DNA of 64,000 nucleotides, from positions 54,556,872 through 54,620,871 of the forward strand of contig NC_134844.1 in assembly GCF_965363235.1 (NCBI RefSeq). Reading direction: 5' to 3'. A program made the position numbers and the translations under genes. Shown here piece after piece: positions 1-64,000 of this stretch. Origin of the DNA: Mytilus galloprovincialis (Eukaryota > Mollusca > Bivalvia > Mytilida > Mytilidae). The notes under the pieces were generated by a model that was not told the DNA's origin, did not search any database, and saw only the letters and a list, made by a program, of their open reading frames with translations. The number at the start of each line of letters is the position of its first letter. Position 1 is the stretch's first letter.

Positions 1-577
1 CAGTGGAAGACATTGATATTCTAATTATTGAGGGTATAATTTTTAAAATATTAGTGCTATACCCCAGTCGTAATATTTGTAACCTAATAACTATAATATT
101 TTATATCTCATAACATTAAAAATACTTCAAATTCATGATGATAGGTGACAACCAAATTATTGTTTTTTTTAACAAACATAAAAAAAGCCTGCAAATTGAT
201 GTGTCTTGAAATTGCTTTTCGTGTACGGATGATATTTCCAGTGGTTTACCTTAGCTACACAACAATACGATAATATAAAAAAGAATTCTAGAAGTCAAGA
301 TAAGGTCTTAAACAAATGTACATATCAATGTTACCTTATTACAAGATAAAAAAAAAAAAAAAACGCACCGAGTCTAGTAGCGAATTCATTTGACTGCGAC
401 TTCCAAATATCTACCATTGTCACAAAATTCTTGTAAAGACAAAACCCCTCATATTATGAAAGATACTGCATATAGGTATCTAAATTTTGAAAGGCGCTTT
501 AACATGCATGGATGCAATGTAGTTAAAATAGTTTTTCCCCAACCGCTTTTGTCCCCTTACGTGATTTGTAAAAATGT
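1..577. other. No gene seen
   Basis: AT-rich sequence with short poly-A and poly-T runs. The only ORF (66 codons near 390) has no recognisable content or splice context. I see no feature here. Confidence 0.6.
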
Positions 578-591
578 ACTCATGAGCTAGC

Positions 592-912
592 CCGAGATTA
601 CTCTGACGTCCAACGGCTGTTTTTCAGACAAACTAGAGCCGCGGGACGTCAGAGCTCGGTGGATGTAAAAACTGCCCAAAAATGAGAAAATGACGGTAGG
701 TAAATACATAAAACTTACACAAATGAAAAATGAACAAATTGAGGCCTAATTTGTATGAATCCATGCAATGTCATCAGTCGGCTCCAGATGCAACGAATCA
801 GCGAATAAATTTTGGACGGGCAAATATCAGCTTTTTGATATAAGACGAGCTCTGACACCCAATACCCAAGCGTGTCTGGCAAATCACCCGCTGGACGTCA
901 GAGTAATCTCGG
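592..912. mobile_element. MITE-like element with TIR CCGAGATTACTCTGACGTCC
   Basis: The two ends are inverted copies of about 20-25 bp (left from 592, right ending at 912) containing CCGAGATTACTCTGACGTCC. Further GACGTCAGAG-type motifs lie just inside both ends. The flanks read ACTCATGAG (578-586) and ACTCATAAG (913-921), a possible 9-bp target duplication with one mismatch, though five extra bases separate the left copy from the TIR. At 321 bp it has no coding capacity, so it is a non-autonomous DNA element. A 9-bp duplication would suit a Mutator-like element, but that is a guess. Confidence 0.6.
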
Positions 913-921
913 ACTCATAAG

Positions 922-3168
922 CATGTACTATAAAATCTCTCAATAAAAAACCACTCGTCTCTTTCTTGCTGGTATTAAAGACGTTAAAACAGACACATGA
1001 AAGTAAAGTACCATGGATACAATGTACCAGGCTTCAAACAGCGTACGACAGACGCTCGCTTAGAAATCGCCCATAAAATACTCATCAGTGACGCTCGAAT
1101 AGATTTTTTTTTTTAAATACGAAGTTAAAGAGCATTGAGAATCCAAAGAGAAAAACAAACATTTAGATGTTTATTTATTACGAAATATCTGATAATATAT
1201 AGTTTAAATTGTGATTGAAAATTTGAAGGGCAAATTATGTCGAAACCAATCGATCTTTTAGTTTAGTTTACTGATATCGTCGATAAAAAACAAAATTAGA
1301 ATTATTGATTAAAAGATTGTGAGTGTCCACTTATGGTACTAGACAAAAATATAACAATTTGATAATCAACATAGCGTCATTTAATTGACAGAAACGTAAT
1401 ATGCATCATGACGTGTAACTAACTTAAACATTTGATGTTTAAAATTACATCCAATTATAGATTGCCTAATGCACAATTAGCGCAGTATGAAATTTCACAA
1501 CTTGTGTCAATATACCTTTCTGATAAAATAGGAAATACCAATAATTGAACAACTTGAGAAATAGGCGTACACGTGACGGGGGCGTCGACCTTTAAAATTC
1601 ATGACAAAGTTCCTGGGAACTATTTATTACAATATTATAACTATATATTATCAATCATATTATAGAACGTGGTATAGAAATTAAATCTAGAATTGTATAA
1701 TAGGTGAAATTCTGTGGTTTTTATATTCGTTCTAAGTTATCACAATGTATTAAACTCTTGCAACCCCGTTTTATTATTCCTGAAAGAAAAGATACAAAAG
1801 TGTTTACAAAAAGCAAAGTTTACCTTTAGTTTATTAAAATATATAAGAATCTAAAAATAATTTAGCATATAATATGCACTTATACATCTTATTTTCTATA
1901 GTAATTCCAGTTCTTTTAACAAACTTTTGGGGAAAATCAGGTAAAGAAAGTTACCACCGTAAACACACTGAGGAACGCATATAAAAATCAAGCAACTACA
2001 TGTAGCCTCTTATATCGGCTTCTTTTTTTAAGAAGTTCTCGACCATTTTAATCTTTCCGATATACTCTTGTACATTTATACATAAACCTTCTTTAAATTG
2101 TAATATTTTATTACACTTTTGTTATACTGAATTAAGAAATAATCATGAAATTCAAAGTCGTTCAATATAAAAGTTGAATATATATAATATTTCGATTCTT
2201 TTTTGTTAGCAGATAAGCGACATTATAGGCACGGTACATGCAGTTTAAAAACTCAATTGAAAATCTTATCATATGATTTAAGACTACTTATACATTGATA
2301 AACATTGTTCTTTTTTTTTTGAAATAGTTCCTTCGCTTACTACGGACGAGTTTGTAAAACAACACTTACACATTACAAGACGGTAACATTGATTTCAAAT
2401 ATTTAAGACAAAAATGGCGGAAATAAGTATCGCATGAAATGGGTGGTCTTTGCTATCAATTATGAATATTTTAATTTCGTGTCTTTGACTCTGTTGATGA
2501 ACAGTTTCTATCTTAATTTAAATTGATCAAAGCAAAACAACTGAAAATAAGGGAAAACATTTAATTATGAAGATTCCAGTTTGACCTCTTTGACTCTGTT
2601 CATGCACAATTTCTATTTTAATCTAAATTGATCAAAGCCAAACATTCGGAAATAAGGAGAACAAATTTCGATATAGCAGTAAGCGTCTATTTTCATTTAA
2701 AAAGACATGCAATTTTTATATAAATACAGAACATCAAGAGAAAATTCCGGAAACGCCTGTTTTACCAAAATAACTCGTTGCTTTGCGTCATTAGTTTACA
2801 GATCGACATGCATTTTGACGTAAAGGAATTAAAACAAAAAATGTTTTTAAGACCTACGTCTGCCTTCTTTGCCTTTATTGCTAATAACATTATACAAATA
2901 GCACAATCAGCATATGTTTGCAACACTTAAGAACATTTAACAGAACAGCTAGCAGAATAGACTATTAATGGGAGAAAACAAAAAGTTAAAAAAAAGACGG
3001 GCAATACCTTAACCAAAAAAGAAAAGACAAACAAACATACATTTTAATAATCATTACACAGACATCTTAAGATTAAGCACCAAATAACGCATATGTAATA
3101 TTGAAACCGCCTCGGGTGCTGCAGGGTGTTAATTCGTACCCGACCGGGTCTAAATCAAGAAATAACAA
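922..3168. other. No gene or repeat recognised
   Basis: About 2.2 kb of AT-rich sequence. No ORF of note, no tandem array and no paired inverted ends were found by eye. Confidence 0.5.
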
Positions 3169-3255
3169 TTGGAATTTACTGCGGTTCCATGAGGCACATT
3201 GAATTTAAGAGTCTCTTAAATATCACGTGCCTCATGGAACAGCAGTAAATTCCAA
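3169..3255. repeat. 87-bp imperfect hairpin
   Basis: A foldback with arms of about 40 bp. The left arm starts TTGGAATTTACTGC and the right arm is its reverse complement, ending GCAGTAAATTCCAA. Both arms carry TTCCATGAGGCAC. There are only a few mismatches near the centre. It is probably a foldback or MITE remnant; it has no coding content. Confidence 0.75.
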
Positions 3256-4590
3256 CGAGTAAAGAGCTAACACTGGTTGACTCGGGATCAGTATAATATG
3301 TCCTGGTAGGGTTATACATGTGTCTTGTCTTAGAGTATTACCTTGTAAACTAGCATGTTAAAAATCTGACCAAGCGTGTGGGTCTAGTACAAAGCATTGT
3401 CATTATTCATATTACATTAACATATCCCCGTCCTGAATAAGCATTTATTTTACCTCTGGATGTTGAACATGCATCCATCATCACCTTACTACTTGCAGTT
3501 AACTCAGCCTAAGCTTCAAAGGAAAGGTCTGCATTTCCTGCTCCAAAAGTAACAGCCGTCATAAATTTTCGATATGCATATTTCCACAAATTTTTAAATA
3601 ATCGTGTTAGGAAGTAGTATTTTTTAAGCATGTATAACAAGCCTCTCAGTAGATAGAACTTAAAAGAAAATCATAAAAATACTGATCTCCGAGGAATATT
3701 CAAAACGGAAAGTCCCTAACCAAATGGCAAACTTAAAAGCTCAAACACATCAACAGAAAGGACAACAACTGTCAAATTCTTGATTTGGTACAGGCATTTT
3801 TATATGTAAAAAAATGTGGATTAAACCTGGTTTTCTAGCTAGCTAAACCTCTCACTTGTATGACAGTTGCACCCAATTTCATTATGATATCGGCAACAAT
3901 CAGAGAACAAAAGAAACAGACATAATAGATGAAAATATAAAAGAAGGGGTACAGTAGTCAACACGCACGGTGTTATCATCTTAATTACTATAAAATCAGA
4001 CAAATATATGTAACAAAGAAGCACAAAAGGCATATACTAAGTCACAGTTCAGTCGTACCGACATAATTTGATCGTGTTGTCTCTGCGATTTGTACATGAA
4101 CTTTAAATTTGTAATGAAAAACTCAAAAAGCACATGACTACTGTTTGCTTTCCAAATATCAATTTATTCCTCTTAATTAATCACGTATCACGAATCAATT
4201 AACCTTTATTTGTTTTTTGTCTGAAATTCGTATTGCTTCTGCTCTTGAAAGGTCACAAAATGTATTGATAAATTCATATTTACTCATATGATTCAGAGAA
4301 CGTGTAATTTATAATACCAACTTTTTCGAAGTCATTATCCTTGTCAGAATTTACAAAATTACTATATCAATAAAACAGAAAATTAGGCCAATTATTGGCA
4401 TCGTTGACTGAAAATATGTTAGTTTACGATTTTGTTCCTGCTGTAATTTAAAGCAAACATGACCCGTTTACTGAACAGATTAATGAAATAAACATTAAAG
4501 TTTTATAGAATTAACTATTTCACATAGGTCATTAAAACTGGTTGCGATAAGAGCGTAAAAGCCTTTGTTCCACCGTTTCCACATCGTTCG
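3256..4590. other. No gene or repeat recognised
   Basis: AT-rich sequence without a convincing ORF, tandem repeat or inverted pair. Confidence 0.5.
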
Positions 4591-5092
4591 TGTAAAAGTA
4601 CATTTTTCAAACATGCATAAAGTAAAAACTTTATTTTCAAGCATCACTAATGTAAAAACTGTATTTTCAATCATTAGTAAAGCAAAAAATGGATTTCAAG
4701 AATGGCAAAAAATAAAAACTGTATTTTCAAGCTCTACTATAAAAAAAAAATCTGTATTTTCAAGCATTACTAAAGTAGAATGTTCTTTAAGCATTACTAA
4801 AGTATAAACTGTATTTTCAAGCATGACTAAAGTTCATTCTGTATTTTCAAGCATTAGTAAAGCAAAAACTGTATTTCAAGCATTACTAAAATAAAAACTT
4901 TTTTCAGGCATTACTAAAGTAAAAATTGTATTGTCAAGCATACTAAAGTAAGAACTGTGTGTTTCAAGCATTATTAAAATAACAAGTGCATTTTCAAGCA
5001 TTAATAAAGTAAAAATGTATTTTCAAGCATACTAAAGTAAAAACTGTATTTTCAAGCATACTAAAGTAAAAACTGTATTTTTAAGCATACCT
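4591..5092. repeat. Minisatellite, about 30-bp unit
   Basis: Roughly 16 degenerate copies of a unit like AAAACTGTATTTTCAAGCAT followed by TACTAAAGTA, with indels. The ORF at 4565-4807 is only a read-through of this array. Confidence 0.85.
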
Positions 5093-5299
5093 AAGGTCAA
5101 GAATATTGTTATATCTGAAAATATTAATAACCTACAATGTTTGAAAACTGCAGGATGTAATATTAAATGTATCAGTTCAAAAAATCAATAAGGAAACGTC
5201 AAAGCTAGACATTGTAATCTTCAGTTTCTTGAAATTTATAAATGGCATGTCACATATTCATACGGACGTTTCCGTCATGAAACATTTAAATCATTTGAG

Positions 5300-5640
5300 C
5301 TTCGTCGGATAGAAGTCGACCTTACGCAAATGCATGTATACATGTACTGATACAAAAGTACAAAATACAAAATGAATTTTGGTTTGTTTTGTAGGTTTCT
5401 TTTATCATATTCAATTTTCAAACAGTTACAGACGTTCTTGAATTTTTCAAACCAAAATAACACCGTGTATCATCAGTACAGCGGAAATAGGTACTAACCA
5501 AGCGGGCATGATCGATTTTGAACCTACACGGTAACGAAAATCTTTGTTTTGCTTTATCAATATTTAATGTACATTTCTCAACATTTGAAATTCCTGCTCC
5601 CAAATAATTTTCGCATCGATTTTTCCTATTCGTAAAACAA
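5300..5640 (+). repeat. Left arm of a large diverged inverted repeat
   Basis: The block 5455-5560 is the reverse complement of 7930-8030. Both contain GGTACTAACCAAGCGGGC and ACGGTAACGAAAATCTTTG in one reading direction. Similarity continues more weakly to about 5300 on one side (TCGGATAG, TCGAC, GCAAATG landmarks) and to about 5640 on the other. The arms enclose the 5803-7488 element. Confidence 0.7.
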
Positions 5641-5867
5641 CTTTGATATTCTATTAAGAACAATTAACTTGTTTATGTGCAAATAGTTTCGAATGTCAAC
5701 ACTAACTTTCAGTTTCGATACAGTTGTTTAGACATTTACATGTTTTATCTGAACGAAACCTAATACAGGGCAAAAGTAAAGGTTACCAATCATAAACCTA
5801 CCTACGGAAGCGTATTAGCGCCACACATTTTTTTTTTTTTTTTTATTTTTCTTCCTATGTTTGCGTT

Positions 5868-6046
5868 ATAACGCAAACCTTTGCGTTGAAACGCAAACCT
5901 TTGCGTTATGTATAACGCAAACCTTTTGCGTTATAACGCAAACCTTTGCGTTAAAACGCAAACCTTTGCGTTTAACGCAAACCTTTGCGATATAACGCAA
6001 ACCTTTGCGTTATAACGCAAACCTTTGCGTTACAACGCAAACATTT
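5868..6046. repeat. Subterminal palindrome array, left
   Basis: About ten copies of GCGTTATAACGC or close variants (ATAA, TAAA, ACAA, GATATA centres), each followed by AAACCTTT, a period of about 18-19 bp. Each unit is itself a palindrome. Likely transposase-binding sites, by analogy with subterminal repeats of other DNA elements. Confidence 0.85.
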
Positions 6047-7020
6047 GTTTTATCTTATTTCTTATTTAAGATTCAAAGGAAACAGTAGTTATTAATGGAG
6101 GAGGCTGGATATAATAAAATTTATCACCTTTGTAGTAATTGCAAAGTAAACTGCTTGAATAATAAGATCATATCAATGACTAATAATGAGCAGAATAATA
6201 TAAGAAGATGTGGTATGAGTGCCAATAAGAAAACTCTCCATCTAAGTCACTATTCGTAAAAGTAAACCATCATAGGCCGAATTACGGTCTTCAACACGGA
6301 GCATTGGCTCACACTAAACAACAAACTATAAAGGTCCCCAAAAACGATATCCAAGTTACTACTAGTATATATATTACAAAGAAAATTGAGTAAATTGAGG
6401 TTATACCTAAGAAAAAAAATCAACCCTGCTAATATAGCTATAACCGAATATAAATATACTTCCAAAGTAAGCTCTCGTTTGAGAACTGTGTAAAGTAGGT
6501 TACATTCAAACAAGCTACCCTTTGGCAATAAATGTATAGAATGAAGATGTTTTATTTATAAAATTATGTTCTCTCTATTCAAATTGCTACCCAAGCATCT
6601 TAAAAATACTTCATTATATTGAAATGAAAATTCAATGACTTTCTATCAAAGAATCTTGATCATATTCTGAGATTTAAAAAAAAATGTTTCCTTATTAATA
6701 ATTCATTTTAAAGCAGAAAGATCATTTTGTGTATTTGACTTGGAGGTTTCACAATTGTATGACATTATTTTTGATTTTCAATTTTAATATGACTATATAC
6801 TATATCTATTTTCTTGTTAAATTATATACTTTTCTGATGCACAAATCAGTCTTAATTTATGTATAATTGCACTTCAATTATTCCATTATTCCTATGCATA
6901 TTTATTATAATGATTTGGCCTTGTATGTATGTTTCTTTTTTTATCTACTAGTAAATCACATCCGAAATGAATGACAGACGGACATATATACAAAACTTAA
7001 TGAATAATTGAAATAAAGAT

Positions 7021-7437
7021 GTTTGCGTTATAACGCAAAGGTTTGCGTTATAACGCAAAGGTTTGCGTTGTAACGCAAAGGTTTGCGTTATATCGCAAAG
7101 GTTTGCGTTATAACGCAAAGGTTTGCGTTATAACGCAAAGGTTTGCGTTGTAACGCAAAAGGTTTGCGTTTTAACGCAAAGGTTTGCGTTATAACGCAAA
7201 AGGTTTGCGTTAAACGCAAATGTTTGCGTTACAACGCAAAGGTTTGCGTTATATCGCAAATGTTTGCGTTTAACGCAAAGGTTTGCGTTAAACGCAAAGG
7301 TTTGCGTTATAACGCAAAGGTTTGTGTTATATCGCAAAGGTTTGCGTTACAACGCAAAGTTTTGCGTTGTAACGCAAAGGTTTGCGTTATATCGCAAAGG
7401 TTTGCGTTTAACGCAAAAGTTTGCGTTATAACGCAAA
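7021..7437. repeat. Subterminal palindrome array, right
   Basis: More than twenty copies of the same palindrome unit seen at the left end, here separated by AAAGGTTT, i.e. in inverted orientation. It is about twice as long as the left array, so the element is asymmetric. ORFs on both strands here (69 and 99 codons) merely translate the repeat. Confidence 0.85.
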
Positions 7438-7929
7438 CATAAGAAGAAAAATAAAAAAAAAAATGTGTGGCGCTAATACGCTTCCGTACCTACCTGTGAT
7501 TACTCATTCCTTGAAACTTTTTGGGTAATAAACGAGTATGAAAATAAAGTTTTTGTGTACGGTGTACAACAACTTAACTATGCACCGTACATAAGGATTT
7601 ATGTGGTCAGCTAAACACCGTACACAACGCTTGTGTCGGGATAAAATATCGAAAAATAACATATGTATGAAAGATTTCAATGCCAATTATTGAAACAGCT
7701 ATATTTATTACACACACACAGTGGCCTTCTATCAGAAAAAGAGTTGAAATGAGTATAGAATATATCGGATGAGACGAGGGCCAACTTCTTTGACAAGTAT
7801 TTGCACATGTTTTTAGTAATCGTTCTTGTTTAGGGGAAATAATGAGACATCTCTTATCATCAACCTACGACCAAATCATTTCTTAAAACAGCAATTATGT
7901 TTAGATTGAAGTACACATTGATATTATGT

Positions 7930-8090
7930 GAACAAAACAAAGATTTTCGTTACCGTGTAAGATCAAAATTGCTCACGCCCGCTTGGTTAGTACCTATATC
8001 CGCTGCACGATGATACACGGAGAATAAGTTGACAGATGTTATGATATTCATTTGCATAAAGTCGACTCTATCCGATGCATCTCATTATAT
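7930..8090 (-). repeat. Right arm of the large inverted repeat
   Basis: Reverse complement of 5300-5560, see that entry. The best-matched part is 7934-8023. The region from 7495 to 7930 and on to 8575 otherwise shows no gene. Confidence 0.7.
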
Positions 8091-8579
8091 GATCAAGCTT
8101 GCATTTTCAAAGATGACTGAAGAATTCAGTCTTTAGGAGACTGACCGTAAAGGATTGGCATAAAAAAATCCAAGTTTCCGTGACCATTTATTCATTATCA
8201 ACTTTCAATATTTGCTTAATTTCTGTACAAACAAAAAAAAATCTTATTTTATTGGACCGGAAATCTTTTATTGAACTGACCGACATTAGTTAACAAATTA
8301 ATGTGACCTTATTTATACTTAGACCTTGTTAAGTTACTATTGATATCTTCTAATTAAGGAAAGGAAACTCTAAGAGACGTTGTCGAAAGGATAATAAATA
8401 TGGTAATTGACATATGTATACTAAATGGCCGGGACAATAACGCGTAGAATAAGACTTACAAAATCAAAATTCTCTAAAGATATCTTCTATCAAAAGTGAG
8501 TTCAAGAGAACTGTTGGTATCACATATACAGATAAAGAGTTGTGGTATTTAAAGGCAAGCAAGGGTGATATATATGTAT

Positions 8580-9650
8580 ATACGTCTAGCGCTGTAGATT
8601 TCAATTCAAGTAATCAAGCACTGAAGATTTAAAGTCTAGTGCTACATAGATTTGAAGTCAAGCATAGGAAGTCTAGCGCTGTAGATTTAGAGTCTAGTAC
8701 TGTAGATATACAATCAAGTGCTGGAGATATAGAGTCTAGCGCTGTAGATTTAAAGTCTAGCGCTGTAGATATAAAACGAGCTCTAAAAATAAAAAGTCAC
8801 GCGCTGAAGATATAAAGTCAAGCGCTGTAGATTTAAAGTCAAGCGCTGTAGATTTAAAGTCTAGCGCTGTAGATTTAAAGTCCAGCGCTGAAGATATAAA
8901 GTCTAGCTCTGTAGATATAAAGTGAAGCACTGAAGATGTAAAGTCGAGCACTGAAGATGTAAAGTATAGCGCTGGAGATATAAAGTGAAGCACTGAAGAT
9001 GTAAAGTCTAGCTCTGGAGATATAAAGTCGAGCACTGAAGATGTAAAGTCGAGCACTGAAGATGTAAAGTCTAGCTCTGGAGATATAAAGTCGAGCACTG
9101 AAGATGTAAAGTCTAGCGCTGGAGATATAAAGCGAAGCACTGAAGATATAAAATCGAGCACTGAAGATATAAAATCGAGCACTGAAGATGTAAAGTCTAG
9201 CGCTGGAGATATAAAGTGAAGCACTGAAGATATAAAGTCGAGCACTGAAGATATAAAGTCTATAGCTAGCTCTGGAGATATAAAGTCGAGCACTGAAGAT
9301 GTAAAGTCTAGCGCTGGAGATATAAAGTGAAGCACTGAAGATATTAAATCGAGGACTGAAGATGTAAAGTCTAGCGCTGAAGATATAAAGTCTAGCAATG
9401 AAGATGTTAAATTTGGCGCTGTAAATTAAAAGTCTAGGTCTGTAGATTTAAAGTCAAGCACTGAAGATATAAGGTCAAGCGCTGTAGATTTTAAGTTCAA
9501 CGCTGTGCATAGATATAACGTTTAGTTGTTGAGATACAAAGTCTAGTGCTGGAGATGTCAAATAGTAAAGTCTAGCGCTCTATAGTCCAACCCTGATGTT
9601 GCACACTCCGGTTCCGCAAATATAGTCTAGCGTCGCAGATATATAAAAAG
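8580..9650. repeat. Long minisatellite, 20-21-bp unit
   Basis: About 50 copies of a unit close to GAGCACTGAAGATGTAAAGTC, with variants such as AGCGCTGGAGATATAAAGTC and AGCGCTGTAGATTTAAAGTC. Because the unit is often exactly 21 bp, the minus strand stays open for 213 codons (8757-9398) as a seven-residue repeat, e.g. SVLDFIS. The edges (8580-8750 and 9420-9650) are more degenerate. Confidence 0.92.
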
Positions 9651-12600
9651 TCTGCTAAACAATAACAAACTGATAAATGTACTTATCTACAAAAAAAAGA
9701 ATTAAAATTCGAGTATCGTAATGACAAAAGAGAACTATTTTATCTTCATTTCTTTCAAAATTTCTGCCAAGTTAAATTGCTTTTATTTTGGAAAGTTAAT
9801 CCAACCCTATAAATGAATGCAAACAATTAATATGGAATAGTGCCCAGAAAATATAATACGAGCAATGATACTTTATGCATTATCAAATATTTCATCAACA
9901 TGTTCTTCTTTATATTCTTATTATTACATAACCAAAAACCGAAAATAGAAACTAAATGTCTTTTTTTTTATTCTGAACTCATCATATATTCTAATTGATA
10001 GACAGACGGTGAATTATTTGTTTATTTTAAGAAGGAAAATTACTAACAGTAACAGAGACATGTTTTTTAAAAGCATTTTTACTCAAAATATGCCTCATTA
10101 GCAGTGTAAATGTCTGTCAAATCGTTTAAACGCAGAGCATCCCTATCGCATCAAAGAAAAGTTCTCTTCAAAATGCATTTCACGGTTGTTTAGATACATG
10201 CACCATTCAGGAAATCTTCCGGTACTGATTTATTATACACATTACAGACATTTAGCAAACCAATTTGTGGATCATCATGACAACAGGTCGTTATTTTCCC
10301 CCGTTTTAATTGATAATTATGAATTGTGTTCTTGCGCATGACAAAATGGTTGGCAATGCCAAAAATGAAAGAACAATTGAAAATGTCAGGATTTCCATAT
10401 TACAGTTATTATATGTGACCGATTATATTAACTGTTATGTATAAATGTGCATCTTGTCTATACATGTGTCCATCATTTGTTCATGATCAAAACGAGCAAT
10501 GCTTAGGGTTTATGAAAACTGCAAATGAGAATAACAAAATGTTGGTACCAAAATTGCATCTACATGTAGGCAAATATGATATGTGCCCAAACTACGAACT
10601 AGCTTTTTACTTTGAATCGCCTTAACTTTACATGATTTGTAATAGAAATTTAACAGACGTGGTCAAATACCTGACCAACGATTACTGGTAGAAAATCCAA
10701 CAGAACCTGACGAGACACTGACAAGATTTCAGATATGAAAAAGACACGTGAGATTTTGTTTGTACTTTGTTGTTAGTGTGCTTCCTTTTTGAAGTATGTC
10801 CCGAAACTCCTATTATTTATACATAAGCATGTGGTTGTGAATTGTGCTGAGACTGCAACATTATTTGTAAAATATCACTCAAGAACTTTTAGAAAGAAAG
10901 ATGGTAAAATAAATAAATGTATGTAACCTATACGACAAAAACACCTTTTCACGCCATGATAAGTAGAGTGTGAGATTTAGTTTTTATCTATAAATGATTT
11001 TGATAGAAATTAATCATGTTAATACAAAGTCAAAAGGCAAACCAAAGTTTCCGTAATGTGCTACTTAAAACGAAAACGAGACTAACGCAGACTGACGGGT
11101 AATACATATTTTATGATTACCTCCTTAAAGTGGTTATAAATCTTGATAGAAATTAGTAGTTAGGACAATCAAACCATGATTGTTGTTTTTATTTAGTTTG
11201 CGACTTACCAGGCAAACAAACAAAAAAACAAAAACAAAAACTGTTCTATAATTTGTATATAGCAAATTGCATATACACCAGTATATAAAGTTTTTTGAAT
11301 GATTAAGGACCAAAAATTGATTGAAATTCGAATTTTCTAAAGATTTTCTGAAAAATTCTTTATGCTTGTTTTCGACCTAAGACTCGAATGCCTCAGTCGT
11401 TTTTTCCTTTCTTTCGAGATAGGACCATTAACCCTCGCGAGTGGACTGAATTATCCGGGTTAATCAGCAAGCGGACGAAAAACCAAGAAAAACATAACTT
11501 TTGCCTTGTCCTGGTTTATTATAATATTGTCAGATGTTTTCCTATAAGATGCTAATAACAAAGAACAATTGCAGTGACCCAGTGTCAGTTTCTGACAAAC
11601 ACCCAGTTTGATACTCATAACACATTAATCTTGCGCCTTGTTTTCCAAGTGAATTACATTTGCAGATGTATCATATCCTTTTATCTTCACATTCAAGACG
11701 TTTGATTAAAACGTAGGCATATATTTTTGTTGTTATTGGTATGTAATAAAAGGAATACTGTTTAACTGGTTTGACTTTGAGCTGAAATAAGCATATTTTA
11801 TATGATCCTAAGACAATCATTGTAAAGCATTGTGTGTATGTATGTACGTAGATCCCTCCGTTTACGGAGCACCCCTCGAGAGCTGCGAGGTTACAGTGGA
11901 ATCCGTGTACACTCCCTATCGGGATTAATGGAGATGTGTCACTAACGTATTTACAATGTTCAATATTTACAAGGACAATCCCCACCCAACACCAGGGAGT
12001 GTGTTAGGACACCGGGCAGAGTCTGTTATTATGAAAAACCCCAGCTCCAATGTTTACCCATCACATGTAATAAGTAGCCAATAATCAGATGTTTAGCGAC
12101 TGTCTTTTTCCTTTCATGTTCCATTATTTATAATAAAGTTAAGAAATTACACAGTACTGTAATTAACGACTTGCCTCCGTCAATTTGCGATTTTACTGTC
12201 GCAAATGCAGTTTTACTGACGACTCAGAGCAACTTGTTGTTTAAGGTGAAATGTGTGAAACGAATTTAGTTTAATTTGACTGCCAGATAATAACCAAAGA
12301 AAGAACTCGTTATTTAAACATTTTGAAAATAAGAACTTTACATGTGGTTATTGGTTTTTTTTTTGTCTGTTTTCTGGTATTATACTCATTATAGGATAGT
12401 AAGATATCTTATGATTCAGAACAGAATTAATACACTTGTCTTATTATTTTTTTTATTTATAAAATCCCTCCTTAAATTATATTCCTTTTTTATGCAGAAG
12501 TTTCAATAAAAGGTTACTTTAGTGTAACAGTTGTTTATTGCTGTCTGTCTGAATGCTTTTTGTTATAGGGTAAGGTGTTTGTTATTCAAATCTTGGACTG

Positions 12601-15100
12601 TCCTTGTTAAATCTATTATCATTTTCGATGCGATTTAGATCTTGCCGTGTATAGTTCAGACGCATGTCTTTTTTGGGAAGACTTATGTCTAAAAGTCTTT
12701 TTGGTTATGTTTGTCGTTCGATTGCTGTCTCATTGACATACACGTGCCACCTTCTTTGATTAATATAAAGGAAGGCAATCTATCTTTTCGATAAACTTTG
12801 GTTTTGAGAAAGTTCTTTTCCTTTCCACTAGAGCACCATATATTGGTCCAGATTTCACCGACGTGTCGGTTTATCAATCAATTATGATTTATGCAGTGAT
12901 CGGGATCTGAGAAAAAACTACAATTCAACAACAACATCTTGTTCTGATCTCGTATTTCGTTCTACAACTGTTAACTACTTGGAAAATTAAAAAAAACTGA
13001 AGATAATTCTAAAACTTTGTGATATGCAAGTGTAATTATCAAAATATGCAATTACTACTTATGTAAGTTGTTTTTAAGATCGATGCTAAACCTTTGACTT
13101 ACAATGATGGTGAGGAGAGTGTTTAGAATCTATGACATATGTATGTTTTAATGCTCTGCCTGGCATATTTTTGTAAATAGATCAAAAATGATAGATTTCA
13201 CCTAAACACATTATAAGTTATAACAAATTACGAAAAGCGTCTTGATTTTAAGACATTTTTCAAAGATCTTGCATAGCGGAATAATTAAAACCAGGCGCTT
13301 TCAAAATGAAATATGCGTGTTTTGAGATTCTCAGCTGCTTGCCAGCTTTATTGGTACATAAAGAGCGAAATTATTAGCATTTAATTTCTAAAGCCACAAA
13401 CACTAAAAAAAATAAACAATCAATAATTATTGTTCTAACGTACGCAAGTTGTTGCCATTTTCTAATGGTAAACAAGACTGTTTTTATTTTTTTGTTATAT
13501 TTTGGAATAATTGCGCTTAATTAAAAGCAGCATGCCAAGTATTTAAGATCAAATGCACATATTAATGGTAAAGTATTAGAAATATGCAACCTATGAAATT
13601 CAAAGAAATTGAAGAACATTAATTATTTGGATAATTACATGTATCATTAAAATAATTGAATGTGCATTTAGAACAAATTATTGCACTTTATAAAGTGTGG
13701 GTTTTTTTGTAAAATCGGTGATTACTTTAGCATACAAATGTCCCTTTGTAAGCAGACGATACAGTGAATAGGAAGATTGAGCGAAACATTGATTACGTCA
13801 TTGATACCGAATGTGACGTTTCGCGGACACGCTTTGATTGATTGATTGATTGGGGTGTTAATGCCAATTTCAGCACATAAAAAATAAGGGGGAAAACATC
13901 AATTTTACGAGGAAAACAACGAAACAACAGAAACACTGCACTGCTACACTTGAAAAAATAAACACCAACATACATAAAACGGATTTTGATAACAAAGAAG
14001 CCGGAAAGCTCGGAGAGAAACCAACGAAATTCGGCATAGAAACTGGCATTTATAATTCATGATGATCGGTGTCAAACGCAACAACCACGATTTGTGTCTA
14101 AACTCACAACTTTAGTGTTAATGTTTCAAGTGACCTTGACTGGCATGTAAACCTCGTACGGCCTGTTCCTCGTTGTTGACAAACTACTAAATTGTAAATG
14201 AGTTACAAAGACCACTTGGCCATCGGTTCTAAACTACTTTGTTTTATTCTTACACTATTACTAGATATAGTGGTTCAAGGCATGATTTATTAATATGTGA
14301 ATGGAGATTGAAAACGTCAAATGCAACTATAGCCTTACTATATATCATAATTTTGAATGAATATACAGTTCTGCAAATATATCTCAAAAGGTTTACTCAC
14401 ATTTTACATCACTGACACGACAATATTCTGCAATTTTATGTTTGGGAAACGACATCTTTTATTAGATTTATTAGAACAAAGATTATTTAACTTGTTCAAG
14501 TCGCCTTATAAACACAGGAGGTTGGAGCCAAGTGACTACTTTAGCAGAAGACGGGACTAGCAAGCCAGTGTTTACATATAGCGTATCGCAGACGACGAAT
14601 GTATAAAAAGAAGTTGGCATTTTTACTACAATAGAAAAAAGTCATCTTTTTAAATTACACGATATCATATATTATGGATAGTTGTAACAGTTTTTAACCT
14701 AATAGACGTCAAATGATTGACAAATTGCTACATAACGTCCAGTGGGAAATACTTGTAGTATCAATTTACGGTTTGTGCATGATCAACGAACAGAATAGCA
14801 AACAAACTCAAACTTTCGAAAATCTTTTTAAATGACTCAAAGTTTGCTTATTATCGAATATTTTTGGAATACATGAGAATTCTAAGAGAATAAATCAAGA
14901 TCATTGCCCGGTTACTTCTGTTATTAAATTTAGAATGAAATGACCAAAGTCAGTATTGGTTTAAAGAAGATTTTTTCGAAAATAACATTAAACTTTCAAC
15001 CATCCTGTTTCGAAATAACAACCATTAATCATACACAAATCCAAACTACATCAAAAGAGCATTAAAGCAACCATCAAACAACCGTAAAAGATTTTCCGCA
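9651..15100. other. Long stretch without recognisable genes
   Basis: AT-rich sequence with only short ORFs. A GC-richer patch at 11860-12020 stands out in base composition but shows no recognisable RNA or protein. At 12540-12800 the text 'ttcgattgctgtctcattgacat' resembles a dispersed mussel repeat. At 12180-12230 a TTTTACTGTCGCAAAT motif matches the hairpins near 38270 and 38820. A (GATT)n run lies at about 13833-13850. Confidence 0.45.
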
Positions 15101-15272
15101 GGCGCGGATCCAGGATTTGATGTTAGGTTGCGCTCCTCAGAAATTGAGAATGAGAAGGTAGAGGAACATGGTTTGACAAAACATTGGCTTTAAATTTACC
15201 TATAAATAACATTTTTTTCTGTATTGAGAGGGATGCGGACCGGTTGCGCCCCGTCTGAATCTACGCCGGCTT
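15101..15272. repeat. Degenerate GGCGCGGATCC foldback element
   Basis: The left end (GGCGCGGATCCAGG, then GGTTGCGC) and right end (reading back GGCGTAGATTCAGACGGGGCGCAACC in two pieces) form a loose inverted pair about 170 bp apart. It resembles the GGGGCGGATCC-ended repeats at 34921, 44053 and 49841. Confidence 0.4.
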
Positions 15273-15949
15273 CGGAATGAGAAGAAAAAATGCATTACAG
15301 GCACAATAGTATACTTACATGACATGTATAACATGTTTGCAAACTTTGTTTTAAATACAGAAGTGGTGTTCTACCCGATTTTTGAAAGCATTCTTCTAAG
15401 AAGTCAGAAGTTTTGAATAAGTACAACTGTCCCGCCACTAATTCTTTTGTACCACACACATTGTCTGTTTTCTAATTTGTACAATAAAAAACTCTTTTAA
15501 CTTTCACCTGTATTTTTCAAAATTGCTAGTTTGGGCTCGAAATACATAAAACTAACCATTTGGTTGGGTATCTAAGCTAGCAAGGTCTTTAATCTTCTAT
15601 TTATCCGATATTAAAACTAAACAATACTGATATTAGTTTATAGTCAACCTTTATAAATTAAAGCCCATCATTTGGTATTCAAAATAATTCAGTGACTTCG
15701 CAATTTTTGTTGATATTTTGATCGAAATTTACGATAACATTCAAACTTGAGAGTAATGGTTTCGCAACATTATAACTTTTTTTATTATGTTCCAGGTTAA
15801 TGATACTTATTAACAGATTAACTTAGAATTTAGATATCTTAAAGATTTAAAGCATAGATCTTATTGTATAATTTATGAAATGTTTCATCCTCCATAGATC
15901 ACACACAGCTTGTATTCTGCTAATGTAATATTGTACTTTTTGTTAATAG
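15273..15949. other. No gene or repeat recognised
   Basis: AT-rich sequence; nothing beyond short chance ORFs. Confidence 0.5.
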
Positions 15950-16140
15950 GATGGTTTATGGTTGTTGATTTAACGCCACTTTTTAGCGCCACTTTTGGGC
16001 GATTTCGTGGCAGTCAGCCTTTATTGGCAGAGGTAGCCGGAGCGCCTGCATGGAGAAAACCACTGACTTGCAATCCTAGTCAATTAAGATTGAGAAAGAG
16101 TGCAGCCGCACGAGCGGGGTTCGAACTAACAATCTCAGTT
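15950..16140. repeat. Dispersed repeat fragment with GGGGTTCGAAC motif
   Basis: A GC-richer island in AT-rich DNA reading 'gcatggagaaaaccactgac', 'caatcctagtcaattaag' and 'gcggggttcgaact'. I recognise this wording from many bivalve loci as a dispersed repeat, possibly tRNA-derived through the GGTTCGAAC box. The 86-codon ORF here is not a gene. Confidence 0.5.
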
Positions 16141-17888
16141 TTTTTGTTAATAGGAAATTATCTCCCTTAAATTTGACAATTTTGTTTGATTTTACCTCTA
16201 TTTTCTGTCACAATAACAGTTTAAAGAAATTATATAAATCATTGATCTATACGTTCCTTCAGTTGAAATGTGTATATAAGTATATATGATCGTTATTTAT
16301 ACGCCAAATATAATATATTTTTTTCTGATTTTTCAACATGAACATGCTCTTTTGGTAGACCAGCCCGCCAAACATTTATTAGTACTACATTAACGCTTCG
16401 TGTTTAAACAAAGAAACTATAATATTCAAAAATGTCTGGCGAGTCAAAATTTCATAATCAACAATGACAAAATGGCTAAAATTTAAATTCAAATCTGAAA
16501 AATATGAATTTTTAAAAATCGTCTAAAATTTTGAGTTGATTGAATATATGATTGTTTCTAAAGATCACTGAAATGGCTTTATTCAGATGTCCGGCAGATG
16601 GTCAATAAACAATTAAACCAAATTTATGCATTACAACTTCATGATCAAAATTTTATTCCCTCTATTTCTTGTTTTAATATTAACAACCAAGGAAATTCAA
16701 AAGATCCATGTTAGCTAATTACCGTTATATTCACGAGCATTTTTACACGGAATTTTACATGCACGAGATCTCTTTGATCTTCACAATATTGATGCATTAA
16801 ACATATTAGTGTGAAACTCTGAAAGGATCGAGCGATGCAGAAAATATAATAAAACTGATTAACTCCCAAATTATAAATTTAATAAAGCCAGTAATTCCTC
16901 ATAATAATATAAATTTTCTGTTAAATTTCGATCGCTCCAAAACGAACAATCCAAAAACAATTATGGAATTATGCACAAGCATTCATAAAAAGGACCACTG
17001 CAATATCGATGCTTTTGTAATGCTGTTTTATTATACCAATTTCGTCCGACTTTTAATTGATGAGTTGGACGTTTTTAAAACTTACAAACTAATGTACCAT
17101 TTTCCATGCATGTTGATGTTGAAAACTAATTTCGCTTTATAAAGATACCAAAATGATGTTTTAAATGAAGAATGATTGACTGCTCTCTCTGGTCACTAGC
17201 TCTTGAATTTTCAGATTTTGTAAATAATAATCCTTAAGTTTCACTTTTGAAATAATTAAGCCATTGGAATCTTGCATACCGCTTTAATTTTCAATATGCT
17301 ATGTAACGTTTAAATTTATGATTCAGACCAACCAAGACAAAAGCAGACGATATATATCATAAAAAGAAAACATAGTAACATATCAAATGCCCGTTCTGTA
17401 CTAGTAGGGACCATATTGAACTTGCTGGAGCGCACTGGTTCCATGAAATTCTGTACTATAGAATGAGGCAAACTATGCCCTTCTACATTCAATTGCATAC
17501 GTTTGTTTTTTTTTTTTTATTATATAAAACAAACATGCAAAAGGGTTTTAACAATGACCCCAGGTTTTAATGCTTTAATTTCGTTCCTAAATTACCTATA
17601 TATTTCAAATACCTTTAAACTAAAAGCCGCGTAAATATGCATAGGAACTATTTTGCTTGAAATATATTTACCAATAATTACATTAGATGTATGTTTCATT
17701 ATAATATTTTATTCTGATTGGCTAACTGCACATCACGTGTTATTCCGTAAGCAGTTGCATTGCTCAATACAACTTTTCATTCATGATAACACGTGCTCCA
17801 ACAATAAAGTGCACAGGTGAATTAAATAATAAAATATATAAAATTCGTGTTTTCATAATCATAGCTAAAAAATGTAATTAGTATAGAT
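16141..17888. other. No gene seen
   Basis: AT-rich sequence. At 17700-17830 there is GATTGG and two CACGTG-like sites on the left side of the following hairpin, the mirror image of the hairpin-plus-CCAAT layout seen elsewhere in the window. Confidence 0.45.
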
Positions 17889-18024
17889 TATTACATGGCA
17901 TTTTTCATATCAGACCCTTTATCGGCCCAAGGTTATGATATCAGCCCAAGAGCCACAGGCTCGAGGGCTAATATCATGAACGAGGGCCGATAAAGGGTCT
18001 GATATGAAAAATGACATGTAATTA
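17889..18024. repeat. Foldback hairpin, about 136 bp
   Basis: The arms begin TTACATGGCATTTTTCATAT and end with its near reverse complement (ATATGAAAAATGACATGTAA). Both carry CAGACCCTTTATCGGCCC in opposite senses, and the loop centre is GC-rich. It is a near-perfect long stem. Confidence 0.85.
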
Positions 18025-18569
18025 TCTTTTTATCATATACTTCAGCAGAAGAAATACAGACAAGAACTATTGAAATTTAATTTTGTTTGTCTTTGCATTT
18101 TCAGATAATATTTACAGACAACCAAAAAAAAATCTTAACTTTAATTGTTTTTATTGCATGCTATTACAAGCATTTATTTCTCTTTTCACAACAATTATCA
18201 TGTTCTTCATTAATATTGTCAACTCATTTATGTCTTTCAAAACAAGTTTAACTTAATTCATTTTTGCTCCTCAACCATTTTAGGAAAAGTCTTATCACTT
18301 GCCGTTTTCCGCGTTCTGTTGTCGTTTTCAAACAAATTTCCGGAAATGCACGAAGTTGCATGTGATAAACGTCACGGAAATTAACGGAAAGGCATGTGAT
18401 AACATACCGGAAGCAGTCAATAAAGGTACCTTTATCAGCCCGCTATTGAAATTCCAAGGAATCTTGTCAATAAACCAAGTAATCCTTTCATAGCCTTTTG
18501 ATATTTTCAAATGTTATTGAACTGTAAAATTTTAGTAATATTTTATACAAGTATATGATAATAAGTATT

Positions 18570-18712
18570 AAATGCTTCTTTTTGTAACTTTATAGGGTTG
18601 TAAAAGCGTTGACCGTGCGTACATTTTTAGAATGAAGCGCTTCCGCGCTTCATACAAAATGTACTTCGGTCAACGCTTTTACACCCCAATAAATTTACAA
18701 AAAGAAGCATTC
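18570..18712. repeat. Foldback hairpin, about 143 bp
   Basis: The arms are AATGCTTCTTTTTGTAA ... TGTAAAAGCGTTGACCG and the reverse complement. The centre GAAGCGCTTCCGCGCTTC is itself palindromic. It shares the GTAAAAGCGTTGAC stem motif with the weaker hairpin at 34145-34277. Confidence 0.85.
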
Positions 18713-18802
18713 AATTCTTAAATATCTTTTCAGATCATTCCCGAATAAGTGTTCCATACCACCCTTTATTGATCTTTGATGGGTTCGTATTGTTCAATAG
18801 AT

Positions 18803-18955
18803 ATAAGAAGATGTGGTATGGGTGCCAATGATACAACTCTCCACCCAAGTCACAATGTGTAAAGGTAAACCATTATTATTAGGTCAAAGCACGGTCTTCG
18901 ACATTGGGAGCCTTGGCTCACACCGAACAGCAAGCTATAAAGGGTCGCAAAATGA
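18803..18955 (+). repeat. Mussel-type dispersed repeat module
   Basis: Begins 'agaagatgtggtatggg' and runs through 'acaactctccacccaagtc' and 'ttggctcacaccgaaca'. Near-identical modules occur at about 6200-6345, 24885-25000, 39348-39480 and, diverged, 27585-27720. This is the strongest taxonomic clue in the window. Its class (SINE, LINE tail or other) is not decided here. Confidence 0.75.
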
Positions 18956-20914
18956 CTAATGTAAAACCATTCAAACTGGAAAACCATCGATCTAATCTAC
19001 TCAATTGTTAATTTCTATGTAATATTTTGTTGCAGACTGCTACAATGTACGTATTTTTTTTTTTTTTTTTTTAGCTATAGGAGCTATACATTGTTACTCA
19101 ACATGCGGCGTTAAAGCCATAGTGGTATAAAGAACAAACAACAACAGACATTTCAAAATGAAATACAATTACTAGTATATAATTTCACCCATCCGTTTAT
19201 AAATACTGAAATAATGTTCATTTAAATCATTTCTTGTGTATATAAATATGCGCATAACGAGATAATTCTAAAGATCAGATAAAATTTTAAAACGTTGTTT
19301 ATTGCACAATTTGGAAATTACCACAAATTTGAAATTTATCACTAAAATATTTTAAAACCTTTAAAACTCGTTATCATTTTAATCGCAATTATAACCTATA
19401 TCTTTTTTAAAAAGCGACATTATTCGCATTCCTGTTTTAAAAAAACTACATATTTAGTATTCATATAAAAAAATCGAGAAAGTGGCCTAGTTCATTGGAA
19501 GATATGCAAGTTTAAATAAAAATGACGCGTGTATACATCCGTTTTCATTAGGATCTATAACTTACATATTTGATAATTGCATAAAACAAGTAAAAACGCA
19601 TTCAACGTGAAATCATTGTGATGATGTTGTTTGTCCAGTGGTCAATATTACACGATATCAGTACGAAAATATGTTAGAATGATAAGAACGTACAGTTTGT
19701 TCTTGACAGTCACGGGGTTAGATTGTTTCTTCGGGACGATAAGTTAGACCTTTCAATGCATATTAATCTGACTCCGAATCGTCCAGCTTATATCCTTACT
19801 CCTAATAGCCTAATTTTTGTTATCTGGTCGAACTATCATATTCAAGGCTAGCACGTTTATTATTTTTTTCTTCTAATTTTTATTCATTTTGAAGCATTCG
19901 GTCATTATTAGATGCCGTTTTATTTTTTAAAGGAAATTGTTAAAAAAAAAAATTGTGCGTAAAATGTTTCGAAGTTTCAATTGGCCGTGAGTGCGTTTGA
20001 TTATTAATGTGGTTATTTGTTGTATCATTGTGTAATTTTCCACACGAGAAGTGAAACAATTCACCCGAGGCTTCAATTTTTTCCGATCTCTTTACAATTT
20101 CAAAAGAATATTCTAAATTTCGCTCATTTTAGATATAAATCGTAAATATTATTTAATATTAATATACACATTTAGATGTAAAAATTAACATTTTTTGTCG
20201 TCTGCGTGCATCTACTGGCGTCGCGAGTATGTTTGTAGAACAAGAAATTACCCCATAGCAATTAAGCTTTTATAAATAAAATTGTACTTCATTCGACCGA
20301 ATAATATACTTTGATTTTGTTGTGTGTTTGAAAAAAAAAGATTTATGAAATGGTTAAAAGATGTTCAAAGACGAGATTCATATGCCTATAACTATTGGGA
20401 GTGTATCTAGGAATTTTGCTTGGAGGGAACATTTTATAATGCACTGTAGTTCAATTTCATAACCAAGTACAAGGATAATGACATAATCCAAAAGTGCATA
20501 TAACATTTAACTAATATGCTTCATCAGGTTTTTCTTATCTAAATGAAGGCGGAAGAAGACTAACCAGTAAGACCTTTTAGAAACAATGAATTGGCCTTGT
20601 GGTAATGTAAATATTGAGTACGATTATTGTACCCAGGCCGTCGGAGTTCAGCCAATCAAAATACTGAATTTGGTGTTTCGAGCACACAGTTTGTACTCCG
20701 AGTACTGAGTATCAGTTTTAGTACCGAGGGTTCCTGTGTCACAGTAATGAAACTGTTTGAATATAAATCAATCGCAAATATGGTTGATACATGTTTACCA
20801 CTAACCAAGGGTATCTCCCAACCGATAGTCACTGTATCTTCACTTGTTACTATATTATGCTTTGTTAAGTGCGGAATAGGTTTAACTCTTTTTTGAAAGG
20901 CTCTAGTGACCTAT
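18956..20914. other. No gene seen
   Basis: AT-rich sequence with a poly-T tract at about 19055-19072. The segment 20640-20710 ('ccaatcaaaat', 'tcgagcacac') shares wording with 26610-26700 and may be a small dispersed repeat. No ORF is convincing. Confidence 0.45.
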
Positions 20915-21084
20915 ATATATACAATTCGTCTGAACATCAACCCAACAATGTTAGATCTGTAAATTTGCTTTCGCAAATTTATTCTTCTTCCCTCGCCGGG
21001 ATTCGAACCCATGCTACTGAGATATCGTGACACCAAATCGCCTGCACTGTAGCCGTCCTGCTAGACCACACGACCACCTGGGCT
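20915..21084 (-). repeat. tRNA-derived SINE, copy 1
   Basis: Read on the minus strand, the head is at 21084: GGTGGTCGTGTGGTCTAG (A-box region) followed about 50 bp later by GGGTTCGAATCCCGGCGAGG (B box, 20995-21010), then a tRNA-unrelated body. It lacks a cloverleaf of tRNA length, and a second copy exists at 21357-21525, so this is a SINE and not a tRNA gene. Confidence 0.8.
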
Positions 21085-21356
21085 TCACAATAATATAGCT
21101 TTCGGTGGCCGTGTGTTACCTTTCCTCGTCAGTTTAAATCTAGCGTCGTACTACAGTACATGATATATAAGGCATGGAGATGTTATTGTTACAGATCAGC
21201 TCAATTATCTATAGTAAAGGATCCTACAAATAAATGCAAGATACAGTCACAGAAAATGATTATATTTATAAGTATGTCTGAGTCAGTGACAACTCTACAA
21301 CAGATTTATCCATCGGATCACCAGCAATGAGGGTGATACATGGCTGTGTACATTAT

Positions 21357-21525
21357 GTATATACAACTCGTCTAAACATCAACCCAACAATGTTAGATCT
21401 GTAAATTTGCTTTCACAAATTTTTTGTTCTTCCCTCGCCGGGATTCGAACCCATACTACTGAGATATCGTGACACCAAATCGCCTGCACTGTAGACGTCC
21501 CTCTAGACCACACGACCAGCAGGGA
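21357..21525 (-). repeat. tRNA-derived SINE, copy 2
   Basis: Same order and orientation as copy 1 with a few substitutions, e.g. GGGTTCGAATCCCGGCGAGG kept and the tail 'catcaacccaacaatgttag' shared on the plus strand. The copies sit about 270 bp apart in the same orientation. Confidence 0.8.
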
Positions 21526-22463
21526 TTCATGTGCAGTTACTTACTGTCAGCCCATTTGGTTCCTTCCTATACTTGTTCTTCTATCAATAAAGTTTCGCCA
21601 TCAAGGCATAACGTTTGGTTAAGTTTATATATAGATTATGGCGGCACAATAGTACCATGGTGAAGAGTTTCCTCATACAACAACTTATACGAGTTTTGTG
21701 TGTGTTCTTCAATTTGTCCCTGTTCCCCTCGTCTTTCGACTTAAATATTCATGAAATTTCTTATTTTTTTTAAATATTGTACCGGCTCGCCGTGACAAAA
21801 CCTGAACTGCAAAATGTGTTTGTGCGGTGTTACAAACAAATAACCAAATAATCAAATAATTGATATATACTTTACATATTCATGTATACGGTCTCTGGTT
21901 CTGTAATTTCTTTTCGGTGTAGTTGGGTTTGTATATCTTTCTACATGTTTAATAAAACTTTGCATCTATTTGTTTTTGTACATTTGGGATGGAACTTCAT
22001 CTGTAAAAGTAAGACCATCTATTGATACCTGCTTTGATTAAAAGACACCGAGCAAATCTCTGCAGTGAAAACAAAATGGCATTTTTTCCCTTTTTTAAAA
22101 ATATAGATTTAGAAAACCATCATGAAATTCAAGAACAAATGTATATAGATTTCTTAGGTACGTCTTTTTCAGTATAAACTTAATATACACCTTATATTTA
22201 TACCATATGAACCGTAATGATACAATCAACAAATGAGGTGCATCATTTTGTATAACATGACAAGCCTCGTGTTCAGATTTTAAAGATTACAAAAGCAACC
22301 GGAAGGCACTCTCTCTCTCTCTTTGATCTATGATGCAAAAGAAATTGATAATTCTGTTGTCTTTCGTGACAAACGAAATAAACGTACATGACTTTTTATC
22401 CCGCGCTACAAGCAATCTGGTATGAATCGACAAAGAGAACTAAGGAAGCTACCAATTCATTCT
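21526..22463. other. No gene seen
   Basis: AT-rich sequence with a short CT run at 22308-22323; nothing else recognised. Confidence 0.45.
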
Positions 22464-22700
22464 TATGTGGGAGGGGGGTAGGATGAAAAATTTTGTCATG
22501 CATTTTTGTAGGTGTAAACTCTGTCCTGCCTTTTTATTTTGCACTCGGTCCTAGCTTTTTTATTAGTTTAACCTGACTTATTTTACATAAATTGACATTT
22601 TGACTTTTTGTTTGCCAAGTTGCTCATCCTGCCTTCTTTTTTACATGGAACTCCTGTCCCTTTTTCAATTCCAAATTTCATTCCAGCCTCCCCTAAAAAT
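22464..22700. mobile_element. Possible small TIR element with TCCTGCC motifs
   Basis: GGGAGGGGGGTAGGATGAAA at the left and its loose inverse (TTTCATTCCAGCCTCCCC) at the right, with several TCCTGCCTTTTT or TCCTGTCCC-like motifs between. It fits the local theme of elements with internal motif arrays but is short and diverged. Confidence 0.45.
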
Positions 22701-22947
22701 CAAATGGTAGTGGGTTCAAAAATAAAAGACATGTAGCAAATCGAAAATCGCATAAAAGGGGTGATCTCATATGCTTTGGAAGGGTGAAAATATCCTTCTC
22801 CACTTTTGGAAAGTGGACTTAAACTTTGAATTATTTTCCTCGGCTTTTTACGTGATATAAAAATATATGTCTGAAGAAATGGATTTCAATGTCTTTTCTG
22901 TATCATAAATAAAAAAATATATGACATGCCATCTACTTGTTATATAT

Positions 22948-24358
22948 GTAAGCCTCAAATCTATGTCCGGCCTCAAATCTATGTCCTTTCCTCAAATCTT
23001 TGTCCTTTTTAATATTGCGTCATAGACGTTCCAACTCTATGTCCTGTATTGTCTCACATCTTTGTCCTTTATTTACTCAAATCTATGTCCATTTTTGACC
23101 CAAATCTATGTCCTTTCATTGACGTAAAACATAACAAAATGTCACCAAGTAAACAATGAAAAGTTAACAGGTGTAAGTACGGCCTTTAACATGGAGCATT
23201 AACTCACACCGAACAAACATTGAAGAAGTGGTTTATATGACAAAAGCAAGGTTAACATTTTATCTATTAATACACATGGTTTAAAATTGCTTTATGTTTT
23301 GTTTTTTAAACTGGAGGAAAATCTGTTATGAAAAGTGGACTGATGGAATATTTTTAAAAACGTCAACTAGAGATTTATCCTCTTGAAATGTTTTCTGACA
23401 ATTATCGGGATATCTTTACTTACTACTACTATTGGGGAATATTTATAATCCAAAACAAATCCAGCCATGAACAAAGGGACTGCAGTATTTACATCTGGTT
23501 TCTGGAGAAAAGGAATGTGCCAAAACATAAAGAATGATTCTTTCCGGCGAAATATTTTCGTTATTAAAGACATTATTACAAGTTTTACATTTGAACTAAA
23601 TAGATATCAGCTAAGAACAAACAATTGATATATGTTCTATTGTGATTCACAAATATTTCAAATATAAAGAACGTTTTATTTTTGTATCAATGTAGAATGA
23701 TTTTTTGATACTAGTATTCAAGGAAAAACATAGATAAAGTGGTATAAATGTCAATGAAACAGCGATATAAACAAATTCATAAGACAAAACGAAGTACGTC
23801 GAAGTTGCAAACACATGTTCATTCTTTGCTGTCTTTTAGTAAAATAAATATGTGTAGTTTCATTCTTAAAGACGGCATACAATAATAGCCCACGCATGTA
23901 AAGATTTTAATCACACACATGGAAAAATGACTTATAAAACAAAAAGCATATAAGACCGTACTTGAAACAATATTATAAATACCAGCTAAATAATTTAGCC
24001 GGATTTTCTTAAACGCATACTAAACTTCAGCTCTTGCACATACATGGAGAACACACACCAACTTAATATTGAATTATGGGAAATTACTTAATAAAATAAA
24101 AAAAAACCTATAAGGCCGAACTTATTAGACGGGCATAAAGTTGCGCATGGCGAAACAAATTGGAAAAAACATTACACAGATTTGAGACCTTATCTTTTTA
24201 TCGGACACAGATTTGCGAATGACGTCACGATTGAAAATCGGACACAGATTTGAGGCCGAATCTATTTTACGGACATAGATTAGCGATTGACGTCACGATG
24301 GGGCATAGATTTGATAAACGGACACAGATTTGAGGTCGTACACAGATCTGAGGTTTAC
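22948..24358. mobile_element. TIR element with CAAATCTATGTCC subterminal arrays
   Basis: The left end GTAAGCCTCAAATCTATGTC pairs with the right end, whose reverse complement starts GTAAACCTCAGATCTGTGT. Inside the left end lie about seven copies of CAAATCTATGTCC (22950-23115); inside the right end are about seven inverted copies, GGACACAGATTTG (24175-24350), two of them next to TGACGTCA. The 1.0-kb middle has a diverged mussel-type fragment (23165-23215) and no coding region. The flanks are (AT)n, so the target duplication cannot be read. Confidence 0.8.
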
Positions 24359-24477
24359 ATATATAATATATATGTTGTTAATGTCAACGTGACAATATGA
24401 TATCTATAAAATTCAAACAAAATCAAATGACGATTTTGATACAAATATGCACAATGGTCTGAAATTAATAATAATAC

Positions 24478-24556
24478 AGGATATATCGACCCAAGAAGTA
24501 TATCGACCTCGGACTTCGTCCTCAGTCAATATACTTTTTCAGGTCAATATATCCTT
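24478..24556. repeat. Short hairpin with ATATATCGACC arms
   Basis: AGGATATATCGACC at the left and GGTCAATATATCCT at the right, with TATATCGACC repeated inside and a GAGGACGAAGTCCGAGG-like GC centre. A separate foldback follows at 24576. Confidence 0.65.
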
Positions 24557-24575
24557 GTATCGACCTCATACAAAG

Positions 24576-24727
24576 GCTATATTTGTATAATAGGGTTATT
24601 ACATGAATATTGAGGAATATTGTCCTGAGTAGAATTTTATATTGCACGAGCTTGCGAGTGCAATATATGTTTTACGAGGGACAATATTCCCCAATATTCA
24701 TGCAATAACCCTTTTATTGTATAGCAA
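24576..24727. repeat. Foldback hairpin followed by a CRE-like site
   Basis: The arms contain AGGGTTATTACATGAATATT and the reverse complement AATATTCATGCAATAACCCT, plus GGACAATATTCC. The stem is about 70 bp per side. A TGACGTCA palindrome lies 51 bp downstream (24778-24785). Confidence 0.85.
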
Positions 24728-24884
24728 TATAATATTTGAAAGTAAGAATTGGTTTAAACTAAGATTTTTGTCGTTGATGACGTCATGAATTTTGAAGATT
24801 TATTACACTAGTGCAAAATTGGAATTTATTGCACGCTAACTTTTGGTTACTTTCTGTGGGAAATATTATATTGACATGCAATAA

Positions 24885-25000
24885 AAGAAGATGTGGTATG
24901 AGTTCCAATGAGACAACTCTCCACCCAAGCCATAATTTGTTAAAAGTAAACCATTATAGGTCAAAATACAGCCTTTAACACGTAGCTTTGGTACTGCATT
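24885..25000 (+). repeat. Mussel-type dispersed repeat module
   Basis: Same module as at 18803 ('gaagatgtggtatgag', 'caactctccacccaagcc'), truncated at its right end. Confidence 0.7.
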
Positions 25001-25646
25001 ATGGGTTTGTATTGGGATAAAAGGGTACATTGATATAATAAATGAAAATAATGGCGATATAATTTGTATTTTACTGTTATATATATAGCTGTACACGTTT
25101 ATAACTAACGTAGTATCGTTTATCACAAAAGTATTTGAAGAGTGACAATTTGTTTTTCAACTGAAATACCAAAATACATGCAACCTGCATAGCAACATAC
25201 ACATTTGTCTTTCGTAGTGCACATGTTAATTGCATTGAGTACATCCTATTTTGCAAATATTGATATAACATCTAAGGAAAAATGCTTCAAATTTAAGACG
25301 AAAACTTGCCCTTTAGCCCGCAATTGAGATTGTTTGTTGAAAGATGAAAGCACGCAGATATAAAAACATTTTGTTTGTACGGGGTGGGTCTTGTCTTTTT
25401 AGCCTTAAGTCAAGTTATTCGTGAAAAGCTAAATAAATATGACGGAATGACATATCATTTTTAAATTAAGTTCATAAAACACACATTTTAAAAAATATTA
25501 CATTATTATAATTCGTTTGAGTTTTTTTTTTCTTTTGACTTGATGGCCTTTTGTGGAAAAAATTATTTAAATATGTAATGACTGACTGTTATGAAATAAT
25601 CTGTTGATAAGTTTAGTTTACATAGACACAGTGTACTTATGTTTTA

Positions 25647-25650
<4 letters not shown>
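25001..25650. other. No gene seen
   Basis: AT-rich sequence with short ORFs only. Confidence 0.45.
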
Positions 25651-26428
<778 letters not shown>

Positions 26429-27505
26429 AAACCTCGGTCACACATTACTGGATAGCGCAAACGGACACCTAACGGATGAAAAGAGATGTTTTCCGTTGAC
26501 AAAATTATTATCCGTTGGGTTCCGTTGATGTACTGACCAAATAAAACGGACGCGTAACGAATGCATAACGGACACACACGGGGTTGAAATCATAAAACTT
26601 TGCTTAGTGCTTGGAGCACACAAATCATGCTCGAAACATGAAATCCAGCATTTTGATTGGTTGATTCGCGAGTCTGAGTACAAAAATCGTGCTCGAAAGT
26701 TTTATGACCGCAAGGCAACGTAAGAGTAACGGAAACGTAACGGACTGAACGGATGTCGAACGTACATCCAACGGACGAGTACCGCATAAAACGGACTCCT
26801 AACGGAAGAGTACCGGATAAAACGGATGAACAAAATATACGGAAAAATTAAAGGCGGCAATGATAGATAATACATGTAAATCGCATAAATATTCAAATGC
26901 TTCTGTGTAACTGGTTTTGGTTTGTTTTTCAAAATGCCGCCAAAGGGCAGTGTCTGGCCCTGATAAGAGCTGCTTGATTGTGAAGACATGCGCTAACTTT
27001 AACATCAATTATAAAAAAATAGAATTCATGATACTCAAGAATTCTGGCATATCAACCATGAATTGTTATTTCTGACGTGCAATTTTTAATAGGCATTTAT
27101 CCGTTTTAGATCCGTTCATCATCCGTTTTATCCGTTATACGTTCGTTAGAAGTCCGTTTCAAAATCGTTCGACATCCGTTTTATCCGTTAAACGTCCGGT
27201 AGACATCCGTTGGTGAATTTGTCTACCAGACCTCCAGCGGATGTATAACAGCCAAGTAACGGATACGAAACGGACAAGTACCGTACAAACAGGACGCATA
27301 ACGGACGTTCAACGGACATTTTATCCGGTGGACGTCCGTTCAAAGTTTTGAACATGCTCAAAATTTTCCAACGTACAAAACGGACGTCGACGGATAAAAC
27401 GTACGCCAAACGGACATGTAATGGATATGGACGGACGTCTAACGGACATGAAAGGATTGAAAAAAATATCCGTTAGGCGTCCTTTCGAGCTATGACCGAG
27501 GCTTT
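26429..27505. mobile_element. TIR element with AACGGACGT arrays
   Basis: The left end AAACCTCGGTCACA pairs with the right end, whose reverse complement reads AAAGCCTCGGTCATA. Both inner flanks hold dense AACGGAC, AACGGAT and CCGTTAGAC motifs, on one strand near 26460-26580 and 26720-26830 and on both strands at 27095-27470. The segment 26586-26715 looks like an insertion (GAGCACA ... CATAAAACTT mirrored as AAGTTTTATG). There is no coding region, and I could not fix a target duplication. The overlapping minus-strand ORFs arise from the motif arrays. Confidence 0.75.
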
Positions 27506-27569
27506 ACAAAACAATAAAAAAAAGGGCACTACAGAGATGTAAGACCAATATTGATGTATTATATATATA

Positions 27570-28230
27570 TAAAAAAAAGAAGAAGATATGATATTATTGC
27601 CAATGAGACAACTATTCACAAGAGAACAAATGACACATAAATTAACTGCTTTATGTGACTGTACGGCCTTCAACATGAGCAAAGCCTATACCGCATACAG
27701 TCAACTATAAAAGACCCCGAAATGGCAACTGTAAACCAATTCAGTAAACGAGGAAAATAACGGCCTCATTTAGGAACAAAAAATGAACGAAAAACAAAAA
27801 TGTAATATAGCAAACAACAACAACCACTGAATAACAGGCTCCTGATTTTGGACAGGCATATACCTATATAATGTGACGGGGTTAAACATGATAGCGGGAT
27901 CCCAGCACTCCCTTGACCTTGCACATAGGTGTAAAAGTTTAACATATAAACGAACTGTAAAAATCAGTTGAACAGGCTTAACCCATCAGATACAAATAGA
28001 AATACATCTTAGACATCTAATAAAAACACAGAGTGGATGTGGCTGGGTACTTGTACATCCCAACAGCAAAAATACACTAAGTACAGATCTAAGTGTACTC
28101 GCAGTTACTGACCGCTAGTTCAAAGCTACCCACCATTAATAAAAATGATGCATCTTAGATTAATTTATCAATCAGTACACATCCAACATCTAATAGATTT
28201 AGTATAAAGACGTCATAGATAATTGTATTC
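27570..28230 (-). repeat. Dispersed bivalve repeat
   Basis: Contains 'ccaatgagacaacta', 'gacggggttaaacatg', 'agcgggatcccagcactccc' and 'tacatcttagacatc'. I recognise these phrases as a high-copy element of mussels and relatives, usually seen in the reverse orientation. The class is not determined. Confidence 0.65.
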
Positions 28231-29060
28231 GTTCAACCCAGGGTCATTTACCACAACGCAGAGTCCCCAAATATTTACTCACAATTAAAATTATCAGCAT
28301 CATATGACAGCTCCACAACTTTGTGCTTTTACTAAGACCTTCTTTCAGCATTATTCCACATTTAGTAAACTTAAGTTTTGACAGATGTTGACATATTTGA
28401 AGTATCTATATCAAAAAGTTATAAAAACCGTCTGTCAATTTTGAAAGTCCAAAATTCTGAAATCCTTCTAACTCAATGCTAGTCGTTCAAATCTTAATGT
28501 ATTCTTTCTTGTTCGCTATGCCATCTATACTACTAAAAGACAAGAACGATCGCATCGAGCTGTGATTCTTCTGAGACCATACAAAGTAGGAAATATTTGA
28601 GATAATACGTATAAATGTACGGAATAACATATAACTTTTCGGTAAGACGAAATGGATTATTATAAATCAATCAGACAGCAGTAAAACTACAAAAAATTCT
28701 ATATTTTTCTCCAGTATTTTAACAAAAAGATGTACTTCGCAGACTCCTCTATTGCCACCTAACCTCACAAAACAGGCCAAACATTACATGAACTTGTTAG
28801 GAGCATTGACGTTGTCTCTGTTTGTACATGTGTGTGTGGGTGGGTGGAGAGGGTGTGGGGTGTGTGAGTGTTTGTTTGTTTGATTATTTGTGTTTTTTAA
28901 TTCTCTTCAGCGGTAATATTTAACATGTATGCCATGTATGTATGGTCATTCAGTTGTCAGATGTTGTTTTGTGATACAGGGTCAAGATAGACAAACGGAA
29001 ACGTTACACGCACTTGAAATTTGCCAGTTTAAACACATCACATGATGTGCTCTTTACACA
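28231..29060. other. No gene seen
   Basis: AT-rich sequence with a GT-rich patch near 28825-28880. Confidence 0.45.
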
Positions 29061-29064
29061 TATT

Positions 29065-29300
29065 ACCGATTTATTACTTGACACATCATAGATTTATTAC
29101 TTGACATTAAATTGATTTTGACATATTATCGATTCATTACTTGACATACCACCGATTTCTTACTAGACATACCATCAATCTTTTACATGACATATCATCG
29201 CTTTATTACTTGACAGTTGACATGTCATGGTTTATTACATGACATATCATCGATTTATCACTTGGCATATCATCGATCTATTACTTGACATATCATATGA
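29065..29300. repeat. Minisatellite, about 25-bp unit
   Basis: About nine degenerate copies of TATCATCGATTTATTACTTG followed by ACA. A 81-codon ORF starting at 29227 begins inside it and is not considered a gene. Confidence 0.8.
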
Positions 29301-30837
29301 AAAAGTTAGTATTTCCATTCGAGTTTTCTTACTCTCTATATGTTATAATGTTTTACTGATTTTTCATGCAGTACAAAAATGTCCAACCAAAATGTCATTC
29401 TTCTACTCTTCCATTTTTTTCTCTGTCTTTCGCATCTGTAAATATACATGCAACTCTACAAATGTCTCTTAAATGGCACGGGAGATAATAAATATGTATA
29501 TCCGTTCACTTTTTCGTACTTGAAAACATATTATAAATATTTTATGTTAAGTTGCATTGTAAATTTTAGGAATTCAAGTATAGGAAGAATTTTCAAACAA
29601 ATATGAAGACATTTAATGTTTATGCAATTGTATTTAAGGCCATAAAACTTATTAATTATGGAATAACATGCCTATGTAACCATGAAGAAGCATAAATCAA
29701 TTTACTGGACAACATTATGAAATTTGAAGTACATGTGTTATTATAATAAGTTGAATTGAATCATGCGCTTAATACATGTATAAAATAAGATTCGGGTTTT
29801 GTTCAAAAATACATAAATTAAGTTAATGAGGATGTTTCATGGATTCATTGAATGAAGTGACAGTTTAACAAAGATACATGACACAGCAAAAGTAAATCCC
29901 GTACTTTTTATGCTTGTCACTCTGGTTTTTTTTGGAATTGAAAGCAACAACACTTATCATGAATTGAATCTTTAGAAATTTGAAGAAACGTATTCATTTT
30001 GATAGCCATAGCTCAAGATAATATGTATTTATAAACTCTTCAATAGCTGTCAAGTTTGTTCAATGAAGCAGTACCATGTTTTGACACTGACAAGAAGCTG
30101 CTTCCAAGGGTGTTACTTCAAAACATCGCTGTGCATTTGCAGGTCCACATATTTTTTTTTTAAATGCATGCATAATTTTGCGTTTAATTTTTACACATTT
30201 TAAAATAAAACTTTAAGAAAAAGTGGGTTCTTAGACCTGGAATCTCTTCTGGATGCACTAATGCACCTAACTGATAAAATGTTTCTGTCAACAGGTATAC
30301 ACTGTGGAATATAGATGCATGTGAGCAATTGCGTCTATCATCGTAGTCATGCATGCACCCGTAACGTATTATAGACTAAATCAAGAATTCTTGTCTTTTT
30401 AAATAAACTATTTATTTACAAGTTGGCACTTACGTATAGGGTAACCACAAATGCGTCTAGCAGTATATGCAATGACTATGTACATACTAGTAAAAGATAT
30501 CCATGCATATTCTATTTTCAAGAGTTGAAAATTGATATATTACCACGTACAGCTTTCTGGGAAAAACCAGCAGCACAACACTACACAAGAAATTAAACTT
30601 TAGGATACATAAATCATATTCCACAAACAAATCGCATTTAAACAAGGTTTCAAAGCCAATAATCTTTGAGAGTATATACTGTAACAGTTCGCTCACCGTT
30701 TTATTTTTCAGTACCGTAAGACAATAACTCGGATTTAGCATGTAGAGACACGGAATGGTATACAGTTTAAAAACCAATAAGGTATTCATTTATATCTGTA
30801 AAATAATCATTTCTTATAGAAGAATATTCAGAAGAAA
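29301..30837. other. No gene seen
   Basis: AT-rich sequence; the 100-codon minus ORF at 30487-30789 has no recognisable content. Confidence 0.45.
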
Positions 30838-31283
30838 TAGAATCATATTCAAAACAGTGTGGTCCTGGCCATTGATTGACGACCTAAATTATCCCATTGA
30901 CTGGGACAGATTAGGTGAACGTTTGTCGGTAACAATCACTGCTCACTATGTACTTGTTAAAGACACTGAATCTGTGAGGTCACCAAAGGTTCTCAACACC
31001 TAAATAAAAAAATTCGAAAAACGAATCCGGAATAATACGATGTGTTGATTTATATCAATAATATATATCAAAACATAAAGGTTATTCCTGAATAATTTTT
31101 CGAATTATTTTATTATTAAAGGCGTTAAGAACCTTTGGTGACCCCATAGTTTAAATTCTATAATAAGTAAGAGGTGAGCAATGGTCGTTACAGACAAACG
31201 TTCACCTAATCTGTCCCAGTCACTGGGATAATTTAGGTCGTCAATCAATGGCCAGGACCACACTGTTTTGAATATGATTCTAA
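30838..31283. repeat. Inverted duplication with 165-bp arms
   Basis: The left arm (30838-31003) and right arm (31105-31283) are reverse complements at a high level. Both encode, in opposite directions, a peptide containing SWPLIDDLNYP and DWDRLGERLSV. The spacer of about 100 bp is AT-rich with its own weak inverted match (AATAATTTTTCG / CGAAAAACGAAT). An identical peptide in both arms most simply reflects a young inverted duplication. Confidence 0.85.
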
Positions 31284-31514
31284 GTCGTATGAGCCTATTG
31301 TCGAATATAGACAAATAACACACATCATAAAACAAAGTGAAGAATACAAATTAAAGATTAAAGATTATTCAACAGTGCATATTGAAATGCAGCATCTATT
31401 ATCTAATGATCTCACTTCCATTACTTATAATTAAACAAAATGTATTTAAAGCACATTCAAATATTAAAAACGTACGTATTACAACAAAAAGATGCGAGAA
31501 AGAAAGATAAGCAG

Positions 31515-31678
31515 TACTATAACCATGTTAACTAGAATAACATTAGTTGCCGATATCTCTGCACACACCGACACTATAACCATGTTAACTAGAAAAAAGA
31601 ATAACATTAGTTGCCGATATCTCTGCACACACCGACACTATAACCATGTTAACTAGAAAAAAGAATAACATTAGTTGC
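31515..31678 (+). repeat. Tandem repeat, about 64-bp unit
   Basis: Two full units and a third cut by the following element. The unit runs from ACTATAACCATGTTAACTAG through AACATTAGTTGCCGATATC to CTGCACACACCGAC; the first copy lacks AAAAAAG. The third unit continues after the element at 33523. Confidence 0.9.
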
Positions 31679-33522
31679 TACGGAAGCGTATTAGGGACAT
31701 AGAAAAAATAAAATTGGCAGTGAACTTTTTTTTCAAAGTCGAAATTTTGACTTTTCAAATCTCGAAATTTTGACTTAAACTCGAAATTTAAACTTTTCTT
31801 ATCTTGAAATTTTGACTTTCTAAAATCTTAAAATTTCGACTTTTTAAAACTCGAAATTTTGACTTTTTCTAAACTCAAAATTTCGACTTCTTTTAAACTC
31901 AAAATTTCGACTTCTTTTAAACTCAGAATTTCTACTTTTTCTAAACTCAAAATTTCGACTTTTTCTAAACTCGAAATTTCGACTTCTTTTTAACTCAAAA
32001 TTTCAACTTCTTTTAAACTCAGAATTTCTACTTTTCCTCAGTATTTATACGTTTGCGATTACCACATTCACAGTCATTTATATCAGCGAGGTGGAGAGCC
32101 ATTTACATCATAAACTTCATAAGCATATTTTAATAAACTAAACCATTTTAAAGAGGTTATTTTAGATAGAAAATCTTGTTCTTGCCGAAGAATAAATAAA
32201 ATATGTTTCACGTTTAAAATACATATTTCAAGTCTGGACTTCAGATATGTGTATCAAGACAACCCCGCTATTCCAACACACCTATATTACGACATACTTT
32301 ATTTCAACAGTCTAATATATAAAGACAAGGGTTAATAGTTGTGTTATAAGAATGCAATCTTCCTAAACTAGAAAACTGAGCAGCTCATTGGTCGTTCTGA
32401 ATATGCATGGCTTTTTTGGCTACTTGATTTACCATGATTGTTTAAACAAGGCAAAGTCAGTGACTTGCTATTGGGATACCAAACAGGCCTTTGAAACTGT
32501 GATGCTAAATGTCCTTAGATCTGACGATCCTATGACAGTGTCGTGGAAACTAAAACATGGAATATGGGGGGGGGGGGGGGGGGGGGGATTCTATCAACAT
32601 GCATGTTCTTTACGAATGATTTCTTCAATATTAAATATTAAATGCTAACCCATATCTCAATTTAAGAACAAAATCAATTTCTAGATATAAATTGCCAAAA
32701 TGTGTGGATGACGATTTAATAATTTGCGTCCATGTCTACTCCTTCTTAAATTGTAATAACTGTGTTTGAATACTAACATCAAAGTTTTAAAAGTACTTAG
32801 AAAAAGTCAAAATTTCGAGATTTCAACAGTCGAAATTTTGAGATCAAAGTCGAAATTTCGATTTAAAAAAAAGTCGAAATTTTGAGTTTACAAAAAGTCG
32901 AAATTTTGAGTTTACATAGAGTCGAAATTTTGAGTTCAAATTAAGTTGAAATATCGAGCTTAAAATAAGTCGAAATTTCGAGTTTTAAAAAAGTCGAAAT
33001 TTTGAGTTTATAATAAGTTGAAATTTCGAGTTTAAAATAAGTCGAAATTTCGAGTTTTTAAAAAGTCGAAATTTTGAGTTTAAAATAAGTTGAAATTTCG
33101 AGTTTTTAAATAAGTCAAAATTTCGAGTTTTAAATAAGTCGAAATTTCGAGTTTAAAGTCGAAATTCTGACTTTTTATAAGTTGAAATTTCGAGTTTCAA
33201 AAAGTCAAAATTTCGACTTTTTAAAAAGTCGAAATTTCAAGATCTTAGAAAGTCAAAATTTTAAGTTTAAGTCAAAATTTTGACTTTTTATAAGTTGAAA
33301 TTTCGAGTTTCAAAAAAGTCAAAATTTCGACTTTTTCAAAAGTAGAAATTTCAAGATTTTAGAAAGTCAAAATTTTAAGTCTAAGTCAAAATTTCGAGAT
33401 TTGAAAAGTCAAAATTTCAAGTTAAAGTCAAAATTTCGAGATTTGAAAAGTCAAAATTTCGACTTTGAAAAAAAAGTTCACTGCCAATTTTATTTTTTCT
33501 ATGTCCCTAATACGCTTCCGTA
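31679..33522. mobile_element. TIR element with TACGGAAGCG ends and GTCGAAATTTCGAC arrays (copy 3)
   Basis: The termini TACGGAAGCGTATTAG are identical to those of the 5803 element, but the next bases (GGACATAGAAAAAATAAAAT) and the arrays differ. The left array 31735-32040 is built of CTCAAAATTTCGACTTTT-like units, the right array 32800-33475 of AAAAGTCGAAATTTCGAG-like units. The middle (32040-32790) is unrelated to copy 1 and includes a poly-G run at about 32567-32587. The flanks show no target duplication: the neighbouring tandem units supply the intact site AGTTGC-CGATAT and the element lies exactly between the two halves. Confidence 0.82.
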
Positions 33523-34144
33523 CGATATCTCTGCACGCACCGACATTCAGATTCATTATAAGAAACTATGCGAAAAAGTACGAAAATAATAAACACAAAG
33601 CAGCGAATCAGGAGAACTCACAGTTACTGAAGGTTACTTCAAAACCATATATACAAGTAATATACATTATTCTCTCAGACTAAACACCCCATCTGACTCT
33701 GAAAATGATAGGGACGAAGGGTATGTTTACTTTTAAAAAACACATTTCCAACTTTAAATTAAAAACGTATATATCAGGGACAATAGATTAAAACAAAACT
33801 ACAAAAAAAAGGCTGCATGCTTCTTGAGTAAATTTTCTACCCCCTTTTCGCCTTCAAAGTTGAATGGTCGTCCATGCAAGTAAACAATAAAATTGAGAAT
33901 GGAAATGGAGAATGTGCCAAAGAGACAACAACCCGACCATAGAGCAGACAAGCATTTATGAGGGGACTGATGGGTTATTTTCGTTCTTAGTGATCGGCGC
34001 ATTTTCGCTATCGTGATCCGTTTTTCTACAGATTTTTTTTCATATTTTCGTGATCCGTGATCAGGATTATTTTATTCTGTGAATCGTGATTGACAAAAAA
34101 ATCAACTCGTAAATCGTTGATTTTTTGTTTTATATGTAAGAAGG
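33523..34144. other. No gene; GTGATCCG-rich patch
   Basis: After the element the interrupted 64-bp unit resumes. At 33980-34110 there are repeated GTGATCC or GAATCGTGAT words, possibly one end of another motif-array element, but I found no partner end. Confidence 0.4.
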
Positions 34145-34277
34145 GCTGGAAAAGCGTTGACAATGCCAATTTATAGTTTACGGAGCATACTTCAAACAAA
34201 ATATTTTTTATGGATGTTTCGGTAAACGATTTTCGCTCTTCAAAAAATAATATGAAAAGGGTCAATGCTTTTACAGC
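34145..34277. repeat. Foldback with AAAGCGTTGAC arms
   Basis: GGGCTGGAAAAGCGTTGAC at the left and GTCAATGCTTTTACAGC at the right. The stem motif matches the hairpin at 18570-18712, so these look like one family, this copy being more diverged. Confidence 0.6.
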
Positions 34278-34920
34278 AGAATAAAACAGTTAATCGAATA
34301 AATGAAAATACAGCTTTGAATACTTCAGTATTTGCAACAAGTAAAGGGATTTTGTGCTTTGTTACATAGAAACTTGGCGGCACATAAATCACGAACCTCA
34401 AAGCTAACTAAATCATGTAATTTCTAGAAATAATATATTAATGTGTACTACAAGGGTAATAGAAATTTTTGAATTAATTAGAAACAGAAATGTTCTCAGT
34501 TTATTTTCTCACTTTCATGACAAGTTGAAGATTGAGTAATTGTATCTTTCAGTATTTTGAGATATTTTTGTACTTCTTATGTTGTTTCGATTTTTGTTAA
34601 GGTGATTTACCTGAAAATTTACAACTTAGATTGTTTCTGAACATTAGATGAATGACTTACAGTTTCAGAGGCAAATTACATGAAGTATATTTGAATTACC
34701 GTGAAAACAAAAATAGACATATGTAAACACGAAAATACAAAAAAAGTAAATTGATCTAAATTTAATATATATTGCTTAGTTTTTTTTCTGAATTATAATG
34801 TTCTTTTAGAAGCGTGATTCACATCCGATTGTTCGCTTGAGTTTCTCCGTCTTTCGTGCCAACCAAAGGAAATGGGTTGCAACTGGAAGCAATATATGAA
34901 GGCTTCCTTATTTATGGGTA
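34278..34920. other. No gene seen
   Basis: AT-rich sequence; nothing recognised. Confidence 0.45.
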
Positions 34921-34998
34921 CAGGGGCGGATCCACCCATTTTAAAAAGGGGGGTTCTGAACACAGGATAAAGGGGGGTTCCAACTATACCCCCTTAGA
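34921..34998. repeat. Short GGGGCGGATCC-ended repeat
   Basis: Starts CAGGGGCGGATCCACCC and ends CCCCCTTAGATCCGCCACTT, i.e. inverted ends only 78 bp apart, with AAAGGGGGGTTC twice between. Related to 44053-44210 and 49841-50958. Confidence 0.65.
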
Positions 34999-35716
34999 TC
35001 CGCCACTTGGGCACACGATTGGCAATGCAGAAAAACGAAGTTAGGCATAGGATTAATTGAACTTGAGTCGTTGTTGTTGGGTTTAAAATTAGCAAACATA
35101 GCATACATATAGCATACATGCATTCCTGTTCAAATTTGATCATTTATTAAGATTTATACTGAGGTAAAGTACCGACAGTTACCGAAATATCACAAAACAT
35201 GTAACTCGAATAATTGTGCGCCCTCTAGCGGCCTATAGCCTATCGAGTAGCAATCGTATATTAGACGGGGATCGGCTTAATATAACGACTGACAGTATTC
35301 GGGTTACAAAACATGTTGAATCCCGCTGCATTTTTTATGCATGTCCCACGTCAGGAAACATGCAGTCTGTTTGTTCTTTTGATTCATTTATATGTTTAAA
35401 ACTGCAGTGTGACGTCAATTTTTCGCATTCAAAAGAGTATTTATTATTGTAATGTCAACTGAAACCGCCTCCATGCATGCAGGTGCATGCGGGAACCTGC
35501 ATGCGGGATTGTCTCGCTGCATATCAGTGTGTTGAAGACCCATGCATGCATTGGTTGCCTTGTGATGTTTTATGCTCTTTAGTTGGGTTGTCTTTTTGAC
35601 AATTTCTAAGTTTCCTATCTCAGTTTTAATCTACATTTTTCTCTATTTATATTTTCCCCATTATCATTTTATCTTTATATTTGTGTATAATCGATTATGC
35701 TGTATATACCATTGTT
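34999..35716. other. No gene seen
   Basis: AT-rich sequence with a CATGCATGCAGGTGCATGC-type patch at about 35472-35510; nothing else recognised. Confidence 0.45.
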
Positions 35717-35948
35717 AGGGACGACATCAAAAGATCGATGTAGGATAAAACACTTAAATCAAATAGTTTGGGGGTGGGGGGTTAAAATTCTGCAAGTTTT
35801 GTATATCTTAAATTGATTTTTTTACATATATCCCTATTGGTTAATCAATTTTTTCCAAATTAAGTTAAGAGGGGGTGGGGGTCAGTGAAAAAACTATGTG
35901 AATTAAGTTTTTTTTTTATCTTACATTGAACTTTTGATGTCATCCCGT
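35717..35948. mobile_element. MITE-like element, about 230 bp
   Basis: The left end GGGACGACATCAAAAG...GATAAAA and right end TTTTATCTTAC...CTTTTGATGTCATCCC form inverted repeats of about 45 bp with a few mismatches. A G-rich strand (GGGGGTGGGGGG; AGAGGGGGTGGGGG) lies inside each end. The target duplication is unclear. Confidence 0.7.
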
Positions 35949-37003
35949 TCATTTTCTCTATAAATTTTTGTTGTGCTCATTAGTGTCTGTTATCTGCCAA
36001 TGCAATATCGTCAATCCTGTAAGTTAAAAAAAACTTTAGACTGAACCAGGTAGGTCTATACATATAAAACAACCACCAGAATAAGAGAACTATTTTGAAA
36101 ATTATGCAACTAAGTAAATGTCAACTTAAATTCTTTGAGGGTTTAAAGCCTGGTGCACTTTACACCGTTTATGTGATACTTATTAAAAGCGTTAACCCTT
36201 TGAAATAATAAATTATGTACAAAAACCGTTAATCTTCACAGATTATGTAATTTTATAATCAGATATGTAGAATTATTGCGTAATATACAATTGCCAAGCT
36301 TTGATGTTTGAAATTTATATTATTGTTGAGGAGGTGAAAATATTTAAATCGATGAACTTTTTGACAAAATATTTATACCCAGAAGTAAACTAACAAACCT
36401 AAGTTAAACACTGTTATGTATAATATAAGTACGAATCACTGTTTCTGTGATGTTGTAAGGGTGAAAAAATGTCCGGTCAAATTGTGTCAATATAAATCAT
36501 TCAGTTTTAAAAATAACACATATTAAAAACATTCAGTGCATACATGTGATTCCTTTTCGGTAAAGATATTAAGATGTTTTAGAGTTAGTCATACTGGAAG
36601 CACTTTGAAATATGTACCAGAGAATAGACTAGTTATTATTCTTTAAAGGCCAGATTTGTTCCATCAGACTTGCTGTAAACCTCGGGGGTGGGGGTGGTAG
36701 GGTTACTTCAATATTTAATTGATAGGTGTGCCAGTAAGGTTCTGTTTTCTCTAACTGAATGTCCTAGAATTGGTCGTAAATACCGGAACTAAAATTGGAT
36801 TAAAGAAAATGTTCAAATCAAGTATTAATGATTACAACATAAAAAAAAGTATTTAGGCCTATAGCCTATAGCCCTATAGGAGAGGGGCTGGACAGGGGGT
36901 AAGTTTCTCCCTGTTCCCACCCGCCTTCTCCTTTCTCCCATCCCTCTTCTCCCTTCCTTTTCTCTCTCCATTTTCTTTTCTGACATACATTTCATTACGT
37001 TAT
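35949..37003. other. No gene seen
   Basis: AT-rich sequence; a pyrimidine-rich patch at 36885-36970. Confidence 0.45.
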
Positions 37004-37154
37004 AGTTATTAACCAAGCAAGTCGGTATATGTAATTTAATCTGCACAGTTCGAGTGACCCTGCTTAACCCGAACGACGTAGGAGTTCGGGTTATTGGGTC
37101 ATCTCGTGCTGTGCAGATTAAATTGCATATACCGATTTGATTGGCCAATAACTG
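37004..37154. repeat. Foldback hairpin, about 150 bp
   Basis: The arms carry TCGGTATATGTAATTTAATC and its near reverse complement, then CTGCACAG; the inner part has GGGTTA and CCCGAAC pairs. It ends in a CCAAT box (GGCCAATAAC) and is followed by TGACGCAA at 37165. The 115-codon minus ORF here is produced by the stem. Confidence 0.8.
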
Positions 37155-37878
37155 TTTTAACACATGACGCAATCAATTCACGTGAACGTTTTAGAAATCT
37201 GGGCGTTATTCCGCAGTCCACGGATCCTAGAAAAGTTTCTTGAAGGGTAAAGAAAGGGGGAAATACGATTTTGGTAAGTTTTAAATTAATATTTTTTTTT
37301 ATATTTAGACTTTATCTAAAATTGCGATTTAATGGTATATATTTTTTTATCCGTTCTGTTAAATTTATTCCCGATTTTTATTTAATTGGTGACGATTAAG
37401 ACTTTGACTTTGCTCTAAATTAAGAAACAAACAGGTTGTTACCATACTGTTGTACTCTTCGTCCAAATATTTATAAATATCAACAATTGATGAGCTCTAA
37501 TAATTATATTGTTCTTGAAAAACTTTGTAGATTTATAAAAATTATAAATGTGAGGGTCACTCCTCATGGTTAGTTTGTGATTTAATGTTTACGTTTGTAT
37601 TGTTCACATGTGCTTCAATATTTAATGTAATTGCTGATATATTCTCTGTAATTCTATGTGATTTGTAGTTTATGAGAAATGAAATTCATTCATTCATTCA
37701 CTAATTGTGTACTTTCAAATCGGTATATGAAAAAAAAACATAACCGAAAGGGTTACTGAGTTTAGATTAATTGCTTTTGAAAGATCTGTACCTCAATGAT
37801 ATGCTTAGAGAAAAAAGAACCGAGGCAGATGTGATATTACCTAAATTTAAAATGTTAAATAAACAGAAAACACGTTTC
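37155..37878. other. No gene seen
   Basis: AT-rich sequence up to the element at 37879. Confidence 0.45.
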
Positions 37879-38232
37879 TACGGAGGCGTATTAGCGCCAC
37901 ACATTTTTTTTTTTATTTTTTTTCCCGTATGTTTGCGTTAAACGCAAACGCAAACATTTGCGATATAACGCAAAGTTATAACGTAAAACTTTGCGTTAAA
38001 CGCAAACTTTAGCTTTGCGGTATAACGCAAACATTTGCGAAATAACGCAAACATAATAACGCGTTATAACGCAAACATTTATATAATGCAAACATTTGTT
38101 TTATCTTATTTTTTATTTAAGATTCAAAGGAAACAGTAGTTATTAATGGAGGAGGCTGTATATATTAAAATTTATCACCTTTGTAGTCATTGCAGAGTAA
38201 AATGCTTGAATAGTTAGATCATTTAAGAGATA

Positions 38233-38384
38233 ACTGTATTGTATTTGAAGCTTTAAGGACGTCCATCGGTAGTTTTACTGTCGCAAATTTAGTTTACCTG
38301 GCGACGCGGAGCGGAGACAGGTAAACGGGTATTTGCGACAGTAAAACTACCGATGGACGTCCGCAAAGCTTCAAATACAATACA
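38233..38384. repeat. Foldback hairpin A inside copy 2
   Basis: The arms are CTGTATTGTATTTGAAGCTT and its near reverse complement, continuing through GGACGTCCATCGGTAGTTTT and ACTGTCGCAAAT. The GACGCGGAGCGGAGAC centre is GC-rich. It is followed by TTCTAATGCAA (start of a body of about 375 bp ending TTGCATTAGAAT at 38770) and by TGACGTCA at 38505-38512. Confidence 0.88.
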
Positions 38385-38772
38385 CTTTACTTTATTCTAA
38401 TGCAAACCAAGTTCATAATTAATTTCAATCATTATTTCAGTGTAAAATCTTCATTAAAGAAAATTCCGCTAAAAGATGTTATCTCCTTTGGTCCCTACAC
38501 TAGGTGACGTCATAGGTATGCTTCCGGCGTCAAACATAAACACCGGGCATTTTCTGGCTTCTGTGCCGCTTCAGAATGTAATAAAATTTTATAAAAAGAA
38601 GATTTTTAGGCGCATCAAGTGAGTTTTTTGTTTATTATTGTAGAAATAACATGTCAATACATTCCGAAATTCAAAATGTCGGCTTCCTTAGTTACAGACA
38701 AGGAGATAGAGAATTTTACGCTTGCTGTCATCCAATCAGAACAATTGTTACAAAATAATTGCATTAGAATTA

Positions 38773-38939
38773 GGAGATAACTGTATTGTATTTTAAGCTT
38801 GGCCTTCGTAAAACGTAGATTTTACTGTCGCAAATTGAGTTTACCTAGCGACGCGGAGCGGAGATAGGTAAACGGATATTTGCGACAGTAAAATCAAGTT
38901 TTACGAAGGCCAAGCTTAAAATACAATACAGTTATCTCC
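38773..38939. repeat. Foldback hairpin B inside copy 2
   Basis: A diverged sister of hairpin A: arms GATAACTGTATTGTATTTTA, AGCTTGGCCTTCGTAAAAC, TTTTACTGTCGCAAAT and reverse complements, with the same GACGCGGAGCGGAGA centre. Its body (38940-39309) again begins TTCTAATGC, holds TGACGTCA at 39044-39051 and ends TTGCATTAGAAT. A and B with their bodies are head-to-tail copies of one composite unit. Confidence 0.88.
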
Positions 38940-40839
38940 ATTCTAATGCCGCATCTTAAAATAAATGTTATTTTTTGGCTTAAAAATGGCATTAATGAAA
39001 AAGTCCGCGAAACTGTCGCATTGTTTTTAGCATCTTAACAGTGTGACGTCATGTGTTTAATCTGGATGTCAAACATGAATTCTAAACGTATTTTTACTTT
39101 TCGTACGCTTCATAATGGTTTCAATATAGACAAAAAGAAGATTTTGAGGCTCAAAATGAGAATATCTTGTTAATTTTTTGAGAAATTACATATAAAAAAA
39201 AAATCGGAATTCAAAATGGTGGCTTTCTTAGTTACGGACTGGTAGAACGTGGAATCTAACCCCTCAAAATATTTATCAACGTCCAATGAAAATTATCGTT
39301 ACAAACTAATTGCATTAGAATGACTAATAATGAGCAGAATAATATAAGATGTGGTATGAGTGCCAATAAGAAAACAACTCTCCATCTAAGTCACTATTCG
39401 TAAAAATAAACCATCATAGGCCGAAGTATGGTCTTCAACACGGAGCATTGGCTCACACTGAACAACAAACTATAAAGGCCCCCAAAAACGATATCCATGT
39501 TGAAAATCGAGTAAATTGAGGTTATACCGAAGAAAAAAATCAACCCTGCTAATATAGCTATAACTACATATAAATATACTTATAAAGTAAGCTCTCGTTT
39601 GAGAACTGTGTAAAGTAGGTTAGATTCAAACAAGCTACCCTTTGGCATGCAATGAATGTATAGAATGAAGATGTTTACTTTTATTAATAAAATTATGTTC
39701 TCGCTATTCAAATTGCTACCTTAAGCATCTTAAAAATACTTCATTATATTGAAATGAAAATTCAATGACTTTCTTTCAAAGAATCTTGATCATATTCTGA
39801 GATTTAAAAAAAAAACTAAAACACACCCGCGAAATCGCGGGCATATACAGCTTGTGAACTGTTGTAGGATGATTTTTTTGTAAAAGATATTTTGTACGGA
39901 GAATTTCATAAAAGGTATCAAAAGCCCTAGCTCTCCCTTTTTTCAAAGTCTGATATTTGTTTCCTTTATGTTAAATTCAATTATTTTCGTGTTTCTGGCC
40001 TTAGACCACAATTATTCTTCTCCTTTGCTACAATGCTTCTTTTGGTAAAAGTCAAATCAAATTAAAAATTTGCACCGTTTCAAACATGAAATAAATGTAA
40101 CTGCTTATATATAGACCATTATTAGTCTAATAAAATATGCTTCTAGGGCAATCCATCAGTTCCTTTTCTTTTGAGAGCATAAGCAGGGGCGTAGCTTACA
40201 TTGAGGCAACGGTAAAAAAAAAAATCCTTCGCTGTATTTTCTTTTAAATGATTATTGCAGCAAACTGGCTACTAAACAATAATGTAGCTACTTGTTATGT
40301 CTTGTTCGTGCGGTTATTGATTCATACCCTTCACGAATTATTCAAGACTTGTGGGAACATTTGAATTAATTTTCCATCCTCTACTTGGAAATACCCTTTA
40401 CGGTAGTTTTCTGTAATTCAAGTTTGTCAGAGTAAAAGGAAATCGACAACAGATTTATTTTGTCCTATCCCATTGCAAGCGAAAACAGTGAGTAGAATAG
40501 ATGAGGATGTAACTCACGATTCACCCGATCATAATCACTTTACCATTGAATTAGGTCAATTAGTTAATTTCGTGTCAGGATAATATCTAGTATATGAGGG
40601 CCTGGGTGATGTTTTAAGAAAACAGAAAAATCGGCCCTGAAATTAATTTAAATTTAAAAGAATATGGATTTAAAATGGTGCTAAATTATAAAATAAAGGA
40701 AAATCAAATTATGGGCGACAATTTTTTTAAAAATAAATATTTGATAATCCCATTTTAAGCATTCAAACCCTCATCTATAACCGTTGACATGTTCCCCTAC
40801 GACTTTGTTCATTGACTTTGGTACTAAACAAAACAAAAT

Positions 40840-42704
40840 CACTGTGCTTAAACGGCTGTGGGTAACTTAAGCCCAAGATGGCGGACTCTAAACTCGTTGA
40901 TATTTAATTCATACAAAATGTACCTTTTGCGACGTTTTTCATGCAGAATGTAAATATTTATAGGATTATTGAATAAAGAAATGACTAACAATTACCATAA
41001 ATTTGTTAATATAGAGTTCACTAAAGCGCAAGGTCAACTTTAAAAAATGCATAAGATGTCCGTAACTTTTTGATCGAAACTAAGCAGACTGTCCGTAACT
41101 TTATTTTTAGATGTGGGTAACTTTTGATTTAAAATTTTAAGAATTATAATTTCAACAATTAGAAGACAATTAACATCATATTTGTAACCTTCGTGGCCGT
41201 TTATACTACTCATTCACCACCAAATGTGATTTTATTAACGCATCATACTTACACCACAGAAGTTTTATGTGGGGTTTGTGGTACTCCATCCTGGTTATGG
41301 TTTGAACTTTTATTTACTGATGTGCGTCTTATCGACGTTTTTCGCTTGTCAGACCAAGGCTTTTCCATACTCTTTAATGTTTTGAGTTTAATTATATGTT
41401 TGCGGTTAACCTTCACCTCTGTTTCTTTCTATGTGTATTTTGATGAATACTCTTTGACGCGGCTCGGTATTTATACATCCCACCAGTTAGTTATAGTGTT
41501 ATGATTTTTTGAATATGTTTGCTAGTATGTTTTTTTTCTCTCTTTGTATGTTATCAGGGGTTGTTAGACTATTAAATTACCCTGTTGTCCTACGTAGTTA
41601 TTTATATTTTTATATACTATGTCGAATTGTTACACTATGTTGACTGCTCTTTTCCTTTTAATGTCACTGACTTTTACCTATTGTGTCTTTTAGTTTTATT
41701 CAGTTTAATGAGATTTAATGCAACTTGCATACAAATGAAATATGCAGCTAGCTGTAAAACTAGGTTTATTCATTTATACAAAATGTCCTTTTTTTAAGTT
41801 TTCCCATTTACTGTAAATCTTGGCCAGGGTGCCGCAATATCACCGTGCGCAACGTCCCAGTGTGTCCAGATTGACACCCCTTTTATTTTACTGTCAATGC
41901 AGATGGGATTTGTTTTTGTGGGGATGAGAGAAAAGTGTTTTTGGCTTTTTCAAAAAAGACGGAAAAATTTTGTGCACTTAAGTCTCGTATAGTCTATCCA
42001 CTGCATGCATGGGCAATTTGGGTTCCCCTCCAAAATCCCGGATTCACGCTACCCTTGTCGTTGCTGGCAGAAAATCAGTAAGTGTATACATGCTACATGT
42101 ATGTGTAAAAAATACTTGTGTAGTCTACTTGTTCAAAAATAAAAAAGAACAATGATGTTTCAACAGTTTATCTGCTATGATCGGAAACAACCCTCCGAAC
42201 TAGGCGATTCGGGTACCCCGACGTTATACAAAATGAGACCCGAGTTTTGCGGATTTATCGTGATTTTTTTCATATTTTTCCCAATTTTGTCTTCCATCGA
42301 TACAATGAATTATATCATACTAGACATCTACTTCGTTTTGTGAATATGTATTCGATGCAATCTCTATCATCAGTTTAAACATTACATCCGCGTATGTCGA
42401 TTCTTTGAAAGTTACGGACATCTCTATTGGTATGATGAAAAAAGTTACGGACAAGTTGTTTTGAAGTTACGGACAGCCTAAGTGTTTTTTAAAATCGTGC
42501 TGTGATCGTTTATTTTGTAGAATTTAATCACCTTTCCAGTTTAGGGGTTTCCCTAAACGATTAATACAACTTTTAAATTCAGTTGTTTAATTGATGCATT
42601 CGTGGTATTGTTATTCTATAGAAGAAAAGTATCTAACCGACGCAAGGCGGCTCCATCTTGGGCTGTGGGTAACTTAAGTTACCCACAGCCGTTTAAGCAC
42701 AGTG
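40840..42704. mobile_element. CACTGTG-ended TIR element
   Basis: The left end CACTGTGCTTAAACGGCTGT and the right end (its reverse complement, ending CAGTG at 42704) are flanked by AAAAT on both sides (40835-40839 and 42705-42709), a 5-bp duplication. Subterminal motifs GTCCGTAACTTT and GTGGGTAACTT recur inside both ends. The right end carries an extra inverted GTAACTTAAGTTAC. CAC(A/T)GTG resembles the Transib terminus / RAG signal heptamer, and 5-bp duplications are usual for Transib, but no transposase is present to test that. The ORFs at 41193 and 41585 look random. Confidence 0.78.
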
Positions 42705-44052
42705 AAAATATGCATTTATATATTATAGTGCACAGAAAATAATTTATATGTTGTGTTCTCAAGTCTTATTCTCGCTATTTTAAATTCATAGTACGTTTTC
42801 ACAAGCAGTGAATTTAAAATATTTAAAGGAATCGCTAATTCCAGAGAAATATGTCTGTTAGTTAATACATAATGTCAGTTAATATATATATATGAAAAAA
42901 ATCAACCAAATACTGTTCATTTATAATGAAGACTTCAGAATAAAGAAAATATTAGTTATTCGCCGGTTGTCATGTTCATCGTGAATGATAAAAAAAAAGT
43001 TAAAAATCATTCAATATGTAATTTCAAGACCTTCGAAGGAATCCACTAAAACAAGTGCCGTGCTACACTTTACATGTAGCATATGTTTTTCTCCTAGTTT
43101 ATCCAGAAATTCGTTTGTTCAATCCAGCTGTCATTCTGTGGTGATTATCTATAATTCGTTGATTCGTGACCTACGACCAAATACACTGGGGTAAAGCTGA
43201 TGACCGTAACTGCATTCACGGTCATCCCAAGATGTCGGATGAAAAATTAGGTCAGTATCTGTATTGTCTGTTACAGTGTTTCTATATCATTTTCTTTACA
43301 AAGGAGACATTGATACAATGTAAATTTATAAAAGATTCACACGGAAATCACAAATTACTTCCGAGAAATGTGCCTGAAACAGGAAATTCGATTTAAAAAA
43401 ATAGCTAAGATGACCGTAAATCACAATCGAGATGACCGTAACAGAATTAGCCATTCATAACAAGGGTGACCGTAATTGGTTAAAGGATGACCGTAATTTC
43501 TAAATGATGACCGTAACTTTTAAAGGATGATCGTCAATTTTAAGAAATATCCGTATTTGTATAACTACTTTTTTTGTATCAAATGACTAATGGTTTTGAT
43601 ATAAAACGTATTTATATGAGAGTATTATCCTATAGGTAGGAGAAAATAAGACGTGCTTTAAATACAAACTTCACTATATATATCTTTTTTGACGGTAGAG
43701 GGTATAATTTTTAAAATGGACATACAACAAGATATGCACATGAAAAAGTGGGGAAAACATGCAACAAAAGCGCGATTAAATGACACATTACAAGTATAAT
43801 AAAAACTAAAAGCTAAAAGATTTTTTTTTCATTTCTGGAATTCCTTGTAATGACATATAATAAATGCACTTTTTTTCAAAAATGCCAATGGATGTACATT
43901 CATTGATATTATATCGTCTTTGATTTGTCTTCTATTTTGTCTTGCAAGTAAAATAACAGAACCTGTTTTTAAAATACTACGACCAAACTAGTGAAGGCGA
44001 GCTCCAGCAAAATAGATCCTTAAAATAGTCTTGTTCGTATATCGTATCACAA

Positions 44053-44210
44053 GGGGCAGGGGCGGATTAAGTCATTTAAAAAAAAAGGGGGGGGGGGTCC
44101 CAACCCAGATTAAAGGGGGTTCAAACTATGTGTCCCCATTCAAATGCTATGATCGGTAAATAAAAAGGGGGTTCCACCCCGGCCCCCCTTTGGATCCACC
44201 ACTGAGGGGA
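44053..44210. repeat. GGGGCGGATTAAG-ended repeat
   Basis: Starts GGCAGGGGCGGATTAAGTC and ends GGATCCACCACTGA, with AAAGGGGG and GGGTTC motifs inside; same type as 34921-34998. Includes a long A then G homopolymer boundary near 44085. Confidence 0.6.
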
Positions 44211-44339
44211 ACCTTGTCAATTTGCATATACAGCAATGTTATTCATATATAAAGACAAACTAAGATTTTAATCTGCTTCCTCTGGAACCATACACACAGG
44301 CTCGATTACCGGATATTCATATATTTGATTAGTGTTTTT

Positions 44340-44460
44340 TATGCTCCATTTATGGGCATTATGTTTTCTGGTCTGTGCGTCCGTTCGTTCGTTCGTCCGT
44401 TCGTTCGTTCGTCCGTTCGTCTGCTCGTTCGTCCGTCTGTCCCACCTCAGGTTAAAGATT
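44340..44460. repeat. Dispersed repeat end with (TTCG/TCCG)n
   Basis: 'tatgctccatttatgggcat', 'ttctggtctgtgcgtccg' and a run of GTTCGTTCGTCC-type units. The same start recurs at 46100-46190, so these are two copies of one dispersed repeat family common in molluscs. Confidence 0.7.
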
Positions 44461-45834
44461 TTGGTCGAGGAGGTTTTTGATGACGTTGAAGTCCAATCAA
44501 CTTAAAATTTGTACACATGTTTTCTATGATATGATCTTTCTAATCATAATGCCAAATTACAGTTTTTTCCCCATTTTAACGGTCCACTGAACATAGAGGT
44601 GTAGTGTAGATGAGGCATGTACTAGAGACACCTCAGAGGGACACATTCTTGTTTCTTCAACTTTTCGTCGTATCTCTGTCAATTTGTATTAAAATTTTAA
44701 AGTCGTTATCAATAAATATTTCATTGTTTACGAGAAATTTGCAATTTACTATCATTGTCATGAACTCAAAATACGGCAAATAGTTAAAAATAAATTGGTG
44801 AAACATGTTTATATCCGCTAACTTAAAGCCCCTATTGAGACAAACACAACACAAAGCTATGAATACAAATACGGATATTCTTAGAATTGTGGGTCATCAT
44901 TTAAAAGTTACGATCATCCTTTATAAATTACGGTCATTCTTTACAAATTAGGGTTACAAGTTACGGTCATCTGTTTACCAATCACGGTCATCCTTGTTTT
45001 ATGTTACGGTCATCTTGAAAATATTTTGATAATGATTTACGGTCATCTTAGCGATTTTTTCAAATTGAATTTCGCGTTTCCTGAACAATTTTTGGCAGTA
45101 ATTTGTGATTTCTGTGTGAATCTTTTATAAATTTACATCGTATCAATGTATACTTTGTAAAGAAAATGATATAGAAACACTGTAACAGACAAAACAGATA
45201 CTGACCTAATTTTTCATCCGACATCTTGGGATGACCGTGAATGCAGTTACGGTCATCAGCTTTACCCCAGTGCAAATAAATGATCATCACAAAACTTATT
45301 ACAAATAAACCTTAATGTTGGCGTTTGTTTTTTTTCTGTATTGAACATTTTGTACAAGTTTCTTCTATCCACCGAGCAAGGTCATGATTTCTTGTGATAT
45401 GACGTGTGAGGTACAGCCAACTATATTAGAGTGTACTACGACTTGGAAATATATTGGGGGCCATTAGGCATATGAGCTGGCTTCCTGCTGGGAACAGTAT
45501 GTCAATATATATATGTTCCTGCTTTCTGTAACTGCTAGCAAGTCAGGAAACTGACTTTTCATTGGTTGTCTAATGTGATACCTTCACATATTTTGTTATT
45601 TTTATAGCTTTGAGTATAGATAGTAAGGCATATAATTAACATTGTTATGATGAAATAACATTGAACAGCAACTATTTTTAACGATTTTTTCTTGTTCAAA
45701 TTGTAAAAACCTCTATAGCTGACCCCCTGCCTCGGTATAAACAGAAGGCAAGCTACGCCACTGATAAACCCTTATTAACATACCAATGGTAGGATATGAA
45801 TCATGTATAAATGACTATAAGATCGACTTAGGCT

Positions 45835-46030
45835 AATTTGAGGGGTGGTCGGAGGGGTCCTGATTCCGAAATCCCGGGCTTAAAATCATGAAATCCCGAG
45901 ATGCAGAATTTAAAGAAATTCATATCCCGAAATCCCGAAATCGAAAAATATATTCCCGGATTCCGTAAGGATCAATCCCCAAATCCCGAGCTTAAAAACA
46001 CCCGATCCCGACGCCTCGAAAAAGGTCCTG
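45835..46030. repeat. Array of ATCCCGA heptamers
   Basis: About nine ATCCCGA/G-type words at irregular spacing within 190 bp (e.g. GAAATCCCGAGAT, ATATCCCGAAATCCCGAAATC). No tandem period is fixed. It could be one end of another motif-array element lying in the Helitron; no partner end found. Confidence 0.6.
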
Positions 46031-46099
46031 TCTCCCTCTTATCCGCTACCTTACTTTCAGTTTTGCCAAATCACTATTTTCCCTTTTAACCATAAATTT

Positions 46100-46190
46100 T
46101 TATGCCCCATTTATGGGCATTATGTTTTCTAGTCTGTGCATCTGTGCGTTCGTTCGTTCGTTCGGACGTCCGCCCATCTGTCCCACTTCA
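46100..46190. repeat. Dispersed repeat, second copy
   Basis: 'tatgccccatttatgggcat' followed by GTTCGTTCGTTCG; see 44340-44460. A short perfect hairpin CAGGGACTTTCTAT / ATAGAAAGTCCCTG follows at about 46312-46345. Confidence 0.65.
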
Positions 46191-47108
46191 GTTAAAGTTT
46201 TTGGTGGAGGTAGTTTTAGATTAAGTTTAGCATGTTTTACTTATTAATATAGATGCAAGTGGTATGACCCCTTAAATAGTAAACATTTCAAAGAAAACAG
46301 TCGACAGAATCAGGGACTTTCTATACTAACATAGAAAGTCCCTGGCAGAATACAGAGAGTCTCTATATATTAAAGTAGTATAATCGTAGTTTACATTTAA
46401 TAGTTGTGATTCTTGCGATCTAAACACCATGATATGGAGAAGGCTCTGAATGGCTTATTTATTTTTCATTTTTGTTATCTATCCTACGATTGGTTGAATT
46501 TGTGCATGTTTCAAACCGGAAGTCTTATCTATGACTAAAATTCCGTCTGATGACGGAATCATATCCGCACTCCTTTTTTGTCGTTTTTCTCCCAAAATAA
46601 CTCAATCTGGATAATCATAAGAATGGATGACAAATGCGACTATACATGTTACCTGTAGGACACAGAGGCATGATGATTGATTTATTGTGGAAGGAAGAGA
46701 AGCGACACACAAAATGAGGTCTTCTCGTGTAATAGTATAGATGTTTCCTTATAGATCATTTTGTCTTTTTGACTTGGAGGTTTCGCAATTGTATGACATT
46801 ATTTTTTTATCTTTCAATTTGAATATGACTATATACTAAACTATATCTATTTTCTTGTTGAATTATATACTTTTCTGATGCACAAATCAGTCTTAATTTA
46901 TGCATAATTGCACTTCAAGTATTCCGTTATTCCTATACATATTTATTATAATGATTTGTATGTATGTTTCTTTTTCTATCTACAAGTAAATCACATCCGA
47001 AATGAATGACAGACGGACATATACATTGTATACAAAATTTAATGAATAATTATAACGCAAAGGTTTGCGTTAGGTTTGCGATATAACGCAAAGGTTTGCG
47101 TTATTTAA

Positions 47109-47381
47109 GGTGGTACCCAACACTTTTGCTAAAATTAATTTGGCTCGTTTAATTTTCATAAAATATTGACAAAGTATTTACTTTGACCCTTTAACAAAAA
47201 TATAAAAATTTCAAAAATTTTGAACCAACCGTTTTGTCAGAAAAATTACACTGGTTATATAGTAGTTTGACAAACACCAATTTTGATCATTGAGAAGCTT
47301 AATATTCCCTTTACAACACAACGTAATTAAAACGTTAAGCTGATTTTACAGAGTTATCTCCCTGTAGTGTTAGGTACCACC
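47109..47381. mobile_element. TTAA-flanked MITE, 273 bp
   Basis: The ends GGTGGTACCCAACAC and its near inverse GTGTTAGGTACCACC are bounded by TTAA on both sides (47105-47108 and 47382-47385). TTAA duplications are typical of piggyBac- and Kolobok-type elements. It is too short to encode anything. Confidence 0.82.
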
Positions 47382-47383
47382 TT

Positions 47384-47538
47384 AAGAAATGGCTGTAATA
47401 TTTTTTCTGTCTGTGAAGAAATAACATAAAAAATTTGGTGCACACTGAATAACGCGCGTAACGGGTTATATAACAGTGTGCACCACATTTTTTCATGTTA
47501 TTTCGAATAGACAGAAAAAATATTAGTCATTTCTTATA
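47384..47538. repeat. Foldback hairpin next to the TTAA MITE
   Basis: The arms AAGAAATGGCTGTAATATTT...GTGCACACTG and reverse complement are about 70 bp each. A body to about 47690 follows with TGACGTCA (47593-47600) and CCAATCAG (about 47651), the same order as the hairpins near 38233 and 38773. Confidence 0.85.
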
Positions 47539-47764
47539 ATTGAATTCTAAATTCCATTATAAACCGTAGAAAACCATGAAAAAAAACGTTGATGACGTCA
47601 CGGTCACATGACTAAATTATGTCTACGGGCTCATAACAAAATAACGTCAGCCAATCAGAAGACGCGTTACATCCAAAATTAAATTATAACGCAAAGGTTT
47701 GCGTTATAACGCATACATAGGAAGAAAAAAAAATGTGTGGCGCTTATACGCTTCTGTACGTTTC

Positions 47765-49835
47765 TCTTTCAAAACCTTTTACTCCCCGCAAACCTCAAAA
47801 TTTCTTTTTATCTTCTGTATTACTTTTTAAGACACGTCCATCTAAATGAAGTCTGATTGATCTCCAGCTAATCCCCCTGTTTTAAAACAAACTTAAATAT
47901 GATCCTCATTAAATTCGATCCAAAAATAGTTATAGGAATAGATATTCAAAAAATCGTTATAAATTTAATTGAGTCTAAAACTAATCTTAATCAGATTTCT
48001 TTTATTCGGATATTCTTTGATACAATTCTTTATTTTTACAGAAATTACCAAAAATTATCTTTCTGACTTAAACACTGATTAAAGATTTACGTTGTACACA
48101 AAATATAATAAAATATTTTATGTCCCAGCTTAGATAAAAAAAAAGGAATGCGAAACCTTTCTTTTTTCCTTTTTTGAAACTACGATGTTTGTACAAAGTT
48201 CAACTTTTTCGTAATTTCAAGGCAGATGGTGGATTCGAGGGTGGGGCGAACAGGTCGTTAACCCTTGGATTGGACAAAGTATCGTGTTTTCGCTTAAAAT
48301 CGTCAATATTGTCTTTAGTCTCGCTACACTCGGTGATACATGTATATATTTCTAATTTGATAGAATAACGTCCCTTTCAAAATCGAAGAACCACCGCCCC
48401 TAAAAATAAAAATAGATTTGAACTGTGCAGTATATCTGAGGTAGTGAATGCACACCTTTGTTGTGCATTATCCAGATTATAGCACAGTAAGAACAAAGAG
48501 ATTTTACTCATGCCATGTGTTAAAAACGATTAAACATTCAGGAAGAGCTTCATTCCAAAGCAACCTCCCATATTTTCGATTTTTAACAAATTTTAATCGG
48601 GAATAGTCCTGTCAAGGACGGCAATAAAAATTGTGAATGTGTGACCCCAGCCTAACTCTGATGCACGCCGTTTCCCGATGAATTTTTGTTTAAAGTATAA
48701 AACCTGACTATATATAGGAACGCAGGATAATGTGTGAAAATATGGGGATTTTTTGTGACTCTATTAGTGCAATTTCGCAAGAAGCCAACTCGTTTTAAAA
48801 TGGTTGCCGAAAAACGGCTGCCTGCAAAAAATAAAAATAAAATTCTTTTGGAAAATCATCCGGGATATAATTTATCGAAAATACATAGTACAAGCAGTCA
48901 TTGAAAATAAGGCAGAAAATGATTTTTGAAATGGAATTAACAAAGAAGAAGAATAAAATTGTCCTTGAACTTGGTTATTTTGGCGCACAACTTTCCTTAT
49001 AAGTTCCAAGTGTAACAAGTTTTGGAATATTATTGGACTGTACAGAAAATATGGTTCCAGAATATATAAAAATAGATTGCCAATACTGTAATCGTATAAG
49101 CACAGTTTACACAGGACAGCAACATCGGAATTAGGAAAAAGTTAACATAGGCCTGTCATCATTTGGGATGTCAACACTTTTAAGATGCGCACCCGTTGAA
49201 ACAAAATAAAATTAGATCATTCAGACCCCGTTACATATTTTTTCTTTCAATTCCATATTTCAAAAACTATTTCATTAAATAATCACACAATTCATTAAAT
49301 AAAACCCAGTGGCAAACAATAAATGAATAGTCGGAATTTTGATGAAGGTAAACCCAGAAAAGCGCTCCGAATGCCAAAATTTTTTGAAGAGATATGTTTG
49401 CCTATATTTCTTTAAATGCAAAAACAAACTAAAAAAACTTACATTTTAATATCATTTTGGTACACGTTAATTTACACTTGAGTGTACAGGAATGGGTGTG
49501 TTTTGTTGTTGAATTGTACATGATGTACTGTTGAGATTTCTCAACTATATTCCACTATGAGCTGCTTATTCAAAAATAAATGTTGTCACAAAATGCTTTG
49601 TAAAATAGAACAAATCATAAACGCTTATATATGTTGGTCCCTCGACAAAATGCTGCGAACGTACTGTTTTACCTGTGTCCATTAGGCCACCCGTCCCTCA
49701 TGTAATCGATATATAGGATGTAGCTTAGGGTTTATACAACTTATTTCGAAGTTGTACATTTTCTTTATGTCAACTTTAAATAAAAAATATATATACCAAA
49801 TGTGCGTATATTCAGTAAAGACTTTTTTAAATGAC
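47765..49835. other. No gene seen
   Basis: AT-rich sequence; the longest ORF (64 codons at 48174) shows no recognisable content. Confidence 0.45.
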
Positions 49836-49840
49836 AGGTT

Positions 49841-50958
49841 CAGGGGCGGATTTAGGCGGGGGCGTGGCGGGCGTGCGCCCCCCCCCCTAAAATTTGCAAA
49901 GCATGGGTTGTCCTCAGCTCAATAAAGTATCTGAACAGACGACGAATATTAATCTCGTCGCATTGCATCTGTTTTAACATTCAAAGAAGTATATAAAACA
50001 GTAAGTTTAACAGAATCAACGTGATTACTAATAAACTGACCTACGGTTTATTTATAAGTTCTATAAATATATTATACTTCATCGCGGTACTGCGTTTGGT
50101 GAAAAAATATCATAGACTTTTAGCAGTTCAAGTAAAACAATGTGACATGGTAGTTGCGGATTTTATAAACAATTGCTTTGATAAGTTCAAAAACAACCCT
50201 ACCTCACTTTCCCACGAAAAAGGCGAAAGTGCCCTACCCGCGATTGGGTTGGTTATTTCATTATGGCACGGCCAAGAAAACAGTCCTGTTTAAATTGTTT
50301 CTTAATGAAAGATAGGAATACTGGTTAAAGCGAAAGATTCGTTTATTAATGTGTATCATTGTTTAACATCTCTGTATGATATCAATATATGTGTCTCACT
50401 CTCAACCTGTAAAGTTTGCCGAAGCATGCATAAACGGTGAAGGCCCCCAACCCGTACTACCGTATTACATAGGATCCCACGAAAATAAACATATCTTCGC
50501 AAGGACCTCATTCTAATTTTACAGGTTTGCGGTAGAAATGTATATAAAAAGTTTGACACGACCTCCGGAAATAGAAGAAAAAAAATTAAGAAAAGACAAT
50601 TAAAAATCGCTGGCAAAAGTAGAAATTCTTGTTTTCAAAATCTTATATTGGTCGGTGAGCTATTATTGAGTCAATGAATAGAAGCTCGCAGATTTCTTGT
50701 TAATTATAGTGATTACAAATTGTCAGGGGTGGATTTATGCGGGTTTAGCTTGAAACTTAAATTTATCGCTAATTTTACCACAAAATATGTATTTCTCGCC
50801 ACGCTTGGCAAGATATCTACATTGCACCCTCTCTAGAAGAATATTTCAATAATTTCGATAATAATACCTTCAAAAAAAATTCGCCTCGCTCCGCTCGGCG
50901 GAAATTTAAGTTTGCGCCCCCCCCCCCCCCCTAACCGAAAATCCTGGATCCGCCCCTG
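49841..50958. mobile_element. CAGGGGCGGAT-ended TIR element
   Basis: The ends CAGGGGCGGATTTAGGCGGG and the inverse of CAGGGGCGGATCCAGGATTT are flanked by a perfect AGGTT duplication (49836-49840 and 50959-50963). Poly-C or poly-G runs lie just inside both ends, with GCGCCCCCC on each side. Of two small ORFs inside (50021-50293 plus, 50356-50616 minus), neither resembles a transposase. Non-autonomous, 1,118 bp. Confidence 0.85.
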
Positions 50959-51203
50959 AGGTTGCTAAATTTGGTATTTTGAAAATATATATAAAGGCAC
51001 GCAGAGCATGTTGTCCGACTTCCTCATTAGAACTACAGTGTACAATTTCAAGGGTGTACCGAGTGTTTTACTTATAAAGGAAGCATTTTTGTTCTCCGGT
51101 ATTTTTCACGAATGACAAAATTATGAACTTACATTTAATACAGTTTGCAAAGGTTTGTCTTCAACTATGCACACTACCCAAACGTTTACATCATACAGAG
51201 ATT

Positions 51204-51268
51204 CCTACTCACCCACGAGGAGGTGCAAGATTTGCACCTCATCTTGCACCTCCTCGTGGGTGAGTAGG
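51204..51268. repeat. Perfect 28-bp-arm hairpin
   Basis: The left arm 51204-51231 starts CCTACTCACCCACGAGGAGG and the right arm 51241-51268 is its exact reverse complement. The 9-base loop TTGCACCTC repeats part of the stem, so alternative pairings exist. It stands alone in AT-rich DNA. Confidence 0.95.
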
Positions 51269-52017
51269 TTGTTTAGACTAACGGAAATGGTACTTTTACT
51301 TAAAATTAATTGAATAAATTTATAAATAAATAAGTATTATCACCTGAGCTTACCTGTCAAATAAATGGGCGCAATTGTAATCAAAAGCTGCGCGCAAATG
51401 TAATGGTAATGCGCGCAAACGTTATGCACCGGAAAGGTTTGGCTAGCCATAAAACCAGGTCCGATCCACCATTTTCTACATACATTTAAGAAAATGCCTG
51501 TACCGATTCAGAATATAAAAGTTGTTATCCATTTGTTTGATATTGCAGTTAGATTAAGGACTTCCCGTTTTTATATTTCTTCGGAGTCGTTTTTTTGTTT
51601 GTTATTTTACTTTTTATTAGCACTTTCTTGAATCTTTTGATTTACTCATTTATTAAATAATTGTTTTCTTGCTAAATTTTAATAATTTTAATATACATTT
51701 TTGTCTCCTTCTACCCCTATTCCCCTTTTTCCTGCCCCTTCTCTCCTTTCTCCTACCCAGGCCCTCTCTCTCTTCCCCCGCCCCTCTCTCTCATGCTCCC
51801 AATACCATGTCCAGGCCCTCATGACTAGGAAGAAATCAACAAAGACTTATATTTTGATTCAAATTTAAATTTTATATTGAACTTTTATGTTATTTAATTT
51901 TTCCATAGTAAACTTCTTAGTACGTATTGCTCATAAGTGGGGTTGGGGTGGGTCCTCAACATACACGTTTAATGACAGACCTCTGGCTGGGAGCTATTAC
52001 CTTCATATTGGACATCA
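51269..52017. other. No gene seen
   Basis: AT-rich sequence, then a pyrimidine-rich patch with CTCTCTCTC (51755-51800). No ORF of interest. Confidence 0.45.
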
Positions 52018-52023
52018 GGAGAT

Positions 52024-52039
52024 GAGGCCCCTCATGGGG
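52024..52039 (+). repeat. Left terminal inverted repeat
   Basis: GAGGCCCCTCATGGGG, preceded by the target duplication GGAGAT. Its core CCCATGAGGG/CCCTCATGGG is itself nearly palindromic. Confidence 0.85.
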
Positions 52040-52045
52040 GGGTCC

Positions 52046-52185
52046 TAGTAATCACATAATCACCATTTTTTTGCCAATATAATCATATAATCATTAAATA
52101 TTTGCCTTGGTAATCAAAAATTGATTATCTTTAGTAATCAAATAATCATAAACTAAAATCTTTGTAATCATTAAATAACAGTTTA
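52046..52185 (+). repeat. Left subterminal TAATCA array
   Basis: About eight TAATCA words, several in pairs such as TAATCACATAATCA and TAATCAAATAATCA. Nearly all are on the plus strand; one inverted TTGATTA is present. The array ends about 30 bp from the stop codon of the gene. Confidence 0.85.
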
Positions 52186-52214
52186 AATGTTAAATATTTA
52201 ATAACAAAAAAGCT

Positions 52215-55200
52215 TCAACAGTTGTAAATAAAATCTGGGTCTGCTCTGAAATGTCTATCTCTTTTACTCTTTCTTTGGTTTTCTTTGGGAAGCTCTTCCT
52301 CTTCCTCATCCATCTCCTCTGGTGAAATAGTATCACCCGCATCTTTTGCTGGAAGAATAGATGTATACAATTCTACTGAGAGAATAATAGTATCATCTTC
52401 CACCTCAACATCCTCAAGCTCTATTGTTCCTAATATGCCACTACTTTTGACCTTAGTGTTCATTCCACTAACAAACTGAAGAGGAAGAAGATTGGCCTGA
52501 TGGTACATTATACATTTTACCTCTTCTTGCAGTTCAACCAAGTTTTCTAACAATTTGGCAACAACCAATTTCTGATTCAATTTCAGATATATTAATGTTT
52601 TATTACTAAGTATTATTTTCTGGCTTGATACATTAGATTTTCTGGTGTCTTTTTGAAGACAGTTGTCAAGATTACCAACATCTATCTCTTTAACTGCTGT
52701 ATCACCTTTTTCATAACATGTTAATGGTAATGTTCCGGGCTTATCTTTAGTTGTTAAACCCCTGACTGTGTTTTGTCTGACACTCTGACCAAACTCTGAA
52801 CGCCAACATCTTAATTTTGACATTTGATCTGCACTCAATTTCTTTTTCACAGGCAAGTCCATTCTTGGTATTTCTTGAAATGAGACATATGAGTTGTCTG
52901 TTCGATGATAATATGAGTTTTCACCAGTAAAATAAACAAAACTGGATTTAGTTACTCTTTTCAGAAGTTCTCGTGTGCAAGAGTGAAATCTTTGACTAAA
53001 CTGAAGAACAAGAGGCATGTCATTTCCTTGCCTCATTTCTGCAAAGAGATTTTCAACAACTAATGTTAGACAAGACTTGATATTCAATCTCTCCTCAAAT
53101 GTTGGTTTGACTTTCCTTACAAGATCAAGTACTTGTTGTAAGCTGTCTATCATCATCTTCAGGTCTGAAACTGACTGAGCAGAACATGCACCCTCTGGAC
53201 CCTGTAAAGTTTTGTTAATTCCTGTAAAATCTCTAATACGTTCATTGCATTGAATGAGAAACTCATATACTTTCTGTAAAACAGCAATCCTGTCTTCAAA
53301 ACTATCTTCATTACTAACATTTGGCAAAGTGACACCAATTGCTTTGTGGAACATGTTAAGGAACTCAAGAAATTTGACAAGAGGGGAAGAACTAATGACC
53401 ATTCTCACAGATCCTGCAGCAATGTCTGTCACGAAGATTGTACCCTGTTCTGTGCACAATCCTGCTGGTTGTTGAAACTCAGCTTCTACACCATCTCTGT
53501 GCCCCGTTTTTCCCACTCCTGCATAATCAGTTAAGGTATTACTCCTATGCATACCAGATAAAAGTTTTATTTTCTTATCCTGTATGTCAGTCAAAACAAG
53601 ACCATCATGATAAACTGCAATTCCAAAAGCTTGTTTTAAATCTGATCCATTTGAGACTAATTTCGTTACATTTTCAGCTAATTTTTCCCCGTTTCTTTCG
53701 ATACTGAAAATACCTCCTTTTGCCAAATCAGATGATGCAAAATATACATAATTGTCTTTCAAAACCATGTTGTAAATGAGTGGTATGCAAGTGTAAACTA
53801 TCTGTATAGTACTTGCTGTTACAGTAAGTCCATTGCTTGTCAAAGTGAGCATACTTATATTTCCTGATTTTAAGTCTGAAACAATCAATTTATCTGCTCC
53901 TATAGTACAAAGTCCTGCAGGGGCATCTATTTCATGATCCATGATTTCAAGTTTTTTGGCTTTTTGTCCTGATCCAATTACATTTCCTGAACTTTCTGTG
54001 CTGACTTGATTATCTTTAATCCATTTTTGTAACTTTTGTTGCAAGTCTGCTTTCTTCAGGGTTCTATCTTTATTTTCCCATAACCCCTGGTCTTTGAGAG
54101 CTTTTTGCAGTTGCTTTATGGTCATTCTGTCGGGATCGTAAACAGAATTTCCTTTCAAATCTAAAAAGAATATGGCTTTCTCTGTTAAATCAGACACATA
54201 AATAACCTCCTTAGTATAGGCAACCCCAATAGGATGGTTTAACTTTCCTGTAATTTCTACAACATCAACGGGATAATGCAATCGTGCAGAAAACAGTTTG
54301 CCTTTGGCTGCATCAGCTATCAGTAACATCCCATTTTCAGTAATACAGACTGCAATGGGTGAAGACAGTGTCCCCTTTTTGTTGTCTTCATATAACCGGT
54401 ATTTTTCTGGTATCATTGTATGAGTTATTGTCTTAATACCTGAAACAATGTTTCTCACTGGTTTACTTGATATCTCCAAAGATGCATCAACATCCATTCT
54501 ATCTCTATTTCTGCATGCTGCAACTGTCAGGTGTGGTCTTAGTTTATCTTTTAAACTTGGGTCTCCACGTAATGTTCGAAGAAGTACCCGATTGATGCGG
54601 CATCCATCAACGAGAAGAAACCAATTACTGAAGTGTCTGGCTAAACGCTTTCCTACATGGACACCATCTGGTACACAACATGCAAGTGAGACATTCGGAT
54701 CAATGCTTCCATTTTTTTTTCTTTCTTCAAACATTTCTTCTGCACCTTTATTTTTTGATTTGGAGTCCATAGTAATCACAAGAACCATTAGCTTTACACA
54801 TTTTTCTTTTTGTCTTAAACAGTTGCCACAACATCGAAGGGAAGGGTCTATGTGACATTGTCCATTTCGTTTACAGTCTTGGCAAACGGATCTTTGTTCT
54901 AAACAAGTTTCACATTTTGATGAGCAGTTACCACTTACAATCACTCCATTTTCAGTGTTAATGTTACCAGATTTTATGCACTGCAAACATATTTGCAATT
55001 GATTACAATGGAGATTGAATTTTTCAAAAGTCTCAGCAGAAGAAATTCCTTTACAATTATAATCAACACCTACAGGAAGAGTCAGTTTATTATCCAGGGA
55101 AGTGAGACATGTAACTTCAGCTTCTTGCACAAACAAACTTTTTAGCATTTCCGGAGAGGGATTAGGGTGCCTTTCAATGAATTCATTATCTATTTTCAAT

Positions 55201-55728
55201 GTTCCGCCTATCAATACACCTTGCCTAATGTCGAACATTAGCCCAGGTTTTAACGCCATTCCATCTTTCTGCATTGCAACCGGTATAACTTTTGTGTAAC
55301 CATTGTTAAGTAAAGAAGTTACGACAGAATCCTCTTGAGCACAAATTTCCAAAAAGCTTCTTAAAAGGTTACAATGGATACCATTTTCTGTTGTATATCC
55401 ACTTACATTTTTGTGTCTTGCAAAATGGCTAGGAAGTGGAAGATTCCATGACTTCCAATCAAAGTGTTTAATACCACCCTTTCCTGTTCCTAAAAACCCT
55501 GGACCTCTGAGGATATTCAAGACCTTCTTATGTCCATGATATTCAATTGTTTCTACAAACTCAAGAATTCTTTCATCCCAATGAAATTGTTTTTTAGGAT
55601 CTTCTACTTGTTTCACAAAATTCAAAACATTATCAATGTACACATAAAATATGTGATTTTTCTGCAAAAGCCCTGAATTGAGCACGTCCTGAAGTTTCTC
55701 ACATATACTATCCCAATAGGTAAATCTC
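52215..55728 (-). CDS. Coding exon 6 (residues 340-1510)
   Basis: The acceptor is TTTTTATTTCAG before 55728; the G at 55728 completes the split Arg codon AG|G. The stop is TGA at 52217-52215. A stand-alone reading frame would extend to an ATG at 55787, but those 19 extra residues lie upstream of the acceptor and read as a hydrophobic intron translation, so they are excluded. This exon holds the Cys cluster, the propeller, the SAP-like segment and the candidate catalytic acids. Confidence 0.9.
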
Positions 55729-58700
55729 CTGAAATAAAAACAAAACACAATTATTATGGTGTGGGATGTGGTAACAATAAATAACATTGCCTAGGCACAA
55801 TTTGAATTATGATTTGCAAAAATTCATCTTCGTGTAATATTTGTGATTGGACAATATTAAACCATGGAAGTAGGCATAGTTTTGACTACTGATCACTAGA
55901 TTGAACTAGACAATGAACTATATTGGTATGTTTTCATGTGTGTGTGAACCTGACTGATCCTGTATACATAACCAGGGACGTATATATATGTCCTTGACAT
56001 AACACACTTTTATGTCATAGGTTTAAATGAGTATCAAAATTCGTTAGATTATTGACATAACTGGTAAATACATTTCATTTCTGATCATTTCTTTCTGATA
56101 AATCTAATGATGGCTAATGCAACCTGTTGTCATGTGTTTTCAAGTACTGAATGCGAGATGTTTTTTCAAGTATTTAATGTTAGAGAACCACTCGTGCAAA
56201 GATCTATCTTGGATCACATAGCAATTGTTATAAAGTATGAAATTCATGATGGTTGTTGAAGGCCATATGGTGGTTCTAAAGGTCAGATTCTAAACATCAA
56301 CAAAAACAGTGTACATTAAATATTAAAACAAGAAGCTCCCAGGAGCCTGTAGCGCTCACCTGGTCTTTCAGTTGGCATTTCAGGGGGAATAACTCCAAAC
56401 GAGTCATAAGATTTTTCTGAAATGTTGGTACATAGAACCTGGGTGTCCATGGGGTCCAAAGTTTAACAAAGGCTTTTTTGAGAAAAGGCTTTAAAAATCT
56501 TCTACTGGAGAACCAGCAGTAGCAAGGCATCATAATTTGTCTGAAACCAGTAGGACATGATGTTTCAAGTTTATACAAATGAAGGTCCCAGAGTCCATGT
56601 GGTCCGAGCACTTGGGGTTCAAAGTTAGGCTTTAATGGGAAAAAGCTTTAAAAATCTTCTTCTTAAGAACCAGCAGTAGCAAGACAGTTGTGATTTGTCT
56701 GAAACATCAGTAGGACATGATGTTTCAAGTTTGTACAAATGAAGGTCTAGACCTTCATTTGTACAAACTCTACTGCTGCTTCAGACAAAGTATGACTCCC
56801 TTGCTACTGCTGGTTCTTCTTCAGGAGATTTAAAGCTTTTCCCATTTGAAACCCATTTTAAAACTTTCTTTGGACCCCATGGACCACCATATGAACAAAC
56901 TAGAATCCCCAACTACCAAGGATCATCCCTACCAAGTTTGGTTAAATTTGGCCCAGTGGTTTCAGAGGAGAAGATTAAAATGTGATAACTTTATGACAGA
57001 CGCTCAGTGGTAGCAAAAGCTCACATGACCCTTTGGGTCAGGTAAGCTAATAAGACATTTAGCATTGAAAGTTTATCCCTGAGTCAAGAATTTACCTAAT
57101 ATTGTCAGAAATTTGGTCTGCGTAAACTGCTGTTGACAAACCATCTGAATCATATTCACTCTCAGATGATAAGCTTGAAACACTTTCAAAACTGGATGTA
57201 AAGTCATGTAGCTCATTCTCTAATATGCAACTTGATTCTCTAAATGATGCAGGAGAACATGGGGGACTTTCATCAAGCCATGTATTGTCTTGTACATCTT
57301 GCAACATTAGACTATAAAAAACAAGAAATATTTCATGACACCTTTTATTATACATCTAATACAATAAAATAAAATGAACTAGAACGACTAGCAAGCAATG
57401 ACTAGATTTTCATCTTAAATTCTAATAAAACAAATAAAAATACAACAAAACCTTCATTTGCCACAACATGGACAATAACAAAACAAACAACTTAATAACA
57501 AACTCTTAGAACGAGGTAAACATTTGGTTGGTTTTTGTAATCAGTTACAAAATTAAAGGTTGAATAATTAAAATAATTGGCTTTTCTGGGCACAGCATGA
57601 TAGCACGGACTGCAACATGTCACTGAAGTAAAGTTGAGAGTTGAAGCAAGTGAGAACATAGAACTTTGTTGACCACAAAATGATATTAAAATTCTACAAA
57701 ACTCATTTCATGCATATGAAGTCTAACAACTATTGACAGCAAACAATCATGGACCAATCAGTTTGTAGATCTGGTCTAACTGTTAGTTTTGTAGTTAAGG
57801 TATATAAACCCCTATGTTTTATTTTAAGCGATGGGGGCCATGTTTTTTTTTCAAGACTGATATAATGGATAAAATTGAAAAAAAAGACACATACATGACA
57901 TAAAGATAAATTGCATTTTTTTTGCAGTTGTATAAAAACAATATGTAAATAAAAATGTGTAAATAAAAAATCACATCACAAAAAGAGATAAAAAAAAAGT
58001 ACAGTGAAACCTGTCTAAACCGAATCCCTTTGGGACAAAAATTTGTATTCAGTTTAGACAGGTATTCGGATTACACAGGTTTTATTTGTATAGACATGAT
58101 AGATACTTAAAACGGGACTATATATGGAGTTTGGTTTACACAGATTTTCGGTTTACTCAGGGTTCGGTTTAGACAGGTTTCACTGTATTACAATATTCTT
58201 GAATACAAATTTATACATTGAAACTGTAATGTATGGTGTTTGTCACATATCATTAAAAACCCACAGACAACCCTATATATTGAAGTCACAACTTGTTTCA
58301 TTTACAAAACTATTGTCATATGAAATTCAAATGGACAGATATAACTGGTAAATGCTTATAGCACGTGAATATTCATTTGATGTCAACAAATGAAGATAAA
58401 GTACTTTCTTGCTTACATATCAGAAGGCTCCTCATCACTGGGAAGTCCCCCACTGTGAAGTGAATCATCACTTTGAACCTCATCCAATTTAGAAGAAGTG
58501 GACTTTTTTTCTTCTGATGTAGAATGTTTCAACAAAAACTCTTTTAATTTCACAGCTGATCCAGAAGTTGCTGCCTTTTGGACCCTCTTTGCATTACAAC
58601 TTTTCATATCTAAAAGTAAAAAAATTGTATACAGGTCATATTGGTCTACAGATACTACAACTAAAGTTATTGACATAATCATTAAAACAAAATATCCAAA

Positions 58701-61700
58701 TTACTGCAATCAGAATGACCAATTCTGGTGTTTATATTTCAATGTGGGGGAATAGAATAAAGAATGGTAACAGAAATGTGTCAAAGCGACATTAACCCAA
58801 CTAAAATGTACAAAACAACCCAAGGCCACCAATGGACCTACGTATATAACACAGTGATTAATCCTGTACCCAGAGGCGGGCTTTATGTTTATAAGGGGTA
58901 TTGAGTAAAACAGAGAAATAGATCTTTAGTGATCTTTAGTAAGTAAGGTTGTTTTAAAAGAAAGTTGATTGCTGTCGGAAGTATTGTTACCTTTGATAAT
59001 GCAGTATGGTTAAACATAAGGTAATATTTATATTTTATTTTTAATTCACATGCTCTAAAACTTAGTTGGTTAACTTTAAAAGGCTGTTTGTTCCTTAAGG
59101 GGGGAGGGGAGGGGGGGGGTAGTGTGTCCATCTGTAACAATCTTGTAGACACTATAACAGCCAGTCCTTAATTTTATATAGCATACATATATCCCAGTGC
59201 TTTTAAGAATTGGGGAAAATATGGTGCTTCATGCCATTCAAAAGACTGAATTGTCATAAAGGGTGTAATTATTACTCAATCAAAATAGCTTTAACATTTG
59301 ATTGCATATCATATAATAGTACGATTAAGGTACATGTATTAGTTATACATGTATAACAAATCTTGCTAACAATAAAGTGTGCTTGTTTCATATATATACT
59401 TACGCTTATTTAGATTAGTCGTACCAAAAGATCTATGCAAATGTATGTCTACACTGCATGCACATGACACTAAGGTGGGTGATTTGATGACGACATCAGG
59501 AAACTTGTCTTTTACTTCTAAAATAATACACAGTAATCAGTATTAAAGGTTGAGATACATCAAAGCATTTTAAAGATATAACACTGTTAAAGATAAAGCT
59601 ACTTGCATAGTATCCATAAAGTGTAATAATGGTTTTATCTTCATCATTTAGTCATTGTTAAGCTAAGCTGCTCTTAATATTTATCTGTGAGTGATTGATT
59701 GATGGTTTAATGCCACGGCTGCATCGATAGCTTATTAATATATAAGGTGTATGTGTATATGAAATGAATATATATGAAGCCTGTTTTGTATAATTTATAT
59801 ATACTGAACTGAATCTTTACCTTGCTAGCAAACAAGGTAACAATACTCTTCTCAGACACATTATTGATTCCTGAGCCAACCAGTCATTATTCCAAATTCT
59901 GAATGTTGTGCTTTTTTTTTATTTACAGTACATATATTTCAAAGTTTTTTAATAAGAAAAATACCTACAATCTCACTTACTTTTTTTAAATATCAACATT
60001 CTATTTTCTGCATTTTTAGGAGGCCTTCCGACATTTGCCTTCTTTGCTGGTTTGACATCATCCGATTCAGCTGGTAATTTTCTTTTTGCCATTGATTTTT
60101 TGTCCATCAATATCTGATTTACTGATCTCACTTCCGTCTCTACTACTTTAACTGAAAATTAATGAATTGGGTCATTAATAACAATATTTACAGTGACACT
60201 AAGTACATGTAATGACAGTTGAAACAACTGTATACATTTTTATTGATACAATTTGATATGCAAACATAATGGATATAAATAGACAGTGGCAAATCCAGAT
60301 TTTTTTAAAAGGGGGGGGGGGGGGGCTAATTTTTTTTCAAAATAAAAGGGGACTGGATAAGAATTTGGGGATACAGGATATTGCAGTTTAAATGTTTTGT
60401 GTTTTTAAACTTTTTTTTTTTCTTCTTTGTCTGCATCCACGCCTATCTTCGGGAGTGCGCTAGGTTGCACCTGCCTCATATTAATAAACAGCTGCGCCAT
60501 GAGCGCATGATACGCCCGACGTCTTGTGTGAAAGTTTTATGCAATAATCATAAATAGTTTCTGAGGAAGTTTTAAGCAATAACCATTTATTGTTTTTGAG
60601 ACATGGCGGGACATGTGAAACCCCCCCACCCTGTTTTTTTTTTTTTACAAATATCACTAAAATAAAATTTTGAATCAAACCAAAAAGTATACAGATCTTT
60701 AAATTAGTATAACAAAGAAGTGTGTACAGTTTCAAGCAATAATCATAAATTGTTTTTGAGATACGGCGCGACATGTAAAAAAAAAACCCTCCCCTTTTTT
60801 ACAAAATACTCAATAACTCAAAAATAAAATTTTGAGTCATCACCAAAAAGTATACAGATCTTTAGATTAATATAACAAAGAAGTGTGTAAAGTTTTAAGC
60901 AATAATCATAAATCGTTTTTGAGATACGGCGCGACATGTAAAAAAAAACCTCCCCCTTTTTTACAAAATACTCAAAAACTCAAAAATGAAATTTTGAATC
61001 ATCACCAAAAAGTATACAGATATTAAGATTAATATAACTAAGAAGTGTGTAAAGTTTTAAGCAATAATCAAGAAACGTTTTTGAGATACGGTGCGACATG
61101 TGAAAAAAAACACACCCCTGTTTTAGTTACAAAGTGCCGTAACTCAAAAAGTTTAAATCTTATTTTCACCAAAAAGTATACAGATCATTTGACCATCATA
61201 AGAAACAACTATATTAAGTTTCATGAAATTTTGATAAGTCGTTCTCAAGTTACGGTGCAACATGTTTACGCCGGACAGACGGACAGACGGACGGACGGAC
61301 GGACAGACGGACGGACACCGGACATTTGTATACCATAATACGTCCCGTCAAAATTTTGACGGGCGTATAAAAATTATCCAAAACGTTTGAATTTGTATAC
61401 CTATAATCTCATAATTTTGTTGAATAAGTGGCATCATTAATGTGAACTGGCTTTCTGTGTCAATAGCAAACACTCTGCCTTTTGGGAACTCTGGCTCTGG
61501 CTCCATTCTCCTAACGCTGAGCTTGATTTTATAGTTCATCACAAATATTTCATTTGCTCTTTCTTTAATGCCACATGTTGCGTTCATCCGTTCTAGAACT
61601 TCTGACCGACTTTCCACACTGTCCTCGTCATATTTGAAGAAAAATGACCAACGTACAGCCGGTTTATCCTGGCCTGCTTTGTAGATAGCGCACGTCACTT

Positions 61701-61725
61701 CGTGCAATACCTTTTTTGATGTCAT
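52215..61725 (-). CDS. Putative transposase with NHL-like beta-propeller, 1,510 aa, six exons
   Basis: Coding exons, 5' to 3': 61725-61401, 60151-59981, 59517-59404, 58609-58417, 57311-57096, 55728-52215. All introns are GT-AG and all split codons join in frame (4,533 nt). Residues 1-108: unknown domain. 109-165: basic, with AKRK and an AT-hook-like GRPPK (150-154). 250-339: acidic, Ser-rich. The core starts near 340: KDGMALKPGLMFD (Asp495), a 13-Cys cluster (581-650), PDGVHVGK (Asp694), then six NHL-like blades (about 796-1117) with a SAP-like segment (872-914) between blades 2 and 3, then VVENLFAEMRQ (Glu1232) and an acidic-basic tail. The D/D/E assignment rests on resemblance to P-element/THAP9-type RNase H transposases and is inference; propeller and cysteine cluster are better supported. 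Its place between TIRs argues for a mobility function. Confidence 0.82.
56325..57050. repeat. Dispersed repeat in intron 5
   Basis: Ends reading AGCTCCCAGGAGCCTGTAGC ... CTCACCTGG and, inverted, CTCACATGACCCTTTGGGTC with AGGTAAGCT. Inside are two tandem copies of about 185 bp ('accagcagtagcaag', 'gtaggacatgatgtttcaag') and a perfect 42-bp palindrome at 56728-56769 centred on GGTCTAGACC. It belongs to the mollusc repeats that begin with 'agctcacctg', as at 63317. Confidence 0.75.
57096..57311 (-). CDS. Coding exon 5 (residues 268-339)
   Basis: Acceptor TTTTTTATAG, donor AG|GTAAAT. Encodes an acidic, Ser-rich segment (ESVSSLSSESEYDSDG) with SPPCSP. It joins exon 4 as AT|T (Ile) and exon 6 as AG|G (Arg). 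Confidence 0.88.
57312..58416 (-). other. Intron 4, with MITE
   Basis: Donor GTAAGC at 58416, acceptor TAG before 57311. AT-rich; the only inserted feature recognised is the MITE at 58002-58185. Confidence 0.85.
58002..58185. mobile_element. TA-flanked MITE, 184 bp
   Basis: The ends CAGTGAAACCTGTCTAAACC and its reverse complement are flanked by TA on both sides (58000-58001 and 58186-58187). CAGTGAAACCTGTCTAAACCG-type ends belong to widespread mariner/pogo-like MITEs. It inserted into intron 4 without disturbing the frame. Confidence 0.9.
58417..58609 (-). CDS. Coding exon 4 (residues 204-267)
   Basis: Acceptor TTTTACTTTTAG, donor AT|GTAAGC. Begins by completing a His codon (C|AT), then MKSCNAKRVQKAATSG. 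It is Ser/Lys/Glu-rich and ends GGLPSDEEPSD; probably disordered. Confidence 0.88.
58610..59403 (-). other. Intron 3
   Basis: Donor GTAAGT at 59403, acceptor TTTTAG. Contains a G-rich run at 59098-59120; no other feature recognised. Confidence 0.82.
59404..59517 (-). CDS. Coding exon 3 (residues 166-203)
   Basis: Acceptor TTATTTTAG, donor C|GTAAGT. It completes AAA (Lys) from exon 2 and encodes VKDKFPDVVIKSPTLVSCAC and onward to a split His. Frame fits on both sides. Confidence 0.85.
59518..59980 (-). other. Intron 2
   Basis: Donor GTAAGT at 59980 (perfect consensus), acceptor TTTTAG at 59518. AT-rich; a poly-T run at about 59911-59921. Confidence 0.85.
59981..60151 (-). CDS. Coding exon 2 (residues 109-165)
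   Basis: Acceptor AATTTTCAG, donor A|GTAAGT. Basic segment with MAKRKLP and KKANVGRPPKNAEN, i.e. an NLS-like stretch and an AT-hook-like GRPPK core. A DNA-binding or nuclear-targeting role is inferred. Confidence 0.87.
60504..61371. repeat. Dispersed repeat in intron 1 with 162-bp tandem units
   Basis: Four to five copies of a unit of about 162 bp; the landmark GCGCGACATGT falls at about 60606, 60767, 60929, 61091 and 61257, each followed by a homopolymer A then C/T tract. A (GGACAGAC)n run at 61270-61315 and an end reading GTCAAAATTTTGACGGGCGT follow. The whole lies between exon 1 and exon 2. Confidence 0.8.
61401..61725 (-). CDS. Coding exon 1 (residues 1-108)
   Basis: Starts MTSKKVLHEVTCAIYKAG; donor G|GTATAC at 61400-61395. 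The ATG at 61725 is the first in frame of this exon. Mixed charged and hydrophobic sequence (WSFFFKYDEDS, KIKLSVRRMEPEPEFP, IDTESQFTLMMPL) of unknown fold; no zinc ligands in a pattern. Joins exon 2 as G|TT (Val). Confidence 0.85.
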
Positions 61726-61962
61726 ATTCGTGTTCTTACCAAACTTTCTACATGATAACTGGTTCCTTACTGTTATTTCATACAGAACGCTAACGAACGC
61801 AAGTCAAAAACGGGAACCGGAATAAATTAAAATGTAAAATTAAACCGATATCGGGTTTCTAATTTCCGTAAATTGAGATTGCTGTGCGTTTACACGCTAG
61901 GTGATCGTAGGTATAGTTGATCAAAGTTATCAGTTATATTTTAGATAATTTAAAAAACCTTT

Positions 61963-62097
61963 TAGATCATTTTATTTTTTTTAAACTTGGTAATCATTTA
62001 ATCAAAAATACAGTCCTAGGTAATCAAATAATCATGAAATATTTGGCTTAATAATCAAATAATCATTAAAAAAACGGCCAAGTAATCACATAATCAA
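61963..62097 (+). repeat. Right subterminal TAATCA array
   Basis: About eight TAATCA words, mostly paired as TAATCAAATAATCA, all on the plus strand like those of the left end. The words GAAATATTTGGC here and TAAATATTTGCC at the left show that the arrays are direct, not inverted, repeats. Confidence 0.85.
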
Positions 62098-62100
62098 AAA

Positions 62101-62116
62101 CCCCATGAGGGCCCTC
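62101..62116 (-). repeat. Right terminal inverted repeat
   Basis: Reverse complement GAGGGCCCTCATGGGG, followed on the plus strand by the target duplication GGAGAT (62117-62122). Confidence 0.85.
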
Positions 62117-62392
62117 GGAGATCCCCTCCTCACCTCACACCGCGATATTGCGCCATTTATCGTTTATTCTATTTTCTTTCACAAGACAAAATTTTTATGA
62201 TTTTTTTTTTATTAAAGTTATAGATCAAGGTATGTCTAAAAATGAAATCTTTATTGAATGGGTATAAAATGCGTTTCAGCTTAACCTTGAGAGAATCAAA
62301 CACAAATTTTAAATTAAGGTGGCAAAATACATGACACAATCTCCCGAATGACGTTGTTCAATTCGTTACGTCTTTGCACTTGTGACGTCATC

Positions 62393-62400
62393 ATTCAAAC
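62393..62400. promoter_or_regulatory. CRE-like TGACGTCA
   Basis: A perfect TGACGTCA palindrome 31 bp upstream of the ATG at 62432. It could be a promoter element of the downstream exon; no TATA box is clear. Confidence 0.4.
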
Positions 62401-62431
62401 GTTTATACGCCATTGCGGAAGACCAGTAAAC

Positions 62432-62510
62432 ATGACCCTGTTTCTTCTTTTAGTGTGTATTGCAAGCTTTGGTATTAATTGTGCACCATTCACGGACAGT
62501 GAGAAGCATG
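62432..62510 (+). CDS. First exon of a predicted secreted protein (partial gene)
   Basis: ATG (context GTAAACATG, A at -3) followed by a classical signal peptide, MTLFLLLVCIASFGINCA, then PFTDSEKH and a split Gly codon at a GT donor (G|GTAGGT, 62511). Cleavage is likely after NCA or GINC. An in-frame upstream ATG at 62348 would add 28 residues and bury the signal peptide, so the second ATG is preferred. No downstream exon is found before the window ends, so the product is unknown. It begins 316 bp beyond the right end of the 10-kb element, outside it. Confidence 0.6.
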
Positions 62511-63314
62511 GTAGGTTGATTTATATAGAATTATTGTTCAAATGAAAGATGCCGAAGACTAAATATATTGGCATTGCTACAACAAAACTAAACGATCTTT
62601 CTGGAAATTTCTCGAATAACTCTTTGATTATGAGTTCTCATGTTTTTAAATGGATTTTAGGGGGGACGGGTGCACAGTATATTTGAAATAAAAAGGCAAG
62701 ACCGAGAATTAAGCGAAAAATATAAAGGATGACCCATTGCTAAAAAAAAGATGGGCAGCAGCTGTATAATCGTATGTTCTGTCCGTTGCATATCGTTTGA
62801 AACACCATAATGTCCTATTATCGAGATGTAAAAAATTCTAAAACAATTTCGGGTTTGGATTGATTGAAGATTATATTCAACGAGAAATGTATTATTTTAA
62901 CAAAAACTACTTATACTGCATCAAAGTTATTTGTATATGATGTCATTCATGTATGTATTTGGAAAATAAAATATTATTTGTTTTTTATTTGTTATTCTGT
63001 AATAACGGGTGTAACTATTTATAATTCATATACGCGCCTTGTATTGTTTTAGGGAACGACCACTTTACTTAATTTCAAAAAGGGGAGGGTATTTTATTTC
63101 TTCCTCAAAAAATATTCTGATTCTGAATTTGATGTGAAAAAAAGAGATAATGTGGTCAAGCAGACGACAGATAGACGACAGATTTTCCACATATCTTATA
63201 GTGTTAAATTTGAAAGAAAAAATAATGTTCTGACTCAGACAAAGGCATACGGGTACCCCCTCTACACTCCTTGAATTTAATTGTTGCAATGTTGGTTCCT
63301 TAGTTTCTGTGTTT
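62511..63314 (+). other. Probable intron, nothing recognised
   Basis: AT-rich sequence after the donor at 62511. No matching exon was identified. Confidence 0.4.
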
Positions 63315-64000
63315 TTAGCTCACCTGTCCCGAAGGGACAAGTGAGCTTATGCCATCACTTGGCATCCGTCGTCGTCCGTCGTCTGTCGTCGTCTGTCGTC
63401 GTCGTAAACTATTTCAAGAATCTTCTCCTCTGAAACTACTGGGCCAAATACTTTCAAACTTTAACTGAATGTTCCTTAGGGTATCTAATTTATAAATTGT
63501 ATCCGAAGTTTTGATCTATCAACAAACATGGTCGCCATTGCTAAAAATAGAACATAGGGGTCAAATGCAGTTTTTGGCTTATAACTCAAAAACCAAAGCA
63601 TTTAGAGCAAATCTGACGAGATAATATTGTTTATCAGGTCAAGATCTATCTGCCCTGAAATTTTCAGATGAATCAGACAACCCGTTGTTGGGTTGCTGCC
63701 CCTGAATTGGTAATTTTAAGGAAATTTTGCTGTTTTTGGTTATTATCTTGAATATGATTATAGATAGAGATAAACTGTAAACAGGAATAATGTTCAGCAA
63801 AGTAAGATTTACAAATAAGTCAACATGACGGAAATGGTCAGTTGACCCCTTTAGGAGTTATTGCCCTTTATAGTCAATTTTTAACCATTTTTCGTAAATC
63901 TTAGTAATCTTTTACAAAAATCTTCTCCTCTGAAACTACTGGGCCAAATACTTCCAAACTTTAATTGAATGTTCCTTAGGGTATCTAGTTTGTAAATTTT
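63315..64000 (+). repeat. Dispersed mollusc repeat, runs off the window
   Basis: Starts AGCTCACCTGTCCCGAAGGG with a short palindrome, then a (GTCGTCC/GTCGTCT)n run (63365-63406). The segment 63412-63510 ('aatcttctcctctgaaacta', 'tgttccttagggtatcta') recurs at 63918-64000, giving a period of about 506 bp. Same family as the repeat in intron 5 of the transposon gene. Confidence 0.8.

Follow-up and report, generated by a model that had tools for sequence, protein, structure and literature searches.

The described transposons that come closest to the one considered here are the P elements, represented by the Drosophila P element and THAP9 (PDB 6p5a, 6pe2), whose transposases contain a split RNase H domain. 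According to the available portions of PMC7776569, P elements generate 8-bp target duplications and give rise to internally deleted copies, and their transposase contacts GTP through residues that include K400, D444, and D528, the GTP being bound by the insertion domain. An element in the genome of the mussel Mytilus galloprovincialis encodes a transposase predicted to share the split RNase H domain with P, as well as the order of its parts: an aspartate on beta1, a second at or after beta4, and a DxxH motif after beta5, then the insertion domain and a glutamate on a helix. Short inverted ends with subterminal repeats and internally deleted copies are likewise common to both elements. The mussel element differs from P in its 6-bp duplications and GAGG-type ends, and its transposase differs in a Cys-rich insert before beta4 and in a predicted NHL propeller with SAP-like helices, which sit in the insertion domain, the domain that binds GTP in P. 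Very probably, the locus holds a full-length, autonomous DNA transposon that moves by cut and paste and belongs to a lineage not yet described. The DDE transposase that it encodes would have a split RNase H core distantly related to that of P (THAP9) and an insertion domain that harbors a SAP-like module and an NHL propeller; this confidence takes in the mode of action proposed below.

Ends, target site duplications, and copies

The window, meaning the whole stretch of DNA analyzed, comprises 64,000 nt of contig NC_134844.1, from an assembly of 1.385 Gb. The 10.1-kb element within it is delimited by the following features:

52018..52023, unstranded: left target site duplication GGAGAT, adjoining the left end
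52024..52039, plus strand: terminal inverted repeat GAGGCCCCTCATGGGG, gene 3' side, with 1,058 exact copies in the genome
52048..52177, plus strand: directly repeated TAATCA units in a subterminal array on the gene 3' side
61990..62100, plus strand: directly repeated TAATCA units in a subterminal array on the gene 5' side, oriented as at the other end
62101..62116, minus strand: terminal inverted repeat GAGGGCCCTCATGGGG, gene 5' side, its base difference recurring in short copies
62117..62122, unstranded: right target site duplication GGAGAT, adjoining the right end

The preliminary description had reported 16-bp ends differing at one base and exact GGAGAT duplications at both sides, and both observations were upheld. 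The inverted ends agree at 15 of 16 positions, the duplications adjoin them, and the window holds two matches to the 16-bp end at up to three mismatches, both of them the ends themselves (0.09 expected; two or more matches in 1 of 100 shuffles). Because short copies elsewhere in the genome carry the same one-base difference, it represents a fixed feature of the family. In gene orientation, TGATTA is found 8 times forward and 0 times reverse in the outer 200 bp of one end of this family (family 1) and 8 times forward and once reverse at the other, and approximately 0.2 times forward per 200 bp inside the element. The element is thus polar, with inverted ends but directly oriented subterminal arrays, and these arrays are candidate transposase sites. 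Beyond the boundary, a start codon from 62432, ~310 bp outside the element, opens what by eye is a signal-peptide-like frame, and the window copy may have inserted into a host promoter region. A low-complexity reading frame with DFISSVLDFTSS-type repeats lies at window positions 8757-9398.

Across the genome, the left 16-mer occurs exactly 1,058 times (522 + 536; reversed-pattern control, 0), and paired facing ends 170-200 bp apart delineate 828 short elements (415 + 413; control, 0). Among the first 8 loci inspected, both ends were found in 6 and an exact 6-bp duplication in 5 of those 6. The 30 distinct readable short elements of the 170-200 pattern, all on contig C1, comprise 27 with exact 6-bp duplications and 3 with one mismatch, and when the pairing of flanks was shuffled such duplications appeared in 264 of 6,000 cases. 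Two slightly longer elements outside this pattern (L001, L003), not counted in the 30, also have exact 6-bp duplications. The target sites of the 30 insertions are varied, A/T-rich, and 6 bp long. Gaps ignored, 21 of the 30 copies equal the consensus, in a sample that favors young copies through its requirement of exact ends. The right halves of the short copies match the right end of the window copy at a median identity of ~97% and the left halves match its left end at ~84%. One could suppose that chance alone produced the ends and the duplications, and that the gene is an ordinary one of the host. The shortness of the repeats is all that speaks for this idea, whereas the 1,058 exact left ends and the duplications at 27 of 30 short copies speak against it; chance repeats are refuted by the 828 paired ends set against none in the control pattern, and we attach practically no credence to this explanation.

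Longer copies were sought with the protein, in a search that returned at least 43 matches and in which 40 of 96 candidates were scored. Among the matches listed, pieces 92-100% identical lie at six places (the window, C11, C3, C1, C6, and C2), and the window copy alone runs through all 1,170 residues of exon 6 with no stop. From the C2 copy the middle is missing; ACTAAT, an exact 6-bp duplication, stands on either side of this copy. Six further loci among these matches (L022-L026, L029) form a second family, with 27-29% protein identity to the window copy and, over the DNA pieces listed, 96.7-99.9% identity among themselves; the three compared copies L022, L023, and L024 have kept full-length open frames. 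The 3' end of family 2, reverse-complemented, reads GAGGGGCCTGATGGGG and has 57 exact occurrences in the genome (32 + 25). One copy (C3:10145676-10158810) starts with GAGGGGGCTGATGGG and has ATCTAT at both flanks; a second, on C2, has ATAATT as its 3' flank and ATAATT plus the 5' end at the expected side, a string found at three places in the genome, one of them this copy. Exact 6-bp duplications thus flank both of the family-2 copies tested. At a protein identity of ~29%, the two families resemble each other in their ends, in the one-base asymmetry between these, and in the 6-bp length of the duplications. The outer 250 bp of family 2 contain CGTGAT, in gene orientation, 6 times forward and 0 reverse at one end and 4 and 0 at the other. 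Two further relatives among the matches listed, L019 (32% protein identity) and L020 (33%), appear by eye to end on their 3' side in ...CCCCCCCTC, also a GAGG start, and have CTGTTAT- and CGGGAT-type repeats at the 3' end. Downstream of the gene, the relatives L019, L020, L031, and L033 show G/C-run stretches and differing direct-repeat units.

Inverted ends together with duplications of constant length at independent sites are characteristic of DDE cut-and-paste elements. The earlier proposal of a complete DNA transposon stands, on the basis of the genome-wide copies, the 6-bp duplications at independent insertions (27 of 30 exact, 3 with one mismatch), and the predicted transposase fold.

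Spliced gene and predicted transposase

The transposase gene lies on the minus strand and consists of six exons separated by five GT-AG introns:

61401..61725, minus strand: exon 1, with start codon at 61725; the first residue of P0003 is identical in position
59981..60151, minus strand: exon 2, from splice sites and deposited-protein junctions
59404..59517, minus strand: exon 3, from splice sites and deposited-protein junctions
58417..58609, minus strand: exon 4, from splice sites and deposited-protein junctions
57096..57311, minus strand: exon 5, acidic and Ser-rich, from splice sites and deposited-protein junctions
52215..55728, minus strand: exon 6, encoding the transposase core (1,170 aa and the stop)

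The joined exons yield an unbroken frame of 1,510 aa plus stop, in agreement with the 1,511 codons first reported, which include the stop. Three deposited Mytilus proteins, two of them named 'predicted', agree with the five-junction structure in that no junction is missing from all three (P0003, 4 of 5; P0002, 4 of 5; P0030, 3 of 5); P0003 carries a 14-aa insertion at the third. Exons 3 and 4 jointly encode a CxC...HxxxC stretch that by eye is finger-like and has no Pfam match. Intron 1 contains a 162-bp tandem repeat in 3.8 copies (60567-61186), followed by a CGGA microsatellite (61272-61316). Inverted-repeat halves were noted by eye in introns 4 and 5, at 58010-58190 and about 56560-56790, and are possibly nested short elements; TRF rows 58045-58080 and 58129-58181 overlap the intron 4 stretch.

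The catalytic core is contained in exon 6, whose numbering is used for D155, D321, D354, H357, and E892, with D495, D661, and E1232 denoting the full-length protein. From the N-terminal side, its parts are:

54624..55382, minus strand: N-terminal part of the RNase H-like core, residues 116-368, from the predicted structure
55263..55265, minus strand: catalytic D1 candidate, D155 (= D495), in 32 of 32 rows with a letter
54798..54989, minus strand: Cys-rich insert between alpha1 and beta4, residues 247-310, with nine conserved Cys
54765..54767, minus strand: catalytic D2 candidate, D321 (= D661), in 35 of 35 rows
54657..54668, minus strand: DxxH motif directly past beta5 (350-353), D354 in 34 of 36 rows and H357 in 36 of 36
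53391..54437, minus strand: predicted six-bladed NHL beta-propeller, residues 431-779
54009..54119, minus strand: SAP-like helices looped out of the propeller, residues 537-573
52953..53387, minus strand: C-terminal helical part of the insertion domain plus RNase H core, residues 781-925
53052..53054, minus strand: catalytic E candidate, E892 (= E1232), on helix 891-898, in 20 of 20 rows

The predicted order of strands and helices is that of an RNase H-like fold with D, D, and E, and conservation together with the structural model marks D155, D321, and E892 as the candidate DDE triad. A SAP match in relative L022 barely exceeds its cut-off (24.0 vs 23.9 bits).

As NHL and SAP are common host domains, and as other copies carry stops and nonsynonymous changes, the NHL protein might instead be a domesticated or captured host gene within a transposon that owes its mobility to a different enzyme. 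The alignment nevertheless contains 20 relatives, the window copy included, that extend as far as the catalytic E, and every one of them has 319-369 residues between the DDE motifs where the propeller lies; the same gene is accompanied by the same type of end in two families at ~29% protein identity; and the next longest ORF of the element encodes a mere 151 aa and includes exon 1. We consider a host origin of this kind very improbable, and favor the NHL protein as the transposase of the element.

The condition of the window copy calls for a more guarded wording. Compared with the C11 copy, its exon 6 has 13 nonsynonymous and 3 synonymous differences, and compared with the C3 copy 12 and 4; the C11 and C3 copies have one new stop each. 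Residue 323, two residues from the catalytic D321, is K in the window copy (K323, 54759-54761) and E in 33 of 35 aligned rows. Because of the 13:3 difference to C11 and of K323, 'intact' refers to the frame and not to proven function, and the substitution counts and K323 do not suggest strong recent selection on this copy. Recent transposition, proposed at the outset, is supported for the family, as 21 of 30 short copies equal the consensus and identity among family-2 copies reaches 99.9%; for the window copy it gained no ground, the evidence there still consisting of the exact duplication and open frame. The joined host flanks of this copy, searched for in the assembly, yielded no empty site.

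Probable relationship to P-element transposases

In a Foldseek search with the predicted RNase H core, the best match was the Drosophila P-element transposase (8e-6; first other, 0.15). The DDE and DxxH motifs of lineage and P are in register. In that register the propeller falls inside the P insertion domain, between the V401/S409 helix and the helix preceding F443/D444; V401 is kept in 18 of 21 lineage rows and S409 in 15 of 21. PF21787, the P RNase H domain, exceeds its cut-off in one of four genome relatives (L020) and is weakly matched in 1 of 15; the window protein has no match. An alternative is that the element belongs to the wider group of DxxH transposons (hAT, MuDR, Kolobok, Dada, IS256) and that its match to P reflects the shared core and no more. 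Against this stand the two P entries that top the Foldseek list alone, by about four orders of magnitude, the one relative above the P Pfam cut-off, and a register that extends past DxxH into the P insertion domain; we regard it as unlikely, if still worth weighing, and retain the relationship to P.

P proteins conserve their GTP contacts: of 24, K400 is kept by 21, and both D444 and D528 by all. In the mussel lineage, the place of K400 is taken by D in 20 of 21 rows, D is found at that of D444 in 1 of 20 (P0029), and none of 20 has a D among the four residues before the catalytic E, the place of D528 itself being an alignment gap. Because these positions are not conserved, the enzyme is predicted to be GTP-independent. 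PF21788 (TNP-like_GBD) is matched by the mussel P element L072 and by neither the window protein nor the scanned relatives, in which no THAP match was seen either. A THAP domain was absent at E up to 10 from P0003, which has the full N-terminus; as the mussel P ORF L072 also lacks one at E up to 1, this absence is a weak feature. In this mussel genome PF21787 has 51 matches, of which the NHL relative L020 contributes one; 0 of 14 control genomes match. Three P-element loci (L072-L074) contain near-identical 917-aa open frames at 98.7-99.4% DNA identity, which suggests that P elements were recently active in mussels.

Strict membership in the P group fails because the duplications are 6 bp and not 8 bp long: 27 of 30 short copies have an exact duplication that extends to 6 bp and no further, and 0 of 30 have a longer one. 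The mussel transposons are best viewed as a new lineage related to P, whose rank is probably that of a superfamily and whose tie to P elements is remote. In the proposed mode of action, the enzyme would bind the subterminal direct arrays, pair the GAGG-type ends, cut by means of D495/D661/E1232 and metal ions, and join them to target DNA at positions staggered by 6 bp, preferably at A/T-rich sites. The same enzyme would move the 828 short copies in trans, and the propeller may contribute to assembly or target choice.

Comparison with other transposons and recombinases

Other groups were compared by use of the available portions of PMC12730594, PMC4455052, PMC8230255, PMC3706591, and PMC7776569. 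The original statement that the terminus matches no nameable superfamily is fair, as none of the compared families agrees with the element in ends and duplication length; the enzyme, for its part, looks P-related. Dada elements, compared by description, resemble the mussel element in a DxxH-type DDE transposase with many exons and an extra domain in the core, and in duplications of 6-7 bp next to its 6 bp. They lack terminal inverted repeats, target small RNA genes, and carry as extra domain an exonuclease between D2 and DxxH, in place of a propeller in the insertion domain; the 16-bp inverted ends rule them out. IS3EU elements also have 6-bp duplications, and fungal members have TAYGG..CCRTA termini in TIRs >30 bp; the GAGG ends of the mussel element exclude this assignment. 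The KDZ group (Kyakuja, Dileera, Zisupton) has 7- or 8-bp duplications (PMC12730594). It was ruled out on duplication length, which is 6 bp in the mussel element. Polintons make 6-bp duplications too, and were set aside as the element has no further long ORF. The hAT elements possess a dimerisation domain and YARNG ends. Likenesses of hAT (hAT6) to the mussel element are a DDE transposase with C/DxxH, a large insertion, and, in some families, 6-bp duplications.

Searches for a propeller or NHL transposase, bivalve transposons with 6-bp duplications, Mytilus P/THAP9, and Mytilus MITEs found no such element in open-literature titles and abstract starts; an unnamed Repbase, Dfam, or subscription-journal entry is possible. 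A survey of bivalve transposons uses none of the terms 'P element', 'P superfamily', and 'NHL' in its main text (PMC10294476). In the searched literature, no precedent was found for a whole propeller inside the split catalytic core of a natural transposase.

DNA transposon superfamilies are few in number, and the lineage makes testable how insertion domains evolved in RNase H transposases, whether the GTP requirement of P elements can be lost, and which function a propeller serves in a recombinase. A likely owner is also provided for hundreds of short repeats that have spread recently in the mussel genome. RAG2 is a propeller of the Kelch type and a separate protein. The mussel enzyme resembles RAG1-RAG2 and ProtoRAG in the pairing of a beta-propeller with an RNase H recombinase, and departs from them in that its propeller is of the NHL type and forms part of the transposase chain itself. 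It is enticing to speculate, in a reading that we find tenable though somewhat likelier to need revision than to stand, that the element represents a transposon superfamily of which no member had been described, and in which a P-type transposase had its GTP-controlled insertion domain rebuilt around an NHL propeller and a SAP-like module. Its enzyme would then be GTP-independent, its propeller would assemble the complex or read the target, its polar direct arrays would co-vary with the enzyme across families, and it would form a one-protein counterpart of RAG1 plus RAG2.
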